Shown here one piece after another: positions 1 to 64,000 of a DNA stretch of 64,000 bases. The stretch covers positions 134,801 to 198,800 of the forward strand of contig JAJDVG010000010.1 in the NCBI GenBank assembly GCA_022826245.1, in the 5' to 3' direction. The stretch's first letter is position 1; each line of letters opens with the position of its first letter. The notes beneath the pieces are model-generated. The model did not search any database, had not been told where the DNA came from, and saw only the letters and a program-made list of their open reading frames with translations. Source of the stretch: Gammaproteobacteria bacterium (lineage in GTDB: Bacteria; Pseudomonadota; Gammaproteobacteria; Steroidobacterales; Rariloculaceae). A program made the translations under genes and the position numbers.

Positions 1-2196
1 GAAGCCGGCGAACCACGCGTCGCGCAGATCGTTCGTCGTGCCCGTCTTGCCGGCGAGGTCCGTACGGCCGAGTTCCCTTTGCGCACGGTTGCCGGTTCCG
101 CGCCGGATGACGTCGCGCATCATGTCGGTCACGAGATAGACGTTGCCCGCCCCGACCACGCGCTCGGCCCGCCGCGCGTCCGGATAGCTGGAAGCGGGCA
201 CATCGGCGCCGGACGGGTCATAGCCGCCGGACCCGGCCGCGGCAGTGTGCGCTTCGTCGCAGGCCGGCACTTCGACCGGCGTATGGAACTCGGCGGAGAC
301 CGCTTGCCGTGGCACGGGAAAATCGACGCAGGCGACGGTCGGCTCCGCGCTGTAGAGCACGTTTCCGCTTGCGTCCTCGATACGTTCGATGAAATACGGC
401 GCGACGGAGTATCCGCCGTTGGCGAGAATCGCGTAACCGTTGGCCAGATTGAGCGGCGAAATGCCCCCCGCGCCGAGCGCGACCGACAGGTTCCTGGGCG
501 CCGCCACGTCGTCGAAACCGAATTTCCGGAGGTGCTCGACGGTGTTGGCGACGCCGGTGTTCGCCATCACGCGCACGGTGGCGGCGTTGTACGAGCGGAT
601 CAGCGCCTCGCGAAGCTGCACCTCGCCGTGGAAGCGCGAGCCGAAGTTCTCCGGCTTCCAGACCGTCTCGAGCACGGGATCCTCGAACACGAACGGCGCG
701 TCGTTGACGATCGTCGACGTCGTGTAACCCTGCTCGAGCGCGGCGGAGTAGATGAACGGCTTGAACGCGGAGCCCGGCTGACGCAGCGACTGGGTCGCCC
801 GGTTGAAGTTGCTCAGGAAGAAATCGAAGCCGCCGACCAGCGAGGTCACGGCGCCGTCCCTCGGGTCGAGCGCGACCAGCGCGCCCTGCACGTCGGGCAG
901 TTGCGAAAGCCGCAATGCGCCGTCGTCCGTGCGCCGGAACCGCACGATCTCGCCACCGGCAAGTACCTCGTCGACCGAGTCCGGACGAGCACCGACCGCG
1001 TTGTCGGTAATGAACGGCGCCGCCCAGCCGACGGCCTCGAGGCCGATCGTCTGGTAGCCCTGCCCGCGCACGTACACGAGCGCTTCCGTTTCGTCGACAC
1101 CGAGCACCAGCCCGAGCTCGAACCCGGCCGGATCGGAGTAGTCCTCGAGCAGTTCCGCCCAGCGCGATGCGCCGGCGGAGCTGTCGTCGCCACCGCCCGC
1201 CAGGCCGATACGGGCCACCGGACCGCGATAGCCGTGCCGCTCGTCGTACGCGATCAGCGCATCGCGCACGGCAGCGTTGGCTTCGTTCTGCAGTCGGCTG
1301 TCGACCGTCGTCGTGACCTTGAGCCCGGCTTCGTAGGCGATGAGGCCAAACCGGCGGATGGTCTCGGCCCGCGCCATCTCGGCGATGTAGGGAGCGTCGA
1401 GCTGCGTCTCCTGGCCGTAGCGCCTCGAGACGATCCGCACGGCCAACGCCTCGTCGTATTCCGTGCGCGCGATCTCGCCGAGCTCGTACAGGCGCCGCAA
1501 CACGTAGGCCCGTCGTCCGGCCGCATTCTCGGGGCTGTACACGGGATTCATGATCGACGGCCCCTGCGGAATGCCCGCGAGGATCGCGGCATCGGAAAGC
1601 GAAAGCTCGTCGAGCCGCTTGTCGAAATAGGTGCGCGCGGCGGCAACGACCCCGTACGAACCCTGCCCGAAGAAAGTGGTATTGAAGAACAGCTCGAGGA
1701 TCTCCTGCTTGCTGAACTCCCGCTCGATGCGCAAGGCCAGGATCAGCTCCTTGAACTTGCGTACGAGCTGGTACTCGCGCGTCAGGAAGTACTCGCGAGC
1801 GACCTGCTGGGTGATCGTGCTGCCGCCGGGTACGCGTTCGCCGCCCATGCCGGCCCGTGCGAAATCGAAAGCGGCCTTGGCCGTATGCGCCCAGTCGAGG
1901 CCGGGGTGTTCGAAAAACCGGTCGTCTTCGGCAGCGAGCACGGCGGCGACGAGTATCTCCGGCACGTCTTCGTAGGGCACGGGCGTGCGCTTCTGCTCGC
2001 CGAACTGCTGCATGAGCCGGCCGTCGCGGCTGTAGACGCGAAGCGGAATCTGCAGCCTGATGTCGCGCAGTTCCTCGGCGAGCGGCAGGCTCGGCTCCAC
2101 ATAGTAGTAGCCGCCGAAGAGCACGGCCGTGAATGCGAGGACGAGCGCCGCGAGACCGCTGCCGAACGCCAACGAGATTCTAAGATAACCGTTCAT
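1..2196 (-). CDS. mrcA: Penicillin-binding protein 1A (class A, bifunctional), 3' end outside window
   Basis: This enzyme polymerises lipid II into glycan strands and cross-links them on the outer face of the inner membrane. The ATG at 2196 gives one N-terminal membrane anchor (about residues 5-28). The GT51 glycosyltransferase domain follows, with EDDRFFEHPG and GGSTITQQVAR, then an OB-like insert and the transpeptidase domain. The transpeptidase motifs are GSAFK (SxxK), SYN (SxN) and KTGTTND near the window edge. About 732 codons are visible and the C-terminus runs off the left edge; the family is usually 780-850 residues. It is divergent from pilM, a common gammaproteobacterial arrangement. 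The identification rests on the ordered motifs and is secure. Confidence 0.95.
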   Translation of the reverse strand, partial: MNGYLRISLAFGSGLAALVLAFTAVLFGGYYYVEPSLPLAEELRDIRLQIPLRVYSRDGRLMQQFGEQKRTPVPYEDVPEILVAAVLAAEDDRFFEHPGLDWAHTAKAAFDFARAGMGGERVPGGSTITQQVAREYFLTREYQLVRKFKELILALRIEREFSKQEILELFFNTTFFGQGSYGVVAAARTYFDKRLDELSLSDAAILAGIPQGPSIMNPVYSPENAAGRRAYVLRRLYELGEIARTEYDEALAVRIVSRRYGQETQLDAPYIAEMARAETIRRFGLIAYEAGLKVTTTVDSRLQNEANAAVRDALIAYDERHGYRGPVARIGLAGGGDDSSAGASRWAELLEDYSDPAGFELGLVLGVDETEALVYVRGQGYQTIGLEAVGWAAPFITDNAVGARPDSVDEVLAGGEIVRFRRTDDGALRLSQLPDVQGALVALDPRDGAVTSLVGGFDFFLSNFNRATQSLRQPGSAFKPFIYSAALEQGYTTSTIVNDAPFVFEDPVLETVWKPENFGSRFHGEVQLREALIRSYNAATVRVMANTGVANTVEHLRKFGFDDVAAPRNLSVALGAGGISPLNLANGYAILANGGYSVAPYFIERIEDASGNVLYSAEPTVACVDFPVPRQAVSAEFHTPVEVPACDEAHTAAAGSGGYDPSGADVPASSYPDARRAERVVGAGNVYLVTDMMRDVIRRGTGNRAQRELGRTDLAGKTGTTNDLRDAWFAGF

Positions 2197-2340
2197 TGCC
2201 AGCCGCGTATTGTACGCCGTTGCGGTCACCGCCTGCGTCGCGTCCGGGCCGCCGGGAGCGCCCGGAATTCCTGCCGAACGAGAATCCCGGCACTTTGCCC
2301 AGGATCGCAGGCGGCGGGTCGGCCCTCACAAGCATACTCT

Positions 2341-2408
2341 AGGAGCCTGCGCCGTAGGAATTCACGGCTACAAATTCGCTGTCGCGATTTCCTGCGGCGC
2401 AGGCTCCT
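2341..2408. repeat. Long palindromic repeat, family A copy 1
   Basis: Two 20-bp arms (2341-2360 and 2389-2408) are inverted complements with one mismatch, around a 28-bp centre. A relative lies at 14113-14188: arms and part of the centre (tcgcgacagcgaa) are shared. It sits in the mrcA/pilM divergent spacer and ends 27 bases before the pilM start, so it should form a hairpin in the pilM 5' leader if transcription starts upstream of it. It resembles REP-type dispersed palindromes, but no specific family is claimed. The rest of the 239-base spacer shows no clear promoter. Confidence 0.8.
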
Positions 2409-2435
2409 GATGCCCGGTTGGACAAGTAACTTCGC

Positions 2436-3494
2436 ATGCAATTCCCCAAGCGCCGGAAACGATCCCTGATCGGGCTCGACATCACGGCATCATCCGTCAA
2501 GCTCATCGAGTTGTCCGCGCACCGGGGCAGCTATCGCGTCGAGGCCTTCTCGGCCGAAGGCGTTCCTGCGAATGCGATCAGCGACACGACGATCGTCGAT
2601 GCCGACGCCGTAGGCGGCGCCATTCGCCGCGCAATCAGGCGGTCCGAAAGTCGAACCCGGGATGTCGCGGTCGCGCTCGGCGGCGACGCGGCGATCACCC
2701 GGGTCATCGAGATGCCGAGGCATTTGCGCGGCGCCGAACTCGAGGATCAGGTCGAGCTCGAAGCCGACCGCCACATCCCGTTTCCGATGGAGGAAGTCAG
2801 CTTCGACTTCGATGTCGTCGGCCCGAGCAGCCGCCATCCCGACATGCAGGAGGTGCTGCTCGCCGCCGCGCGCACCGATACCGTCGAGCAGCTCCAGACC
2901 GCGGTGGAGGCCGCGGGCCTCGTGGCGCGCGTCGTCGACATCGAAGCGTTCGCCGTAGAGAGCGGCTGCCGGCTGCTCGCTCACCAGATGCCGGCAGCGG
3001 GTACGGACGCCCCCGTGGCCGTCGTCGATTCGGGCGCGAGCACCACGACCTTGAGCGTCCTGTACGATCTCGCGGTCGGCTATACGCGCGATTTCGCTTT
3101 CGGCGCCAGGCAGCTCGGCGAAGCGATCATGCGCACCTACGGCCTCGGTTTCGAGGCAGCCTGTCAGGCGATGCAGACCGGCGGCCTGCCGGACGATTAC
3201 GCCGCCAGCGTGCTCGACCCGTTCGTCGACGATCTCGCTCGGCAGGTCGCCCGCGCGTTGCGCATTTACCTGTCCTCCGACGGCACGCCACCCGCGCAGA
3301 TCCTCGTTTGCGGCGGATGCGCGAATCTCGCCGGTGTCGCCGAGGCGGTCGCGCAACACAGCGGCATCGCTACGGCCATCGGCGATCCACTCGGCCGGAT
3401 GCGCCTGGCGCCGCGCGCCGAGGCGCAGGGCGTGCAGGCGGCAGCGCCCGCCCTGCTCACGGCGTGCGGGCTGGCTCTCAGGAGTTTCGACTGA
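2436..3494 (+). CDS. pilM: Type IV pilus inner-membrane platform protein PilM
   Basis: PilM is a cytoplasmic actin-fold ATP-binding protein that docks on the N-terminal tail of PilN and links the cytoplasmic pilus machinery to the PilNOP alignment complex. The 352-residue product starts with a short basic stretch and then LIGLDITASSVKLIEL, the typical phosphate-1 strand of the fold. VVDSGASTTT near residue 190 and ILVCGGCANL near residue 290 are the later nucleotide-site segments. Length matches the family. It is the first gene of pilMNOPQ, one base before pilN, and has a palindromic repeat just upstream. Confidence 0.95.
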   Translation: MQFPKRRKRSLIGLDITASSVKLIELSAHRGSYRVEAFSAEGVPANAISDTTIVDADAVGGAIRRAIRRSESRTRDVAVALGGDAAITRVIEMPRHLRGAELEDQVELEADRHIPFPMEEVSFDFDVVGPSSRHPDMQEVLLAAARTDTVEQLQTAVEAAGLVARVVDIEAFAVESGCRLLAHQMPAAGTDAPVAVVDSGASTTTLSVLYDLAVGYTRDFAFGARQLGEAIMRTYGLGFEAACQAMQTGGLPDDYAASVLDPFVDDLARQVARALRIYLSSDGTPPAQILVCGGCANLAGVAEAVAQHSGIATAIGDPLGRMRLAPRAEAQGVQAAAPALLTACGLALRSFD

Positions 3495-3495
3495 G

Positions 3496-4065
3496 ATGCC
3501 GCGCGTCAACCTGCTGCCCTGGCGCGAGGAACGGCGCCGCAGGCTCAAGAGGGGCTTCATGCTCGCGCTCCTCGGCGCCGGGCTCGCCGGAGGGCTCGTC
3601 GCCTGCGCCGGCAGGTTCGCGCTCGGGGCTGCGACCGCGAGGCAGGATGCCCGCAATGCCGTCCTCGGAGCCGAGATCGCTGCGCTCGACAGGCAGACCG
3701 ACGCGATTCTCGGCCTCGAAGCGGAAAAGGAACGCCTGCTCGCCCGCATGCGCATTATCGACCGGCTGCAGCGCTCGCGGCCCGAGGCCGTGCATCTGTT
3801 CGATGAACTCGTCGCCACGCTGCCCGACAGCGTGCGCCTGACCGCGGTCACACAATCCGGCTTGCGAATGCGGATCAGCGGCGTTGCGCAATCGACCGCG
3901 GACGTCTCGGCACTCATGCGCAACATCGACGAGTCCGAATGGCTCGGCGACCCCGGCCTCGATCGGGTCGAGCTCGCCGAAGACGGCGCCGCACGCAACG
4001 CCGTGTTCACGATCCTCGCCCGGCAGATCCCGACAGCGGACGCGTCCGGGGCCTCCGAACCATGA
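3496..4065 (+). CDS. pilN: Type IV pilus assembly protein PilN
   Basis: PilN is a bitopic inner-membrane protein that pairs with PilO in the periplasm and with PilM in the cytoplasm. The start at 3496 is chosen because it gives the family N-terminus MPRVNLLPWREERRRR, the segment bound by PilM; an upstream in-frame start would overlap pilM deeply. One transmembrane helix follows (about residues 22-45), then a coiled-coil stretch (about 50-85) and a ferredoxin-like periplasmic domain. The 189-residue length is normal. Its stop overlaps the pilO start by four bases, implying translational coupling. Confidence 0.93.
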   Translation: MPRVNLLPWREERRRRLKRGFMLALLGAGLAGGLVACAGRFALGAATARQDARNAVLGAEIAALDRQTDAILGLEAEKERLLARMRIIDRLQRSRPEAVHLFDELVATLPDSVRLTAVTQSGLRMRISGVAQSTADVSALMRNIDESEWLGDPGLDRVELAEDGAARNAVFTILARQIPTADASGASEP

Positions 4066-4664
4066 GCACGATCGACGAACTGCGGTCGCTCGAGATCGGC
4101 GAGCCGGAACGTTGGCCCGCGGCGCTGCGCACGGCCGCGGCCGGGCTCGTGCTTGTCGGCGTCGCCGTTTCGGGCACCTACGGCTTCGCTCTCAAGACCG
4201 AGCTGCCGCGGCTCGAACGCGCCCGGCTCGAGGAGCAAACGCTCCGGGCCGAGTTCGAGCGCAAGCAGCGCATGGCGGCCAATCTCAACGCCTTAAGCGG
4301 CCAGCTCGTCGAAATCGAGCGCAGCTTCGGCGACATGCTGCGCCTGCTTCCCGGCAGCACCGAGCTGCCGAACCTGCTGCTCGACATCTCGCAAACCGGG
4401 CAGGCCGCGGGCCTTGAGGAACGGCTGTTCCAGCCGGAGGAAGAAATTCAACGCGACTTCTACGCGGAGCTGCCCATCAGGATTCGCCTTTCCGGCCGCT
4501 ACCACGATCTCGGGCGGTTCGTCAGCGGCGTTGTGGCATTGCCGAGAATCGTCACGCTGCACGACATCTCGATCGAACCCGCCGACGACCCGGCGGTCGA
4601 CGAACTCACACTTGACGTCACGGCCAGGACGTACCGTTACCTCGACGAGGCAACGCCGCAGTGA
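4062..4664 (+). CDS. pilO: Type IV pilus assembly protein PilO
   Basis: PilO forms the periplasmic alignment subcomplex with PilN and the lipoprotein PilP. The 200-residue product has a short cytoplasmic tail, one transmembrane helix (about 25-47), a coiled coil rich in Glu/Arg (about 50-85) and a C-terminal domain with the family-like IRLSGRYHDLGRFV segment. The start at 4062 overlaps the pilN stop in an ATGA arrangement; an upstream in-frame start at 3939 exists but would put about 40 residues inside pilN. pilP follows with a GTGA overlap. Confidence 0.93.
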   Translation: MSTIDELRSLEIGEPERWPAALRTAAAGLVLVGVAVSGTYGFALKTELPRLERARLEEQTLRAEFERKQRMAANLNALSGQLVEIERSFGDMLRLLPGSTELPNLLLDISQTGQAAGLEERLFQPEEEIQRDFYAELPIRIRLSGRYHDLGRFVSGVVALPRIVTLHDISIEPADDPAVDELTLDVTARTYRYLDEATPQ

Positions 4665-5194
4665 CCGCGGCCGGTCGCACGAGCGTGCTCGCGCGCTGCG
4701 TGGCGCTGACGGCCGGCGCCGTTGCGAGCGGCTGCGGAAGCGATGCGGGCGATCTCCAAGCCTGGGCGGCCGAGGTCAAGGCGCGGCCGGGCGGCCGCAT
4801 CGAGCCGCTGCCCGCGATTCGTCCCGCACCGGTGTTCGTCTACGAGCCCGGCGGCCGCCGGTCGCCGTTCATGCCCGCAACGCCCATTGCGGCGTTGGGT
4901 GCCGACCCCGAGCCGCAGCAGCAACAGACGCCGAGCCGGCCGCGCGAATTTCTCGAACAGTTTCCGCTCGACGCATTGCGCGTGGTCGGCACGCTCGAAA
5001 CGCAGGGCGGTTCCTTCGGACTCGTGCAGACGGCCGACGGGCTGATCCACCGTGTCGCCGTCGGTCATCGTCTCGGGCGTAACGAGGGCCGAATCGTTGC
5101 GATCACGGAAGCCGGCATCGCGCTGGTCGAAACCGTTGCCGACGGGCAGGGCGGCCAGGCCGAACGTTCCGCCGAACTCGGGCTCGGCGAGTGA
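4661..5194 (+). CDS. pilP: Type IV pilus lipoprotein PilP
   Basis: PilP connects the inner-membrane PilNO complex to the secretin PilQ. The GTG start at 4661 overlaps the pilO stop. The N-terminus is a lipoprotein signal ending in VASGC, giving a lipidated Cys near residue 24. A flexible Pro-rich linker with the recurring RRSPFMP motif follows, and then the beta-sandwich domain (RVVGTLETQGGSFGLVQTADGLIHRVAVGHRLG). The 177-residue length is typical. It sits between pilO and pilQ as expected. Confidence 0.93.
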   Translation: MTAAGRTSVLARCVALTAGAVASGCGSDAGDLQAWAAEVKARPGGRIEPLPAIRPAPVFVYEPGGRRSPFMPATPIAALGADPEPQQQQTPSRPREFLEQFPLDALRVVGTLETQGGSFGLVQTADGLIHRVAVGHRLGRNEGRIVAITEAGIALVETVADGQGGQAERSAELGLGE

Positions 5195-5207
5195 GCGGGA
5201 CGCGAAG

Positions 5208-6878
5208 ATGAACCGATGGTGGCAACAGTGCCGCAGCGCAGCCCGCGTGTTCCTTGCCCCGGCCCGCAAGACCGAACCGGGGCTTGCGCCGGCGCGCCTT
5301 CGCGGCCCGGCGAGCCCGATGCGCCGCGCGCGTTTCGCGAACCGCTCGGGCTGGCTGCTCGCGGCGGCGCTGCTCGCGACCGTGGCCGAGTCGCAGCAGC
5401 CCCCACCCGACGCAGCGGATGCGCAGCCGCCAGCTCAAGGCCAGGCCGACGCCGGCGGCGAACCGGCGCCGGACGCGCAAGCGCCGACTCAAGGTCAGGC
5501 CGCAGGCCCGGCGCCGCTAACGCCGGCGGACCAGTCGCCGGACATCTTCGATCCCGCTCGCGAGTACGTCGGCGAGCGGCTGTCGCTGAACTTTCAGGAC
5601 ATCGAAACGCGCGCGGTGCTGCAGCTCCTGGCCGACACCAGCGGGCTCAACATCGTCGTCAGCGACACCGTGCAGGGCAGCGTGACGCTGCGCCTGCAGG
5701 ATGTCCCCTGGGACCAGGCGCTCGACATCGTCCTCGCCACCCACGGCCTCGACATGCGGCGCAACGGCAACGTGATCATCGTCGCGCCGACGGAGGAAAT
5801 CGCCGCGCGCGACCGGGCGCGGCTCGCCGCGCAGACTGCGCTCGCAGATCTCGAACCGCTGCGCTCGGAGTTGCTGCAACTCAATTACGCCCGTGCCGAG
5901 GAACTCGCGGCGCTGATCGCGGGCGCCGGCGGCGCCGCTCCGATGACCTCCGCGCGCGGCAGCGTCGCGATCGAGGAGCGGACCAACTCCCTGCTCGTCC
6001 ACGACATTGCCGAGCGGCTGACCGAAATCCGCAGGCTCGTGACGACGCTCGACGTTCCGATCCGGCAAGTGCTGATCGAGTCGCGCGTCGTCATCGTCAA
6101 CGACGACTTCAGCCGCGAACTCGGCGTCCGGTTCGGCACGACGATCGTCCGGGACAGGAGGGACGGCCTCGTCTCGTTGACGGGCACGGGAACGGGCTCC
6201 GACGCGATCGCCGCATCGGCGCTGGACAACATCGTCACCTCCGGCCGGCCGCTCCCGGTCGCAACGCCGCCGATCGATCAGCGCTACAGCGTCAACCTGC
6301 CGCTGGCGTCGCCCGCGGGCTCGTTCGCATTCGCCATTCTGGATTCGGGCTACCTCGTCGATCTCGAGCTCACTGCGCTGCAGGCGGAAGGCAACGGCCG
6401 CATCGTTTCGACGCCGCGCATCGTTACGGCCAACAATGTCGAGGCCCGCATCGAGCAGGGTGTGGAAATTCCGTATCAGGAATCCGCATCGAGCGGCGCG
6501 ACGACGACGCAGTTCAAGGAGGCGCAGCTCAGCCTCACCGTAACCCCGCAGATTACCGGCGACGACAGGATCATCATGGACCTGCAGATCACCAAGGACT
6601 CCATAGGCGAGATCGTACCGAGCGCCACGGGCGGTTTCGTACCCAGCATCGACACCAGTTCGGTCGACACCCAGGTACTCGTCAAGGACGGCGAGACGGT
6701 CGTCCTCGGCGGCATCTACGAGACCGAGAACCGCGACACGGTCAACAAGGTTCCCGTGCTCGGCGACATCCCGGGGCTCGGCGTGCTGTTCCGCAGCCGC
6801 GCTCGCCTGGACAACAACGCGGAACTGCTGATCTTCGTGACGCCCCGAATCCTCGAGGACGGCGAGACCGCCAACTGA
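5208..6878 (+). CDS. pilQ: Type IV pilus secretin PilQ, short form
   Basis: PilQ forms the outer-membrane channel through which the pilus passes. The start at 5208 lies 14 bases after pilP and gives a basic leader and hydrophobic segment (SGWLLAAALLATVA, about residues 45-58) followed by a Gln/Pro/Ala-rich linker with an imperfectly repeated AQGQA-type unit. The STN/secretin-N domain begins near residue 128 (LSLNFQDIETRAVLQLLAD), then a NolW-like domain and the C-terminal secretin domain ending VPVLGDIPGLGVLFRS and a beta-signal-like tail. The product is 556 residues; PilQ is usually about 680-780 because of N-terminal AMIN domains. I see no AMIN domain here. Confidence 0.92.
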   Translation: MNRWWQQCRSAARVFLAPARKTEPGLAPARLRGPASPMRRARFANRSGWLLAAALLATVAESQQPPPDAADAQPPAQGQADAGGEPAPDAQAPTQGQAAGPAPLTPADQSPDIFDPAREYVGERLSLNFQDIETRAVLQLLADTSGLNIVVSDTVQGSVTLRLQDVPWDQALDIVLATHGLDMRRNGNVIIVAPTEEIAARDRARLAAQTALADLEPLRSELLQLNYARAEELAALIAGAGGAAPMTSARGSVAIEERTNSLLVHDIAERLTEIRRLVTTLDVPIRQVLIESRVVIVNDDFSRELGVRFGTTIVRDRRDGLVSLTGTGTGSDAIAASALDNIVTSGRPLPVATPPIDQRYSVNLPLASPAGSFAFAILDSGYLVDLELTALQAEGNGRIVSTPRIVTANNVEARIEQGVEIPYQESASSGATTTQFKEAQLSLTVTPQITGDDRIIMDLQITKDSIGEIVPSATGGFVPSIDTSSVDTQVLVKDGETVVLGGIYETENRDTVNKVPVLGDIPGLGVLFRSRARLDNNAELLIFVTPRILEDGETAN

Positions 6879-7075
6879 ACCAACAGGCGCCGCCCGACCC
6901 GCCGTGGCAATCCGTTCCAATACCCGATCACGTCCGCAGCGCCGCACGATCATCCAGCGGCGATCCCGAACGCCGCACAGGCTCATGCGTCCCCGGATCG
7001 AAATCCATCGCGAAACGGCGCTGCGCAGGCCTGCCGCAGCTTCGGGCGGCTCGCAAATTTCTGTATCCTCCGGGC

Positions 7076-7609
7076 ATGGCGGACAAGGGCAACATCTACC
7101 TGATCGGGCCGATGGGCGCCGGCAAGACAGCCGTCGGCAAGCAGCTCGCGCAGCAACTCGGGCTCGATTTCTTCGATGCGGACGCCGAGATCGAGCGTCG
7201 CACGGGTGTCGACATCGCCTTCATATTCGAAAAGGAGGGCGAGGCCGGCTTTCGCACCCGCGAGAAGAACATGATCGCCGAACTCAGCGAGCTCAGGCAG
7301 TCCGTCATCGCTACGGGCGGCGGCGCGATCCTCGACGCCGGCACGCGCGCCCGGCTCGTCTCCACGGGCACCGTCATCTACCTCAAGACCAGCATCGAGG
7401 AGCAGCTCAAACGCACGGGCCAATCGCGCAAGCGGCCGCTGCTCAACACCGCCGATCCGCGCGCCGTCCTCGAGCGCCTGCGCGCCGAACGCGGGCCGAT
7501 CTATGACGAGGCCGCCGACATTCGCCTGGACACCACGGGCCGCCGCGTCACGCGCGTCGCCGCAACGCTCAAGCGCCTGATCGAGGAACGGCGAGCGTTG
7601 CAAATCTGA
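7076..7609 (+). CDS. aroK: Shikimate kinase
   Basis: Shikimate kinase phosphorylates shikimate with ATP at the fifth step of chorismate synthesis, in the cytoplasm. The 177-residue product has the Walker A loop GPMGAGKT (about residues 11-18), the shikimate-binding DADAEIERR and FRTREK segments, the GGGAI loop, and the lid RKRPLL. The start at 7076 is the ATG just before [10 protein letters not shown]. It lies 197 bases after pilQ and 23 bases before aroB. The pilQ-aroK-aroB order is a standard gammaproteobacterial arrangement. Confidence 0.97.
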
Positions 7610-7632
7610 CCGGCGCCTGCGACCCTTCCGCC

Positions 7633-8712
7633 GTGGAAACGCTCGAGGTCAGCCTGGGGGAGCGCAGCTACCCGATCCACATCGGACCGGGACTGATTGC
7701 AGACAGCGCGTTGCTCGAGCGCTCGGTGACGGCGGAGCAGGTGCTCATCGTCACGAACGAGACCGTGGCGCCGCTGTATCTCGCGCGCCTTGAAGCCGGC
7801 CTGAAGGCGCGCAGGACCTCCGCGCTCGTACTGCCCGACGGGGAGCAGTACAAGACGCTCGAGACGTTCGCGCGCATCGTCGACCGGCTCATCGAACTGC
7901 GCTTTCACCGGGATGCCTGCATCATCGCGCTCGGCGGCGGCGTCATCGGCGACCTGGCGGGTTTCGCCGCGGCGAGCTACCAGCGCGGCATCGATTTCGT
8001 GCAGGTTCCGACCACCCTGCTCGCCCAGGTCGACTCGTCCGTCGGCGGCAAGACAGCGGTCAATCATCCGCACGCCAAGAACATGATCGGCGCGTTTCAC
8101 CAGCCGGTTTCGGTGCTTGCCGACACCGACACGCTCGCGACGCTGCCCGGGCGCGAACTCGCCGCGGGCATCGCCGAAATCGTCAAGTACGGCCTGATCG
8201 TCGATCCGGAACTGTTCGCCTGGCTCGAGGACAACATCGAGCGCCTCATCGCGCTCGATGCCGGGGCGCTGGCGCATGCCGTGCGCCGCAGTTGCGAGAT
8301 CAAGGCGGCCATCGTCGCCGTGGACGAGCGCGAGCAGGGCAAGCGAGCGTTGCTCAACCTCGGCCATACCTTCGGCCACGCGCTCGAGGCCATCGGCGGT
8401 TACGGAAGCTGGCTGCACGGCGAAGCCGTCGCGATCGGCACCATGCTCGCCGCGAATACCTCGCACAGGCAAGGGTGGCTCTCCGCCGCCGACTGCCGGC
8501 GCATCGAAACGCTGCTGCGTCGCGCCGGCCTGCCCGTCAAGGCCGGCGGCGTCGGCGCCGACGACATGCTCGAAGCGATGACCCTCGACAAGAAGGCCGG
8601 GCGCCACGGGCTCAGGCTCGTGCTGCTCCGGAGGATCGGCGAAGCCGTCCTGACCGCGGCGCCCGAGCGCGAGGTGCTCCGCGAAGTGCTGGACCCGGAA
8701 CCCGGAGCTTGA
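7633..8712 (+). CDS. aroB: 3-dehydroquinate synthase
   Basis: This NAD- and metal-dependent enzyme cyclises DAHP to 3-dehydroquinate, the second step of the shikimate pathway. The GTG start at 7633 gives a 359-residue protein of normal length. The NAD-binding segment [19 protein letters not shown], the substrate loop [22 protein letters not shown] and the metal-site histidines in [12 protein letters not shown] are all present. The stop overlaps the likely TTG start of the following DUF445 gene, so the two are probably co-transcribed. Confidence 0.97.
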
Positions 8713-9941
8713 TAGAGAGCGACACGGACCGCGCGCTCGGGCGGCGCCTGCGCCGCATGAAATGGCTGGCGGGCGGAATGCTCGTGGCCGCCGTGGCGCT
8801 GTTCATTGTCACAAGCGTCCTGCTCGATACCTACCCGGGGCTCGGCGTGGTCAGGGCGTTCGCCGAAGCCGCCCTGATCGGCGGGCTCGCCGACTGGTTC
8901 GCCGTCACGGCGCTGTTCCGGCACCCGCTCGGCCTGCCGATTCCGCACACGGCCATCGTTCCGAAGCGCAAGGACGAGATCGGCCGCGCGCTCGCGCGGT
9001 TCGTCAGCGAGCACTTTCTCGTCAGGGAGGTCGTCGACGCGCGGCTGCGCAGCATCGATCTTGCCGAGCGCCTGGGCCTCTGGCTCGACCGCGAGGCCAA
9101 CGCCCGCCAGCTCGGCCGCGACCTGAGCGTGATGCTCGACTGGATCATGCGCGCTGTAGACAGCGAGGAACTGCGCGAATCGCTGAACCGGGGCTTCGAG
9201 CAGGCGCTCGCGCGCGTGCCGGTCAACCGCACCCTTGCAACGCTGATCGATGTGCTCGTTGCCGGCAATCACGCCGAGGCGCTGATCGATCAGCTCGTGC
9301 AGTTCGGCCGCGAGCAGCTCGAAGGCAACAGGGACACGATCCGCGAGCGCATCGAGCAGAGAAGCCCGTGGTGGATGCCCAAGTTCGTCGACCGGGAAAT
9401 CTACGACCAGCTCATCGGCGAATTCGAGCGCATACTCAACGAGATCGGCGAGGATCCCGCGCATCCGGCCAGGGTCGATTTCGATGCGCGCCTCGCGAAC
9501 CTGGCGCGCGCGCTGCGCAGCGATCCCGCACTGCTGCAACGCGGCGAGGCGCTGCGCGACGAGATCGTCCACCACCCCGCGGTTCAGGAGTTCCTCAACG
9601 GGCTGTGGTCGCGCGCACGGGAGCTGCTCGGCGAATCGTTCGACGGCGGTTTCGAGCGCGAGGTGCGGGCGGTCGGCCGGACGATCCTCGACGACGAGCA
9701 GGTCAGGCGAAGGCTCGACCGCTGGCTGCGCGAACTCGTGATCTACATCGTCGAGAACTACCGGGAACAGATCAGCGAGATCATCTCGCTGACAATCGCC
9801 CAGTGGGACGCGTCAGCCACCGCGCGCCGCATCGAGCTGCACATCGGCCGGGACCTGCAGTTCATTCGCATCAACGGCACGCTCGTCGGCGGGCTGGTCG
9901 GCGTTCTCCTCTACATCGGCTGGCAGGCTTTTACGATGTAG
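8709..9941 (+). CDS. DUF445 family membrane protein (YjiN-like)
   Basis: This protein belongs to the DUF445 (YjiN) family, whose biochemical role is unknown. The N-terminal half of the first membrane helix (about residues 17-36) is followed by the family block [33 protein letters not shown] in two parts, a long helical soluble region, and a final hydrophobic C-terminal helix ([20 protein letters not shown]). The preferred TTG start at 8709 overlaps the aroB stop and gives 410 residues with the usual basic N-terminus; an ATG at 8757 would give 394. It may be read through from aroB. No function should be assumed. Confidence 0.85.
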
Positions 9942-10015
9942 CGCTCAGGGAGCGCAAGCGGGCGGCTGCTGTCACGGACGCTGGCTTGCGCGCCGAGAAG
10001 CCCTCACGCTCGCGC

Positions 10016-10903
10016 TCAATTTCCGTCTTCCGGGTGCGGCGTCCAGTCCGGCGGTCGCCACAGATGACCGAGCTTCACGCCGGCCCCCCGCGCCGTGCGA
10101 ACCTGCCGGCCCAGCCGCGCAAAGCCGTGGAAGAACACCACGAAGGGATTGACCGTGCCGAGCGGCGTCGTGATGCCGTAGACGACTTTCTCCCGCTCTT
10201 CCTCAATGGTGCCGAACAGCCGGTCCCACACGATGAAAATGCCGCCGTAGTTCCTGTCGATGTATTGCGGGTTGCTGCCGTGATGCACCCGGTGGTGCGA
10301 GGGCGTGTTCATCACCGCCTCTACCGGGCGCGGCAGCTTGCCAATCGTCTCGGTGTGGAGCGCCGTCTGGTAGAGCTGCACCACGGCTTCGCAGAACAGG
10401 ACGAGGATCGGATTGAAGCCCGCGAGCACCAGCGGGATATGGAAGAACAGCGGGAAGAACCCGTCCAGCGGCCCGAAACGGTAGGCCACGGAGATGTTGA
10501 AGTAGGGCGAGCTGTGGTGGACGGTGTGGGTCGCCCACCCGATCCCCACCCGGTGCGTGAAGCGATGCTCCCAGTAGTAGGCAAGGTCCGCCAGCACCAC
10601 GCACAGCGCCACGGACCAAGGCGTGATGGGGACCGTCATCACCCGGAAGTACTCGTAGACGTAGTAATAGGCGCCGACGTAGAACGCCCCGAGCAGCAAG
10701 TAGGCGATCCCGATGAAGGCGAAGAGCGTCACGAAGTTGGTGACGGTATCGCCGATGATGTTCCGGGTCAGAGCCTTCTTCAGCGCCAGCCGCGTGAGTT
10801 CGAACAGCAGGAACGCGCTCATCGCCAGGAAGATCCATTCGTCGAGCAGGACCTCCCATTCGTAGATCCGGTTTTCTGAAATTGCCGCGTTCAGGAATTC
10901 CAT
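10016..10903 (-). CDS. Sterol desaturase / fatty acid hydroxylase superfamily protein
   Basis: This is a di-iron membrane oxygenase of the fatty acid hydroxylase superfamily; the substrate cannot be told from sequence. The 295-residue product has four or five hydrophobic segments and the three diagnostic histidine boxes: HRFTH (about 154), HTVHH (about 166) and HRVHH (about 237). A further conserved WDRLFGT block follows. The start ATG at 10903 precedes a soluble N-terminus and the first helix. It is convergent with the DUF445 gene across a 74-base spacer and stands alone as a unit. Confidence 0.85.
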   Translation of the reverse strand: MEFLNAAISENRIYEWEVLLDEWIFLAMSAFLLFELTRLALKKALTRNIIGDTVTNFVTLFAFIGIAYLLLGAFYVGAYYYVYEYFRVMTVPITPWSVALCVVLADLAYYWEHRFTHRVGIGWATHTVHHSSPYFNISVAYRFGPLDGFFPLFFHIPLVLAGFNPILVLFCEAVVQLYQTALHTETIGKLPRPVEAVMNTPSHHRVHHGSNPQYIDRNYGGIFIVWDRLFGTIEEEREKVVYGITTPLGTVNPFVVFFHGFARLGRQVRTARGAGVKLGHLWRPPDWTPHPEDGN

Positions 10904-10978
10904 CGCGCGTTACCAATTCCGCCGCCGGGTGCGACGGTCATGCATTGAATGGCCCGCCCGCCGGAATCCGTGCGCAGC

Positions 10979-11596
10979 TTATCGCACGCGATAGCCGTCC
11001 CGGTTCCGTGCCGGTGGCCGCGATGCGAACTGGTTGATCCAATGTACTTTTGCCGGAGTCGTCAGGCCCGCCAGGAGCATGGCCCGGGCGATCTCGTAAA
11101 TTGTCAGGCTGGCGCGGGACAGCAGGTACGCCAATTCGATCATGCGCAGGCGCGTGAGGAACTGCTCGACAATGTGGGCTTCGTGGTCGGTGAGGCGATC
11201 GGCGCGAAGCAGGCGACGAAGCTTTCCGCCGTCCGGGCGCGGATTGATTCCGGCCAAGTGGTCGGCGGCGAGCGTTTCCAGGTAGCGGTCGGGACTTGCG
11301 CACGGTGTGCGGCGACGGGCGTTCTCGTGATCGAACCATTCGATGGGCATCGGAGGCATCCTCGCCATGAACTCCGCGGGGCGGCCACCCTCGAACCGCG
11401 TCGGCGGTTTACCGGATCCGCCGATCAGGGAACCGTATTCGCCCATCCGAGAATCGCGCATATCAAGGCGGCGCCGGCGAGCCTCGGCGACGCGCTGCCG
11501 CTCGTAGGCCGCGATCCGCTCTTCGGCGGTAGGCACATGATCGCCCGGCGGCGGCGGGGAGTGGTAGGCGTGGCGGACAGCGTCGAAGTCGATCAT
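10979..11596 (-). CDS. Unrecognised 205-residue protein coupled to an AbiEii-type nucleotidyltransferase
   Basis: I do not recognise this protein. It has a Pro-rich start (about residues 13-22), a charged Arg/Glu helix (TAEERIAAYERQRVAEARRR), a middle section with two Pro-rich turns, and a C-terminal half that looks all-helical (from TDHEAHIVEQFL to VHWINQFA). It lacks signal peptide, membrane helix and cysteine motifs typical of zinc binding. Its ATG overlaps the stop of the upstream nucleotidyltransferase by four bases, which argues for coupled expression and possibly a physical complex. It might be an antitoxin or an accessory factor, but that is inference from position only. Confidence 0.6.
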   Translation of the reverse strand: MIDFDAVRHAYHSPPPPGDHVPTAEERIAAYERQRVAEARRRRLDMRDSRMGEYGSLIGGSGKPPTRFEGGRPAEFMARMPPMPIEWFDHENARRRTPCASPDRYLETLAADHLAGINPRPDGGKLRRLLRADRLTDHEAHIVEQFLTRLRMIELAYLLSRASLTIYEIARAMLLAGLTTPAKVHWINQFASRPPARNRDGYRVR

Positions 11597-12315
11597 GGCC
11601 AGCGCTCGTCGAGGGACGCGACGTCATCCGGATTGGCTGCAAATAAATTCCGGGCGTTTCGGGCGAGATTGCGCACAAGATCAGGCCAGGCAGGTTCGCG
11701 AACTGGTTCCCCGCTGGACCAATTAGCCGGGAGCGCCTCCAGTTCGCTCGCGATAGCGGCCCGTTCTCCGGCGGTAACTGAGCGGAGCGCCCGGCTCAGG
11801 GATTCGGGATCGTGGCGCTTGGCTGCCAGGAAGTCATAGAGATCGCGTTCGGTGATTTCCCCGAGGTCAAGGATGCGACTTTGAAGCTTCCTCGCAAGAA
11901 TCTCCGCCGAACTCTCAAGAGGCATATTCGTGCCGTGAGCTGATTCTGAGTAGTCGTCAATTACGGTCGGGCGCGGGATGGTCATCAAGGTGGCCGGGCC
12001 TTCCACGAAACTGACGCGGAGCCAGCCGCGCTCTACTTCCACAGAACCTTCTCCGGTCTCCGCGACCAGTTGCTCAAGGGCGGAGAGCACCTCGTCGCGC
12101 CGTGCCACGATCCGCTGCCGATAACTGTTGTGATCGGTGAACAGGTCGATGTCCGTGCTCACACGGTGCTGCCAGCGCGACGCAAGCACAGTACCGCCTC
12201 CCAGAACGCAGCCGTCCTTACCGAGCCATGTGGAAAACAAGGGCGCGACGCGCTTCAAGACGATGCCCGGGCTACCTTCAATGACGATCCGGGTTCGCTT
12301 CATGCTGGTGGTCAC
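11593..12315 (-). CDS. AbiEii/AbiGii-type (DUF1814) nucleotidyltransferase
   Basis: The 240-residue product looks like the toxin half of a type IV toxin-antitoxin pair. The nucleotidyltransferase core is GGGTVLAS...R.STDIDLF at about residues 38-58 (Gly-rich loop plus DxD metal site). The family's second block is also present: an ARKLQSRI lysine segment followed by RDLYDFL. The GTG at 12315 is used as start; an ATG four codons later is an alternative. No AbiEi-type winged-helix antitoxin lies upstream, where it is normally found; instead a 205-residue unknown gene follows. Local A+T-rich stretches hint at acquisition. The family call is fairly secure; toxicity is inference. Confidence 0.75.
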   Translation of the reverse strand: MTTSMKRTRIVIEGSPGIVLKRVAPLFSTWLGKDGCVLGGGTVLASRWQHRVSTDIDLFTDHNSYRQRIVARRDEVLSALEQLVAETGEGSVEVERGWLRVSFVEGPATLMTIPRPTVIDDYSESAHGTNMPLESSAEILARKLQSRILDLGEITERDLYDFLAAKRHDPESLSRALRSVTAGERAAIASELEALPANWSSGEPVREPAWPDLVRNLARNARNLFAANPDDVASLDERWP

Positions 12316-12409
12316 CGTGACTTGTCGCGGTAGTTGGGCTCGTACAACCGATCGCAGCTACGTTCCTTTTCAGCAGACTAGCACGTCGCTCATTATTGTC
12401 TGTGTCACC

Positions 12410-14101
<1,692 letters not shown>

Positions 14102-14112
14102 GGCCGCATCCT

Positions 14113-14188
14113 AGCAGCCTGCGCCGTAGGAAGTCGCGACAGCGAAAATTCGATATCGCCGTCCCGACTTCCTAGGGCGCAGGCTGCT
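14113..14188. repeat. Long palindromic repeat, family A copy 2
   Basis: Arms of 28 bp (14113-14140 and 14161-14188) are inverted complements with two mismatches around a 20-bp A+T-richer centre. The arm sequence agcagcctgcgcc and part of the centre match the element at 2341-2408. It fills almost the whole tesA-fadD gap. The RNA hairpin would be very stable but has no T-run, so a terminator or REP-type role are both possible. Confidence 0.8.
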
Positions 14189-14192
14189 AGCG

Positions 14193-14804
14193 TCAGAGAA
14201 GCTCCGCGAGCACGCGCCAGACGTTCTCGAAAATGATGGGTTGCCCGTTGGCGTTGGGGTGGATGCTGTCGCCCTGCATGAGTTCCGGACGCAGCGCGAC
14301 GCCTTCGAGCAGGAATTCGACGAGCGGAATCCCGTAGCGCTCGGCGAGCTCCGGATAGACGCCCGCGAACGCTCCCGTGTAGGCCGGGCCGTAATTCGGC
14401 GGGATCATGATCCCGGAGAGCACCGGAACGGCGCCGGAGTCCTGCACGAGTTCGATCATACGCGCGAGATTCTCGCGCATGTTGTCCACCGACAGTCCGC
14501 GCAGGCCATCGTTGCCGCCGAGCTCGATCACGACGATCGCGGGCTCCTGCGCCTCGAGCAGACGCGGCAGGCGGGTGAGCCCGCCGGACGTGGTGTCGCC
14601 GGCGATGCTGGCATTCACCACGTCGTAACCGTAAGCTTGGCGCTCCAGTTCGTTCGCCAGTATCTCCACCCAGGATCGTTCCGACCCCAGCCCGTAGCCG
14701 CTGCTCAGCGAGTCGCCGAGAACGACTATGGTCCGGTCCGCGCCCAAGGCCGGCAAGGCCTGGGAGGCAAGCACGACGAGGAGTGCAAGGGTACGTTTGA
14801 ACAT
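14193..14804 (-). CDS. tesA: Multifunctional acyl-CoA thioesterase I / arylesterase (GDSL, periplasmic)
   Basis: TesA is a periplasmic SGNH hydrolase that cleaves acyl-CoA and aryl or lysophospholipid esters. The 203-residue product has a signal peptide (residues 1-21, ending ALGA). The four SGNH blocks follow: GDSLSSGYGL (catalytic Ser), a Gly in block II, GGND (oxyanion hole), and DSIHPNANG (catalytic Asp and His). Its ATG at 14804 shares the palindrome CATG with the ybbA start on the other strand, so the two genes overlap by two bases head to head. fadD lies downstream in the same direction. Confidence 0.94.
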   Translation of the reverse strand: MFKRTLALLVVLASQALPALGADRTIVVLGDSLSSGYGLGSERSWVEILANELERQAYGYDVVNASIAGDTTSGGLTRLPRLLEAQEPAIVVIELGGNDGLRGLSVDNMRENLARMIELVQDSGAVPVLSGIMIPPNYGPAYTGAFAGVYPELAERYGIPLVEFLLEGVALRPELMQGDSIHPNANGQPIIFENVWRVLAELL

Positions 14805-15477
14805 GAATTCGGCAGACTATCTGCTCAGGGCCGAGTCCCTGACGAAAAAGGTTACCAGCCCCGAGGGGGAGCTGACCATCCTCGACGACGTGAGTCTCGA
14901 CATCGCGGCCGGCGAGTCCGCCGCCGTCGTTGGGCCCTCCGGCGCCGGCAAGACGACGCTGCTGTCGCTGCTGGCGGGCCTCGACGAACCCACTTCGGGG
15001 CAGGTCTGGCTCAACGGCGAGGAACTCACCGACCTCGACGAGGACGGCAGGGCTTCACTGCGCAACCGCGAGGTCGGTTTCATCTTCCAGTCCTTCCATC
15101 TGCTGCCCTCGCTTACCGCGATCGAGAACGTGCTCCTGCCGCTCGAGCTCAGCGCCACGCCGAACGCCAACGATCGCGCCCGCGAGGCGCTCGTCGAGGT
15201 CGGCCTCGACCACCGCCTGCGCCACTACCCGCGCCAGCTTTCCGGCGGCGAGAAGCAGCGCGTGGCCATCGCGCGCGCCTTCGTGACCGCGCCGTCGCTG
15301 CTGTTCGCGGACGAGCCCACGGGCAACCTCGACAACAAGACGGGCGGCCGCATCCTGAGCCTGCTCTTCGACCTCAATGCGGCCGCGGGCACCACGCTCG
15401 TGCTCGTCACCCACGATCTCGACGCGGCCGACCGCTGCGACCGCCTGCTCGAGCTTGCGAGCGGCCGGCTCGTCTGA
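14803..15477 (+). CDS. ybbA: ABC transporter ATP-binding protein YbbA
   Basis: YbbA is the ATPase of a MacB/LolD-type ABC system that normally works with the FtsX-like permease YbbP. The 224-residue product has Walker A GPSGAGKTT (about residues 45-53), a Q-loop (GFIFQSFHLLPSLTA), the signature LSGGEKQR, Walker B LLFADEPTGNLD and the switch His in VTHDL. The start at 14803 overlaps the tesA start. The expected ybbP gene is absent: only 91 bases separate ybbA from the convergent PEPC-like gene, so the permease must be elsewhere or lost. Confidence 0.92.
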   Translation: MNSADYLLRAESLTKKVTSPEGELTILDDVSLDIAAGESAAVVGPSGAGKTTLLSLLAGLDEPTSGQVWLNGEELTDLDEDGRASLRNREVGFIFQSFHLLPSLTAIENVLLPLELSATPNANDRAREALVEVGLDHRLRHYPRQLSGGEKQRVAIARAFVTAPSLLFADEPTGNLDNKTGGRILSLLFDLNAAAGTTLVLVTHDLDAADRCDRLLELASGRLV

Positions 15478-15568
15478 GGCGGCTCGGCCACGCCGCCCGA
15501 CAGGCGTTGTTCCCGGCGGCGTGCCAGGAGCGTGTCGCGCCTTGACGGACACCGGGCGTCCACGGGGC

Positions 15569-18292
15569 TCAGGCGGTGTCCTGCATGGCGTGGGCGATGC
15601 CGTTGACGCTTGCCTGCAGCGCCTGCAATACATCGTCGTCGTTGCGGCCGGCGCTGCGCCAGCGCTGCAGCAGATTGATCTGCAGCAGGCTCATCGGATC
15701 CACGTAGGGGTTTCTGAGCCTTATGCCCCGGCGCAGCGTCTCGGACCCTTCAAGCAGCTTCTCCTGTGAGTTGAGCCGTAAAACGCACGCAACGCAACGT
15801 TCGTATTCGTTGCGAATGACGGGAAAGAAGCGTTCGTGCAGCTCGCCCGCCAACCGCGAGTAACGCTTCGCGATGTCGAGGTCGGCTTTCGCGAGCGACA
15901 TCTCGACGCTCGAGACCAGGAAACGGAAGAAGCGCCACTGCCCGTACATCTGCGCGAGCGTGCCCTGGCCGAACAGCTCCATGCCCCGCTCGATGCCGCT
16001 CGCGAAGCCGAACCAGGCGGGCATCAGGCAGCGGTTCTGCGCCCAGGCGAATTCGAGCGTCGCCGCGTCGACGGCCTGCGGGCCGCTGCCCGCTGATGAA
16101 CTTGCGCCGATACCCAGACGCTCGAGCAGATCGATCGGCGTGGCTTTGCGGAAGTAGCGTTCAAACTCCGGCGTGCCGTGGACGAGCCCCTGATAGGCGT
16201 CGCGCGACGCCTCGGCGACCTCGCCCATTGCCGAGCGCCAGCGCCGCTGCTCGGGATGCTCGTCGGGGGGGCGTGCCGCGACGCTCAACACGGCGCTGAG
16301 CTTCTGCTCGAGCGTGCGCATCGCGATACCGCGCAGCCCGTAGTCGGTGTTGATCGTCTCGCCGTGTTCGGTCATGCGCAGGCGGCCCGCGATCGCGCCT
16401 GACGGCGCCGCGAGCACGGCGTCGAAGCCCCTGCCGCCGCGGTTGATCGCACAGCCGCGGCCGTGAAACAGCGTCAGTCGTACGCCGTAGCGTTCGAGCG
16501 TCGCAACGAGCGCGCGCTGGGCCTCGTCGAGCGTCCACGACGCCGAGACGACGCCGCCGTGGTCGCCGCCGTCGGAATGCTCGAGCATGATCATCTGGCG
16601 ATCGCCGCGCGCCCGGAGGTGGCTCCTGTAGCGCCCGTCCTCGAGAAGCCCCGCCATGATCGCTGCGGAGTTGCGCAGATCCTCCTCCGTCTCGAACAGC
16701 GGCACGATGTCGAGCGGCACGTCGGCGCCCTTGAGCCCAAGCCGCCCCCACCGGGCCAGCAGCAGCACCGACAGCACGTCGTCGGGACCGTGCGTCATCC
16801 TGACGATATAAGGACCGATCGCGCGCGCGCCGTACTTGCGCCGACAATGTGCGATCGCCTGAAAGACGCCGAGGATCTTGCGCGCTTCCGACGACAGCGG
16901 CCCGAGCGGCGACTCGCGCCGGTCGAGCGCCTCCTTGAGCCGCGCCGTGCGCCGCTCCGGCGTCCAGTCGAGCCATTCCCGCTCGTCGAGTCCCTCGGCG
17001 ACCACCCGTTGGTGCGTGAGCGCGTGCTGGCGAATGTCGAGCGTCGCCATGTGAAAGCCGAAGGTGCTAACGCGGCGCAGCAGCCGGTTGACCGCGAACA
17101 GGCCCGCATGCTGGCCGTGATTGGCGCGGAGGCTGTCCGCGATGAGCTCGATGTCCTGGCGTAGCTCGGCCGGCGACTCGTAGGGGAAGGCCCCGTCCTC
17201 GTGCGTCGCCTGCAGTCGGGCCTGCATGAGCCTGAGCAGAACCCGGTAAGGCATCTCCCTGTGCCTGACGGGCACGGCATGCGCCGCATGCGGAAAGTGC
17301 CCCGCGTACTCGCGGCTGCGAGCCTTGAGCTCGCTCGTGACCTTGATTCGCGACTCGCTCTGGCTCAACTGGCGCGCCAGGGCGCGGCACTCGTTGAAAT
17401 AGAGATTGAGCACGAGTGCGCGATGCCGCGCGAGGGATTCCCTGATGCTCTTGGCCGTGACGTTGGGGTCGCCGTCCATGTCGCCGCCGACGGAGGTCGA
17501 GAACCGTACGAGCACCGGTGGCCGGACGATGCGCGCCGCGTCGCCGTAGATCGTCAGCAACGCGTTCTCGAGGCTCTCGTAGAACGGCGGAATCATCCTG
17601 TACAGGACTTCGGCGATGAAGAACAGCACGTGCTCGGCATCGTCGCCGAGCCGGCGTTCGGTCGGCCGCTCCTCGGTCTGCCAGCCGGTCGTCATGTCGG
17701 TCCGCAGCCGGCCGAGCAACGCCGTGAGCTCATGCGGCGTGAGATAGGGATCGAGCATCCCCACGAGGTGCCTGGCGATTCTCTGCTGTTTCGCGAGCAG
17801 CGTCCGCCGCGTGGCCTGGGTGCGCGGCGCGCTGAACACCGGCTCGACGCGGGCTTGCGCGATGCACGCCTCGATTTCCGCAAGATTCACGCCTCCTGCC
17901 TTGAGCCGTTGCAGCGTGTCGATGAAGCCCAGCGGCTGCGGGGTGCTCGAATCGATCAGATAGTCGCGGCGGCGGCGGATCCTGTGGACCTTCTCGGCCA
18001 TGTTGACCATCTGGAAGTAGGTCGAGAACGCGCGAATGAGGTCGCGCGCGGTGATCGGCGTGAGTTCGGTGAGCGTATCCCTGAGCGTCCGGATCGCCCG
18101 CTTGTCGCCCTCGCGCAGCGCGATCGAAGCGCGGCGCGCGGACTCCACGAGATCGAACAGCGCCTCGCCGCCCTGATCCCTGACGAGTTCCCCGACCAGC
18201 GCGCCGAGGCGATGGACGTCCTCTCTGAGCGCCTTGTCCTTCTCGGCGAAGTGAATCGCCCGCAGGTCGGCTTGTGACGTCTCTTCGGTCAT
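15569..18292 (-). CDS. Phosphoenolpyruvate carboxylase-like protein with altered active-site motifs
   Basis: Full-length PEPC fold (907 residues) without frameshift. Family blocks remain: GGDMDGDPNVTA (about 255), DIRQ, FHGRG (609-613) and the C-terminal NPYVDPMSLLQINLL. However, key positions differ from active PEPCs: the catalytic-loop motif TAHPTE reads SAPRTQ at 154-159, so the essential His is Pro156; SDSAKDAG reads SDGGDHGG at 573-580, losing the Lys; FHGRGGS reads FHGRGCA; and the invariant C-terminal NTG reads DTA. The ATG at 18292 is chosen because it starts the PEPC-like sequence; the open frame upstream runs through palindromic repeats. PEPC fixes bicarbonate onto phosphoenolpyruvate to make oxaloacetate; whether this protein does so is doubtful. 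Confidence 0.88.
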   Translation of the reverse strand: MTEETSQADLRAIHFAEKDKALREDVHRLGALVGELVRDQGGEALFDLVESARRASIALREGDKRAIRTLRDTLTELTPITARDLIRAFSTYFQMVNMAEKVHRIRRRRDYLIDSSTPQPLGFIDTLQRLKAGGVNLAEIEACIAQARVEPVFSAPRTQATRRTLLAKQQRIARHLVGMLDPYLTPHELTALLGRLRTDMTTGWQTEERPTERRLGDDAEHVLFFIAEVLYRMIPPFYESLENALLTIYGDAARIVRPPVLVRFSTSVGGDMDGDPNVTAKSIRESLARHRALVLNLYFNECRALARQLSQSESRIKVTSELKARSREYAGHFPHAAHAVPVRHREMPYRVLLRLMQARLQATHEDGAFPYESPAELRQDIELIADSLRANHGQHAGLFAVNRLLRRVSTFGFHMATLDIRQHALTHQRVVAEGLDEREWLDWTPERRTARLKEALDRRESPLGPLSSEARKILGVFQAIAHCRRKYGARAIGPYIVRMTHGPDDVLSVLLLARWGRLGLKGADVPLDIVPLFETEEDLRNSAAIMAGLLEDGRYRSHLRARGDRQMIMLEHSDGGDHGGVVSASWTLDEAQRALVATLERYGVRLTLFHGRGCAINRGGRGFDAVLAAPSGAIAGRLRMTEHGETINTDYGLRGIAMRTLEQKLSAVLSVAARPPDEHPEQRRWRSAMGEVAEASRDAYQGLVHGTPEFERYFRKATPIDLLERLGIGASSSAGSGPQAVDAATLEFAWAQNRCLMPAWFGFASGIERGMELFGQGTLAQMYGQWRFFRFLVSSVEMSLAKADLDIAKRYSRLAGELHERFFPVIRNEYERCVACVLRLNSQEKLLEGSETLRRGIRLRNPYVDPMSLLQINLLQRWRSAGRNDDDVLQALQASVNGIAHAMQDTA

Positions 18293-18338
18293 GGGACGGC
18301 AGGGATTGTAACCGCTGGCCACATTGACTCGGCACCCC

Positions 18339-18430
18339 GGGGAGTCGCACTGTGGGCCGCTTGAAACACGCCGTGAATCCATCCCTGGAGGCTCCGCGCG
18401 CGCATCCCTGCGCGCGAGGGTTTCAAGCGG
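18339..18430. repeat. Palindromic repeat, family B copy 1 (right arm decayed)
   Basis: This copy shares about 92 bp with copy 2 at 18468, in the same orientation, starting ggggagtcgcactgtggg and carrying the nested gcgcgcgcatccctgcgcgcg hairpin in its centre (split here: gcgcgcgcat, ccctgcgcgcg). Its right arm matches only gtttcaagcgg and then diverges, so the outer stem is lost. It lies upstream of the PEPC-like gene. Confidence 0.8.
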
Positions 18431-18467
18431 TTCATAACGCCCGCCCGCTGGGTTGTCGCGGTGTGTC

Positions 18468-18577
18468 GGGGAGTCGCACTGTGGGCCGCTTGAAACACGC
18501 CGTGAATCCGTCCCTGGAGGCTCCGCGCGCGCATCCCTGCGCGCGAGGGTTTCAAGCGGCCCACAGTGCAACTCCCC
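18468..18577. repeat. Palindromic repeat, family B copy 2
   Basis: Arms of 29 bp at 18468-18496 and 18549-18577 are inverted complements with one mismatch. The centre contains a second, smaller hairpin built from cgcgcgc and gcgcgcg runs. It is a direct repeat of copy 1, about 129 bp away, and lies between the 3' end of the ABC exporter and the 5' end of the PEPC-like gene. Copy 3 at 20544 has the same centre in inverted orientation. Confidence 0.85.
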
Positions 18578-18604
18578 TTGTGTTCTCGGCTGACCATGGG
18601 GCCG

Positions 18605-20440
18605 CTACCGGTAGGCGCGGGCCTGCAACTCGAAGAGCCGGGCGTAGCGGCCGTCGAGCGCCATGAGTTCGGCGTGGGCGCCCCTTTCGATGATCCGCCC
18701 TTCGTCGAGCACGACGATCTGGTCCGCGTGGCGCACGGTCGAGAAGCGATGCGAGATAAGGATCGCGATCCGGTCCTTCGTGAGCGAGCGGAAATGCTCG
18801 AATATTTCGGCTTCGGTCTCGGCGTCCATCGACGAGGTCGGTTCGTCGAGCACGAGGATGTCGGCCTGTTCGCGCATGAAGGCGCGGGCGAGCGCGATGC
18901 GTTGCCATTGCCCGGAGGACAGTTCCTGGCCCCGGTTGAACCAGCGGCCGAGTTGCGTCTCGTAGTGCTCCGGCAGCGTCTCGATGAAGCCCGAGGCCTG
19001 CCCCTTGCGCGCGGCCTCGCGCCAGCGCGGCTCGTCCATCAGCGCCTCGATGTCGCCGACGCCGATGTTCTCCCCGACCTTGAGCTGGTAGCGCGTGAAA
19101 TCCTGAAAGATCACGCCGATGCGCCGCTTGAGCGCTGCCGGATCCCATTCCTCGAGATCGAGGCCCTGATAGCTGATCGAACCCTGGTCGGGGCGGTAGA
19201 GCCCGGCGAGCAGCTTCACGAGCGTCGTCTTGCCCGAACCGTTGTGACCGACGAGCGCGACGCTCTGACCGGGATCGATGTCGAGCGTGATGTTGCGTAC
19301 GGCGGGGGTCGCGGCGCCGGGGTACGTGAAACTCACGTCGGCGAAGGCGATGCCCTTGTCCGCATCGACGCCGCCCGGCGCGCCGCCCGGGCGCTCGAGC
19401 CCCGGCTGCTCGAGATAGTCGTAGAGATTCGACAGGTACAGATTGTCCTCGTACATGCCGCCGATCGCGCTCAGCATGGCCGACACCGCCGTCTGGCCCT
19501 GCCGGAAGACGACCAGGTACATCGTCATCTGTCCGAGGCTGATCTGCCCCTGGATCGTCGCGACGGCGACCCAGGCGCACGCCCCGTAGAACGCGAGCGT
19601 ACCGAAGAGCCCGAGCGCGAATCCCCAGGAATCCCGGCGCACCGTGAGCTGCCGCTCGTCCCGGTACATGCGCGAGAAAATGTCCCGGTAGCGCCGCATG
19701 AGCCCGGGCCCGAGGTTGAAGAGCTTGACCTCCTTGGCGTGATCCTCGCGGGCCAGCACGATTTCCAGGTACAGCAGCATGCGGCGCAGCGGCGAGTGCC
19801 ACTGGAAGATGCGGAAGCGCTCGCCGGAGAACTTCGCTTCGGCGAGGAAAACGGGCAGGCCCGCGCAGACGAGCACGACCACCGCCCACGGAGAGAACTG
19901 CGCGAGCAGGCCCGCATAGCTTGCGAGCGCGATGCCGTTGCGGGCGAGCGTGAAAGTGCGGTTGACGAGACTCAGTGGCCGGCTCGACGCTTCCTGCCGC
20001 GCCCGGTTGAGCTTGTCGTAGAACTCCGAGTCCTCGAACTGCGCGAGTTCGAGCGTCAGGGCCTTGTCGAGGATCATGACGTGCACGCGCCGGCTCAGCA
20101 GCACGCGCAGCAGCGTCTGGCAGAAGTCGATGCCGCGCTGGGCGCCTGCAAGAGCCGCCACGAGCACGCCCTCGATCACGACCAATCTCAGCACGGGCGC
20201 GTAATCGGCCGCGCCGTCCGCCTGGAACGCGGCAATGGCAGCAACGACCGCGTCGACGAAGAGTTGCCCGACAAAGGCGATGGCGGCCGGCAGCAAACCG
20301 GCGCACACGGTCAGCAGACCCAGCGCCACGGTCAGACCGCGGTGCGTGGTCCAGACGAGCGCGATCGCGCGCTTGCTGTAACCCCAGACGCCGAGGAAGC
20401 TCTCCATCGGCATCACGGACTTTTCGCTCACGGTGGCCAT
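18605..20440 (-). CDS. ABC exporter, fused membrane and ATPase domains
   Basis: A half-transporter that probably acts as a homodimer; the substrate is unknown. The 611-residue product has a type-I exporter membrane domain with about six helices (residues 30-330) and an ATPase domain from about residue 360. The ATPase has Walker A GHNGSGKTT, Q-loop VIFQDFTRY, a signature reading LSSGQWQRI rather than LSGGQ, Walker B ILVLDEPTSSMD and the H-loop ISHRFSTV. The LSSGQ variant occurs in peptide and lantibiotic exporters. No peptidase domain is present. The gene is alone, with family B repeats on both sides. Confidence 0.88.
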   Translation of the reverse strand: MATVSEKSVMPMESFLGVWGYSKRAIALVWTTHRGLTVALGLLTVCAGLLPAAIAFVGQLFVDAVVAAIAAFQADGAADYAPVLRLVVIEGVLVAALAGAQRGIDFCQTLLRVLLSRRVHVMILDKALTLELAQFEDSEFYDKLNRARQEASSRPLSLVNRTFTLARNGIALASYAGLLAQFSPWAVVVLVCAGLPVFLAEAKFSGERFRIFQWHSPLRRMLLYLEIVLAREDHAKEVKLFNLGPGLMRRYRDIFSRMYRDERQLTVRRDSWGFALGLFGTLAFYGACAWVAVATIQGQISLGQMTMYLVVFRQGQTAVSAMLSAIGGMYEDNLYLSNLYDYLEQPGLERPGGAPGGVDADKGIAFADVSFTYPGAATPAVRNITLDIDPGQSVALVGHNGSGKTTLVKLLAGLYRPDQGSISYQGLDLEEWDPAALKRRIGVIFQDFTRYQLKVGENIGVGDIEALMDEPRWREAARKGQASGFIETLPEHYETQLGRWFNRGQELSSGQWQRIALARAFMREQADILVLDEPTSSMDAETEAEIFEHFRSLTKDRIAILISHRFSTVRHADQIVVLDEGRIIERGAHAELMALDGRYARLFELQARAYR

Positions 20441-20543
20441 GGCAAAAGCCCTCGCAACTCATCGAGCCGCACTGCGTTCCGGAAACGACCAGCTCGGTCA
20501 AAGGCAAGGACAAGCGGCAGCGAGCGGGCTGCCGCGAACGCAA

Positions 20544-20653
20544 GGGGAGGCGTACTACCGGTGGCTTGAGACCCTCGCGCGCAGGGACGCGCGCGCGGAG
20601 CGTACAGGGACGTATTTACCGCGTGTCTCAAGCCACCGGTAGTGCGCCTCCCC
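20544..20653. repeat. Palindromic repeat, family B copy 3 (inverted relative to copies 1 and 2)
   Basis: Arms of 28 bp at 20544-20571 and 20626-20653 pair with one mismatch. The central sequence is the inverse of copies 1 and 2 (gcgcgcagggacgcgcgcgc, then gtattta..cgcgtgt). Arm sequences differ from copy 2 at several positions, yet each copy stays self-complementary, so the stem is conserved by covariation. It lies in the 340-base divergent spacer between the ABC exporter and the SLC13 gene; I see no clear promoter in the remainder. Confidence 0.85.
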
Positions 20654-20780
20654 GCAAAAAAATGCGACCGGCAGTTCGCCTCCCCGCATCCCCCGCGCCA
20701 CCATCGCACAGCACCAAGCCGTGGCCATCCGGCGGTTGGCGTGGTATTAGGGACCAGGGAACTTGCCAGTGGCTTGAGCC

Positions 20781-22613
20781 GTGTCCGCACTTCCAGACCT
20801 GTCCACAATATTCGTCCTGCTGCTCACGTGCTTCGCGCTGTACCTGTTCACGCGCGACAAACTGCCGTTGGAGGCGTCGGGGCTGACCATTCTGATCATC
20901 CTCGTCGTGACGTTTCAACTGTTCCCGCATCCGAGCGGGCAGCTCACGCCGCAGGCCTTCCTGTCCGGTTTCGGCCACCAGGCGCTGATCACGATCTGCG
21001 CGCTGATGATGCTCGGCAAGGGCATGGAAACGACCGGCGCCCTGCAGCCGCTCGCCGGAGCGCTCGCCAACGCCTGGAGGCGCAACCGGGTCCTGGCGAG
21101 CCTGCTCACCCTGATCATGGCCGGCGTGCTGAGTTCCTTCGTCAATACCACGCCGATCGTCATCATGCTGCTGCCGATGCTCATGGGCGTCGCCGTGCGC
21201 AACAAGCTCTCCCCGTCTTCCGTGCTCATGCCGGTCGGGCTCGCGGTGCTGCTCGGCGGCATGGCGACGACCATCGGCACATCGACGAACCTGCTCGTCG
21301 TCGCCATAGCGGCCGACCTCGGCGCGGTGCAGTTCAGCATGTTCGATTACACCCTGCCGGTCGTGATCGTCGCCGGTTTCGGCATGCTGTACCTGTGGCT
21401 GATCGCCCCGCGCCTGCTGCCTGAACGCAAGGCGCCCATCGCCGATTCCATGCCGCGCGTCTTCAACGCGATGCTCCACATCCACGACGACAGCGTCGCC
21501 TGCGGCAAGACCTTCGCCCAGTGCCTGGCGCTCACGAACAACGCGCTCAGGGTCGACCGGATCGAACGCGGCGACGGCCTGTTCGTCGCGAAGCTTCCGT
21601 CCGTCACGCTGCAGGCCGGCGATCGGCTCGCCGTTCGCGATACGCCGGAGCGGCTCAAGGAATTCGAAAAGCAGATCGGCGCGACGCTGCACGACGTCTC
21701 CGGCACCGGGGAGGCGGACCTGACGGCCCCAGCGGGCGTCGTTCCGGAACAGGAGCAGCTCGCCGAAATCGTGGTCACGGGCAGCTCGATCCTGCACAAC
21801 TCGAGCCTGTCCGCCACCCGATTCGCGCAGCGCACGGGGCTGCTGCCGCTCGCGCTGCACCGCGCGGGCGAAGACAGCGGCGAGGACGGGACCGGCCATG
21901 TCGGCCTGGTGCCGCTGCGTGCCGGCGATGTCGTACTCGTGCAGGGTACGCAGAAGCAGCTCAACGAACTCAAGCGCCTGAAGATGGCGCTCGTGCTCGA
22001 CGGCAGTACCGACCTGCCGCGCACGCATCGGTCGAGCTGGGCGTTGTCGATCATGATCTTCGTCGTGCTTAGCGCGGCGCTAAATATCCTCCCGATCGTG
22101 GTCAGCGCACTGGCTGGCGTCGGACTCATGCTCGCAACCCGCTGCCTGACCTGGAAGGACGCAGGCTCCGCCCTGCATCCGCCCGTCATCGTCATCATCG
22201 TCACGAGTCTTGCGCTCGGACTCGCGCTCACCGCAACGGGGGCGGCGACGTTCATCGCGCAGGGGTTCCTGGCCGCCGTCTCGTCCATGCCCACCCCGGT
22301 GATCCTGAGCTCCCTCATGCTCGTCATGGCGGTGCTGACGAGCATCGTCTCGAACAACGCCGCCGGCGTGATCGGTACGCCGATCGCCATCCAGATCGCC
22401 TCGGAACTCGGCGTGTCGCCCGAACCGTTCGTGCTGGCCGTGATCTTCGGCGCCAACATGAGCTATGCGACGCCGTTCGGCTACCAGACCAATCTGCTCA
22501 TCATGGCCGCCGGCGGTTACAAGTTCAGCGATTTCGTGCGCGTCGGCGGCCCGCTCGTGCTGATCACCTGGCTCGGTTTCTCCATCGTGCTGCCGCTGCT
22601 GTACGACCTGTGA
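20781..22613 (+). CDS. SLC13/DASS-family anion permease with two RCK-C domains
   Basis: A sodium-coupled anion or dicarboxylate transporter family member; sulfate, citrate or dicarboxylates are possible substrates. The 610-residue product has about ten to twelve membrane helices in two halves. Each half carries a conserved Asn/Thr loop (SSFVNTTPIV near residue 115 and SIVSNNAAGVIGTP near 525). Between them lie two soluble RCK-C (TrkA-C) domains at about 230-310 and 330-415. The GTG at 20781 is the first start consistent with the family N-terminus. It stands just upstream of the trp operon but no functional link is evident. Confidence 0.87.
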   Translation: MSALPDLSTIFVLLLTCFALYLFTRDKLPLEASGLTILIILVVTFQLFPHPSGQLTPQAFLSGFGHQALITICALMMLGKGMETTGALQPLAGALANAWRRNRVLASLLTLIMAGVLSSFVNTTPIVIMLLPMLMGVAVRNKLSPSSVLMPVGLAVLLGGMATTIGTSTNLLVVAIAADLGAVQFSMFDYTLPVVIVAGFGMLYLWLIAPRLLPERKAPIADSMPRVFNAMLHIHDDSVACGKTFAQCLALTNNALRVDRIERGDGLFVAKLPSVTLQAGDRLAVRDTPERLKEFEKQIGATLHDVSGTGEADLTAPAGVVPEQEQLAEIVVTGSSILHNSSLSATRFAQRTGLLPLALHRAGEDSGEDGTGHVGLVPLRAGDVVLVQGTQKQLNELKRLKMALVLDGSTDLPRTHRSSWALSIMIFVVLSAALNILPIVVSALAGVGLMLATRCLTWKDAGSALHPPVIVIIVTSLALGLALTATGAATFIAQGFLAAVSSMPTPVILSSLMLVMAVLTSIVSNNAAGVIGTPIAIQIASELGVSPEPFVLAVIFGANMSYATPFGYQTNLLIMAAGGYKFSDFVRVGGPLVLITWLGFSIVLPLLYDL

Positions 22614-22625
22614 GCGCCGCCCGCC

Positions 22626-22654
22626 TTGACCGTGCCGGGTCCGCCGGACATACT
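22626..22654 (+). promoter_or_regulatory. Candidate trp operon promoter
   Basis: A TTGACC -35 (22626-22631) and CATACT -10 (22649-22654) are separated by 17 bases. Transcription would start near 22661, just before the trp leader peptide, so the leader's translation start would be unusually close to the 5' end. Confidence 0.6.
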
Positions 22655-22662
22655 TCGCGTCC

Positions 22663-22731
22663 ATGAACGCGCGTGCCATGAAGCTGGCCTCGACAAATCG
22701 CTGGTGGCGAAGGCCGTCAGCGGGTGGGTAA
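22663..22731 (+). CDS. trpL: trp operon leader peptide
   Basis: A 22-codon open frame (or 17 codons from the second ATG at 22678) contains two adjacent tryptophan codons at 22702-22707 (context NRWWRR) and stops at 22731. Trp is a rare residue, and tandem Trp codons just upstream of an intrinsic terminator and trpE are the signature of ribosome-mediated attenuation. No convincing ribosome-binding site is visible for either start. The peptide itself probably has no function beyond sensing charged tRNA-Trp. Confidence 0.8.
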   Translation: MNARAMKLASTNRWWRRPSAGG

Positions 22732-22812
22732 CGCGCGCCTGGACTGAAGCAGTCTGTCCGAATACGGGTCATGCGAACCCATCTCCGCCAAGCCGGGGAT
22801 GGGTTTGTTGCA
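22699..22812 (+). promoter_or_regulatory. trp attenuator: competing hairpins and intrinsic terminator
   Basis: Three mutually exclusive pairings can be read. Segment 1 (22699-22703, overlapping the first Trp codon) pairs with 22718-22722. Segment 2 (22722-22729) can instead pair over 8 bp, two of them G-U, with 22777-22784. The terminator is an 11-bp stem, 22776-22786 with 22795-22805, an 8-base loop and a T-rich tail. A ribosome stalled at the Trp codons would free segment 2, block the terminator and allow trpE transcription. A further small hairpin lies at 22743-22755. Confidence 0.75.
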
Positions 22813-22857
22813 TTCTGGAGCATCGAAAAGCCGAAACTGAAGGCAGAGCAAGGACCA

Positions 22858-24248
22858 ATGGAATCACCGTTCGACATCGCGGCCGATCTCGATACGCCCG
22901 TCTCGGCGTATCTCAAGCTCGCGCCGTTCGAGCCGCGCTTTCTGCTGGAGAGCGTGGAGAGCGGCGAACGGCTGGCGCGCTACTCCTTCCTCGGCTTCGG
23001 CGAGGGTCTGACGCTCGAATTTCGCGCGGACAGGGACGAGGTGCTCCTCGACGGCGCGGCGCGACCGAAGCCCGGCAGCGCGGCCGAGTGGCTCGCGCTC
23101 ATGCGCGAGGCGCTGGCGCTGAGCCCTGAACTCAGGCCCGCCATCCCGGAAATTCCGTTTAACGGCGGGCTGGTCGGCGCCGCGGGCTACGATGTCGTGC
23201 GCTACTTCGAGCGGCTGCCGCCCAACCGCTCCGAACTCGACGGCGGGCTGCCGCAGGGCGCGTTCGTCGCGCCGCGCTCGGTGCTCGTGTTCGACCATCT
23301 GACGCGGCGCGTCGCGCTGCTGCATGCGGGATCCGAGGCGGAGCGCCAGGCGCTGCGCCGCGAGGTCATCAGGGCGCTGCGCGGCGGGGTCAGCGCCGTG
23401 CGCGCAGGCAACGGCTTCAGCGGGGCCGAATCGAGCTTCGCCAAACCGGACTTTCTCGACGCCGTGGACCGCTGCAAGGCGCACATCGGCGCGGGCGACA
23501 TCTACCAGATCGTGCTCTCGTCGCGGTTCAGCGGACAAACCGCACTCGACCCCTTCCAGACCTACCGCGGCATGCGGCTGCTCAATCCCTCCCCGTACTT
23601 GTTCTTCTTCGAGCTCGGCGACCTCAGGGTCGCCGGTTCCTCGCCCGAAGCGCTGGTCAGGCTCGATGGCCGCCAGGCCTCGCTCCGGCCCATCGCCGGC
23701 ACGCGGCCGCGCGGCGCCACGCGGTCCGAAGATACGGGCCTCGAGCAGGAACTGCTCGCCGACCCCAAGGAGAACGCCGAGCACATCATGCTCGTCGATC
23801 TCGCGCGCAACGATCTCGGCCGGGTCGCGCACGCGGGGTCCGTGCACGTCGATCCGTACCGCAATATCGAGCGCTACAGCCATGTCATGCACATCGTCAG
23901 CGGCGTGAAGGGTCGGCTCGCCGACGAGCGCGATGCGCTCGATCTCTTCGCGGCGGCGTTTCCGGCCGGCACGCTCGTCGGCGCGCCCAAGGTCCGCGCG
24001 ATGGAGCTCATCGCCGGATTCGAGCCCGTCGGGCGCGGCCTTTACGGCGGCACCGTCGGCTACTTCGCGAAGAACGGCAATATGGACCAGGCCATCACGA
24101 TCCGCACGATGGTGTTCAACGGCGACGAATACAGCTTTCAGGCAGGCGCCGGCATCGTCGCCGACAGCGTGCCCGAACGCGAACACGACGAAGTGCTGGC
24201 CAAGAGCGCGATCCTGCGGCGCGCACTGGAGCTTGCGGAGGAAGGACT

Positions 24249-24252
<4 letters not shown>
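22858..24252 (+). CDS. trpE: Anthranilate synthase component I
   Basis: TrpE converts chorismate and ammonia to anthranilate, with TrpG supplying ammonia from glutamine. The 464-residue product has the LLES feedback-inhibition motif near the N-terminus ([19 protein letters not shown]), then the chorismate-binding domain with [29 protein letters not shown] and GGTVGYF. The ATG at 22858 follows an AAGGA ribosome site five bases upstream; earlier in-frame starts lie inside the attenuator. The stop overlaps trpG (GTGA), consistent with coupled synthesis of the two subunits. Trp inhibition is likely because the LLES motif is intact. Confidence 0.96.
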
Positions 24253-24824
<572 letters not shown>

Positions 24825-24950
24825 GCATCGACGCGACCGTAAATCCGAGAAAGCTGCGGATTCGACAAGTATCCCGGCGACCGAGCCATCGAAAAGCCGC
24901 CGATACGATAGACATCGAGCCACCGGGATCCTCAACAGATTGACGATGCG
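24825..24950 (+). other. trpG-trpD spacer with two short inverted repeats
   Basis: This 126-base gap interrupts an otherwise tightly packed operon. It contains aatccg/cggatt around a 9-base loop and, further on, atcccgg/ccgggat about 45 bases apart. Neither has a T-run. No open frame with coding character is seen. Confidence 0.4.
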
Positions 24951-25985
24951 ATGAACAGTTCCGCCACCGATTTCCTTGACAAGATGCTCGGCGGCAGCGA
25001 CCTCATGCAGGAGGAGGCCGCAGCGCTGCTGCGCGAGATGGCAGCAGGCTCCGTCGAGCCAGCGCTGGCCGGAGCGCTGCTCGCCGCGCTCAGGGCCAAG
25101 GGCGAATCCGCGGCCGAGATCCGCGGTTTCGCGCTCGCGATGCGCGAGCTCGCGAGGCGGCCCGCAGTGGCCGGAGGCCCCGATCACGTCGATATCGTCG
25201 GCACGGGCGGCGACGGTTCGCACAGTCTCAACCTTTCCACGGGCAGCGCGCTGCTCGCGGCGGCCTGCGGTCTGTCCGTCGTCAAGCACGGCAACCGTTC
25301 GGTGACGAGCAAGTCCGGCAGCGCGGACGTACTCGCGGCGCTCGGCCTGCCGATGCCGCTCGACGAGCAGGCCGCCGGACGCTGTCTGGAGGAGACGGGA
25401 TTCACGTTCCTGTTCGCGCCGCACTATCACCCGGCGATGAAGCACATCGCGCCGATTCGCATCGCGCTCGGCGTGCGCACCGTGTTCAACATCCTCGGCC
25501 CGCTCGTCAATCCGGCCGAACCGCCCTGCCACGTCATCGGCGCGCCGAGCGAGCCCGTCGCCGAACTCATGGCCTCGACGCTCGCGGGCCTGCCGATGCG
25601 CCGCGCGTTCGTGATCCACGGCGCGGCAGGCTGGGACGAGGCGACGCCGATCGGGCCGTTCATCTGCTACGACGTAAGCGCCGGGAACGTCGTACGCGGT
25701 GTCCGGGATCCCGGCGACTACGGCATGGCGCGCTGCGGCGAGGACGCGCTGCGCGGCAGCGATGCGGCGAGCAACGCCGCGCGGCTCAGGGCCGCGCTCC
25801 GCGGAGGCGACACGCCGGCCCACGCCGATGCGCTCGTGCTCGGGGCCGCGCTCGCACTCGAGGTCACAGGCTCCGTCGAGGATCCGCTGTCGGCGGTTCA
25901 ACGCGCTCGCGAAGCGATTGCCGACGGCAGCGCCGCGCGGCTGCTCGAGCGGCTCGACGGTTTTTCCGAGGCGGAAGGCTCATGA
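24951..25985 (+). CDS. trpD: Anthranilate phosphoribosyltransferase
   Basis: TrpD transfers phosphoribose from PRPP to anthranilate. The 344-residue product has the PRPP loop GTGGDGSHSLNLSTGSA (about residues 81-97), the VKHGNRSVTSKSGSADVLAALG block, the anthranilate-site HPAMKHIAPIR and the FNILGPLVNP segment. Length is normal. The stop overlaps the start of a 31-codon open frame (25982-26077) that lies between trpD and trpC. Confidence 0.96.
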   Translation: MNSSATDFLDKMLGGSDLMQEEAAALLREMAAGSVEPALAGALLAALRAKGESAAEIRGFALAMRELARRPAVAGGPDHVDIVGTGGDGSHSLNLSTGSALLAAACGLSVVKHGNRSVTSKSGSADVLAALGLPMPLDEQAAGRCLEETGFTFLFAPHYHPAMKHIAPIRIALGVRTVFNILGPLVNPAEPPCHVIGAPSEPVAELMASTLAGLPMRRAFVIHGAAGWDEATPIGPFICYDVSAGNVVRGVRDPGDYGMARCGEDALRGSDAASNAARLRAALRGGDTPAHADALVLGAALALEVTGSVEDPLSAVQRAREAIADGSAARLLERLDGFSEAEGS

Positions 25986-26077
25986 CCGCGAGCCGTTCGC
26001 TTCTCGAATCCACGGCCGATGCGACGCGCGGGCGCGTGCGGCCGTTGGACGGCGGTTCCGGGACCAATCGCCAATGA
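25982..26077 (+). CDS. 31-residue open frame, apparent duplicate of the trpC 5' end
   Basis: This small frame starts in an ATGA overlap with the trpD stop and ends in an ATGA overlap with the trpC start. Its first 20 codons align without gaps to the first 20 codons of trpC, 92 bases downstream: about 41 of 60 bases match overall and 26 of 30 in the second half (both encode ADA.R.RVR). It looks like a remnant of a local duplication whose reading frame is still coupled to both neighbours. It may simply carry ribosomes from trpD to trpC. A functional peptide is not indicated. Confidence 0.5.
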   Translation: MTASRSLLESTADATRGRVRPLDGGSGTNRQ

Positions 26078-26916
26078 GCAGCGGCAGTTCCTTCCTGGGC
26101 AGGATGGCCGATGCGAGCCGCGAGCGCGTGCGGCGCGCGCGGCTCGCCGTGTCGCAAGGCCTGCTCGCCGATCGGGCGCGTGCGGCGCCGGCCGCACCGC
26201 CGCTCGAACTCGGCGGCTTCGACCTGATCGCGGAACTCAAGCTGCGTTCGCCTGCGGCAGGCGGCCTCGCGACGCGAAGTTTCGACCGCGGCGAGCAGCT
26301 TGCAGCCTACGCCCGGGGCGGCGCCGCGGCTGTGTCGGTGCTGACCGAGTCCGACGAGTTCCACGGCTCGCTGTCCCATCTCGAGGACGCCGCTGCCGCC
26401 CTCGCCGCGCATGGCTGCCCCGTCATGCGCAAGGACTTCCTGACCTCGCCCTACCAGGTGCTGGAGGCCCGCGCGGCCGGCGCCGGCGGTGTGCTCGTCA
26501 TCGTCACGATGCTCGAGGATTCCGAAATACGCGAACTCGTCGACTGCGCGCGCGAGTACGGTCTGTTCGTGCTGCTCGAGGCCTTCGACCGGCGCGATCT
26601 CGAGCGCATCGCCGCGCTGCCGCTCGCGTCGGGCGCTCCCCAAGTACTCGCAGGCGTCAACTGCCGCGATCTCAGGGACCTCAACGTGCGCTTCGAACGG
26701 TTCGCCGAACTGGCGCCGTTCATCCCCGTCGAATTGCCGACCGTGGCCGAAAGCGGGATAAGCTCCGCGACCGATGCCGCCACCGTCAGCGAACTCGGTT
26801 ACGAACTCGCCCTCGTCGGCTCGGCGCTCATGCAGTCCGGGCGTCCCGAACAGGCGCTCCGGGACATGCTCGCCGCCGGCCGCAACGTTCGCGAGGACCT
26901 GCGAGCATGTTCGTGA
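26074..26916 (+). CDS. trpC: Indole-3-glycerol phosphate synthase
   Basis: TrpC cyclises CdRP to indole-3-glycerol phosphate with loss of carbon dioxide. The 280-residue TIM barrel has the core segments DLIAELKLRSPAAG (catalytic Lys in place of the common IAEIKRASPS), VLTESDEFHGS, VMRKDFL, LLEAFDRRDLER, GVNCRDLRDL and VAESGI. The start at 26074 is favoured by coupling to the preceding small frame and by the N-terminal helix. It is a monofunctional enzyme, since trpF is a separate overlapping gene. The KLRSP variant differs from the usual KRASP at one or two residues but keeps the Lys and Pro. Confidence 0.95.
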   Translation: MSSGSSFLGRMADASRERVRRARLAVSQGLLADRARAAPAAPPLELGGFDLIAELKLRSPAAGGLATRSFDRGEQLAAYARGGAAAVSVLTESDEFHGSLSHLEDAAAALAAHGCPVMRKDFLTSPYQVLEARAAGAGGVLVIVTMLEDSEIRELVDCAREYGLFVLLEAFDRRDLERIAALPLASGAPQVLAGVNCRDLRDLNVRFERFAELAPFIPVELPTVAESGISSATDAATVSELGYELALVGSALMQSGRPEQALRDMLAAGRNVREDLRACS

Positions 26917-27497
26917 AGATCTGCGGCATGACGACGCCGGATGCCGTGGCCGCGGCCGTGGCCGCCGGCGCCGACGCCGTCGGCTTCGTGTTCGCACCGT
27001 CGCCGCGCGAGGTCAGCGCCGAGCGGGCGCTCGAGCTTTCGGCGGGCGTGCCGGACGGCGTTCTGCGGGTCGCGGTCATGCACCATCCGACCGCCGAGCA
27101 CGCCCGGCAGGTACTCGACGTGCTCGCGCCGGACTGGCTGCAGACCGACGCCGAAGACCTCGACGAACTCGGTCTGCCCGAGGACTGCGAGGTACTTCCG
27201 GTTTACCGGAACGGCCGGGCGCCCGCCGGGCCTCGGTATCCCTCGCGACTACTGTTCGAGGGCGCAAAAAGCGGTACCGGGAAAACGGCCGACTGGAGCG
27301 AAGCAAGGACGCTCGCGCGGAACACCAGGCTCGTGCTCGCCGGCGGTCTCGACCCGAGTAACGTTGGCGCAGCGATCGACACCGTCCGGCCCTGGGGTGT
27401 GGATGTGTCGAGCGGCGTGGAAAGGGAGCGCGGCCTGAAGGACCCCGCGAAGATCGAACAGTTCATTGCCCGCGTGCGGGCACTGGGGAACGTCTGA
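26907..27497 (+). CDS. trpF: Phosphoribosylanthranilate isomerase
   Basis: TrpF performs the Amadori rearrangement of PRA to CdRP. The 196-residue barrel begins MFVKICGMTTPDA with the catalytic Cys, and has VGFVFAPSPREV, LQTD (catalytic Asp region), LLFEGAKSGTGKTADW, LAGGLDPSNV and WGVDVSSGVE. It overlaps the end of trpC by ten bases. A 101-base spacer separates it from trpB. Confidence 0.95.
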   Translation: MFVKICGMTTPDAVAAAVAAGADAVGFVFAPSPREVSAERALELSAGVPDGVLRVAVMHHPTAEHARQVLDVLAPDWLQTDAEDLDELGLPEDCEVLPVYRNGRAPAGPRYPSRLLFEGAKSGTGKTADWSEARTLARNTRLVLAGGLDPSNVGAAIDTVRPWGVDVSSGVERERGLKDPAKIEQFIARVRALGNV

Positions 27498-27598
27498 ACA
27501 ACCTTGTTCGTCGAAATTCCCCGTCATGCAAAGCAATGATCTACGCTACGCCGAACGAATGAACGTCGAATTGTTCGGATCATTCCTGGAGAACCGCC

Positions 27599-28849
27599 AT
27601 GCATGAGGATGCAAGCGAACACGAAGCCCTGCTGGATGCGCTGATCGCCGGAAAGCTGCCCGACGAGCGCGGACGCTTCGGGCCGTTCGGCGGCCAGTAC
27701 GTGCCCGAAACGCTCATGACCGCCGTCAACCGGCTCAGCGAGGGCGTCCGCGACGTGCTGCCCTCCGCCGACTTCCGGCAGCGGCTCGAGGCGGAGCTCA
27801 AAACCTGGGTGGGACGGCCGACGGCGCTGACCCACGCTCCCCGGCTCGGCGAGCGCTGGGATGCCGACGTCTGGTTCAAACGCGAGGACCTCGCGCACAC
27901 GGGCGCGCACAAGATCAACAACGGCATCGGCCAGGCCCTGCTCGCGCAGGCGCTCGGCGCGAAACGCGTCGTCGCGGAGACCGGCGCCGGCCAGCACGGC
28001 GTCGCCGCTGCAGCGGCCTGTGCCCGGCTCGGGCTGCCCTGCGTCGTCTACATGGGAGAGGTCGACGTCGAGCGGCAGGCCCCGAACGTCGACCGCATGG
28101 GCCGGCTCGGCGCGGAAGTCGTCGCCGTGACCTCCGGCGACCGGACGCTGCGCGCGGCGATCGACGAAGCGATCAGGGACTGGGTTTCCGACCCCGAAGG
28201 CACCTATTACCTCATCGGCTCGGCCATCGGCCCGCATCCGTATCCCTTGCTCGTTCGCGAACTGCAGGCCGTGATCGGCCGCGAGGCGCGCGCGCAGATG
28301 CTCGCCGCCGGGGGCCTCCCGGATGCCGTCTTCGCCTGCGTCGGCGGCGGCTCGAACGCCATCGGCATCTTCCATGCGTTTCTCGCCGACCGCGACATTG
28401 CGCTTTTCGGCATCGAGGCCGGCGGCTGCGGCAGCGCGCTCGGGCAGCACTCGGCAACGATCGCCGCCGGGCGACCCGGCGTCCTGCACGGCAACTACTC
28501 GATGCTGCTCTATGACGACGACGGCCAGATCCAGGAAACGCATTCGGTCTCGGCCGGCCTCGACTATCCCGGCGTCGGCCCCGAACACTCGCTGCTCAAG
28601 CTCGTCGGCCGCGTGGACTACGAGACGGCGAGCGACGCCGAAGCGCTGGCTGCGCTCGATGAGTGCTGCGAGGCCGAAGGGATATTGCCCGCGCTCGAAA
28701 GCGCGCATGCCCTTGCAGGCGCAAAGCGCTGGGCGGCGAACAATCCGGGACGGCGCATTCTGATCGGCATGTCGGGACGCGGCGACAAGGACATGCCGAT
28801 CCTGAGCCGTTATCCGCGCAGCGAGGCCGGGGTCGATGTCGCCGCGTGA
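27599..28849 (+). CDS. trpB: Tryptophan synthase beta subunit
   Basis: TrpB condenses indole and serine using pyridoxal phosphate. The 416-residue product has the PLP lysine in KREDLAHTGAHKINN (about residue 98), ETGAGQHGVA, the phosphate loop CVGGGSNAIG and SAGLDYPGVGPEHS. The last codons and stop overlap the trpA start by 14 bases and form the first unit of a 42-bp repeat. Length is slightly above the usual 395-400, mainly at the N-terminus. Confidence 0.97.
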   Translation: MHEDASEHEALLDALIAGKLPDERGRFGPFGGQYVPETLMTAVNRLSEGVRDVLPSADFRQRLEAELKTWVGRPTALTHAPRLGERWDADVWFKREDLAHTGAHKINNGIGQALLAQALGAKRVVAETGAGQHGVAAAAACARLGLPCVVYMGEVDVERQAPNVDRMGRLGAEVVAVTSGDRTLRAAIDEAIRDWVSDPEGTYYLIGSAIGPHPYPLLVRELQAVIGREARAQMLAAGGLPDAVFACVGGGSNAIGIFHAFLADRDIALFGIEAGGCGSALGQHSATIAAGRPGVLHGNYSMLLYDDDGQIQETHSVSAGLDYPGVGPEHSLLKLVGRVDYETASDAEALAALDECCEAEGILPALESAHALAGAKRWAANNPGRRILIGMSGRGDKDMPILSRYPRSEAGVDVAA

Positions 28850-29003
28850 CCGCAACGGCAATGCGCGGCCGGGGTCGGTGTCGCCGCGTGAGCGTGAAGG
28901 CGACGCGCGGCCGGAGTCGCTGCCGCCGCTCGAGCGCAAAGGCGACGCCCGTTTGGAGCCGGTGTCGCCGCGAGACCGCATCCGCGATGCCCTGACCCGC
29001 AGC
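28836..29003 (+). repeat. Four tandem 42-bp repeats over the trpB/trpA junction
   Basis: Units start at 28836, 28878, 28920 and 28962. Similarity begins inside trpB: 28821-28852 matches 28863-28894 at 29 of 32 bases, so the trpB stop region itself was copied. Each unit encodes a variant of (V)SPRERxGDARPxS in the trpA frame and has a possible start codon at the same position (ATG, GTG, CTG, GTG). The copies have diverged, the third most. Confidence 0.85.
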
Positions 29004-29735
29004 CAAGGCGAGCAGGCCGCGATCGTCGCTTATCTCACGGCCGGATACCCGGATCCCGAGCGGTTCTTTCCCGCGCTCGAAGATCTGGCCCGGGTCGCGG
29101 ACGCCGTCGAGATCGGCGTGCCGTTTTCGGACCCGATGGCCGACGGAGTGACGATTCAGCGGTCCAGCGAGCAGGCCATCGGGCACGGCGTCAGTCTCAG
29201 GTGGATATTCGACGAACTCGCGCGACGGGAACCGGACCTCGCTTCGCCCATACTGCTCATGAGCTACCTGAACCCGTTACTCGTCTTCGGTTACGACGCG
29301 CTTGCCGAGCGTTCCGTGGAGTGCGGCATCTCGGGTTTCATCGTTCCCGATCTCCCGTACGAAGAAAGCGGCCCCCTGCGCGCGGCCCTGAGCCAACGGG
29401 GACTGGCCCTGGTTCAGATGGTCACCCCCGTCACGCCCCCCGAGCGGCTCGAAGCGCTCTGCGCGGCGAGCGAGGGCTTCGTCTATGCCGTAACGCGCAC
29501 GGGCATTACCGGCCGCGCGGTCTCGCTGCCGCCCGAGGCCACCGAGTACCTGGCGCAGGTCAAGGCTGCTTCCGGCCTGCCTGTCTGCGCGGGCTTCGGG
29601 GTACGCGAGCGGGCCCAGGTCGAGGCCATCGAGAAACACGCCGACGGCGTGGTCGTAGGCACCGCGCTCGTCGAGGTGCTCGAGCGCGGCGACGATCCGG
29701 CCGAGTTCGTCCGCTCGCTGAGGCCCGCCCGATGA
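28836..29735 (+). CDS. trpA: Tryptophan synthase alpha subunit with repeat-derived N-terminal extension
   Basis: TrpA cleaves indole-3-glycerol phosphate and channels indole to TrpB. The catalytic pair lies in VEIGVPFSDPMADG (Glu and Asp), and the barrel has VPDLPYEES, YAVTRTGITG and VCAGFGVRERAQVE. From the ATG at 28836 the protein is 299 residues, about 30 longer than usual; the first 42 residues are three extra copies of a 14-residue repeat. A GTG in the last unit (28962) would give 257 residues, close to the family norm, so the true start is uncertain. The stop overlaps the next gene by ATGA. Confidence 0.95.
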   Translation: MSPRDRNGNARPGSVSPREREGDARPESLPPLERKGDARLEPVSPRDRIRDALTRSQGEQAAIVAYLTAGYPDPERFFPALEDLARVADAVEIGVPFSDPMADGVTIQRSSEQAIGHGVSLRWIFDELARREPDLASPILLMSYLNPLLVFGYDALAERSVECGISGFIVPDLPYEESGPLRAALSQRGLALVQMVTPVTPPERLEALCAASEGFVYAVTRTGITGRAVSLPPEATEYLAQVKAASGLPVCAGFGVRERAQVEAIEKHADGVVVGTALVEVLERGDDPAEFVRSLRPAR

Positions 29736-30046
29736 AGCGCGTCGCCACGCACGAATTGCTCGCCGAGATCGGGCATCTGAAGAACGTGCTCGAGCAGGCT
29801 GGCATCGCCTGCGTCGTCAGGAACGAGCAACTGTCCGGCGGGCTCGGCGAGATTCCGTTCATCGACTGCATCCCCGAGCTCTGGGTCGTCCGCGACGACG
29901 ATCTCGAGCGAGCGCGGGCCATCGTCGAACAACAGTGGCGCGGGGCGGACGAGTCGTCCGGCTGGCGCTGCCGGAACTGCGGAGAGTCGAACGAGGGGCA
30001 ATTTTCCGCCTGCTGGCAGTGCGGCAAAGCCGATGGGGACGCTTGA
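29732..30046 (+). CDS. DUF2007 protein with C-terminal zinc ribbon
   Basis: The 104-residue product joins a DUF2007 domain (residues 1-70, a predicted ferredoxin-like signalling domain) to a RanBP2-type zinc ribbon, CRNCGESNEG..SACWQCG (about 79-97). Its function is unknown; the family is annotated only as a putative signal-transducing protein. The start overlaps the trpA stop by four bases, so it is very probably part of the trp transcript. The zinc ribbon suggests binding of RNA or protein, but that is inference. Confidence 0.75.
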   Translation: MKRVATHELLAEIGHLKNVLEQAGIACVVRNEQLSGGLGEIPFIDCIPELWVVRDDDLERARAIVEQQWRGADESSGWRCRNCGESNEGQFSACWQCGKADGDA

Positions 30047-30154
30047 ACCGATGACCCGGCGATGCTCGTTGACTCCGATCTGGCGGCGCTCGACGGCGAG
30101 GCCGTTGCGGATTTCCGAGCCGTTGTTCCGGCCGACCGATCCGGGGAACACTCC

Positions 30155-30904
30155 ATGAGCGGGCGGACCTCCGCGACCGCCTGCGTCCTGATCATCGGCA
30201 ACGAGATCCTGTCGGGCAAGACGCAGGACGCCAATCTCAGGTTCCTCGGCGTCGAGCTCGCGAAGCTCGGCATCAGGCTCGTCGAGGCCAGGGTGGTCCG
30301 CGACGAGTTTCCCGCGATCATCGATCATCTGAACGAGTGCCGCGAACGCTTCACCTATGTCTTCACCACGGGCGGCATCGGCCCGACCCACGACGACATC
30401 ACGGCCGAAGCCGTGGCGCGCGCCTTCGGCGTCGAACTCGAGCTCAACGAGGAGGCCGTCGATCTGCTGACGCGCGGCATCGGCGAACTCAACGAAGCGC
30501 GGCTCAAGATGGCGTGGGTGCCCGCGGGCGGGACGCTCATCCACAATCCGGTCAGCGCGGCGCCCGGGTTTCGAATCGGCAATGTATTCGTGCTCGCCGG
30601 TATCCCGAGCATCGCCCGGGCCATGTTCGCGGCCGCCGTGCCGCAACTCGAAGCCGGTGCGGCGATCCACTCGGCCAGCGTCGATGTCTTCATTCGCGAA
30701 GGCGACATCGCCGCGCCACTCGAACGCATCGCCGAGGCCTGGCCGGACATCGAGATCGGCAGCTATCCGTTCGCGCGCGACGGCGTCTACGGCGCAAGCC
30801 TCGTCGTGCGCGGCGCCGACGAAGCGATGATCGCCAGGGTCATCGACGAGATCGTCGCGGCGATGACGGCGCTCGGCGGCAAGCCCAAGCGAACCGACTC
30901 GTAG
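30155..30904 (+). CDS. CinA-like molybdopterin-binding domain protein
   Basis: The 249-residue product matches the N-terminal MoCF (CinA-N) domain: VLIIGNEILSGKTQDAN, the TTGGIGPTHDDITAEAVARAFG nucleotide loop in two halves, and the NPVSAAPGF region. The C-terminal nicotinamide-nucleotide amidase domain of full CinA is absent. The ATG at 30155 is used because it directly precedes the domain; an in-frame ATG at 30062 would add 31 atypical residues. It lies 108 bases after the DUF2007 gene and may be cotranscribed. Proteins of this short form are often linked to nucleotide-damage repair, but the specific reaction is not known here. Confidence 0.8.
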   Translation: MSGRTSATACVLIIGNEILSGKTQDANLRFLGVELAKLGIRLVEARVVRDEFPAIIDHLNECRERFTYVFTTGGIGPTHDDITAEAVARAFGVELELNEEAVDLLTRGIGELNEARLKMAWVPAGGTLIHNPVSAAPGFRIGNVFVLAGIPSIARAMFAAAVPQLEAGAAIHSASVDVFIREGDIAAPLERIAEAWPDIEIGSYPFARDGVYGASLVVRGADEAMIARVIDEIVAAMTALGGKPKRTDS

Positions 30905-30952
30905 ATCGCTCACGCCGTTGGCGCCGTCCGGGTGGCGCCGGCACGCAGCGAA

Positions 30953-31540
30953 TCAGCGGCCGTCGCGGCCGATCAACCACTGCACGAGCGGCTCGGTGTC
31001 GGCGATCAGGACACCACCGCCGCGGCTGAGTTCGAGCATCAGCCGAAGCCGCCACTCTTCCACCGTGAGGTTCGCGTCGAGCACGGTGTCGACGCCGTGA
31101 CATTCGCTGCATCCGGTCTGGATCAATTCGGTCGCCCCAGCATCGTCGAGCAGCTCGAAGTCCTCGAGCGGCCGGATCACGTACTGACGGGCGAGCGGCT
31201 CCGAATCCGGCCCGTACTCGGCGACGAGCCAGTCCAGCAGGATTTCTTTGTCGGCGTCGGAGATGTCCGTGCCTTCGGCGAGTCCGCTCTTCGCGGTCTT
31301 CATGCGTTCGATCACGGCGTCCCAGTGGCTGCGGTCGAGCGCGTAGTAGCCGTACTCGTCGATACCGTGGCACTTCGTGCAGTTGCGCAGAATCACTTGC
31401 CGGGCAGGGCCGTCGGGCAAAGTGACATCCGGCCGGGGCGGCCGGCGGTTGTTCTCGAACTGCGCCTGGGCGGCATCGATCGACACGATGCAGAGCGCGA
31501 GCAGCAGCGAGCCTCGAGCTGCGGCGCGAATCGTGCCCAT
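30953..31540 (-). CDS. Exported c-type cytochrome with two CxxCH motifs
   Basis: The 195-residue product has a signal peptide (residues 1-24, ending DAAQA) and two haem-binding motifs, CTKCH (about 53) and CSECH (about 133). The two halves resemble each other (haem motif, then HWDAVIERM or EEWRLRLML), suggesting an internally duplicated small cytochrome. It is the last gene of a three-gene unit with DUF1592 and DUF1552 proteins. A role as electron carrier for these uncharacterised proteins is inference. The start at 31540 is chosen for the signal peptide. Confidence 0.8.
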   Translation of the reverse strand: MGTIRAAARGSLLLALCIVSIDAAQAQFENNRRPPRPDVTLPDGPARQVILRNCTKCHGIDEYGYYALDRSHWDAVIERMKTAKSGLAEGTDISDADKEILLDWLVAEYGPDSEPLARQYVIRPLEDFELLDDAGATELIQTGCSECHGVDTVLDANLTVEEWRLRLMLELSRGGGVLIADTEPLVQWLIGRDGR

Positions 31541-31553
31541 GAACGGGACGGGC

Positions 31554-32894
31554 TCAGACCATCTCGAGCGGATGCGTGCTCTCGCCGATGGAGTTTTGCT
31601 CGATACCGTACAGGTGCAGGATCGCGAGCAGCAGATTTGCGCAGCGCTCGGTGTTGTCGCGATACACGAGATGTCGGTTGCCCTCGAACGTGCCGTCGAT
31701 GCCGCCGACCAGGATCGTCGGCACCTTCTCGTGCGCATGCCGGTGCGAGTTGCCCATGTTGCTCGACTTGTAGACGAGCGAATGGTCGAGCAGGCTGCCG
31801 TCGCCGTCTGCCGTGTCGCGCAACTGTTCGCAGAAATCGGCGAGATGCGCGACGTGATAGCGGTTCACCTTTGCGTAGCCGGCCTTGTTCGCCGGGATGT
31901 CGCCGTGATGCGATATACCGTGCCAGCCGCCTTCGAAGCCCGATTCCGGCAGGCTCGTGCCCGACAGGTCGCGCCCGAGCATCAGCGTCGCCGAACGGGT
32001 GATGTCGGCTTCGAACGCGAGCGCGATCAGGTCGTACATCAGCTTGTAGTGGGCGCCCTTGTCCTCGGGAATGCCGAATGGCACGTCGGTGGATACCTCT
32101 GCGGCCGGGTTGTTCACGGCGTTGCGAATCCGGCGCTCGATCTCGCGGACCTTCTCCAGATAGTCGTCGAGCCGGGCCTGGTCGCCGATCGCGAGGCCGC
32201 GCTTGAATCCGGGAATCTCGTGGGTGACCGAGTCGAGCACGCTTGCGCTCTGCAGCCGGCCGAGGCGCCGTTCTTCCGGTGTCGACCCGTCGCCGAACAT
32301 CCGTACGAAGGCGATGCGCGGATTGATCTCGGTCGGCAGCGGCGTTTCCGGATCGGGCCATGACACCGAGTTCGTGTACGCGCAGCTATAGCCCCAGTTG
32401 CAGTTGCCGGAGTTGTGGCTCGCATCCTCGATGCCGAGCTGGATCGACGAGAGCAATGTATCGCGGCCGTACTTTTCGGCGATCATCTGGTCGATCGTGA
32501 CGCCGAGGTAGGGGCTCACGGCATCGCGCCTTGGCCTGACGCCGGACAGGAAGACGGCGCCGCGGGCATGATTGCCGCCGGGCTCGTCCGGCGTCGAGTA
32601 AGCCGCCGTACAGTCGAGACCGCTGATCAGCACGGTGTGATCGCGCACGGCCTCGAGCGGCTCGGTGATGAACGAGAATTCGAAGTCCCTGCCTTCCTGC
32701 AGCGGGCTCCAGTAACCGGGCGACGCGCCGTGCGGATGCCAGACGCCGAGGAAGCGCCGCACCGGCGCAGCCGCCGTCTGTGCGAGTGCCGTTGCAGCCG
32801 GGATCATCGCGTCGAGCAGCGGCAGCGCAATCGTGGCGCCGGCGCCGCGCAGGAACGTTCGTCTCGGCAGATGTTTTTTCGTTATGAACATCAC
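31554..32894 (-). CDS. DUF1552 protein, exported by Tat
   Basis: The 446-residue product starts with a twin-arginine signal (RRTFLRGAGATIALPLLDAM), so it should fold in the cytoplasm and then be exported. The family pattern is clear: GVWHPHGASPGYW near residue 50, ISGLDC, GGNHARGAVFLSG, SIQLGIED, SWPDPETPLP and the final HLYGI. DUF1552 proteins are widespread in planctomycetes and some proteobacteria and their role is unknown. Its start overlaps the DUF1592 gene stop by four bases. The dihaem cytochrome gene follows 13 bases later. Confidence 0.85.
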   Translation of the reverse strand: MMFITKKHLPRRTFLRGAGATIALPLLDAMIPAATALAQTAAAPVRRFLGVWHPHGASPGYWSPLQEGRDFEFSFITEPLEAVRDHTVLISGLDCTAAYSTPDEPGGNHARGAVFLSGVRPRRDAVSPYLGVTIDQMIAEKYGRDTLLSSIQLGIEDASHNSGNCNWGYSCAYTNSVSWPDPETPLPTEINPRIAFVRMFGDGSTPEERRLGRLQSASVLDSVTHEIPGFKRGLAIGDQARLDDYLEKVREIERRIRNAVNNPAAEVSTDVPFGIPEDKGAHYKLMYDLIALAFEADITRSATLMLGRDLSGTSLPESGFEGGWHGISHHGDIPANKAGYAKVNRYHVAHLADFCEQLRDTADGDGSLLDHSLVYKSSNMGNSHRHAHEKVPTILVGGIDGTFEGNRHLVYRDNTERCANLLLAILHLYGIEQNSIGESTHPLEMV

Positions 32895-35305
32895 GCTTCC
32901 TCCGGAACCGTCTTTGTTCTCATCTGAAACGCGTCACTGGTCGCGATGCCGAGCACGATACGGGAAAACCGGTTCCCGTTCTGTTCGGCATCCCCAACTA
33001 TCGCACGAATCGTCGGCATATCGAAATACTCGACGCCGCGCCCGAGCGCATAAGTCATCATTTTCTCGGTCAGCATGCGCATGAACTGCGGCGAGTATTG
33101 CAACAGCGCCTCGCGCAGCTCGACCGGGCCGTCGACGACCGTGCCGTCGTAGATCTCGACCGCGGCGTCGATCGGCGTGCCGCCGGCGCCGCCGTCGTTC
33201 GCGCGCCACTGGCCATCGCCTGCGAAGTTTTCCAACGCGAAACCGATGCTGTCCATGATCAGATGGCAGCTCGCGCACGGCTCCTGCGCCTGGTGCATCG
33301 TCATCTGCTCGCGCAGCGTGAGCCTTCGACCGGCGCCTTCCGTCGAGGTTTCCTCCAGCGCCGGCACGTTCGGCGGGGGTTCCGGCGGCGGCGTGCCGAG
33401 AATGTTCTCGAGCACCCACACGCCGCGCTTGACCGGCGACGTGCGATTGTTCTGCACCCAGGTCGTCGAGAGAAAACTGCCGTGGCCCAGGATGCCGCGG
33501 CGATAATCCATCTCGGACCCGAGCTCGACGCGCCGGAAACGCGACCCGTAGATGTTCGGGATACCGTAGTGCCGGGCGAGCCGCTCGTTGACGAACGTGT
33601 AGTCGGCCGTGAGGATCTCGAGCACGTCGCGGTCCTCGCGCATGATGTGCTCGAACAGAAGCTCGGTCTCGCGGCGGAAGCTCTCGCGCAGCTCGTCGTC
33701 CCAGTCGGGGAATACCGTCTGCGCCGGCGCGGTGGTGTCGAGGTTGCGCAGATACAGCCACTGTTGCGCGAAGTTCTCGATGAGGCTCGCCGACCGTGGA
33801 TCGGCGAGCATCCGCAACACCTGCTGCTCCAGGACCGCCGGGTCGCTCAGGCGGCCGTCAGCCGCGATCTCGATCAGCTCGTCGTCGGGCAGGCTGCTCC
33901 AGAGAAAGAACGAGAGCCGCGATGCAAGTTCGAGGTCATCGATTCGATAGGTCTCGCCTGGGGCGAGGTCTTCGGGCTCAGCCTCGACGCGCACGAGGAA
34001 CTGCGGGCTTGCGAGCAGGCGCGTCAACGCAAGCTCGATGCCGTCATCGAACGTACCGCGCTCGCGGCCGTCCTGGTAGAAGCCCATGAAGAGCTCGAGA
34101 TCGCCGGGCCGGACCGGGCGCCGGAACGCCCGGCGCGTCAGCGTCGACACGATCTCTGTCGCACAGGCTTCCTCCTCCGCCTGGGTGGCCGGGCGACAGG
34201 TGAAGATTTTTCGGCGGCTCGCGCTGTCGGTCGCTCGCGTTGCATCGAACGGACCCTGGATGTTCATCGCGCCGATCACCGGGTAGTTCGAAAGCTCCGC
34301 CACGCGGCCGTTCTCGAGCGACTTGCGCGCGAAGTGCTCGGCGGTATCGAGGCTCGGCCGATAATTCGTCGCCACGAACGTCGCGCCGACCGTGCGCGAG
34401 CCGGCGCCGACCGGCAGCGTGACGACGAGTTCCCCGTCGCGCGCCGAATCCATGCCCGCGCTCATGCCCATCTCGGTATACGTCCACTCGTGCACGCGCT
34501 CGCCGTCGATGCTGAGCTCCAGCGTCTCGTTCGGAATGTAGATGCCGACGCCGAGGTTGCGGATCGTGAACGTGTAGTCGCCGTCGCCCGGAAACACGTG
34601 CCGGACGACCATGCCCCCGCGCGTGCCGAACGGCATGCCTTCGAGCTCGTAGACCTGCGAGCTGTCGGTCCTGTTGATGTACAGCCGCTCGGTCGGCGTA
34701 TTCCAGAAACCGACGGCCATGCGCGCGATGTTCGTCGCGGCCGTCACGTAAGTCTCGAGCAGGGTCGGCGAGATCGTCAGCGAGCCCGCGATATTGTCGA
34801 AGCCGCGGCTCGAATCGTCCGGCGGCAGGTACAGGGTCGGGTCGATCTCGAGATCGAGCAGATCGCGGATCGCGTTCGCGTACTCGGTCCGGTTCAGCCG
34901 ATGCAGGACTTTCGTTCCCGGCGTCGGCGCAGCCGCCGAGTCGATCTCCTGCTCGAGCCAGTCGCGCAACGCCGCGTAGTCGGCGTCGGCCGGCCTCGGA
35001 TTGCCGGGCGGCGGCATCATGCCGGCGCGAAGCTTGCGGATCACGGCCTCCCACAGCTCGGCATCGTGGGCGATGTCCGCGTAGTCCGGGTGCTCGAGCG
35101 TCAGGTTGGCGGTTTGGGTGATGTCATCGTGGCAATCGACGCAGTAGGCGCCGACCAGGCCGGCCGCGGCATCGGCGGACATGGCCGCGTCCGGGCGCGT
35201 TTGCAATGAACTCCCGAAAAAGAAATACGAACCGATCCATGCCGCGACCACCGCGATGGCCACGGCTGCGATCACGATCGACTTGCCGCCGGGCGCCTGT
35301 TGCAT
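32891..35305 (-). CDS. DUF1587/1592/1588/1585-type multidomain exported haem protein
   Basis: The 804-residue product has an N-terminal membrane anchor (about residues 9-31) and a haem motif CVDCH (about 55) followed by GMMPPPGNPRP. The domain series then follows: DUF1587 (LHRLNRTEYANAIRDLL), a carbohydrate-binding-like beta domain, DUF1595, DUF1592 (ASRLSFFLWSSLPDDEL), DUF1588 (GILGHGSFLSTT) and DUF1585 with a second motif CASCH (about 690). These proteins are known mainly from planctomycetes and have no established biochemical activity. It leads a three-gene unit and diverges from the ankyrin gene. Confidence 0.85.
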   Translation of the reverse strand: MQQAPGGKSIVIAAVAIAVVAAWIGSYFFFGSSLQTRPDAAMSADAAAGLVGAYCVDCHDDITQTANLTLEHPDYADIAHDAELWEAVIRKLRAGMMPPPGNPRPADADYAALRDWLEQEIDSAAAPTPGTKVLHRLNRTEYANAIRDLLDLEIDPTLYLPPDDSSRGFDNIAGSLTISPTLLETYVTAATNIARMAVGFWNTPTERLYINRTDSSQVYELEGMPFGTRGGMVVRHVFPGDGDYTFTIRNLGVGIYIPNETLELSIDGERVHEWTYTEMGMSAGMDSARDGELVVTLPVGAGSRTVGATFVATNYRPSLDTAEHFARKSLENGRVAELSNYPVIGAMNIQGPFDATRATDSASRRKIFTCRPATQAEEEACATEIVSTLTRRAFRRPVRPGDLELFMGFYQDGRERGTFDDGIELALTRLLASPQFLVRVEAEPEDLAPGETYRIDDLELASRLSFFLWSSLPDDELIEIAADGRLSDPAVLEQQVLRMLADPRSASLIENFAQQWLYLRNLDTTAPAQTVFPDWDDELRESFRRETELLFEHIMREDRDVLEILTADYTFVNERLARHYGIPNIYGSRFRRVELGSEMDYRRGILGHGSFLSTTWVQNNRTSPVKRGVWVLENILGTPPPEPPPNVPALEETSTEGAGRRLTLREQMTMHQAQEPCASCHLIMDSIGFALENFAGDGQWRANDGGAGGTPIDAAVEIYDGTVVDGPVELREALLQYSPQFMRMLTEKMMTYALGRGVEYFDMPTIRAIVGDAEQNGNRFSRIVLGIATSDAFQMRTKTVPEEA

Positions 35306-35327
35306 CGATTAGCTCCCCTCTCTTTTG

Positions 35328-35333
35328 TAATAT
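35328..35333 (+). promoter_or_regulatory. Candidate -10 box for the ankyrin-repeat gene
   Basis: TAATAT lies in the short divergent spacer, 56 bases before the chosen start at 35390. No well-placed -35 was found, so this is weak. Confidence 0.3.
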
Positions 35334-35389
35334 GCCCTTCCGGGGCCTGTTGCTTCAAGGCGATGAGTCCTTACTCGGGGGATAAGGCG

Positions 35390-37084
35390 ATGCGTTCGAT
35401 CATCATCGGGATCACGGCCATGGCGCTGCTGTCCCTCGCGGCGGCCGAGCTGCCGGCCAGTGAAGTCGCGGACGCCGCGATGCGCGGCGATGGCGAGGCC
35501 GTCCGGGCCGCGCTCGCAAGCGGCTTCGACGTCGACGAACGGCAGGTCGACGGATCCACCGCGCTTCATTGGGCCATTCGGAACGACGATATCGAGATCG
35601 CGCGGACGCTGCTCGAGGCCGGCGCCGGCCCGACGATCGCAAACCGGACCGGCGCGACGCCGCTCAGGCTCGCGGCGATCAACGGCAGCGCCGAAGCGAT
35701 TCGCCTGCTGATCGACGCCGGCGTCGACCCGAACGCTCCCCTCACTCCCGATGGCGATACGGCGCTCATGCTCGCCGCGCGCACGGGACTGCCGGGCGCC
35801 GTCGACGTGCTGCTCGAGCGCGGCGCCGACGTCGCGGCCGTCGAAAGCTGGGGTGGCACATCAGCGCTCGTTTGGGCTATCAACGAAGGGCACACGGCGG
35901 TCGTTGCGCGCCTGCTCGCAGCCGGGGCGCCGGTCGATGTCGTATCGAAGGTCGTCGCGCCGCGCGGTCGCGTCCGCGGCGTCGAGGGAACCGTCCCGAT
36001 CGACTACGACCCCGAGGAATATCCGCAGGGCTATGCGAACGGGGGCTTGACTCCGTTGCTGTTCGCCGCGCGCGAGGGCGAAATCGAATCCGCGCGGCTG
36101 CTGCTCGACATCGGCGCCGACATCGATGCGATCGCGGCCGACGGCAAGAACGCGCTCGGGCTTGCGATCTACAACGGCCACTACGACGTGGCCTCGTTGC
36201 TGGTCGATCGCGGCGCCGACGTCAATCATCCCGATGCGGAAGGCTTCACGCCGCTGTTCTGGGCCGTCGACCGGCGCAACATGGAGTGGAATCCGGGATT
36301 CCCGTGGATCCAGACCGAAGATCCGCTGCCGCTCGTCGTAAAGCTGCTGGATGAGGGCGCCGATGCCAACGCCTGGATCGACAACCGCCCCCAGTCGCGC
36401 AGGAATTTCGGCGGCTCGCCGCGAGTGTTGTTCGCAACGCCGCTCATGCGCGCCGCCTATTCCGGCGACATCACGCTCGTGCGGCTGCTGCACGAACGCG
36501 GCGCCGACCCGCTCGTCAGAAACAGCGACAACGAGACTCCGCTGCTCGTCGCCTCGGGCTACGGCTGGATCGACGGCTACAGCCAGGGGCGATCGGTCGA
36601 GGAACGGCTCGAGACGATGCGCTATCTCGTCGAGAACGGCGCGGACGTCAATTGGGCGTGCAACGACGGCATCACGCCGCTCATGATGGCGGCGAACTTC
36701 GGTGAGGTCTCGATGATCCAGTATCTGGTCGACGCCGGCGCCGATCTCGCGGTGCACGACCTCGGCAAGAAGAACGACGGCACCTTCGGCGGCAGCATCG
36801 AGCCGCTGATGCCGATCGACTACGCCATCGGCGTCGGCTCGTTCAGGCCGAACAACGCGATACTGCACATGGCCGAAGCGACCGAGCTCATGACGCGAAT
36901 GATGGCGGAGCGCGGCATCGTGCATACGACATCGGAGTGCACGCTGCGCGCGTTTTCGTGCGGCAACGTCGATCCGCAGGGGTCCGCGCCCTACGAAATC
37001 GCGATTACGCGCTCGATCCAGGTCGGCAATCAGGTCGAGGGCGTTACGGGCGGTCTTGGCGTGGACGCCGCGGAGTCGGAGTAA
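35390..37084 (+). CDS. Secreted ankyrin-repeat protein
   Basis: The 564-residue product has a signal peptide (MRSIIIGITAMALLSLAAAEL) and then about eleven ankyrin repeats, for example ALHWAIRNDDIEIARTLLEAGA and PLMMAANFGEVSMIQYLVDAGA in part. Two longer inter-repeat insertions occur after the fifth and eighth repeats. Ankyrin repeats bind proteins; a periplasmic location follows from the signal peptide. It is divergent from the DUF1592/DUF1552/cytochrome unit across 84 bases, an arrangement that suggests joint regulation. The start at 35390 is chosen for the signal peptide; an ATG 9 codons earlier is also in frame. The partner is unknown. Confidence 0.85.
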   Translation: MRSIIIGITAMALLSLAAAELPASEVADAAMRGDGEAVRAALASGFDVDERQVDGSTALHWAIRNDDIEIARTLLEAGAGPTIANRTGATPLRLAAINGSAEAIRLLIDAGVDPNAPLTPDGDTALMLAARTGLPGAVDVLLERGADVAAVESWGGTSALVWAINEGHTAVVARLLAAGAPVDVVSKVVAPRGRVRGVEGTVPIDYDPEEYPQGYANGGLTPLLFAAREGEIESARLLLDIGADIDAIAADGKNALGLAIYNGHYDVASLLVDRGADVNHPDAEGFTPLFWAVDRRNMEWNPGFPWIQTEDPLPLVVKLLDEGADANAWIDNRPQSRRNFGGSPRVLFATPLMRAAYSGDITLVRLLHERGADPLVRNSDNETPLLVASGYGWIDGYSQGRSVEERLETMRYLVENGADVNWACNDGITPLMMAANFGEVSMIQYLVDAGADLAVHDLGKKNDGTFGGSIEPLMPIDYAIGVGSFRPNNAILHMAEATELMTRMMAERGIVHTTSECTLRAFSCGNVDPQGSAPYEIAITRSIQVGNQVEGVTGGLGVDAAESE

Positions 37085-37275
37085 CTGCTCACCGACCGCG
37101 ACGCCGGAAAGGGCGAAGTCGCGCGCGATCGACCAATAGCGAGCCGGTCCGCGACGTCTGAGCAGCGTCCTCGCTTCGCGCGTGCTACCGCCCCGATCAT
37201 TTCGGTCGAACCCGCGGCAAGACGCCACGGCGGCCCGCGACCCGCGTCGCTGCCGTTCGTTTGAACTTCAGCGGC

Positions 37276-38931
37276 CTACCGCGTACGGCGCCTCCCGGGG
37301 GGTCGCCGGCGACCGACGAACAGCAGCAGCAGTCCCGCCCCGGCGCCGATCCAGCCTAGCCATACGGGTTCCGCCTCCAGACCGGTCCAGAGCACGCCCG
37401 CGATCAGCAGCACGGCGCCTGCAAACTGCCGCCGGACCGTGCGCCCGGGACCCCGGAACGTTCGGCCCGCGATGCGGCCGCGAACTGCCGGCGTTTCGTG
37501 CAGGCGCCGTTCGGCCCGCCTGATGATCTTGTGCAGCAGTTCGGGGACCAGTCTCAGGTCCTCGCCGATCTGCGGCAGGTTCTCGATCAGCAGCTTCGCC
37601 TGGGTGCGCGGATCCTGGCGCTCGCGTACCCAGTCCTCGAGGATCGGCATGGCGGTGCTCCACAGATCGAGCTCGGGATAGAGTTCGCGGCCGAGCCCTT
37701 CGATCGCGAGCAGCGTCTTCTGCAGCAGCACGAGTTGCGGCTGCACTTCCATGTCGAAGCGCCGCGCCGTCTCGAGCAGCCGGAGCAGCACGACGCCGAA
37801 GGAGATGTCCTTGAGCGGCTTGTTGAAGACCGGCTCGCAGACCGCGCGCACCGCCGCCTCGAGCTCGTCGACGCGTGTGTCCTCCGGCACCCAGGCGGAG
37901 TCGACGTGCAGCTTCGCCACGCGCCGGTAGTCGCGCTTGAAGAACGCGAGGAAGTTCTCGGCCAGGTACATCTGGTCGCGCGCGCTCAGGCTGCCGACGA
38001 TCCCGAAATCGACCGCCACGTAGCGCGGGTGCTCGGGGTCGGTCACGTCGACGAAGATGTTGCCCGGATGCATGTCGGCGTGGAAGAAGTTGTGGCGGAA
38101 CACCTGCGTGAAGAAGATCTCCACGCCGTTCTCGGCGAGCCGCCTGATGTTGGCGCCGCGCCGCTTGAGTTCGTCGATGTCGCTGATCGGCACGCCGAAA
38201 ATCCGCTCGGTCGTCAGCACGTTCGGCCGGCAGTAGTCCCAGTGGACTTCGGGGACGTAAAGTTGCTCAGACCCTTCGAAGTTGCGCTTCAACTGCGCGG
38301 CGCTCGCGGCCTCGCGCATGAGATCGAGTTCATGCTCGAGCGTCTTCTCGAACTCGGCCACGACTTCGAGCGGACGCAGGCGCCGCGCTTCGGGCCAGTA
38401 CCGTTCGGCAAGTTCGGCGAGCGCGAACAGCACCTCGATATCGCGGCGGATCATCGCGTGGACGTCGGGTCTCAGGACCTTGACGACGACCTCGTGACCG
38501 TCGGAAAGCTTCGCGGCGTGAGCCTGGGCGATGGACGCCGCGGCCAGCGCCGTCGTGTCGAATTCGGCAAAGGTCTCGTCGACCTTGCGGCCGAAGGCGC
38601 GCTCGAGGATCGCGACCACGTCTTCGCCCGGGAACGGCGGCACCTCGTCTTGCAGCTTCGCGAGTTCGTCGGCGATCTCGCGGGGCAAGAGGTCGCGCCG
38701 CACCGATACGGCCTGACCGAACTTCACGAACAGCGGGCCGAGTTCCTCGAGCGCGAGCCTGATCCGCGCGCCGAGCGGGCCGCGCGATGCCTTGCTGCGG
38801 AAGAAGAGCAGCTTGCGCAGAGCCGCGATGGGCCTGAACAGGTGCGTGCGCAGCACGATCTCGTCGAGCCCGTAGCGCAGCAGCGTGCGCTCGATGGCGA
38901 AGAGTCTCAGCAGCAAGCGTAAGCGGCGCAT
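37276..38931 (-). CDS. ubiB: UbiB, atypical protein-kinase-like ubiquinone biosynthesis factor
   Basis: UbiB is a membrane-associated ADCK/UbiB-family ATPase required for ubiquinone synthesis. The 551-residue product has the family KxGQ motif in FVKFGQAVSVRRDLLP, kinase-like VKVLRPDV (Lys), HADMHPGN and VAVDFGIVG (metal-site Asp), and two C-terminal membrane helices (about 505-545) followed by an Arg-rich tail. Length is normal. It is the last gene of the ubiEJB set, 49 bases after ubiJ. Confidence 0.95.
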   Translation of the reverse strand: MRRLRLLLRLFAIERTLLRYGLDEIVLRTHLFRPIAALRKLLFFRSKASRGPLGARIRLALEELGPLFVKFGQAVSVRRDLLPREIADELAKLQDEVPPFPGEDVVAILERAFGRKVDETFAEFDTTALAAASIAQAHAAKLSDGHEVVVKVLRPDVHAMIRRDIEVLFALAELAERYWPEARRLRPLEVVAEFEKTLEHELDLMREAASAAQLKRNFEGSEQLYVPEVHWDYCRPNVLTTERIFGVPISDIDELKRRGANIRRLAENGVEIFFTQVFRHNFFHADMHPGNIFVDVTDPEHPRYVAVDFGIVGSLSARDQMYLAENFLAFFKRDYRRVAKLHVDSAWVPEDTRVDELEAAVRAVCEPVFNKPLKDISFGVVLLRLLETARRFDMEVQPQLVLLQKTLLAIEGLGRELYPELDLWSTAMPILEDWVRERQDPRTQAKLLIENLPQIGEDLRLVPELLHKIIRRAERRLHETPAVRGRIAGRTFRGPGRTVRRQFAGAVLLIAGVLWTGLEAEPVWLGWIGAGAGLLLLFVGRRRPPGRRRTR

Positions 38932-38980
38932 GGCATTCGGCCTGGGTCAACCCTCAAGGGACCTTTTTCGAAATCGGCGT

Positions 38981-39634
38981 TCATGGCGAATCGACCGATG
39001 GCGGGCTGAGCTGGTCGGAACGCTTCCGCCGGGAGACTGAGCGGACCAGGCGGCGCGCTAGGCGGTCCAGGCGTTCGGCGGCGCCATCGACGTCGTCGGA
39101 CAAGCGTTCGACATCCCGGTAGAACGCTCCGACCTCGTAGCGCCCGGGCATGACGCGGCTCTCCTCCTGCAGGTACTCCGCCGTGCTTGCCGTGACCGAC
39201 TCGCCGGCCGCCGCTCCCCAGCGCGCCAGCGCCCGCGAGAAATCGCCGATCTCGTGCGCCGCGATGTCGCCGATCCAGCCCGACAGCTCCTCTTCGAGAT
39301 CCGGCCTTGCAAGTTTCAGCAGCTCGGCAAATGCCTCGGCAACATGCAGGTCGCCGCTGATCTCGGCCTGCGTGCCGCGAACGTGGCTGAAGCCGCCCGC
39401 GGCCGCCAGGCGCAGCAGGTCGAAGGGGCTTGCGCTGAGCTCGGCGCTGACCGGCTCGTCGTCGCGGACCGCAAGAAGAACCTCCCCGCGCCGGACGCGC
39501 ACGGTCACCGCGATGCCGAGGCCCGCGACCTCGACCGCGAGGCTCTCGCCTTCAAGTCCTTCGGCGCAGGTCCTCGCCGCCGTCGAGTCGGCGATGCCCC
39601 GGTTGAGCAGGCGTTCCCAGGTCGCGAGCAGCAT
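38981..39634 (-). CDS. ubiJ: UbiJ, SCP2-domain ubiquinone accessory protein
   Basis: UbiJ binds ubiquinone intermediates through an SCP2 lipid-binding domain and acts in the soluble Ubi complex with UbiK. The 217-residue product has the SCP2 fold in its first half (SPFDLLRLAAAGGFSHVRGTQAEISGD), then helices, and a C-terminal coiled coil (VERLSDDVDGAAERLDRLARRL) that is the expected UbiK-binding region. It lies between ubiE and ubiB, five bases after ubiE. Confidence 0.88.
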   Translation of the reverse strand: MLLATWERLLNRGIADSTAARTCAEGLEGESLAVEVAGLGIAVTVRVRRGEVLLAVRDDEPVSAELSASPFDLLRLAAAGGFSHVRGTQAEISGDLHVAEAFAELLKLARPDLEEELSGWIGDIAAHEIGDFSRALARWGAAAGESVTASTAEYLQEESRVMPGRYEVGAFYRDVERLSDDVDGAAERLDRLARRLVRSVSRRKRSDQLSPPSVDSP

Positions 39635-39639
39635 CGCGG

Positions 39640-40410
39640 CTACAGCCGGTAGCCGGCGTGCAGGGAGACGATTCCGGCCGAGAGATTGTGCCAGGTACAG
39701 CGCTCGAAACCGGCCGCCTCGAGCAGGCGCTGCATCGCGCCCTGATCGGGATGACGGCGGATGGATTCGGCGAGATAGCGGTAGCTCTCCGAATCCCCGG
39801 CGAGCAGGCGTCCGAGCCGCGGCAGCACCTGGAACGAGTAGAAATCGTAGGCGGGCTCGAGCGCCCCGAGCTTTGGGGGCGAGAACTCAAGCACGAGCAG
39901 CCGCCCGCCGGGACGGAGCACGCGGTACATGGAGGCGAGCGCGGCTTGCATGTCCGTCACGTTGCGCAGCCCGAAGCCGATCGTGACGCAGTTGAACGCC
40001 TTCGACCGAAACGGCAGCGCCTCGGCGTCGGCCAGCACGTAGTCGATATTGCCGACGAGGCCGGCATCGAGCAGCCGGTCGCGGCCGACGTTGAGCATCG
40101 ATTCGTTGATGTCTGTGACGACGACGCGGCCCGTAGGACCGACCCGACGCGCGAGGCCGACCGCGAGATCGCCGCTGCCGGCGGCGACATCGAGCGCGGC
40201 CTGGCCTTCCCGGAGCCCGGTCCTTGCGATCGTGAACCGCTTCCAGAGGCGATGCAGCCCGAGCGACATCGCATCGTTCATCAGGTCGTAGCGCGGCGCG
40301 ACGGAATCGAACACGTCCCTCACGCGGCCCTTCTTCTCGCTCGAGGGCAGGCGCTCGTAACCGAAGTCGGTCAACGGTTCGCCGCCTCGCGCAGTGTTGT
40401 CAGTCGTCAT
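39640..40410 (-). CDS. ubiE: Ubiquinone/menaquinone C-methyltransferase UbiE
   Basis: UbiE methylates the quinone ring carbon C-2 (demethylmenaquinone or the ubiquinone precursor) with SAM. The 256-residue product has the family start VRDVFDSVAPRYDLMNDAMSLGLHRLWKR, the SAM motif LDVAAGSGDLA and NCVTIGFGLRNVTD, and ends in VSLHAGYRL, close to the usual HRG(Y/F) ending. Five bases separate it from ubiJ; a 96-base spacer precedes it from DUF971. The role is well supported by motif and order. Confidence 0.95.
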   Translation of the reverse strand: MTTDNTARGGEPLTDFGYERLPSSEKKGRVRDVFDSVAPRYDLMNDAMSLGLHRLWKRFTIARTGLREGQAALDVAAGSGDLAVGLARRVGPTGRVVVTDINESMLNVGRDRLLDAGLVGNIDYVLADAEALPFRSKAFNCVTIGFGLRNVTDMQAALASMYRVLRPGGRLLVLEFSPPKLGALEPAYDFYSFQVLPRLGRLLAGDSESYRYLAESIRRHPDQGAMQRLLEAAGFERCTWHNLSAGIVSLHAGYRL

Positions 40411-40506
40411 CGCTCACTTCCGCCCGCTCAGCCACGCAACGACACGGTACAGGTCCGGCGCCTGCGGGAGCCGCCTCAGCCGTGGCCGTGCTGCCGGGCC
40501 ATCGTC

Positions 40507-40884
40507 CTATCGCGCACGCTGCTCGCGGCCACGCTCGGCAAGCCGCGCCTGATAGCGCCGCCACTTACGCTCCCGCTCGCGGCAGAGCTCGTGAAGTATA
40601 GGCCACGTATAAAGCCCGGTGTCGTGGCCGTCGTCGAACACGAGCTTGACGGCGTAGCGGCCGACGGGCTCGATGCGCTCGATCGCGACATCCTGCTTGT
40701 CGGTCACGAGAACGCCTTCGCCGACGCCGTGACCGGTGACCTCCGCCGACGGCGAATGCACGCGCAGATACTCCGCCGTCAGCACGGCCGACAGGCCGTC
40801 GGAGAACTCGATCTCGAGCTCGCGGCGGCCGCGCCTGAGCGTGAGCGCCGTCGGAACGGGCGGTGGCGAAGCTCGGTCAGGCAA
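40507..40884 (-). CDS. DUF971 domain protein (gamma-butyrobetaine hydroxylase-like N-terminal domain)
   Basis: The 125-residue product is a stand-alone DUF971 domain: a DGLSAVLTAEYLRVHSPSAE core, then VGRYAVKLVFDDGHDTGLYTWPILHELC. This domain occurs at the N-terminus of gamma-butyrobetaine hydroxylase and as a small protein next to hslU in many Gammaproteobacteria, where it is often linked to iron-sulfur or iron homeostasis. The only plausible start is a TTG at 40884. It is 183 bases after hslU and 96 before ubiE, so it sits in the long operon but loosely spaced. Confidence 0.8.
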   Translation of the reverse strand: MPDRASPPPVPTALTLRRGRRELEIEFSDGLSAVLTAEYLRVHSPSAEVTGHGVGEGVLVTDKQDVAIERIEPVGRYAVKLVFDDGHDTGLYTWPILHELCRERERKWRRYQARLAERGREQRAR

Positions 40885-41067
40885 CGCTCAAGCCCCGCGC
40901 CGTTGCGTTGCCGACCGTTCGCGCCTTGCCGGGCGGCCGCTTCGCCGGTCTCGAGGAGCCGCGCGTCTCTTGCTGCGGGCTGCCAGGCAAAGTGCGCAGT
41001 CGAGCGATCGGGCGTTTTCGGCAGCCAGCTCTTCAGGCCAATTCACCGGGGCGCTTGCCATGGGCGA

Positions 41068-42375
41068 CTACAGGATGTACCGGCTCAGATCCTCATCCTG
41101 GAGCAGTTCGCCCAGATGACGATCGACGTAATCCGCATCGACGACCACGGTCTCGCCGCCGCGGTCGGCGGCCTCGTAGGAAATCACTTCGAGCAGGCGT
41201 TCGAGCACGGTGTGCAGCCGCCGGGCGCCGATGTTCTCGCTGCGTTCGTTGACCTGAAACGACACTTCGGCGATCCGCCGGACGCCGCTGGCGTCGAAGC
41301 TGAGTTGCACGCGCTCCGTCGCGAGCAGGCCCTGGTACTGCTGCGTCAGCGAGGCGTCGGGTTCGGTCAGTATCCTGACGAACTCCTCGATGCCGAGCGC
41401 GCCGAGCTCGACCCGGATCGGGAACCGTCCCTGCAGCTCCGGGATCAGGTCCGACGGCTTCGCGACGCTGAACGCCCCCGATGCGATGAACAGGATGTGG
41501 TCGGTGCGGACCATGCCGTAGCGCGTGCTGACCGTGCAGCCCTCCACGAGCGGCAGCAGGTCGCGCTGCACGCCCTCGCGCGAGACATCGGCCCCGTGCG
41601 TCTCGGCGCGCCGCGCGACCTTGTCGAGCTCGTCGACGAAGACGATGCCGTCCTCCTCCACGGCCCGCAACGCGCCGACCTTGATGTCCTCCTCGTCGAT
41701 CATCTTTGCCGCTTCCTCGTCCTCGAGCAGACCGAGCGCGTCCTTGATCTTGAGCTTGCGCGTGCGTTGCCGGCCGCTGCCGAGGTTCTGGAACATGCTC
41801 TGGAGCTGGTTCGTCATCTCCTCCATGCCCGGCGGCGCCATGATCTCTACGCCGACGGCCGGCGCCTGCACGTCGATCTCGATTTCGCGTTCGTCGAGGT
41901 CCCCCTCGCGGAGCTTCTTGCGAAATTTCTGCCGCGTATCGCGCCCGTCGTCGGCGTCGGCCGAACCCGGCAGCAACGCATCGAGCAGGCGATCCTCCGC
42001 GGCATCGCCGGCGCGGTGGCTGACGCGCTGCATCGCGTCCTCGCGCAACATCTTGACGGCCATGTCGACGAGATCCCGGACGATCGAATCGACCTCGCGG
42101 CCGACATAGCCGACCTCGGTGAACTTCGTCGCCTCGACCTTGATGAACGGCGCCTTCGCGAGCCGCGCGAGGCGTCTGGCGATCTCGGTCTTGCCGACGC
42201 CGGTCGGGCCGATCATGAGGATGTTCTTCGGCGTGATCTCGCCGCGCAGCGGTTCGCGGACCTGGCTGCGCCGCCAACGGTTGCGCAAGGCGATCGCGAC
42301 GGCGCGCTTGGCTTCGTCCTGGCCGACGATGTGCTTGTCGAGCTCCTGGACGATTTCCCTGGGGGTCATCGACAT
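41068..42375 (-). CDS. hslU: HslU, ATPase of the HslUV protease
   Basis: HslU is the AAA+ unfoldase that feeds substrates to the HslV peptidase. The 435-residue product has Walker [15 protein letters not shown] (about residues 57-64), the family [17 protein letters not shown] segment, Walker [11 protein letters not shown], the sensor [15 protein letters not shown], and the C-terminal LSRYIL tail that inserts into HslV. Length is normal. It follows hslV by 18 bases. Confidence 0.96.
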
Positions 42376-42393
42376 GATTCTTGAGGTCCGTCC

Positions 42394-42924
42394 CTACAGC
42401 TCTTCGACGTGGATGGTCCGGTTCGTGTAGATGCAGATATCGCCGGCGATGGCGAGCGCCTCCTCGACGATGCGGCGGGCGTCGAGGTCGGTGTGCGCGA
42501 GCAGCGCCTGCGCCGCGGCCTGCGCGTAGCCGCCGCCGGAGCCGATGGCGAGAATGTCGTGCTCGGGCTCGATCACGTCGCCTGTACCGGAAATCAGCAG
42601 CGATTTCTCCCTGTCGGCCACGCAGAGCAGCGCATCGAGCCGCCGGAGCATGCGGTCCGTGCGCCAGTCCTTGGCGAGCTCGATCGCCGCGCGGGTCAGA
42701 TTCCCGTACTGCTCGAGTTTCGACTCGAAGAAATCGAACAGCGTGAAGGCGTCCGCCGCGCCGCCCGCGAAGCCGGCAAGCACCGTGCCGTCGTGCAGCC
42801 GCCGGACCTTGCTCGCGTTGCCCTTGACGACCTTGTCGCCTAGCGTGACCTGGCCGTCGCCGCCGAGCGCGACGTGGCCGTCACGCCGTACACAGACGAT
42901 CGTCGTACCGTGGAATTCGCTCAC
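42394..42924 (-). CDS. hslV: HslV, proteolytic subunit of the HslUV protease
   Basis: HslV is a threonine peptidase that degrades unfolded proteins delivered by HslU. The 176-residue product begins with a GTG start and a short propeptide ending in G, followed by [23 protein letters not shown], where the Thr after residue 5 or 6 is the catalytic nucleophile. The active-site lysine in GNASKVRRL is present, and the end reads [13 protein letters not shown]. Its start overlaps the xerC stop in GTGA (42921-42924). Propeptides of this size occur in related bacteria. Confidence 0.95.
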
Positions 42925-43904
42925 GAGGACTTCGGACGGCGTCGCTCGCTGCGCCGGGCGCGCGGATGCGCCTTGTCGTAGCTTTGCGCGAGATGCTGGA
43001 AATCGAGGTGGGTGTAGACCTGCGTCGTCGACAGGCTCGAGTGGCCGAGCATTTCCTGCACGGCCCTGAGATCGCCGCTCGATTCGAGCAGGTGCGTCGC
43101 GAACGAGTGCCTGAGCATGTGCGGATGCACGCGCGTGGGGCTGCCCTGCGCGCGCGCCCAGTGATTGAGCCGGGCCTGCACGCTGCGCGCCGCAAGCCGC
43201 GTCCCGCGCCGGCTCACGAACATGGCCTGCTCGTCGCCCCTGACGAATTCCGCGCGCACCGGGAGCCAACTGTCGATGGCCCGAAGCGCGACGCGCCCGA
43301 CCGGCAAGACCCGGCTCTTCGCGCCCTTGCCGGTGACGCGCACGGTGCGGTCGTCGGAATCGACATCGTCGACGTTCATGCCGACGAGCTCGGCGAGCCT
43401 GAGCCCCGACGAATAGAAGAGTTCCAGCATCGCACGATCGCGAATCGCGAGATCGGTGTCCGCAGCAATCTCGAGCAGGCTCGCCACCTGATCGGCGTCG
43501 AGCGTCGCCGGTAGCCGCCGCGACGGTTTCGGCGCCTGCACGTGCACGGCGACGTTCGATCCCAGCGCGCCCCGCTCGACGAGCGAGGCGAGAAAGCTCC
43601 TGACGGCCGACAAGCGCCGTGCGATGCTGCGCGGCGAAAGCCCCCGCGCATGGTTCTCGGCCGCGAAACGCCTGATGTGATGGACGCCGAGCCGGTCGAG
43701 CGACCCAACCTTCTCGCGCGCGCAGAAATCGAGCAGCGCGCCGACATCGCGCCGGTAGGCCGACACGGTGTTCGGCGACAGCCGGCGTTCCGTCGCGAGC
43801 CGGTCGAGATACCGTTCGAGTTCCCTGGCGCCCGTCAGCGACTGACTGCCTGCGCCCGGCGCTTGCGACCCGTCTCGTGTTGGCTCAGGTTTCCCGGTGT
43901 CCAT
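42921..43904 (-). CDS. xerC: XerC tyrosine recombinase
   Basis: XerC resolves chromosome dimers at dif together with XerD. The 327-residue product has an N-terminal SAM-like DNA-binding domain ([17 protein letters not shown]) and the catalytic domain with Arg in SSGLRLAEL, Lys in GKGAKSR, HxxR in [13 protein letters not shown], His in [11 protein letters not shown] and the nucleophile Tyr in VYTHLD. Placement between DUF484 and hslV, and order dapF-DUF484-xerC, identify it as XerC rather than XerD. The 5' end overlaps DUF484 by 20 bases. Confidence 0.95.
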
Positions 43905-44610
43905 CGCTATCTGGCTGCCCGCTCTCGATCGCGGCCGCGACGAGATCGCCGAGGCGGCCGAGATAGTCCGTCCGCTTGGCGGGATTAAAGTAGTCCGGGT
44001 CCTTGCTGCCGATGACGAGGAAGCCGAGCCTGGCGCCGGCGCCGAGCGGCACGAGCGCGGCGGACTCGACGCTGACGCGGAAAACGAGCTTCCTCTGGTC
44101 CGTAGTGAGCGGCCCGCAACGCGGCCGCGCGGTGCGCAGGAAAGCGCTGAACGGCTCGAGCGCGGCGTGATCCCGGTCGATGCGCAGGGCGAAGCCCGAA
44201 GGCGAAGCAGCCGGCTCGGCGCCCGGCTCGAACAGCACGAGCGCGGCGTGTTCGGCAGACAGGTCCTTCCTGAGGCTCGACTTCAATCGCGCCAGCCGGG
44301 TGTCCGTGTCGGGCGCGCGAATCAGGCTGACGCCGAGGCGGATGATGTTCGTGACGAGCGCGTCATTGTCCTCGGCGATGCTCACGAGTTCCCTGAGTTG
44401 CCGCTTGAGCTCGGCGTTGCGCTGCCGCAGCATCGACACCTGCCGTTCGACGAGAGAGACCGCGGCGCTGCCCGCCGCGTGAGGCATGCTCATGTGCAAC
44501 AGTAACGCGGGGTGGCGCTCGAAGAAGTCGGGGGTCTCGTGCAGGTAGCTGGCGATCTCGGCCTCCGTGAACGGCCAGGTCTCCTCGGTGCTGCGTTCGT
44601 GTTGGCTCAT
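43885..44610 (-). CDS. DUF484 (GAF-like) protein
   Basis: The 241-residue product is a DUF484 protein of the dapF-xerC operon: an N-terminal helical part with VASYLHETPDFFERHPALLLHM-like text (ETPDFFERHPALL), a leucine-rich coiled coil around RNAELKRQLRELVSIAED, and a GAF-like domain (LVPLGAGARLGFLVIGSKDPDYFNPAKRTDYL). The biochemical role is unknown; the operon position suggests involvement with xerC or dapF. It overlaps dapF by ATGA (44607-44610). Confidence 0.85.
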   Translation of the reverse strand: MSQHERSTEETWPFTEAEIASYLHETPDFFERHPALLLHMSMPHAAGSAAVSLVERQVSMLRQRNAELKRQLRELVSIAEDNDALVTNIIRLGVSLIRAPDTDTRLARLKSSLRKDLSAEHAALVLFEPGAEPAASPSGFALRIDRDHAALEPFSAFLRTARPRCGPLTTDQRKLVFRVSVESAALVPLGAGARLGFLVIGSKDPDYFNPAKRTDYLGRLGDLVAAAIESGQPDSDGHRET

Positions 44611-45428
44611 AGCTCGATCCGACCCTCGTAGACCCTGGTTGCCGGACCGGTCTGGCGCAACGGAGCGCCCGGCCCGGGCCAACTGACGCGCAATGAGCCG
44701 CCCGGCAAACTCACTGTCACCCGTTCGGCCAGCCACCCCCGGCTTCGGCCGACCGCCACTGCCGCCGCCGCCCCGGTGCCGCAGGCCCGCGTTTCGCCGA
44801 CGCCGCGCTCGTAGACCCTGAGCCGGATATGCTCGCGGTCGTCGCGCTGCATGAAGCCGACGTTGACGCCTTGCGGAAATTTCCGGTGCGCGGCCAGCTC
44901 GGCGCCAAGTATACCGACCGGCGCCCGATCCACCGAATCGACCTCGATCACCGCATGCGGATTTCCGACCGACACGGCGCCGAATTCAGCTTCGCCCGCG
45001 CCGAGCGTCAAGCGGTAGCGTTCGCTCTGGCGCGGCGCCTCGAACGGCAGGGATGACGGCCGAAAATCCGGCTCGCCGAAATCGACCGTGACGCAGCCGT
45101 CGTCGAGGACTTCGGCCTCGATCGTCCCGCCCGAACTCGTCAGGCTCAGCTTCTCGCCGGGCGCGCGGGCCAGAAAACTCGCGACGCAGCGCGCGCCGTT
45201 GCCGCATTGCTCCACTTCGCCGCCGTCGGCGTTGAAGATCCTGTAGCTTGCGCCGTCGCCGCCGGCGTTCATCGGGCCAATCAGCAACAACTGGTCGAAG
45301 CCCACGCCGAGGCGCCGGTCGGCGAGCGAGCGCACGCGATCCGGCGACGGCGCGGCGATCCCGTCAGGCCAGCGAACGATCATGAAATCGTTACCCAGCC
45401 CATGCATTTTCGCGAACTCAAGTTGCAT
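44607..45428 (-). CDS. dapF: Diaminopimelate epimerase
   Basis: DapF interconverts LL- and meso-diaminopimelate for lysine and peptidoglycan. The 273-residue product has KMHGLGNDF at the start, the first catalytic Cys in GEVEQCGNGARC, SVGNPHAVIE, and the second in GETRACGTGAAAA. Length is normal. The small lipoprotein gene often found upstream (yifL type) is not seen. The gene leads the operon dapF-DUF484-xerC-hslVU-DUF971-ubiEJB and diverges from ubiD. Confidence 0.96.
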   Translation of the reverse strand: MQLEFAKMHGLGNDFMIVRWPDGIAAPSPDRVRSLADRRLGVGFDQLLLIGPMNAGGDGASYRIFNADGGEVEQCGNGARCVASFLARAPGEKLSLTSSGGTIEAEVLDDGCVTVDFGEPDFRPSSLPFEAPRQSERYRLTLGAGEAEFGAVSVGNPHAVIEVDSVDRAPVGILGAELAAHRKFPQGVNVGFMQRDDREHIRLRVYERGVGETRACGTGAAAAVAVGRSRGWLAERVTVSLPGGSLRVSWPGPGAPLRQTGPATRVYEGRIEL

Positions 45429-45514
45429 TCGGTTGGCAAGGCTCGGGAAGGAAGGTTAATGTCGCGGGCCAAATGACGACATGGCCGATCCAGCGATCGG
45501 CGCCACGATTATAA

Positions 45515-47008
45515 ATGGACTCGCTCTGGCCGGCACCGCAACACAAGATCGGCGACCTGCGCGATTTTCTCGAATTGCTCAGGCAACGCGGCGATTTGCG
45601 CGAGATTTCGACGCCGGTCAGCCCGCATCTCGAACTCACCGAGATTTCGAGGCGCACGCTTGAACGCCAGGGTCCGGCCCTGCTTTTCAGCGCTGCCGGC
45701 GACGGCAACGTTCGCGTACTCACGAACCTGTTCGGTACGGCCGACCGCATCGCCGCCGCCCTCGGGACCGACGGCCCGGAAGGCTTCGAGGACCTCGGCA
45801 AGCTGCTGGCCGCCCTCAAGTCGCCCGAGCCGCCGCGCGGCGTCGGCGACGCCTGGTCGAAGCTGCCGCTGCTCCGCGAAGTGCTCAAGATGGCGCCGCG
45901 CACGCTGCGCACGGCGCCCTGCCAGGAACACCTGATCGAAGGCGACGACGTCGATCTCGGCGCCTGGCCGATCCAGACCTGCTGGCCCGAGGACGCGGGA
46001 CCGCTCATCACCTGGGGGCTGACCACGACCCGCGGACCCGACGGCGGCAGGCAGAACCTCGGCATCTACCGCCAGCAGGTCATCGGCCGCAATCGCGCGA
46101 TCATGCGCTGGCTCGCGCACCGCGGCGGCGCGACCGATTTCGCGGCCTGGCGCCGGCGCCATCCCGGCGAACCGTTCCCGGTCGCCGTCAGCGTTGCCGC
46201 GGACCCCGCGACGATCCTCGCGGCCGTCACGCCGATCCCGAACACGCTGTCGGAGTATTCCTTCGCGGGCCTGCTGCGCGGGCGGCGTACCGATCTCGTC
46301 AAGTGCCTGGGCTCCGATCTGCTGGTCCCGGCGCACGCCGAGATCACGCTCGAGGGCCACATCGCGCCCGAGGACACCGCGCCCGAAGGCCCGTTCGGCG
46401 ATCACACCGGCTACTACAACGAGGTGGAGAGCTTCCCCGTCATGACGGTGGAGCGGATCACGCATCGCAGCGATCCGATCTATCACACGACCTACACGGG
46501 CCGGCCGCCCGACGAGCCCGCGGTTCTCGGTCTCGCGCTCAACGACGTCTTCGTGCCGCTGCTGCGCGCGCAGTTTCCCGAGATCGCCGACTTCTACCTG
46601 CCGAGCGAAGCGTGCTCGTACCGCGTCGCCGTGGTCAGCATGCGCAAGGAATACATCGGCCACCCGCGCCGCATCATGTTCGGGGTCTGGTCGTTTCTGC
46701 GTCAGTTCATGTACACGAAGATCGTGATCGTCGTCGACGAGGACATCGATGTGCGTTCCTGGCCGGACGTCATCTGGGCGATTTCCACGCGCGTGGACCC
46801 GAAGCGCGATACGGTGCTCGTGGAATCGACGCCGATCGACTATCTCGACTTCGCTTCGCCCACGGCCGGCCTCGGTTCGAAGCTCGGCATCGATGCGACG
46901 AACAAGTGGCCCGGCGAAGTGACCCGGGCCTGGGGGCGGCCGATCACGATGTCGCGCGAGGTCGTCGAGAGGATCGACACGATCTGGGAGGAGCTCGGGA
47001 TCGACTGA
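45515..47008 (+). CDS. ubiD: UbiD, prenylated-FMN decarboxylase (ubiquinone synthesis)
   Basis: UbiD decarboxylates 3-octaprenyl-4-hydroxybenzoate, using the prenylated FMN made by UbiX. The 497-residue product matches the family over its length: [17 protein letters not shown] near the start, [27 protein letters not shown], and the final [29 protein letters not shown]. It is transcribed away from dapF and is convergent with hemY. A small palindrome, ctcccg/cgggag at 47034-47048, follows but has no T-run. UbiX is not in the window. Confidence 0.95.
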
Positions 47009-47056
47009 CGCGCGGCGCGCCGGCCGGGGCTCTCTCCCGTTGCGGGAGCGCGCGAC

Positions 47057-48328
47057 TCAGCCGGAACCGACGGGCGCGGGCGGAGAAGGCGTGCCCGCCG
47101 GAGATTCGTCGCTGGACAGGCGCGCCACCGCGGGCGGCGCATCGAGCGCCGGGACATCGGGATCCGCGCCGCTCGCGAGACTCAGGCCCGAGCGGTAGGA
47201 CAGCGCCGCCTTGTCTCCCTCGCCGAGCAGATCGAGCAGCCGGCCGTAGAGGGCGTAGCCTTCCGCGTCCGGCGCGAGCGCCAGGCTCGACTCGAGGTAG
47301 CTGCGCGCCTTGCCCCAGAGTTCGTTCGACATGCAAAGACGCGCGGTCGCCTGCAACAGGGCGCCGTCCTCGGGATGCTCCTCAAGCCAGCTCTCCGCCT
47401 GCCTGAGCTGCTTGATGGGATCGGCGCCCCGGACCTCGCCGTAGGCACGCACGACATCGGCCGCCCAGCTTCGCTTGAGCGCCGCGCGCAGCTCGCGTTC
47501 GGCCTGGTCCCCCTTGCCGAGCCGTGCCAGCGCAAGCGCTCTGAGGCGCAGGAGCGCGGGCGCCCTGCGGAGCTGTCCCGACAAGGCGCTCCAGTGCCCG
47601 TCAAGCCGCGCGAGCGTCAGGCGGTCGCTGTCGACGAGCCAGCCGAAGGCCTCCGCGGCGATGCTCTCGAGCTGTTCCGGACTGAGTTTTGCGTGGCCGA
47701 GACGGGGCAGAAGCTCGCCGAGTTGCTGCCGGTCGCCGAGCGCCCGCCAGGTCTGCGCCAACAGTCCGAGACCCGCGGGGTGGTTGGGGTTCGACTCGAG
47801 GATGCGCTCCAGCGTCGCGAGCGCACGCTCGAGTTCGCCGGCCTCGAACTGCAGCTCGGCCTGGGTCAGGAGCACCGCCGTCTCCGCCTCGGGCAGTTCT
47901 TCGTAGGCGAGCTTGAGCCACTCGTTGCGCCGTTCGGCCGAGCCTTGCAACTGCGCCGCGCGCGCGGCCATGAGGTAGTTGACGAGCGGCGTGTCGGAGC
48001 CCTTGAGCCCCCGCGTCAGCAGGCGCTCGCCGGCGCGCCAGTCGCCTTCGGAGAGGTGGATGAACCCGCGCGTCAGTTTGCGGTGCGCGCGCCTGACCCG
48101 GTGCTCGGCCACGGCCGTACCGAGATCGCGCGGCATGCGCCAGATTCTCACGAGAACGCGCACGACCACGTAAAGCACGACGAGCGCGAAGACCAGCCCC
48201 GGAACGGACATCTCAACGACATAGCCGCGAAAGTTGATCAGCACGTAGCCGTTGTCCTGCAACAGAAAGTGCGCGGCGAACGCGCCCACGAGCAGGGCGG
48301 CAACGCCCCAGACCCCGTAGCGCATCAC
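47057..48328 (-). CDS. hemY: HemY, TPR-containing membrane protein of haem biosynthesis locus
   Basis: HemY (not protoporphyrinogen oxidase) is an inner-membrane protein with two N-terminal helices (about residues 5-22 and 42-60) and a periplasmic/cytoplasmic tetratricopeptide domain. The 423-residue product has the DWRAGERLLTRGL, NYLMAARAAQLQG and NPNHPAGLGLLAQTWRALGD segments typical of the family. It follows hemX with an ATGA overlap. In Gammaproteobacteria hemX and hemY normally sit after hemC and hemD; those two are not present here, so the cluster is split. Confidence 0.87.
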   Translation of the reverse strand: MMRYGVWGVAALLVGAFAAHFLLQDNGYVLINFRGYVVEMSVPGLVFALVVLYVVVRVLVRIWRMPRDLGTAVAEHRVRRAHRKLTRGFIHLSEGDWRAGERLLTRGLKGSDTPLVNYLMAARAAQLQGSAERRNEWLKLAYEELPEAETAVLLTQAELQFEAGELERALATLERILESNPNHPAGLGLLAQTWRALGDRQQLGELLPRLGHAKLSPEQLESIAAEAFGWLVDSDRLTLARLDGHWSALSGQLRRAPALLRLRALALARLGKGDQAERELRAALKRSWAADVVRAYGEVRGADPIKQLRQAESWLEEHPEDGALLQATARLCMSNELWGKARSYLESSLALAPDAEGYALYGRLLDLLGEGDKAALSYRSGLSLASGADPDVPALDAPPAVARLSSDESPAGTPSPPAPVGSG

Positions 48329-49842
48329 TCTCCCTCGGCAGCGAGTGCGCGCAGTGCGGACAGCGAACCGCCGATGTCGGGCCTGACGGGCGCGATGTCG
48401 CCATCGGCAAGTTCATCGAGCAGCGTGACGGCGTTCTGCACGGCCGCGCTGTCGGCATCGAAGTCCTGCTCGAGCAGCGTGCGTGCGGCGAGCACGCTCG
48501 TCGAGAAGGCTTCCTGCCGGCCGCTCGTCGCCGCGAAACGCGCAAGCTGCAGTTCGAGCTGCAGTTGGCGCCTGGCGAGCTGTTGCTCCGCAGCCGTGAG
48601 CACGGGAGTGACGGGCGCCTCGCGCCGCTCGACGGACACGACGCTGCCGAGCGCATTCCTGATGCTGAGCCAGAGCCTGTCGAGCCCGGGCTGCGAGCCC
48701 TCGAGCCCGGTTTCGGGCGCCGCGAACCGGTTCGGGCCGCTCGGCCTGAGCGGCAGCCCGGCCGCCTGTTCGGACAGTTGCCCGAGCGTGATGACGACGC
48801 CCTCGATGTCGGGCAGTTCCACGGCGTTGAGGGCAATGAGTTCGTTGGCGATCGCCTCGCGGACCGGGCGCAACGCCGGATTCGCCAGTACGCGCAGCCG
48901 GTCGTCGGCGACTTCGAGCGCCGCGATGGCGTTCTCCCAGCGCCCGGCAAGCGCAAGCTCGGTATTGGCGAGCGTCAGATAGTATTCGGCTTCCGCCCGC
49001 AGCAGGCCCTCGCGCGCTTCGCGCGAGCTGCCCTGGACCGCGCCGACGCGCCTTTCAAGTGTCGCGAACTGCGTCGGCAGGCTCTCGAGCAGCGCCTCGG
49101 CCCGGTCCATCCGAACGGCGAGTTCGGAGCGGCTGGCCGTCAGTTCTTCGCCGAGTGCCGCGATGCGTTCTTCGAGGCTGCTGATGTCGGCCGCCGTGCT
49201 CACCGCGGCGCCGGCCGCAACGCCAGTCCCGCCGTTGACGGGTGAACTCTCAGCGCCGGCGGTTTCCGTAGCAGTGGGCGCGGTTTCGCCGCTGACGTAG
49301 CTCTCGAGAAATTGTCGCCACAGCACTGCCGCGACAATCACGACGGCGACGGCTGCGAGCAATGCCGCCACGGCGCCGATCCTCCCGGGCCGCAAGGCGC
49401 GCACGGCACCGCCGGCAGGACGATCGGAACTCGCGGTCGTGTCGCGGTCGCCAGACGCGGCTTCTGCGTCGCGCGCAAGTGCCGCGGCAATGGCCGCCTC
49501 AGCGTCCGATACCGCCTCGTTCGTATCTTGAGCGTCGTCGCCCGATGCGACCTCGTCGGCTGTCGCAGCGTCGTCGCCGGATGCGGCATCGTCGGTTTTT
49601 GCAGCGTCGTCGCCTGATGCGGCCGCGTCGGTTTTCGCGGCGTCGTCGCCAGACGCCGTCTCGTCGGCAACCGCGGACTCTTCCTCGGCCGAAGCGGAGT
49701 CATCGACCGCAGTTTCTGCCGCTGCACTCGCCTCGGAAACCGACTCCTCGCCAGCCGCTGCCTCGCCGCTTTCGGCAGCCGCCGTTTTCTCCTCGGGTGT
49801 GTTTTCCGGTTCCGCCTGGCTTGGCGTCTCTTTCTCGCTCAT
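48325..49842 (-). CDS. hemX: HemX, membrane protein (annotated uroporphyrinogen-III C-methyltransferase-like)
   Basis: The 505-residue product has a long acidic Ala/Glu/Asp-rich cytoplasmic tail, a membrane helix (about residues 163-183, IGAVAALLAAVAVVIVAAVLW in part), and a periplasmic coiled-coil domain with EYYLTLANTELALAG. The tail includes four 12-residue repeats (ASGDDAAKTD-type). HemX is named after the haem locus and is not a proven methyltransferase. The start at 49842 begins MSEKETPSQAEPEN. It overlaps hemY. Confidence 0.85.
   Translation of the reverse strand: MSEKETPSQAEPENTPEEKTAAAESGEAAAGEESVSEASAAAETAVDDSASAEEESAVADETASGDDAAKTDAAASGDDAAKTDDAASGDDAATADEVASGDDAQDTNEAVSDAEAAIAAALARDAEAASGDRDTTASSDRPAGGAVRALRPGRIGAVAALLAAVAVVIVAAVLWRQFLESYVSGETAPTATETAGAESSPVNGGTGVAAGAAVSTAADISSLEERIAALGEELTASRSELAVRMDRAEALLESLPTQFATLERRVGAVQGSSREAREGLLRAEAEYYLTLANTELALAGRWENAIAALEVADDRLRVLANPALRPVREAIANELIALNAVELPDIEGVVITLGQLSEQAAGLPLRPSGPNRFAAPETGLEGSQPGLDRLWLSIRNALGSVVSVERREAPVTPVLTAAEQQLARRQLQLELQLARFAATSGRQEAFSTSVLAARTLLEQDFDADSAAVQNAVTLLDELADGDIAPVRPDIGGSLSALRALAAEGE
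49532..49675 (-). repeat. Four 36-bp tandem repeats inside hemX
   Basis: Units begin at 49532, 49568, 49604 and 49640 on the + strand and each starts gcgtcgtcgcc. They encode a 12-residue acidic unit like ASGDDAAKTDDA. The reading frame is kept throughout. Copies differ at several bases, so the array is not newly formed. Confidence 0.85.
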
Positions 49843-50130
49843 CGTCTCATCGCTCGGGGTCGGTCCGGCGCGGTCTCGTCGCAAGACTCGCATCCTGACG
49901 GACCGGCAATGCGCCGCAAGTCATGGCCACTCGGCAAACTCGCCCGCAGTCTAGCATGCGCGGAGCCCCCGCCCGTGCCGTCGAATCGCGGCTCAACCGC
50001 CGTCTCCCAGGGCTGTGCGCCCCTGAATTCCGCCTCGACCGCCGCAACGCCGACCAACGGGGTTATGATCGCTATTTGTCGACACATCCGCCTGATTCAT
50101 CAGTCGCAAACGGTTCCCGAGGAAAGTGAA
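49843..50130. promoter_or_regulatory. hemX-ubiK divergent spacer
   Basis: This 288-base region holds the promoters for hemX (-) and ubiK (+). A TATGAT at 50064-50069 is a possible -10 for ubiK, without a clear -35. A ribosome-binding GAGGAAAG lies eight bases before the ubiK start. No coding sequence with family features is seen. Confidence 0.35.
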
Positions 50131-50391
50131 ATGAACGACACGCCCAAGCGCCCCGATCTCGACAAGATCGCCCGCCAACTGGCCGAGACCGTGCCCGCGA
50201 ACATCAAGGCGCTGGGCGAGGACGTGGAGCGCAACGTCAAGTCGCTGCTGCAATCCGGTATCGAGCGCATGGATTTGGTGAGTCGTGAGGAATTCGATCT
50301 GCAGACCGCCGTACTCGAACGGACCCGCGAGAAACTCGCCAGGCTCGAGGCGCGGCTCGCGGAGCTCGAGGAGTCGCTCGACAGCGATTGA
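50131..50391 (+). CDS. ubiK: UbiK, coiled-coil ubiquinone accessory factor
   Basis: UbiK (formerly YqiC, BMFP domain) supports ubiquinone synthesis by forming a complex with UbiJ. The 86-residue product has ARQLAETVPANIKALGEDVERNVKSLLQSG and the long C-terminal coiled coil (REEFDLQTAVLERTREKLARLEARLAELE). The ATG at 50131 gives the standard length. comM follows 165 bases later, a common order. Confidence 0.92.
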   Translation: MNDTPKRPDLDKIARQLAETVPANIKALGEDVERNVKSLLQSGIERMDLVSREEFDLQTAVLERTREKLARLEARLAELEESLDSD

Positions 50392-50406
50392 CCCATCGGG
50401 AGTGGC

Positions 50407-50508
50407 GGCGCCCGAGCGGAACCGCACCTGCACTTGTCCTTCCCGCGTCGACGGCCCGGCGCCCGAGCGGCGGCGCAGTTGCACTTGCCGCTCGCATTTC
50501 GACGACCG
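50407..50508 (+). repeat. Two 51-bp direct repeats between ubiK and comM
   Basis: Two units starting ggcgcccgagcgg at 50407 and 50458 share further blocks (cgca, tgcacttg, tcgacg) but have diverged elsewhere. They fill most of the ubiK-comM spacer. No hairpin with a T-run is evident. Confidence 0.65.
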
Positions 50509-50556
50509 CGCGGGCACTGCCTGCGCCCGTGACCCGGCTCTCGACCGGCGCCGCGC

Positions 50557-52056
50557 ATGTCGCTCGCACGGCTGATCAGCCGGGGCCAATCCGGCCTCAC
50601 GGCTTTCGAGGTGACCGTCGAGGTGCACCTTGCGGGCGGGCTGCCGGCCTTCGCGATCACGGGGCTGCCTACGGCGGCCGTGCGGGAGAGCCGCGACCGC
50701 GTACGCGCGGCGCTGCACACGAGCGGGCTGCCCGTTCCCCCCAGCCGAATCACTGCCCATCTCGGTCCGGCCGATGTCCCGAAGGACGGCGGCCGGTTCG
50801 ATCTCGCGATCGCGCTCGGCGTCGTCAAGGCCAACGAGGGCAAGGAGTGGAAAACCGACGATATCGAGTTCATCGGCGAGCTCGCGCTCGGCGGTGAACT
50901 GAGGCCCGTCACCGGCGCCTTGCCTGCCGTGCTCGCCGCACGGGCCGCGAACCGCCGCGTGATCCTGCCCGCCGGTAACGTCGCCGAAGCCGCGCTCGTC
51001 GAGGATGCCGAGGCCTACTGCGCGAGCCATCTCAACGAAGTCCTCGATCACCTCGAAGGCAACGCGAGCCTGCCGCGCATCGCCCCGCGCAAGCCGCCGC
51101 GCACGCGCCTGGGCGCAGCCGACATCAGCGACGTGCGCGGCCACGCCGCAGCCAAGCGCGCCCTGACGATCGCTGCCGCGGGCGGCCACAACATGCTCAT
51201 GGTCGGCCCGCCGGGCAGCGGCAAGAGCATGCTCGCCGAGCGGCTGCGGGGGCTGATCCCGCCGCTCGATTGGGAAGACGCGCTCTGCGTCGCAAGCATC
51301 GCCTCGGTGGCGGGCGAACGCTCCGCACTCGCCGACGGTATCGACCCGCCCTTTCGCGCGCCGCACCACACGACGTCGGCACAGGCGCTCGTCGGCGGCG
51401 GGGCACGTCCGCGTCCGGGAGAAGTCTCGCTCGCTCACCGCGGCGTGCTGTTCCTCGACGAACTGCCGGAATTCTCGCGCGTTGCGCTCGAAGCCCTGCG
51501 CGAACCGATGGAGTCGGGCGTCGTCAGAATCTCCCGCGTGCGCGAGCAGATCGCCTTCCCGGCCCGGTTCCAGTTGATCGCCGCGATGAACCCATGCCCG
51601 TGCGGCTATCTCGGCGACGGCACCGATCGCTGCCGATGCTCGCTGACGCGCCTGCAGCAATACCAGGGCCGCGTCTCCGGGCCCTTGCTCGACCGCTTCG
51701 ACCTGCACATCGAGGTCCCGCAGGTCAGCTTCGGGGAGCTTGCGTCAAGCTCCGAGGGATCGGAATCGGCCGAACTCGGCAAGCGCATCGCCGCCGCTCG
51801 CGAACGGCAGCTCGCCCGGGACGGCTGCCTCAACTCGCAGCTCGACGATTCGGCGGTCTGGCGCGCCGTGCCGCTTGAGCGCGACGGGCTCGACTTGCTC
51901 AAGCAGGCCGTGCGGCAGTGGCAGCTCAGCGCACGCGGCACGGTGCGCGTGCTCAAGTGCGCAAGAACCATTGCGGACCTCGAAGACTGCGAGAAACCGG
52001 AAGTCGCCCACCTGGCCGAAGCGCTGCAGATGCGCTGCCTCGACCGAAGCCGCTGA
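50557..52056 (+). CDS. comM: ComM / YifB family AAA+ ATPase
   Basis: ComM is a helicase that promotes branch migration during natural transformation in several Gammaproteobacteria. The 499-residue product has the N-terminal Lon-like domain (GLPTAAVRESRDRVRAAL), Walker A GPPGSGKSMLAERL (about residue 217), Walker B VLFLDELPEFSRVALEALREPME, the FQLIAAMNPCPCGYLGD cysteine loop and a C-terminal Mg-chelatase-like domain. Whether this strain is transformable is unknown, but type IV pilus genes at the left end would fit. Confidence 0.9.
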   Translation: MSLARLISRGQSGLTAFEVTVEVHLAGGLPAFAITGLPTAAVRESRDRVRAALHTSGLPVPPSRITAHLGPADVPKDGGRFDLAIALGVVKANEGKEWKTDDIEFIGELALGGELRPVTGALPAVLAARAANRRVILPAGNVAEAALVEDAEAYCASHLNEVLDHLEGNASLPRIAPRKPPRTRLGAADISDVRGHAAAKRALTIAAAGGHNMLMVGPPGSGKSMLAERLRGLIPPLDWEDALCVASIASVAGERSALADGIDPPFRAPHHTTSAQALVGGGARPRPGEVSLAHRGVLFLDELPEFSRVALEALREPMESGVVRISRVREQIAFPARFQLIAAMNPCPCGYLGDGTDRCRCSLTRLQQYQGRVSGPLLDRFDLHIEVPQVSFGELASSSEGSESAELGKRIAAARERQLARDGCLNSQLDDSAVWRAVPLERDGLDLLKQAVRQWQLSARGTVRVLKCARTIADLEDCEKPEVAHLAEALQMRCLDRSR

Positions 52057-52085
52057 GCGGCGCTGGCCTGCCCGATACGCTGGGC

Positions 52086-52091
52086 TATAAT
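52086..52091 (+). promoter_or_regulatory. Candidate -10 box for the cytochrome c5 gene
   Basis: A perfect TATAAT lies 30 bases before the TTG start. The sequence at -35 is a poor match, so only the -10 is claimed. Confidence 0.5.
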
Positions 52092-52120
52092 CGCGCCGCT
52101 TCAGGCCTCGGGAAGGCACC

Positions 52121-52648
52121 TTGAGCACACGGGATCATCGATTTTTCGACAGCTTCATGCTCGCGCTCGGCATCTTTGTCGGCGTGATCGCGGGGCTCGT
52201 GTTCTTCGTGCGCATGAACGCGATCGAGGCCAGGGACCAGTTCCCGCTCGACGATCCCGAGATCCAGGCCGCCATCGCGGAACGGATTCGTCCGGTCGGC
52301 AGCGTGCTGTTGATCGGCGACCCGGAAATAGAAGCGGCAGCCGCCACGATCGCGATCGCGGCGCCCCTGCCGGTAGACACCGTGCTCACAGGCGCGCAGA
52401 CCTACAACGAAGCCTGTTATCTGTGCCACTCGGCGCCTGGCGTCGGCGGGGCGCCGGTAATTGGCGACGTAGAAGCCTGGCTGCCGCGAATCGAGCAGGG
52501 AATCGAGATCCTCCACGAGCGCTCCCTCGCAGGCTATCAGGGCGAGCTCGGTTTCATGCCGGCCAAGGGCGGGCGTGTCGACCTGTCCGACGCAGAGGTC
52601 ACCTCGGCCGTCGACTACATGATCGAGCAGGTGCCGGCGGCTGAATAA
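52121..52648 (+). CDS. Membrane-anchored cytochrome c5-type protein
   Basis: The 175-residue product has an N-terminal membrane helix (about residues 10-31) that anchors it in the periplasm, and one haem motif CYLCH (about 99). The following GVGGAPVIGDVEAWLPRIEQG and FMPAKGG (axial Met) are typical of cytochrome c5. The usual second CxxC (GGCxxC) near the end is GGRVDLSD here, so the structural disulfide of most c5 proteins is absent. The start is TTG, 30 bases after a good -10. It probably carries electrons to a terminal oxidase or denitrification enzyme; that is inference. Confidence 0.85.
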   Translation: MSTRDHRFFDSFMLALGIFVGVIAGLVFFVRMNAIEARDQFPLDDPEIQAAIAERIRPVGSVLLIGDPEIEAAAATIAIAAPLPVDTVLTGAQTYNEACYLCHSAPGVGGAPVIGDVEAWLPRIEQGIEILHERSLAGYQGELGFMPAKGGRVDLSDAEVTSAVDYMIEQVPAAE

Positions 52649-52673
52649 CGCCGGACCACGTTCGGCTGCATCC

Positions 52674-54008
52674 TTATTCGACCAGCGCCTGGTAGACCGC
52701 TGTCCCGAACTTTCCTCCGACGTTCATCTCGTCGCCCGGGAATCGCTGCGTCAGCAGGATGGCGAACATCCGCTCGCTCGGGTCCACAAAGAAACTCGTG
52801 TTGAAGAAGCCGCCCCAGTAGTAGTTGCCGGCCGATTGCGTCTCGCCGACCTGACCGGGATCCTCGATGACGCCGAAGCCGAGACCGAACTTCATTCCGG
52901 GCGCGACGTTCAGTTCGCCGATCTGGTTACGCGTCATGAACTCGACGGTCTTGGGGGAGATGAGCCGCACGCCGTCGAGTTCGCCGCCGTTGAGCATGAG
53001 CTGTAGAAAACGCGCGTAGTCGCTCGCCGTCGATACGAGCCCGGCGCCGCCTGAGAAGTAGGTCTGCGGCCCGTCGTAGTGAAAGCCCGCCGAGTAGACG
53101 AGCGTGCCGAGTTCGATCGGTTCGGGGCCGAGTTCGACCAGGCTGCCGTCGGGTCCGTTGTTGTAGACGCTTGCCAGCCGCGCCGCCGCCGTTTCCGAAT
53201 CGATGAAGAACGCCGTGTCGACCATGCCGAGCGGCTCGAAGATGCGGTTCTCGAAAAACTCCGCGAGCGTCATCTCCGAGACGACCTCGACGAGACGGCC
53301 GAGCACGTCGATCGACAGGCTGTAGGCCCACTGGGAACCCGGCTCGAACAGCAGCGGCACCTGAGCCAGTTGACCCGGCAGGTCGGCGATCAGCCCGTCG
53401 GTCTGCGAAAGACCGTCCGAGACGCCGGCTTCAACGTAGCGGTGCGCGAGCTCCTCGGGTCCGGCGCCCTCCGCGATGAAGCGATAGCTCAGCCCCGACG
53501 TGTGCGCCAGCAGATCGTGGATCGAAATCTCGTTGGCGGCGGGAACGCTGCCCTCTCCCTCCGATGACAGCACGCTCAAACCGCCGAGTTCCGGTATGAA
53601 CTTCGAGACCGGTTCGTTGAGCAGGAAGTGGCCTTCCTCGTAGAGCATCATCACGGCCAGGCTCGTGATCGGCTTCGTCATCGAGGCGAAGCGGAAGATC
53701 GTGTCGGTCTGCATCGGCTCGCCGTCGTCAATGTCGGCCATGCCGTAGGCGGAAAAGTGGGCAACGTGCCCGTTCCGAGCGATGAGCGCAACGGCGCCTG
53801 CGATCTGATCGTCGGCGACGGCGCTCTCGACCAGGGCGTCGATGCGCCCGAGCCGTTCGGCCGAGAAGCCGACGGTCGCCGGATCCGCCGTCGGCAGGCC
53901 TTGCGCCAGCGCCGCGGCGGTACCGAGCAGCAGGCTGGCGCCAAGCGTGGATGCCAGTGAAACCGCCGAACGGATCGATGCAGGAGTGGGTGTTCGCTTG
54001 TCTTTCAT
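52674..54008 (-). CDS. EstB-like serine hydrolase (beta-lactamase class C fold), exported
   Basis: The 444-residue product has a signal peptide (ending AAALAQ, about residue 36) and the serine beta-lactamase fold. Motifs are SMTK (SxxK, about residue 108), YSL in WAYSLSIDVLG as the tyrosine motif, and GGAG near the C-terminus. WxYSLxxDVLG is typical of EstB-type esterases, not of resistance enzymes with YxN and KTG. The start at 54008 gives a basic signal region. It probably cleaves esters or small peptides in the periplasm. It is not evidence for beta-lactam resistance. Confidence 0.85.
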   Translation of the reverse strand: MKDKRTPTPASIRSAVSLASTLGASLLLGTAAALAQGLPTADPATVGFSAERLGRIDALVESAVADDQIAGAVALIARNGHVAHFSAYGMADIDDGEPMQTDTIFRFASMTKPITSLAVMMLYEEGHFLLNEPVSKFIPELGGLSVLSSEGEGSVPAANEISIHDLLAHTSGLSYRFIAEGAGPEELAHRYVEAGVSDGLSQTDGLIADLPGQLAQVPLLFEPGSQWAYSLSIDVLGRLVEVVSEMTLAEFFENRIFEPLGMVDTAFFIDSETAAARLASVYNNGPDGSLVELGPEPIELGTLVYSAGFHYDGPQTYFSGGAGLVSTASDYARFLQLMLNGGELDGVRLISPKTVEFMTRNQIGELNVAPGMKFGLGFGVIEDPGQVGETQSAGNYYWGGFFNTSFFVDPSERMFAILLTQRFPGDEMNVGGKFGTAVYQALVE

Positions 54009-54210
54009 TGGTCTGCTGTCTCCGCGTAATGGATGGAAATGATCCGCCAACGTAGGGCCACAGGTTCAGGATAATCAATCTTCCGCAAACAGACGCCAGC
54101 ACAGCACGGCTTGCGATGTCGCGGGCGCCTGAAACGGGCCGGAAATCGACGCAGGAAGCCTGCGCGGATAGTTCAACTGTTTCAGCAGTTCCAATGGCGC
54201 CGCCAGCGCT

Positions 54211-54315
54211 GTCCGGTCTCGTTACCTGATATCCGGTTGATCCCAAAATAGACTGTTGGGTGGCGCTGCAGGTGTTCTCCGTCCGGTCTCCTTACCTCGT
54301 ACCCAGTTGATCCCA
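54211..54315. repeat. Duplicated 3' end of the prolyl oligopeptidase gene
   Basis: 54211-54245 matches 54281-54315 at about 30 of 35 bases, a spacing of exactly 70. The right copy is the real end of the prolyl oligopeptidase gene (WDQLGTR, stop). The left copy encodes WDQPDIR then a stop on the same strand. It may be the tail of a deleted tandem gene. Confidence 0.65.
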
Positions 54316-56433
54316 CAGGTAGCTGTAGATCATGGCCTCGTTTCTCGCCCGTTGCGTGTTGTCCGAGGCGCCGGCGTGCCCGCCGACCGTGTTTTCGAAA
54401 TAGAGCAGATCGTGACCCATCTCCGTCATGCGCGCGACCATCTTGCGCGCGTGGCCCGGGTGCACGCGGTCGTCGCGCGTCGAAGTGGTGAAAAAGGGTT
54501 TCGGATAGTTCACGCCGCGATCAACGTTCTGGTACGGCGAGTATTCGCTGATGTACGCCCAATCGTCGGTATCGGGGTTGCCATATTCGGCCATCCAGGA
54601 GGCGCCCGCCAGAAGCTGGTTGTAGCGCTTCATGTCTAGCAGCGGCACCTGCACGATAACCGCGTTCCAGAGATCCGGACGCTGCGTAAGCATCACGCCC
54701 ATGAGCAGACCGCCGTTCGAACCGCCGCGAATGCCGAGGCGACGGGGGCTCGTGACGCCACGCTCGATCAGATCCTCCGCAACCGCGATGAAGTCGTCGT
54801 AAGCGAGTTGCCGATTCTCCTTCAGCGCGGCCTGGTGCCAGCGAGGACCGTATTCGCCGCCGCCGCGGATATTGGCGATCACGTAGGCGCCGCCGCGCGC
54901 GATCCAGCTATGGCCGGCGATCGAGCTGTAACCGGGGGTCAGGCTGATCTCGAATCCGCCGTAGCCGTAGAGCAGCGTCGGCGTGTCGCCGTTCGCTTCG
55001 AATCCGGCTGGAAGCACCACGAAATACGGAATTCTCGTGCCATCCGAACTCGTGGCGAAGCGCTGTTCTACGGACACGCCATCCGCGTCGAAGAACTCGG
55101 GCAGGGACTGCAGCGGCTCGATGCTCGCGCCGCCGTCCCGCGAGACATGGAGCGTGTCGGGCGTCAGGAAATTCTCGTACGAGAAAAACAGTGTGTTGGA
55201 GGTGTCGGACGCTGCGACCACCCTGATGCTGCCGAGCGCTTCGGTGTCGATGTCGTGTGAAACCCACCCGCCGTCTTGCAGTTCGTAGCGAATCAGCCGG
55301 CTGGCCACGTCCTCGAGGACGTTGAGAATCAGGTAATCGCGCGTCGCCGTCACGCCGCCGTCCACCAACGCCGTCGTCGGCGTCGGCACGAACAGCGCGT
55401 GGAAGTCCGGTTCGCCCTGCAGGAACTTCTCGAAATCCGCTGCAATCAGCGACCCTTGCACGAACGTCTCGCCGCCCACGGTCCAGTCGGACTTGAGCGC
55501 CACGAGCATCTGTCCGTTGAACACGCGCTCAAGACTCGCGTCCTCGGGGATTTCGATCAGTTTGAACTCGCCGTCGTCCGTCACCAGATAGCTTGTCGAC
55601 GTATAGAACGTCTCTGACCTTGCGGCGATGTCGTAGGGAGAATCGCCATCCCAGCGGCGGTTGACGTTCGCCGCGACATCGGTCTGCTCGCCGGCGAAGA
55701 TTTCCGTGGCGTCCGACAGAGGCTCGCCCCGCCTCCAGACTCGGACCGTGCGGGCGTAACCGGAATCCGTGAGCGTGCCTTCGCCGAAGTCGGTGCCGAT
55801 GTACACGGCATCCCCGTCGACCCAGCTCAGCCGGGACTTCGCCTCGGGGACCACGAATCCGTCGTCCAAGAACGCCTTGTTCTCGACGTCGAACTCGCGC
55901 ATGACCGCGGCGTCGGATCCGCCGCGAGACAGTTCCACCATGCAAATGCGATAGTCCGGGCGCAGGCACGCAGCGCCGCTCCAGACCCAGTCCTCGCCTT
56001 CGGCTTCGGCAAGCGCGTCGACGTCCAGCAGGATTTCCCAGTCGGGATCGCCGGCAACGTAATCCTCGACCGTCGTCCGCCGCCAGAGGCCACGCGGATT
56101 GGTCGCGTCCCTCCAGAAGTTGAAGACGTGGTCGCCGCGAAGGCCGGGATAGGCGATGCGATCATCGGAATCGAGAATCTCGAGACTGCGCTCGAAAAGC
56201 TCATCGAACAGCGGCAACGACTCGATGTACGCCACCGACTGCTCGTTCTGCCGCTCGACCCAGGCGAGCGCTTCCTCGCCTTCGACGTCCTCGAGCCAGA
56301 TGTAGGGGTCTTCCATATCGTCTGAATTGCCTTGCGCGAAAACCGCAGCCGCGCCGAGCAGCAGGCCGGCGCCGACCGCCGCCATTAGCGCAAGAGGCGG
56401 GCGCATGCGCAAGAGTGTTCGGTTGTCGTTCAT
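54292..56433 (-). CDS. Prolyl oligopeptidase (S9A family), exported
   Basis: This serine peptidase cleaves short proline-containing peptides. The 713-residue product has a signal peptide (ending AAAVFAQ, about residue 34), an N-terminal beta-propeller region, and the alpha/beta-hydrolase domain. Catalytic residues are Ser in GGSNGGLLM (about 559), Asp in TSTRDDRVHPGHA (about 644) and His in GGHAGASD (about 682). The start at 56433 fits the signal peptide. Length is normal. The serine hydrolase upstream on the same strand may be read together, but a 283-base gap separates them. Confidence 0.93.
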   Translation of the reverse strand: MNDNRTLLRMRPPLALMAAVGAGLLLGAAAVFAQGNSDDMEDPYIWLEDVEGEEALAWVERQNEQSVAYIESLPLFDELFERSLEILDSDDRIAYPGLRGDHVFNFWRDATNPRGLWRRTTVEDYVAGDPDWEILLDVDALAEAEGEDWVWSGAACLRPDYRICMVELSRGGSDAAVMREFDVENKAFLDDGFVVPEAKSRLSWVDGDAVYIGTDFGEGTLTDSGYARTVRVWRRGEPLSDATEIFAGEQTDVAANVNRRWDGDSPYDIAARSETFYTSTSYLVTDDGEFKLIEIPEDASLERVFNGQMLVALKSDWTVGGETFVQGSLIAADFEKFLQGEPDFHALFVPTPTTALVDGGVTATRDYLILNVLEDVASRLIRYELQDGGWVSHDIDTEALGSIRVVAASDTSNTLFFSYENFLTPDTLHVSRDGGASIEPLQSLPEFFDADGVSVEQRFATSSDGTRIPYFVVLPAGFEANGDTPTLLYGYGGFEISLTPGYSSIAGHSWIARGGAYVIANIRGGGEYGPRWHQAALKENRQLAYDDFIAVAEDLIERGVTSPRRLGIRGGSNGGLLMGVMLTQRPDLWNAVIVQVPLLDMKRYNQLLAGASWMAEYGNPDTDDWAYISEYSPYQNVDRGVNYPKPFFTTSTRDDRVHPGHARKMVARMTEMGHDLLYFENTVGGHAGASDNTQRARNEAMIYSYLWDQLGTR

Positions 56434-56499
56434 CGGCGTGTCGTCTCCGGAAATGCTCGGTCCATTCGCATGCGCTCGCGGCTCAGGGCCTCCGGCGCG

Positions 56500-57102
56500 C
56501 TACTCGAGCAGATTCTCGCCGCCATCATCCATGGTCGCCGGAGGTGTCCAGTAGCGGTACTGGGGCGTCCATTGCTCCAGGTCCATGCCGGCAAGCGCAA
56601 GCAACGGCCAGAGCGAACAGTAGAGATCGCCGGGCCCGAATACTGCACTGTTCTTGCGCAATACCTGATCGCCCGAACGCTCGTAGACCACCGCGCCCGG
56701 CATGTTGTCCATGCCCTTCATCACTGTCTGCTCGCTAATGTAGCGACCGCCGCCGTGGGAAGCGAGGCGGAAGCGCCAGTTACGGGAGCTTGCGAAGTCG
56801 CGTTGTAGCCGGGGAGGGTCCCGGGACAGCAGTACCACGGACATCGCGGTCTCCAAGTGCGCAAGCAAGCCGTTGAAGCCGTCGGCCCACAACGTGCAGT
56901 AGCGGCATCCGTGGCCCATGTTGTGAATGGCCAGCAACTGGTCTTTGCCGGCAAACAGATCGAGCAGGGAGACTTCGCCGCTCAACGTTTCGAAGCGGTA
57001 GTCCGGCACGGGTTGGGGCTCGGCCTCCTTGCGTAATTCGTTCAGCTTCCCCGTGAGCTCGGAGATGTGCTGTTCGAGTTCGGTGATTTTCGGGTCGGAC
57101 AT
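56500..57102 (-). CDS. DUF899 thioredoxin-like protein
   Basis: The 200-residue product has an N-terminal coiled coil (ITELEQHISELTGKLNELRKEA in part) and a thioredoxin-like domain with HNMGHGCRYCTLWADGFNG (about residues 60-78). The CxxC pair is CRYC. DUF899 proteins are thioredoxin-fold and their substrates are unknown. It lacks a signal peptide. It lies 66 bases downstream of the prolyl oligopeptidase start on the same strand and 75 bases from tRNA-Arg. Confidence 0.8.
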   Translation of the reverse strand: MSDPKITELEQHISELTGKLNELRKEAEPQPVPDYRFETLSGEVSLLDLFAGKDQLLAIHNMGHGCRYCTLWADGFNGLLAHLETAMSVVLLSRDPPRLQRDFASSRNWRFRLASHGGGRYISEQTVMKGMDNMPGAVVYERSGDQVLRKNSAVFGPGDLYCSLWPLLALAGMDLEQWTPQYRYWTPPATMDDGGENLLE

Positions 57103-57177
57103 CGTGATTTCCTGCGAGCGTGGTTTCGTCCACGGAGCAAACTGTAAACCATGTGCCCGGAATGGACCGTCGAAGGT

Positions 57178-57253
57178 TGGCGCGCCCGGAGGGATTCGAA
57201 CCCCCGACTTCTGCCTCCGGAGGGCAGCGCTCTATCCACTGAGCTACAGGCGC
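57178..57253 (-). tRNA. tRNA-Arg (anticodon CCG)
   Basis: The minus-strand sequence folds as a standard cloverleaf: 7-bp acceptor stem gcgcctg/cgggcgc with one G-U, D-stem gctc/gagc, anticodon stem ctgcc/ggcag with loop ctCCGga, and T-arm with TTCGAAT. The anticodon CCG reads CGG (Arg). A discriminator G and encoded CCA complete 76 nt. Confidence 0.95.
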
Positions 57254-57694
57254 GGTCGTAAGGACAGCAAGCCGTCGAACGGATTATGGGCGTTGCGAGC
57301 GCACGCTCACAAGCCCGCATATCCCACCACGGCGGTGTCAGGCGAAATTGCCTCGATTCGACTGCTCAAGAAAGGAAACCGGCATATCCTTTCCTGGTGA
57401 GCAGCGTCAAGAAAGGATTCTTTCTGGCTCGCATGGCAAGCAATGGTTTCAACCGATTCGGGAGCCATGTATCCATCCCGGTCGCGGGTGAAACTGGCAG
57501 CGTACGGATGCCACGCCGGGCGTGCCTCTCCGGATTTGCCCATCCGATACGAAGTATTTGCCTAAACGATTGGCCGCTGGCGCCGGCGCGCCCTAGGCTT
57601 GGCCGGATGCATGGGAGGGCCTGGAAGGCGCTGCGTGTCGTCCGGCCGGTCTCATGCATAATCGCCGACAATAACGAATCGCGTGGGTACCGCA
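57254..57694. promoter_or_regulatory. 441-base gap between tRNA-Arg and the MFS gene
   Basis: The left part holds the tRNA promoter. An imperfect inverted repeat lies at about 57362-57404: ctgctca at one end and tgagcag at the other, with aaagga and tcctttc inside. A direct repeat tcaagaaagga occurs at 57366 and 57397. CATAAT at 57657-57662 is a possible -10 for the MFS gene. No protein-coding sequence with recognisable features is seen. Confidence 0.45.
57283..57312 (-). promoter_or_regulatory. Promoter for tRNA-Arg(CCG)
   Basis: Reading the minus strand, TTGTGA (57307-57312) and CATAAT (57283-57288) are separated by 18 bases, about 30 bases upstream of the tRNA 5' end. This is a reasonable sigma-70 type match. 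Confidence 0.6.
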
Positions 57695-58984
57695 ATGTTC
57701 AACGATCGGAAATTTACCGGGCAGGCCTTACTGCTGATGTTGCTGGGCGTCTTTCTGATGTTCTTTTACGCAGGGCTGCAGACCGATCACCTGAATGTCC
57801 TGACACCCTATCTGCAAGCGACCTATGGATGGGATGACCTGGCGATCACCAATCCGGTGACCGCCGCCGCGATCGTTTCCATCGTGCTTTACCTCGTGGC
57901 CGGCGCGGCCTACGTGAAGTACGGCGTCAGGAGAATCCTCGTACCGTCGATTCTGCTGCTCGCGCTCGGCTGCCTCGGGATCGCCCTTGCCGGCGAGAAC
58001 TACGCTATCTACGCCGTGAGCCTGTTCGTAGTACGTGCGCTCGTCGTGCCGCTGCTGCTGGGCGCTTTCCTGCTCGCCGCCAACTGGTTCATCAAGTACC
58101 GGGGACGGGTGCTCGGCATCGTCACCGCGGGAGCTCCGCTGTTTTCCATCATCGGCATCGCGGCGATGAACTGGCTCGCGAATGACGTGGGTCTCGGCCT
58201 GAACGTCTATGCCGTCATCGCGGCAATTCTGGTCGCAATGGTCCTTGTCGCCGCATTCGGCATAAAGGATACGCCCGAGGAATCCGGGCTATTTCCCGAC
58301 GGCGCCGATCACCGGCCGCTGTCCGAAGAGCAGGATGCAGGGGAGCCGATCACCGTCAGGCAACTGCTTGGCGAAGTCAGGGCATGGCAACTGATCGTTT
58401 CCTACGGGATTCTGCAATTCGTCATCGTCGCGATGATGGCCTACATGGCCGTGCGCTACATCAGCCTCAGCACGCCCGAAAACGTGCCCAATCTGTTCGT
58501 CAGCGAGGCGCTCATCTGGTTGTCGGTGGGCGCCGCTTCAGGCATCCCGATGAGTTACGTCATCGGCTGGATCGACGACAAGCTGGGGTCGATCAAGGCT
58601 TCGCTCGTATTGAACATCCTCTTCTTCTTCGCCGTCGTCCCGCTTGCCGTCATGCCCGTGGGGGGAAGCGAGGTCCTGATGGTGGTCTGGGCGTTCGGCG
58701 TCGCCTGCATGACCGGAGGCGTTCCCACGATGCACCCGTGCATTACCACCTATGTCTACGGGCGCAAGCATTTCATGGCCGCCAACAAGTGGATCATGAC
58801 CATCCAGGCAGTCCCCATGGCGTTTGCGGTCGCCTTCATGGCCGCGTTCAACGACGCGGGCATGCTGACCAACGCCTATTACGTTCTCATCGGACTGCTG
58901 GTCGTATCGTTCGTGACCATACTGACCATGCGCAGGATCCCCGACGCGAATGCGCAAGACCGGGATTACGCGTTCGCGACGTAG
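57695..58984 (+). CDS. MFS transporter, substrate unknown
   Basis: A twelve-helix major facilitator: the 429-residue product has an N-terminal half with YVKYGVRRILVPSILLL (the helix 2-3 loop motif) and a C-terminal half with GWIDDKLGSIKASLVLN. A central charged loop near residue 205 separates the halves. The ATG at 57695 is chosen; a GTG four codons earlier is in frame. It is followed 65 bases later by a phloretin/DAPG-hydrolase-like gene in the same direction, which suggests uptake or export of an aromatic compound related to that hydrolase. Confidence 0.85.
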   Translation: MFNDRKFTGQALLLMLLGVFLMFFYAGLQTDHLNVLTPYLQATYGWDDLAITNPVTAAAIVSIVLYLVAGAAYVKYGVRRILVPSILLLALGCLGIALAGENYAIYAVSLFVVRALVVPLLLGAFLLAANWFIKYRGRVLGIVTAGAPLFSIIGIAAMNWLANDVGLGLNVYAVIAAILVAMVLVAAFGIKDTPEESGLFPDGADHRPLSEEQDAGEPITVRQLLGEVRAWQLIVSYGILQFVIVAMMAYMAVRYISLSTPENVPNLFVSEALIWLSVGAASGIPMSYVIGWIDDKLGSIKASLVLNILFFFAVVPLAVMPVGGSEVLMVVWAFGVACMTGGVPTMHPCITTYVYGRKHFMAANKWIMTIQAVPMAFAVAFMAAFNDAGMLTNAYYVLIGLLVVSFVTILTMRRIPDANAQDRDYAFAT

Positions 58985-59049
58985 AATTCCGGGCGGACCG
59001 CTTGTCAGGCTATCCCGGCAGCAATCCACGCAAGACTCGAGGGCACGGA

Positions 59050-59673
59050 ATGGAATACACAGTCACCCAGGACGACATCGGTACACATCTGCACTGGAAG
59101 CACGAAGGCGTTACCGCCGAGATGATCGACTGGTTCTGGAGCAACATGGAAAAGGGCTTCATTCTCTGGCATCCGGAGGAACATGAGCCGCTGACCTGGG
59201 AAGTCCCGCCGAAGCACGGCGACCCGGTTCATTCGATCCACCTGGCGCCGCAAACATGGTCGGACGGCACGCGCCGGAATCTCTACATCCGTTTCGAGGA
59301 TCTCGACGAGGTGCCGACCAGGTTCAAGGAACTGATCGTCTACGAGCACGTCGTGGTCGTGGCCGGCCTCGGATTCGGTCCCGAGAGCATGGAGAACCCC
59401 GATCCGATGGGGTACCGCATCCACCAGTGGGAAAAGACCGACTACGGCGTCCGGGGCCGTTCGACGGGCATCGGCACGCGCAAGAAGGAAACGCATGCGG
59501 ACGGGCTGGTCTGGGCCGAACACTGCGCACAGGAGGTCGGCAACTGGGGCGTGTTCCTGCCGCAGCTTTTCAAGCTATGGAGAGTCGTCAAGAACACGGA
59601 CTACAACCCGTTTGCCGACCTTACGGTGGAAGGCAGCGGGGAGACTTTACGTTACAGATATATCGACCGCTAA
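59050..59673 (+). CDS. DAPG/phloretin hydrolase-like protein
   Basis: The 207-residue product resembles PhlG-type C-C hydrolases, which cleave acylphloroglucinols such as diacetylphloroglucinol or phloretin. Family-like text includes GVTAEMIDWFWSNM, then WHPEEH, and a late HCAQE (HxxxE) that would be a zinc pair; another Glu/His cluster is YEHVVVVAGLGFGP. PhlG itself is longer, near 290 residues, so this is a short member or a related fold. It lacks a signal peptide. Coupling to the MFS gene suggests a small catabolic or detoxification module. The call rests on motif memory and is moderate. Confidence 0.55.
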   Translation: MEYTVTQDDIGTHLHWKHEGVTAEMIDWFWSNMEKGFILWHPEEHEPLTWEVPPKHGDPVHSIHLAPQTWSDGTRRNLYIRFEDLDEVPTRFKELIVYEHVVVVAGLGFGPESMENPDPMGYRIHQWEKTDYGVRGRSTGIGTRKKETHADGLVWAEHCAQEVGNWGVFLPQLFKLWRVVKNTDYNPFADLTVEGSGETLRYRYIDR

Positions 59674-59751
59674 GAGCGGCATTCGGAGCGTCGCCGATCC
59701 CGCAGCCGGGGTCGACAAGAGTCAGCTTCGGGTCAATCGCTGCAAGCGAAA

Positions 59752-61344
59752 TTATCTTCCGCCCGCAGCGGCAAGCGTCGCCGCAGGCACCGCAGCACTT
59801 TCGACGACGAGTTGCCCGCCGCCGGGCAGACGGCGGCTCGCGGCAACCATGGCATCGTCACTGTCAACGACCCGGACGATCACTCCCGGCAGCGCATCGA
59901 TCTGATCGATGTCGCGAGCATCGTCGAGGCGAACCCGGGAGTCGCCGGTGGCCGTCCAGTTGCTGTCGTCATCTAGGTTGATTTGCGCATCGACGACCGC
60001 GCCGGTCAGTTGCGTGCCAAGCAGCGAAACCGTCATGTTCCGGTCCACTGAGTCTTCATGCCGAATGTCGCCACTCAGGGTCATGTTGCTGAGCGTAACG
60101 TTGATTCCCGGAGTCTCGGCGCCGTCGACCCTCGTCCTGTTGGCGTCGTCGTTGACGATCGAGTGAATGAGATTGCCGTCGCCCGGGTCGAGTGTCGCCC
60201 CGTCGATTTCGAGATTCAGGTTGGCGCTCTTCACGAGGACGATCGCCTCGCCGCTCTGATGGCTGCCGCCGCTGATCGCTATGCTGCCGGACTCCGTCGG
60301 GCGCCCGAACACGCTGTGGATCATGAGCACGTTCTTCGCCGCTTCGCTCGCGACGTTGTTCAGCGTGATGTAGCCGACGCCCGCCAGAATGCCGCCATAG
60401 GTGGCTGACGTGATCGTCGAGTCGTTGAAGACGACGGTGCAGCCGTTGTCGGCGTAGAGACCATAGCCGCTGTTGTTGACGATGATTGCCGAGTCGTTTG
60501 CCTCGAGATAGACGTCGCCGCCGCAGGCGTCCGTGGACAGCGCGCCCCAGCCTTCGGCGATGATCGTGGAGTCGTAGAAGTAGCTCCGGGCGTTGCCCAT
60601 CGTCACGTTGGTGCGCGCCGTGCCGGTGATGCCGAGCGGCGCGGGCGGGGTTTTCATGCCCGGACCGATCACCGGAACGAAATCTTCGGGAAGCTCTCCG
60701 CCGTTGGCGCGCAGCATCGAGTCATAAACACGCATAACCGCGTTTCCCGTTGCGACCGTAGCCGCTGCTATCACGCCGTTCGTTTCGATGTCGACGTCTG
60801 TCACGATGACCGTGGCGCCGCCTTCGGCCATAACGCCGGCGCCAAGCCCGAGGAAGTCGTTGCTGCCGTCGCCATTGAGCCGGATCGTCGCGTCGGTCAG
60901 CGCGAAGGTGGACGTTTCTCCCCGAACGAAGACGCCATTGAAGTCGTCCCGGTCGGATTCGATCCGGACATCGACCGCGGCCGAGTCATCGATGCGGCCA
61001 GCCATGATGACCTGTTCGGACTCGGATCGTTCCGCATCGTAGCGGCCATCCTCGACGTAGATCGCCGCGGTGTATTGCGTATCGGCGGTCGATGGCATGG
61101 GCGGCGGCCCGCCGGGCGGAAACCCTCCAGGGGGCGGCCCTCCAGGCGGAAATCCCCCAGGCGGCGGTCCGCCCGGTGGGAATCCTCCCGGTGGCGGTCC
61201 ACCGGGCGGCGGCCCGCCCGGCTGCGCCCCCTCGGGCGCTGGACCTCCCGGTGCCCCTTCCTGTGCCGACGCGACGCTTGTCAGGCCGCCCGCCATCGCA
61301 AGCGCCGCCAAGCCTGTTGCAAACGCTGCTGTTGAGAATCGCAT
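59752..61344 (-). CDS. Secreted beta-helix protein with N-terminal Pro/Gly repeats
   Basis: The 530-residue product has a signal peptide (ending SVASAQ, about residue 28) and then a PG-rich stretch with 10-residue units like GGFPPGGPPP (about residues 42-81). The rest is Asp/Asn/Thr/Gly-rich with repeated short strands (for example VIVTDVDIETNGV, YFYDSTIIAEGW, VFNDSTITSATYGG), consistent with a right-handed parallel beta-helix. No catalytic motif is recognised. It follows the MaoC-like gene by 78 bases. It may be a surface or polysaccharide-binding protein; function is unknown. Confidence 0.7.
   Translation of the reverse strand: MRFSTAAFATGLAALAMAGGLTSVASAQEGAPGGPAPEGAQPGGPPPGGPPPGGFPPGGPPPGGFPPGGPPPGGFPPGGPPPMPSTADTQYTAAIYVEDGRYDAERSESEQVIMAGRIDDSAAVDVRIESDRDDFNGVFVRGETSTFALTDATIRLNGDGSNDFLGLGAGVMAEGGATVIVTDVDIETNGVIAAATVATGNAVMRVYDSMLRANGGELPEDFVPVIGPGMKTPPAPLGITGTARTNVTMGNARSYFYDSTIIAEGWGALSTDACGGDVYLEANDSAIIVNNSGYGLYADNGCTVVFNDSTITSATYGGILAGVGYITLNNVASEAAKNVLMIHSVFGRPTESGSIAISGGSHQSGEAIVLVKSANLNLEIDGATLDPGDGNLIHSIVNDDANRTRVDGAETPGINVTLSNMTLSGDIRHEDSVDRNMTVSLLGTQLTGAVVDAQINLDDDSNWTATGDSRVRLDDARDIDQIDALPGVIVRVVDSDDAMVAASRRLPGGGQLVVESAAVPAATLAAAGGR
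61098..61218 (-). repeat. 30-bp repeats encoding GGFPPGGPPP in the beta-helix protein
   Basis: About four imperfect 30-bp units, seen on the + strand as alternations of ggcggaa and ggcggcggtcc-like blocks. They encode the 10-residue Pro/Gly unit in frame. The neighbouring MaoC-like protein carries a related GGPPPGAPPPPPPP stretch. Confidence 0.7.
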
Positions 61345-61422
61345 CAGTCGTCCCCGTCTTCCTTCGCTCGCAGCCGAACGGTTACGTTGCCGTCTGCCTG
61401 ACTGCCGGAGCCCCCGGATCGG

Positions 61423-62958
61423 TCAGTTCACGCCCCTCGACGGCAGCCTCACGGTCGCCCCGCCGGCCCACCAGATGTAGCCGTCGATCGACTCCGCCCA
61501 CAGCGCAAGCTCCACCATCGGCTCACCGTTGCGGTAGTACTTGTCGTACACGTAGGAATTGATGATCGCGAGATCCGTGGTCAGGCCGTGAGCGTTGATA
61601 TACCTGCCCTCCATGTCCGGCACCTTGTCGAGGAAGCTCGCCGCCGTCGGATGTCTCGGAACGTCATAGCCTGCGTCGGCCATGAGCTCCACGGGCATGA
61701 TTCCCCAACGGATGTTCTGCAACCAGCCGTGATCGCCCATCCAGTTGTTGACGTGGCGAACGGCGTAGTCGCGAGCCATGTAGTTGATCAGGATCCCACG
61801 CTCGTCCGGAACGGTCTCATGCAGTTCGGTGGTGTCGATCCGGCCCTGTTCCAGTTCCGGCGGTGGTGGAGGCGGCGGCGCGCCGGGAGGCGGACCACCC
61901 GCCATTCCCGGCGCCTCCGGGACGTGATCCTCGCGATCCTCGGTGGTATAGATGCCATCTTCCCGCCGGACCAGGGACCCGTCGCCGGCAAGTATCTCCG
62001 CCCTGAGCGTGCGGTTGCCGCCGGCGCCCAGCCCCACGAGCGCGCGCGGGCTCACGCTCTCGATAACGGGACCATCGACGGTCACCGTCGGCCGGTCGCC
62101 GATGTTCACGTCTTCCCAGTAGAGCGGCTCCGCGCCCTGGCGATGTTCGTTGCGCCAGAGCGTCGCGATCCGCTCCCAGTCCTCATCCGTGTAGATGTGT
62201 TGCGGGCGGCTCATCCAGTCGGGGCCGATCCAGAACGCCATGCCACCCGGACCCGGAGGGCCGTCGGTCGGCTCCGGCGCCATGCCCTCCCGGTACTGTC
62301 TGACGCTTTCCAGAACCTGGAAAACGACATCGTTCACCTTCTCGCCGCGCTGGTTGTAGACGCTGCCCTTCGTGGAGATGGCGATCCGCCGGTAGGTGTC
62401 GCCTTCGGCCGGCGTGAGATCCGTGACCGTGCGCTCGTCCGCGACGAGGAAGAGCCGGTCGCCCGGATAGATCGGCCGGTGCATGGTCACGCTGTGGTTG
62501 AGCTGGGAAACCAGCAGCTTGTCCCGTGCCGGCCCCGGGAACGGCACCATGAACGAATCGTCGTGCGCCCCGAATGTGGGATAGGCGAGCAGGTCTTCGT
62601 AGCCCAGGTCGCGCGCGTAGTCGGCGTCGGTGTAGAGCCGGTTGTCGGGATCGTACTTGCCGTTCTGGTAGGCGACCATTTCCGGCGTCGCCTCGATGAC
62701 GGGACCGACTCCCGGCGTGTCTTCGGGCAGCGACCCGTCGATCAGCGCCTGCACGTCGATCGGCCCGCGTTCGGCGATCGCCCGGTTCTCGGCCAGGTAT
62801 CGCTCGACGAAGGGCCGCTCCCGATCGGTCAGGCTGTTCGGGTAGACCGTCAGGTAGTCGCCGGAGTCATCCTGTGCGAACGCGATCGCACAACACGACG
62901 CCAATACCGCCAGCAGGGACAGTCGGGATGGTTTGCCGATCCGGTAGTTGTTGACCAT
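61423..62958 (-). CDS. Exported MaoC-like (hotdog) protein
   Basis: The 511-residue product has a signal-like N-terminus (SRLSLLAVLASCCAIAFAQ, about residues 11-29). Its middle resembles MaoC-type hydratases: YEDLLAYPTFGAHDDSF, then LNHSVTMHRPIYPGDRLFLVADERTVTDL, with the later GSVYNQRGEKVNDVVFQVLE strand. A second, weaker hotdog may span 375-505, with INYMARDYAVRHVNNWMG. The Pro-rich stretch GGPPPGAPPPPPPPE lies between them. Such folds are normally cytoplasmic, so export is unusual. It precedes the beta-helix gene and follows the receptor gene on the same strand. Confidence 0.6.
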   Translation of the reverse strand: MVNNYRIGKPSRLSLLAVLASCCAIAFAQDDSGDYLTVYPNSLTDRERPFVERYLAENRAIAERGPIDVQALIDGSLPEDTPGVGPVIEATPEMVAYQNGKYDPDNRLYTDADYARDLGYEDLLAYPTFGAHDDSFMVPFPGPARDKLLVSQLNHSVTMHRPIYPGDRLFLVADERTVTDLTPAEGDTYRRIAISTKGSVYNQRGEKVNDVVFQVLESVRQYREGMAPEPTDGPPGPGGMAFWIGPDWMSRPQHIYTDEDWERIATLWRNEHRQGAEPLYWEDVNIGDRPTVTVDGPVIESVSPRALVGLGAGGNRTLRAEILAGDGSLVRREDGIYTTEDREDHVPEAPGMAGGPPPGAPPPPPPPELEQGRIDTTELHETVPDERGILINYMARDYAVRHVNNWMGDHGWLQNIRWGIMPVELMADAGYDVPRHPTAASFLDKVPDMEGRYINAHGLTTDLAIINSYVYDKYYRNGEPMVELALWAESIDGYIWWAGGATVRLPSRGVN

Positions 62959-63132
62959 GACGAATCCTCTCGGAAAACAAGATAGACGAAGCTGGCAGCC
63001 CGTCGCGAAAATCCCCCGCGTTCAGCGGAAGACCGCCTCGCCTCTCCCGGTGCGACGCGCGTGTCTGCCGCAGGCTGCCAGGCGGCCGCGCAGGCGTTGG
63101 GCGCCGACTGGCCGGCCACCCTGACCGTGCGC

Positions 63133-64000
63133 TCAGAAATTAATCGTCGCGCCAACGCCGTAGGTACGCGGCGGCGCGAGCGTCACGTACTCGGCCCCGC
63201 CGCCGAACGGAGGGCCGTAGTTCGTTTGCACGGCCTCGTCGCCGACGTTGCGCGCATAGGCGTTTACCGACCACCTGCCATCGGCCGACACCCAGTTCAG
63301 ATAGACATTGAAGAGCTCATAGTCGTCCTGAATGGACTTGCCGGGGTTGGCGATGTTCGCTCCCGGCGCGCCGCCCAACGACCAGTAGTCGCTGCGGAAC
63401 TCGGCATTCAGGCTCAACGTGAGATCGCTGCCGTCTGCTATCTGGAAGATGTGGCTGTACGTCAGGTTCATGGTCGTCTCGGGCGAGTTCTGCAGCACCA
63501 GACCATCGTATGACGCGTTGAGCGCCGAAAGATTGCCGTACATCGACGCAACCGTGCCTGCGTCCATGAAGCCAGCGTTGGTCATCGCCGAAGCAAACTC
63601 GGCTTCCGATGGCAGGCCGGTCGGCGCCGTCGTGATCGAGTCCAGAAACTCCACCGACAGATCCAGCCGGTCGTTGTCCGTCATGAGCCAGCTCAGCTCG
63701 ATGTCCACGCCCTCACTGATGAGGTCGGGAATGGTCGAGCTGAGTATCTGGTAGCACGCATAACCGCTGAGCGGATCGTAGAACGCCGCATTCGGGAACG
63801 GAAAGGCCGAACAGGCGGGGAAAGGCGGCGCGAACTGCGGATTGATCTGCACGCCCACCGAACCGTCCAGCATGCGGTCGTGGTATTCGGAATCGAAGTA
63901 CTCGATGTTGAATTGCACCCGATCCTCGAGCCAGCGGCTCTTGTAGCCGATCGTCAACTGGTCGAGCGTCTCGGCGACCGTACCAGCCGGGGCAAACCCG
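63133..64000 (-). CDS. TonB-dependent receptor, C-terminal part
   Basis: This is the 3' part of an outer-membrane TonB-dependent receptor gene that begins beyond the right edge. The visible 288 codons are barrel strands with alternating hydrophobic residues (LTIGYKSRWLEDRVQFNIEYFDSEY, LTLSLNAEFRSDYWSLGG, WSVNAYARNVGDEAV) and end in VGATINF, the terminal Phe expected of a beta-barrel. Two Cys in a surface-loop region (PACSAF and YACYQI) could form a disulfide. It heads the unit with the MaoC-like and beta-helix genes. The ligand cannot be told. Confidence 0.88.
   Translation of the reverse strand, partial: GFAPAGTVAETLDQLTIGYKSRWLEDRVQFNIEYFDSEYHDRMLDGSVGVQINPQFAPPFPACSAFPFPNAAFYDPLSGYACYQILSSTIPDLISEGVDIELSWLMTDNDRLDLSVEFLDSITTAPTGLPSEAEFASAMTNAGFMDAGTVASMYGNLSALNASYDGLVLQNSPETTMNLTYSHIFQIADGSDLTLSLNAEFRSDYWSLGGAPGANIANPGKSIQDDYELFNVYLNWVSADGRWSVNAYARNVGDEAVQTNYGPPFGGGAEYVTLAPPRTYGVGATINF

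Follow-up and report, generated by a model that had tools for sequence, protein, structure and literature searches.

A native PEP carboxylase gene probably converted in place to a pseudoenzyme gene, with repeated loss of catalytic residues among its relatives

The window, the whole stretch of 64,000 nucleotides that was analysed, carries on its reverse strand a gene for a 907-residue homologue of phosphoenolpyruvate (PEP) carboxylase (PEPC), whose frame had been described as intact in the first-pass annotation and indeed translates without an internal stop. The gene, its altered motifs and its conserved neighbours are as follows, with residues numbered as in E. coli PEPC from an alignment to that protein (L061).

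14193-15477, both strands: conserved genes downstream of the PEPC gene, GDSL esterase (tesA-like, reverse) and ABC ATPase (ybbA-like, forward)
15569-18292, reverse strand: eroded PEPC (putative pseudo-PEPC), 907 aa, ATG start at 18292
15572-15580, reverse strand: C-terminal NTG changed to DTA (N881D, G883A)
15713-15715, reverse strand: inhibitor-site arginine R832 (R860 in the window protein), retained in 54/54 eroded proteins
16061-16105, reverse strand: mobile loop GSRP...LRAIPW changed to GASS...VDAATL (R713D at 16067-16069, R699S at 16100-16102)
16439-16468, reverse strand: FHGRGGS loop changed to FHGRGCA, with H579, R581 and R587 retained
16553-16576, reverse strand: SDSxKDxG loop changed to SDGGDHGG (K546D at 16562-16564; D543 retained at 16571-16573)
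17816-17833, reverse strand: catalytic loop TAHPTE changed to SAPRTQ (H138P, P139R, E141Q)
18605-20440, reverse strand: ABC transporter, 611 aa, conserved neighbour immediately upstream of the PEPC gene
20781-24252, forward strand: CitMHS/TrkA_C transporter and trpE, conserved neighbours that mark the ancestral PEPC locus

Two copies of a REP- or MITE-like palindromic repeat of 93 nt (18338-18430 and 18467-18559, 99% identical) lie just upstream of the PEPC gene, and related inverted copies are located at about 20526-20654, on the far side of the ABC transporter gene. Elsewhere in the window an AbiEii-family nucleotidyltransferase gene (PF08843, 11593-12315, reverse strand) overlaps a gene for a 205-aa protein without a Pfam match (10979-11596, reverse strand), and the two possibly form a type IV toxin-antitoxin or defence pair.

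The Pfam profile PF00311 matched the 907-aa protein over its full length (727 bits, profile positions 1-918 of 919), the best solved relative by sequence was E. coli PEPC (1fiy, E = 3e-107), and the AlphaFold2 model, for which 31 homologues served as input, had a mean pLDDT of 88.5 and a pTM of 0.89, with Arabidopsis and E. coli PEPC (8oj9, 1jqn) as the top Foldseek matches at a TM of about 0.85-0.89. On this model the protein is predicted to adopt the PEPC fold, and fold and end-to-end profile match together place it in the homologous PEPC family. The pLDDT fell below 50 at the N-terminus and at residues 574-576, 613-619 and 731-739, three segments which belong to altered catalytic loops, the last of them to the mobile loop. 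The NCBIfam equivalog model for the enzyme itself (PRK00009.1) gave 737.6 bits against a cut-off of 815.

In E. coli PEPC, H138 and R587 are essential, the PEP phosphate is held by R396, R581 and R713, the metal is bound by E506 and D543, K546 acts in bicarbonate binding, and the aspartate site consists of R587, K773, R832 and N881. Relative to this enzyme we found the substitutions H138P, P139R, E141Q, W248S, K546D, R699S, R713D, N881D and G883A, while R396, E506, D543, H579, R581, R587, K773 and R832 were retained. The translation bore out SAPRTQ at residues 154-159 and the motifs SDGGDHGG, FHGRGCA and C-terminal DTA just as the first-pass annotation had described them; its list of losses was correct but incomplete, having missed the equally damaging R713D, R699S and W248S, and its statement that the FHGRG block remains holds for the window protein (H579, R581 and R587 are still there) but not for the two sister species, in which R581 is His. 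Each of the three congeneric species has Pro at the histidine of TAHPTE, K546D and R713D occur in 3/3 and R699 is lost in 2/3 (G002 being the one member that keeps it); both metal ligands, E506 and D543, are present. Among 93 invariant positions, defined on 30 intact PEPCs (25 of the order, E. coli and 4 others), 22 were substituted in the window protein, 26 in its congener G001 and 24 in G002. With aspartate in place of K546 and R713, the binding of PEP and bicarbonate should be prevented. Compared with E. coli Ppc (EC 4.1.1.31; PF00311), the window protein has the same fold and length, is homologous over its full length and shares R587, R832 and the metal ligands, but has H138, K546, R699, R713, N881 and the terminal Gly replaced and scores below the equivalog cut-off; judged by its residues, it is a PEPC homologue that fails tested defining features of the enzyme.

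The gene is nevertheless constrained. Pairwise dN/dS of PEPC among the three species was 0.187, 0.190 and 0.136 at dS of 0.53, 0.66 and 0.39, respectively, which is unsaturated, and these values were computed with the open frame extended slightly upstream, an inclusion expected to raise rather than lower them; neighbouring genes in the same genomes gave 0.22-0.24 (fadD), 0.15 (ABC transporter), 0.13-0.18 (tesA) and 0.13-0.14 (ybbA). All three frames are open, and no stop-creating change was seen in any pair against roughly 20-50 expected under neutrality. The ratio of divergence in the catalytic loops to that in the rest of the protein was 0.98, 1.05 and 0.87 in the pairs of the genus and 0.05-0.33 in five pairs of intact PEPCs. 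The pocket is now ordinary protein which has lost its extra constraint, and the protein as a whole is under strong purifying selection. This combination is our main argument, since loss of constraint in the loops of a protein that is otherwise constrained favours a non-catalytic function over a new chemistry in the pocket.

The genome is 96.5% complete and contained one PF00311 match in the family search; a canonical second ppc, which the first-pass annotation had proposed to look for, was not found in it, nor was a second PF00311 match in any of the three genomes of the genus (G000, G001 and G002). The closest intact relatives, at about 58-63% identity, belong to the same family as the window (f1) and carry their PEPC at the same locus, flanked on one side by the 611-aa ABC transporter, the CitMHS/TrkA_C transporter and the trpE region, and on the other by ybbA, tesA and fadD. 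In the tree, the genus of the window is nested among intact PEPCs and adjoins G005. The shared locus and the nested position indicate that a native enzyme was converted in place, and a dead duplicate beside a live paralogue was rejected, because the gene is the sole PEPC of its genome and is syntenic with intact orthologues. Whether the substitutions define a clade, a check that the first-pass annotation had proposed, can be answered at the level of the genus, whose three species share the main losses.

Further, we looked for partners of the protein. No partner gene was found at the locus, where the neighbours are ordinary metabolic and transport genes whose order follows ancestry, and a conserved operon partner was rejected, the ABC transporter, ybbA/tesA and fadD being ancestral surroundings common to intact relatives. 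A D-2-hydroxyacid dehydrogenase gene and a CxxCxxCC-domain gene, which sit between PEPC and the tesA/ybbA-like genes in most intact relatives, are not at the window locus. The dehydrogenase gene lies 0.5-3.9 kb from PEPC in most intact families and, in family f15 (L173/G097 and others), directly after the eroded PEPC on the same strand at most loci examined; as a general partner it was rejected, because it was not found at the locus in the genus of the window.

Erosion of PEPC is not confined to this genus. A PF00311 search covered 166 genomes from the order, each at least 85% complete; 154 of them have the family, and a few are without any PEPC. Among 105 aligned PEPC sequences, nearly all of the order, 54 were eroded, meaning that at least one of eleven catalytic residues was lost, and all 54 genes were open. 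After the tree had been rebuilt with the catalytic loops excluded, parsimony required at least 9 state changes, or 12 losses if loss is irreversible, and a stricter definition (at least 2 residues lost) also gave 12. Read from these residues, catalysis is predicted to have been lost separately in about ten related lineages. The losses comprise most sampled native PEPCs of f10, all native ones of f15, and those of f12 and f4 except foreign-looking second copies; family f1 has three separate eroded groups, namely the genus of the window, G019/G020, and G021, a mild case with R699Q alone among the eleven residues. Every sampled PEPC of f2, f5, f6, f11 and f16 is intact. Replacements vary widely (A, E, G, H, S, Y, R or deletion at D543; D, R, Q, A, L, M, S, G or V at K546; P, Q or S at H138). 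In a few f10 proteins all eleven residues are present but N881 is gone, and active and inactive proteins are thus not sharply separated. Across 31 intact native proteins, 197 positions reach a conservation of 97% or more; in the 54 eroded ones, 31 of these positions dropped below 70%, mostly near 136, 253-257, 504-510, 540-546, 583-586, 611-618, 698-703, 713-715 and 881-882, i.e. mostly in catalytic loops, and 75 stayed at 97% or more in both sets, 26 of which differ from E. coli. At the effector site of the eroded proteins, R832 was invariant and R587 was present in 91%, but changes at K773 and N881 are frequent.

A second, intact PEPC was present in 11 of the 54 genomes with an eroded native gene and in none of the 35 with an intact native gene (Fisher p = 0.003, relatedness ignored), and the eroded gene was still present in all 11. 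These copies fall outside the native position in the tree, and the wide scatter of several of them suggests repeated acquisition; intact, foreign-looking copies also occur in G072 and G118, whose native genes are not in the sample. The second copies fit the idea that eroded proteins do not make oxaloacetate, and the persistence of the eroded gene next to a working PEPC is in line with another job for it. A pyruvate carboxylase or second PEPC was found in 32/54 eroded and 13/35 intact genomes (p = 0.052); that erosion follows the gain of pyruvate carboxylase is accordingly a trend only, and it is false for the genus of the window, in which the sole PYC_OADA protein is a decarboxylase.

On this evidence, a native, vertically inherited PEPC has probably been converted in place to a pseudoenzyme and kept for a non-catalytic role. 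The claim of a pseudo-enzyme kept under selection gains support from the genus-wide losses in a sole PEPC with dN/dS of 0.14-0.19 and no stops, and the sequence has the marks of a pseudoenzyme, i.e. essential residues lost, fold retained and purifying selection. The residues for PEP binding and carboxylation have been replaced, the fold is retained and the pocket has lost its extra constraint; the protein presumably no longer makes oxaloacetate, and the non-catalytic function may already have existed in the active ancestor and be the reason why the protein is kept. Such an ancestral second function would explain why many lineages independently dropped catalysis while keeping the protein.

Two other readings leave the protein an enzyme. 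A new chemistry in the old pocket, in which E506 and D543 bind metal and D546, D713, C583, P138 and D881 act on a different substrate, agrees with the retained metal ligands, with the presence of K546D, R713D, G583C, H138P, P139R and N881D in 3/3 species, and with a change of the pocket from basic to acidic that would favour a different ligand; the first-pass annotation had offered it as an option. It is less well supported and in our view unlikely, because loop divergence within the genus matches that of the remaining protein (SDGGDHGG, SDGSDYAG and SDGSDYGG; S, G or R at position 699) and other eroded lineages have unrelated replacements, several of them without D543. The protein could also be a slow PEPC, or a bicarbonate-dependent PEP phosphatase (which the H138N mutant of E. 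coli PEPC reportedly is), with enough activity for anaplerosis. The best argument for this is an anaplerotic gap, which continued oxaloacetate formation by the protein would help to explain: family searches of the genus found no full-length pyruvate carboxylase, true isocitrate lyase, malate synthase, malic enzyme or methylmalonyl-CoA mutase, there is no second PEPC, and the PYC_OADA protein adjoins OAD_beta and is the alpha subunit of a Na+-pumping oxaloacetate decarboxylase. Residual activity is nonetheless quite unlikely, since acidic residues stand at two of the four changed positions H138, K546, R699 and R713, the change of a phosphate-binding arginine to aspartate should prevent PEP binding, and the special constraint on the loops is gone. 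Moreover, the sole standard anaplerotic enzyme found besides the PEPC homologue is a GTP-PEPCK whose P-loop (PSQCGKT) is intact, and PEPCK carboxylates PEP in some organisms (PMC8100219); by analogy, it may run toward oxaloacetate here, or C4 acids may derive from amino acids. The decarboxylase genes (OadA, OadB) lie at L091:6094-9030 in the window genome, which has no evident oxaloacetate-forming carboxylase.

A slowly dying, functionless gene whose frame is open by chance would account for the many changed conserved sites, for the free variation in the loops of some eroded lineages and for the few genomes without PEPC, yet it is very improbable given a dN/dS equal to that of working neighbours at unsaturated dS, the absence of stops, and 54/54 open genes in families with long stems; the same values speak against a recent pseudogene under relaxed selection, the outcome named beforehand as contrary to a retained protein. 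The other such outcome, close homologues with identical substitutions known as active PEPCs, was not encountered either. As the genomes are mostly drafts and probably many are metagenome-assembled, an annotation or assembly artefact was considered as well, but the main losses recur in the three independently assembled genomes of the genus, and further eroded copies come from single-contig genomes (G048, G063, G079 and G091), so that this explanation can hardly be credited.

Known systems provide partial parallels to the pseudoenzyme that we favour. Plant bacterial-type PEPC is a PEPC-family protein with a regulatory role in class-2 PEPC hetero-octamers (PMC13172252, PMC5854131), but it is a catalytic as well as regulatory subunit that partners plant-type PEPC. 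No partner catalytic PEPC was found in G000, G001 or G002, and the window protein therefore cannot regulate a second PEPC, whereas a potential partner exists in the 11 other eroded genomes with two copies. Archaeal-type PEPC, a distinct protein group that reportedly lacks the residues with which the bacterial and plant type binds inhibitors (PMC8100219), has the same reaction class but is not the group matched by the window protein. Bacterial pseudo-orthocaspases, an example of pseudoenzymes in general, are described as conserving the fold with catalytic residues lost (PMC6426788); these have another fold, and the PEPC conversion appears to have recurred some ten times, in a single orthologous enzyme that belongs to central metabolism. 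In a non-exhaustive search of the open-access literature, no report of an inactive, pseudo- or moonlighting bacterial PEPC was found.

For the order as a whole, we tentatively propose, as something quite possible, that its PEPCs carry a second, non-catalytic function as sensor or scaffold which is the real reason for keeping the gene, and that catalysis was shed about ten times, sometimes followed by the apparent acquisition of a foreign working PEPC with the native protein retained. The likeliest form might be a PEPC oligomer that senses effectors for another enzyme or regulator or provides it with a scaffold; an effector-sensing role is possible and weakly indicated, mainly by one invariant arginine, because K773 and N881 vary across the eroded proteins. 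PEPC, a textbook anaplerotic enzyme, receives its annotation by homology. If roughly half of the PEPCs sampled in this large order are catalytically dead, metabolic models and carbon-fixation surveys of these organisms would be wrong at the PEP-pyruvate-oxaloacetate node, and repeated loss of catalysis with the protein retained suggests that PEPC has a second function which has gone unrecognised. Sister lineages with intact and with eroded PEPC, together with genomes that hold both, offer replicate natural experiments which could separate this function from catalysis, and the genus of the window raises the concrete question of how C4 acids are replenished.

Other PEPCs of the order deserve mention. 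In f10, L106, L107, L116 and L030 have the eleven catalytic residues, with N881 replaced by Ala and K773 often changed, and are nested among inactive relatives; they are possibly active enzymes freed from aspartate inhibition. In f14, G034 and G047 (L056, L057) have a very divergent PEPC with TAHPTQ and FDGRGG (H579 replaced), which forms a long branch outside the clade of the order.
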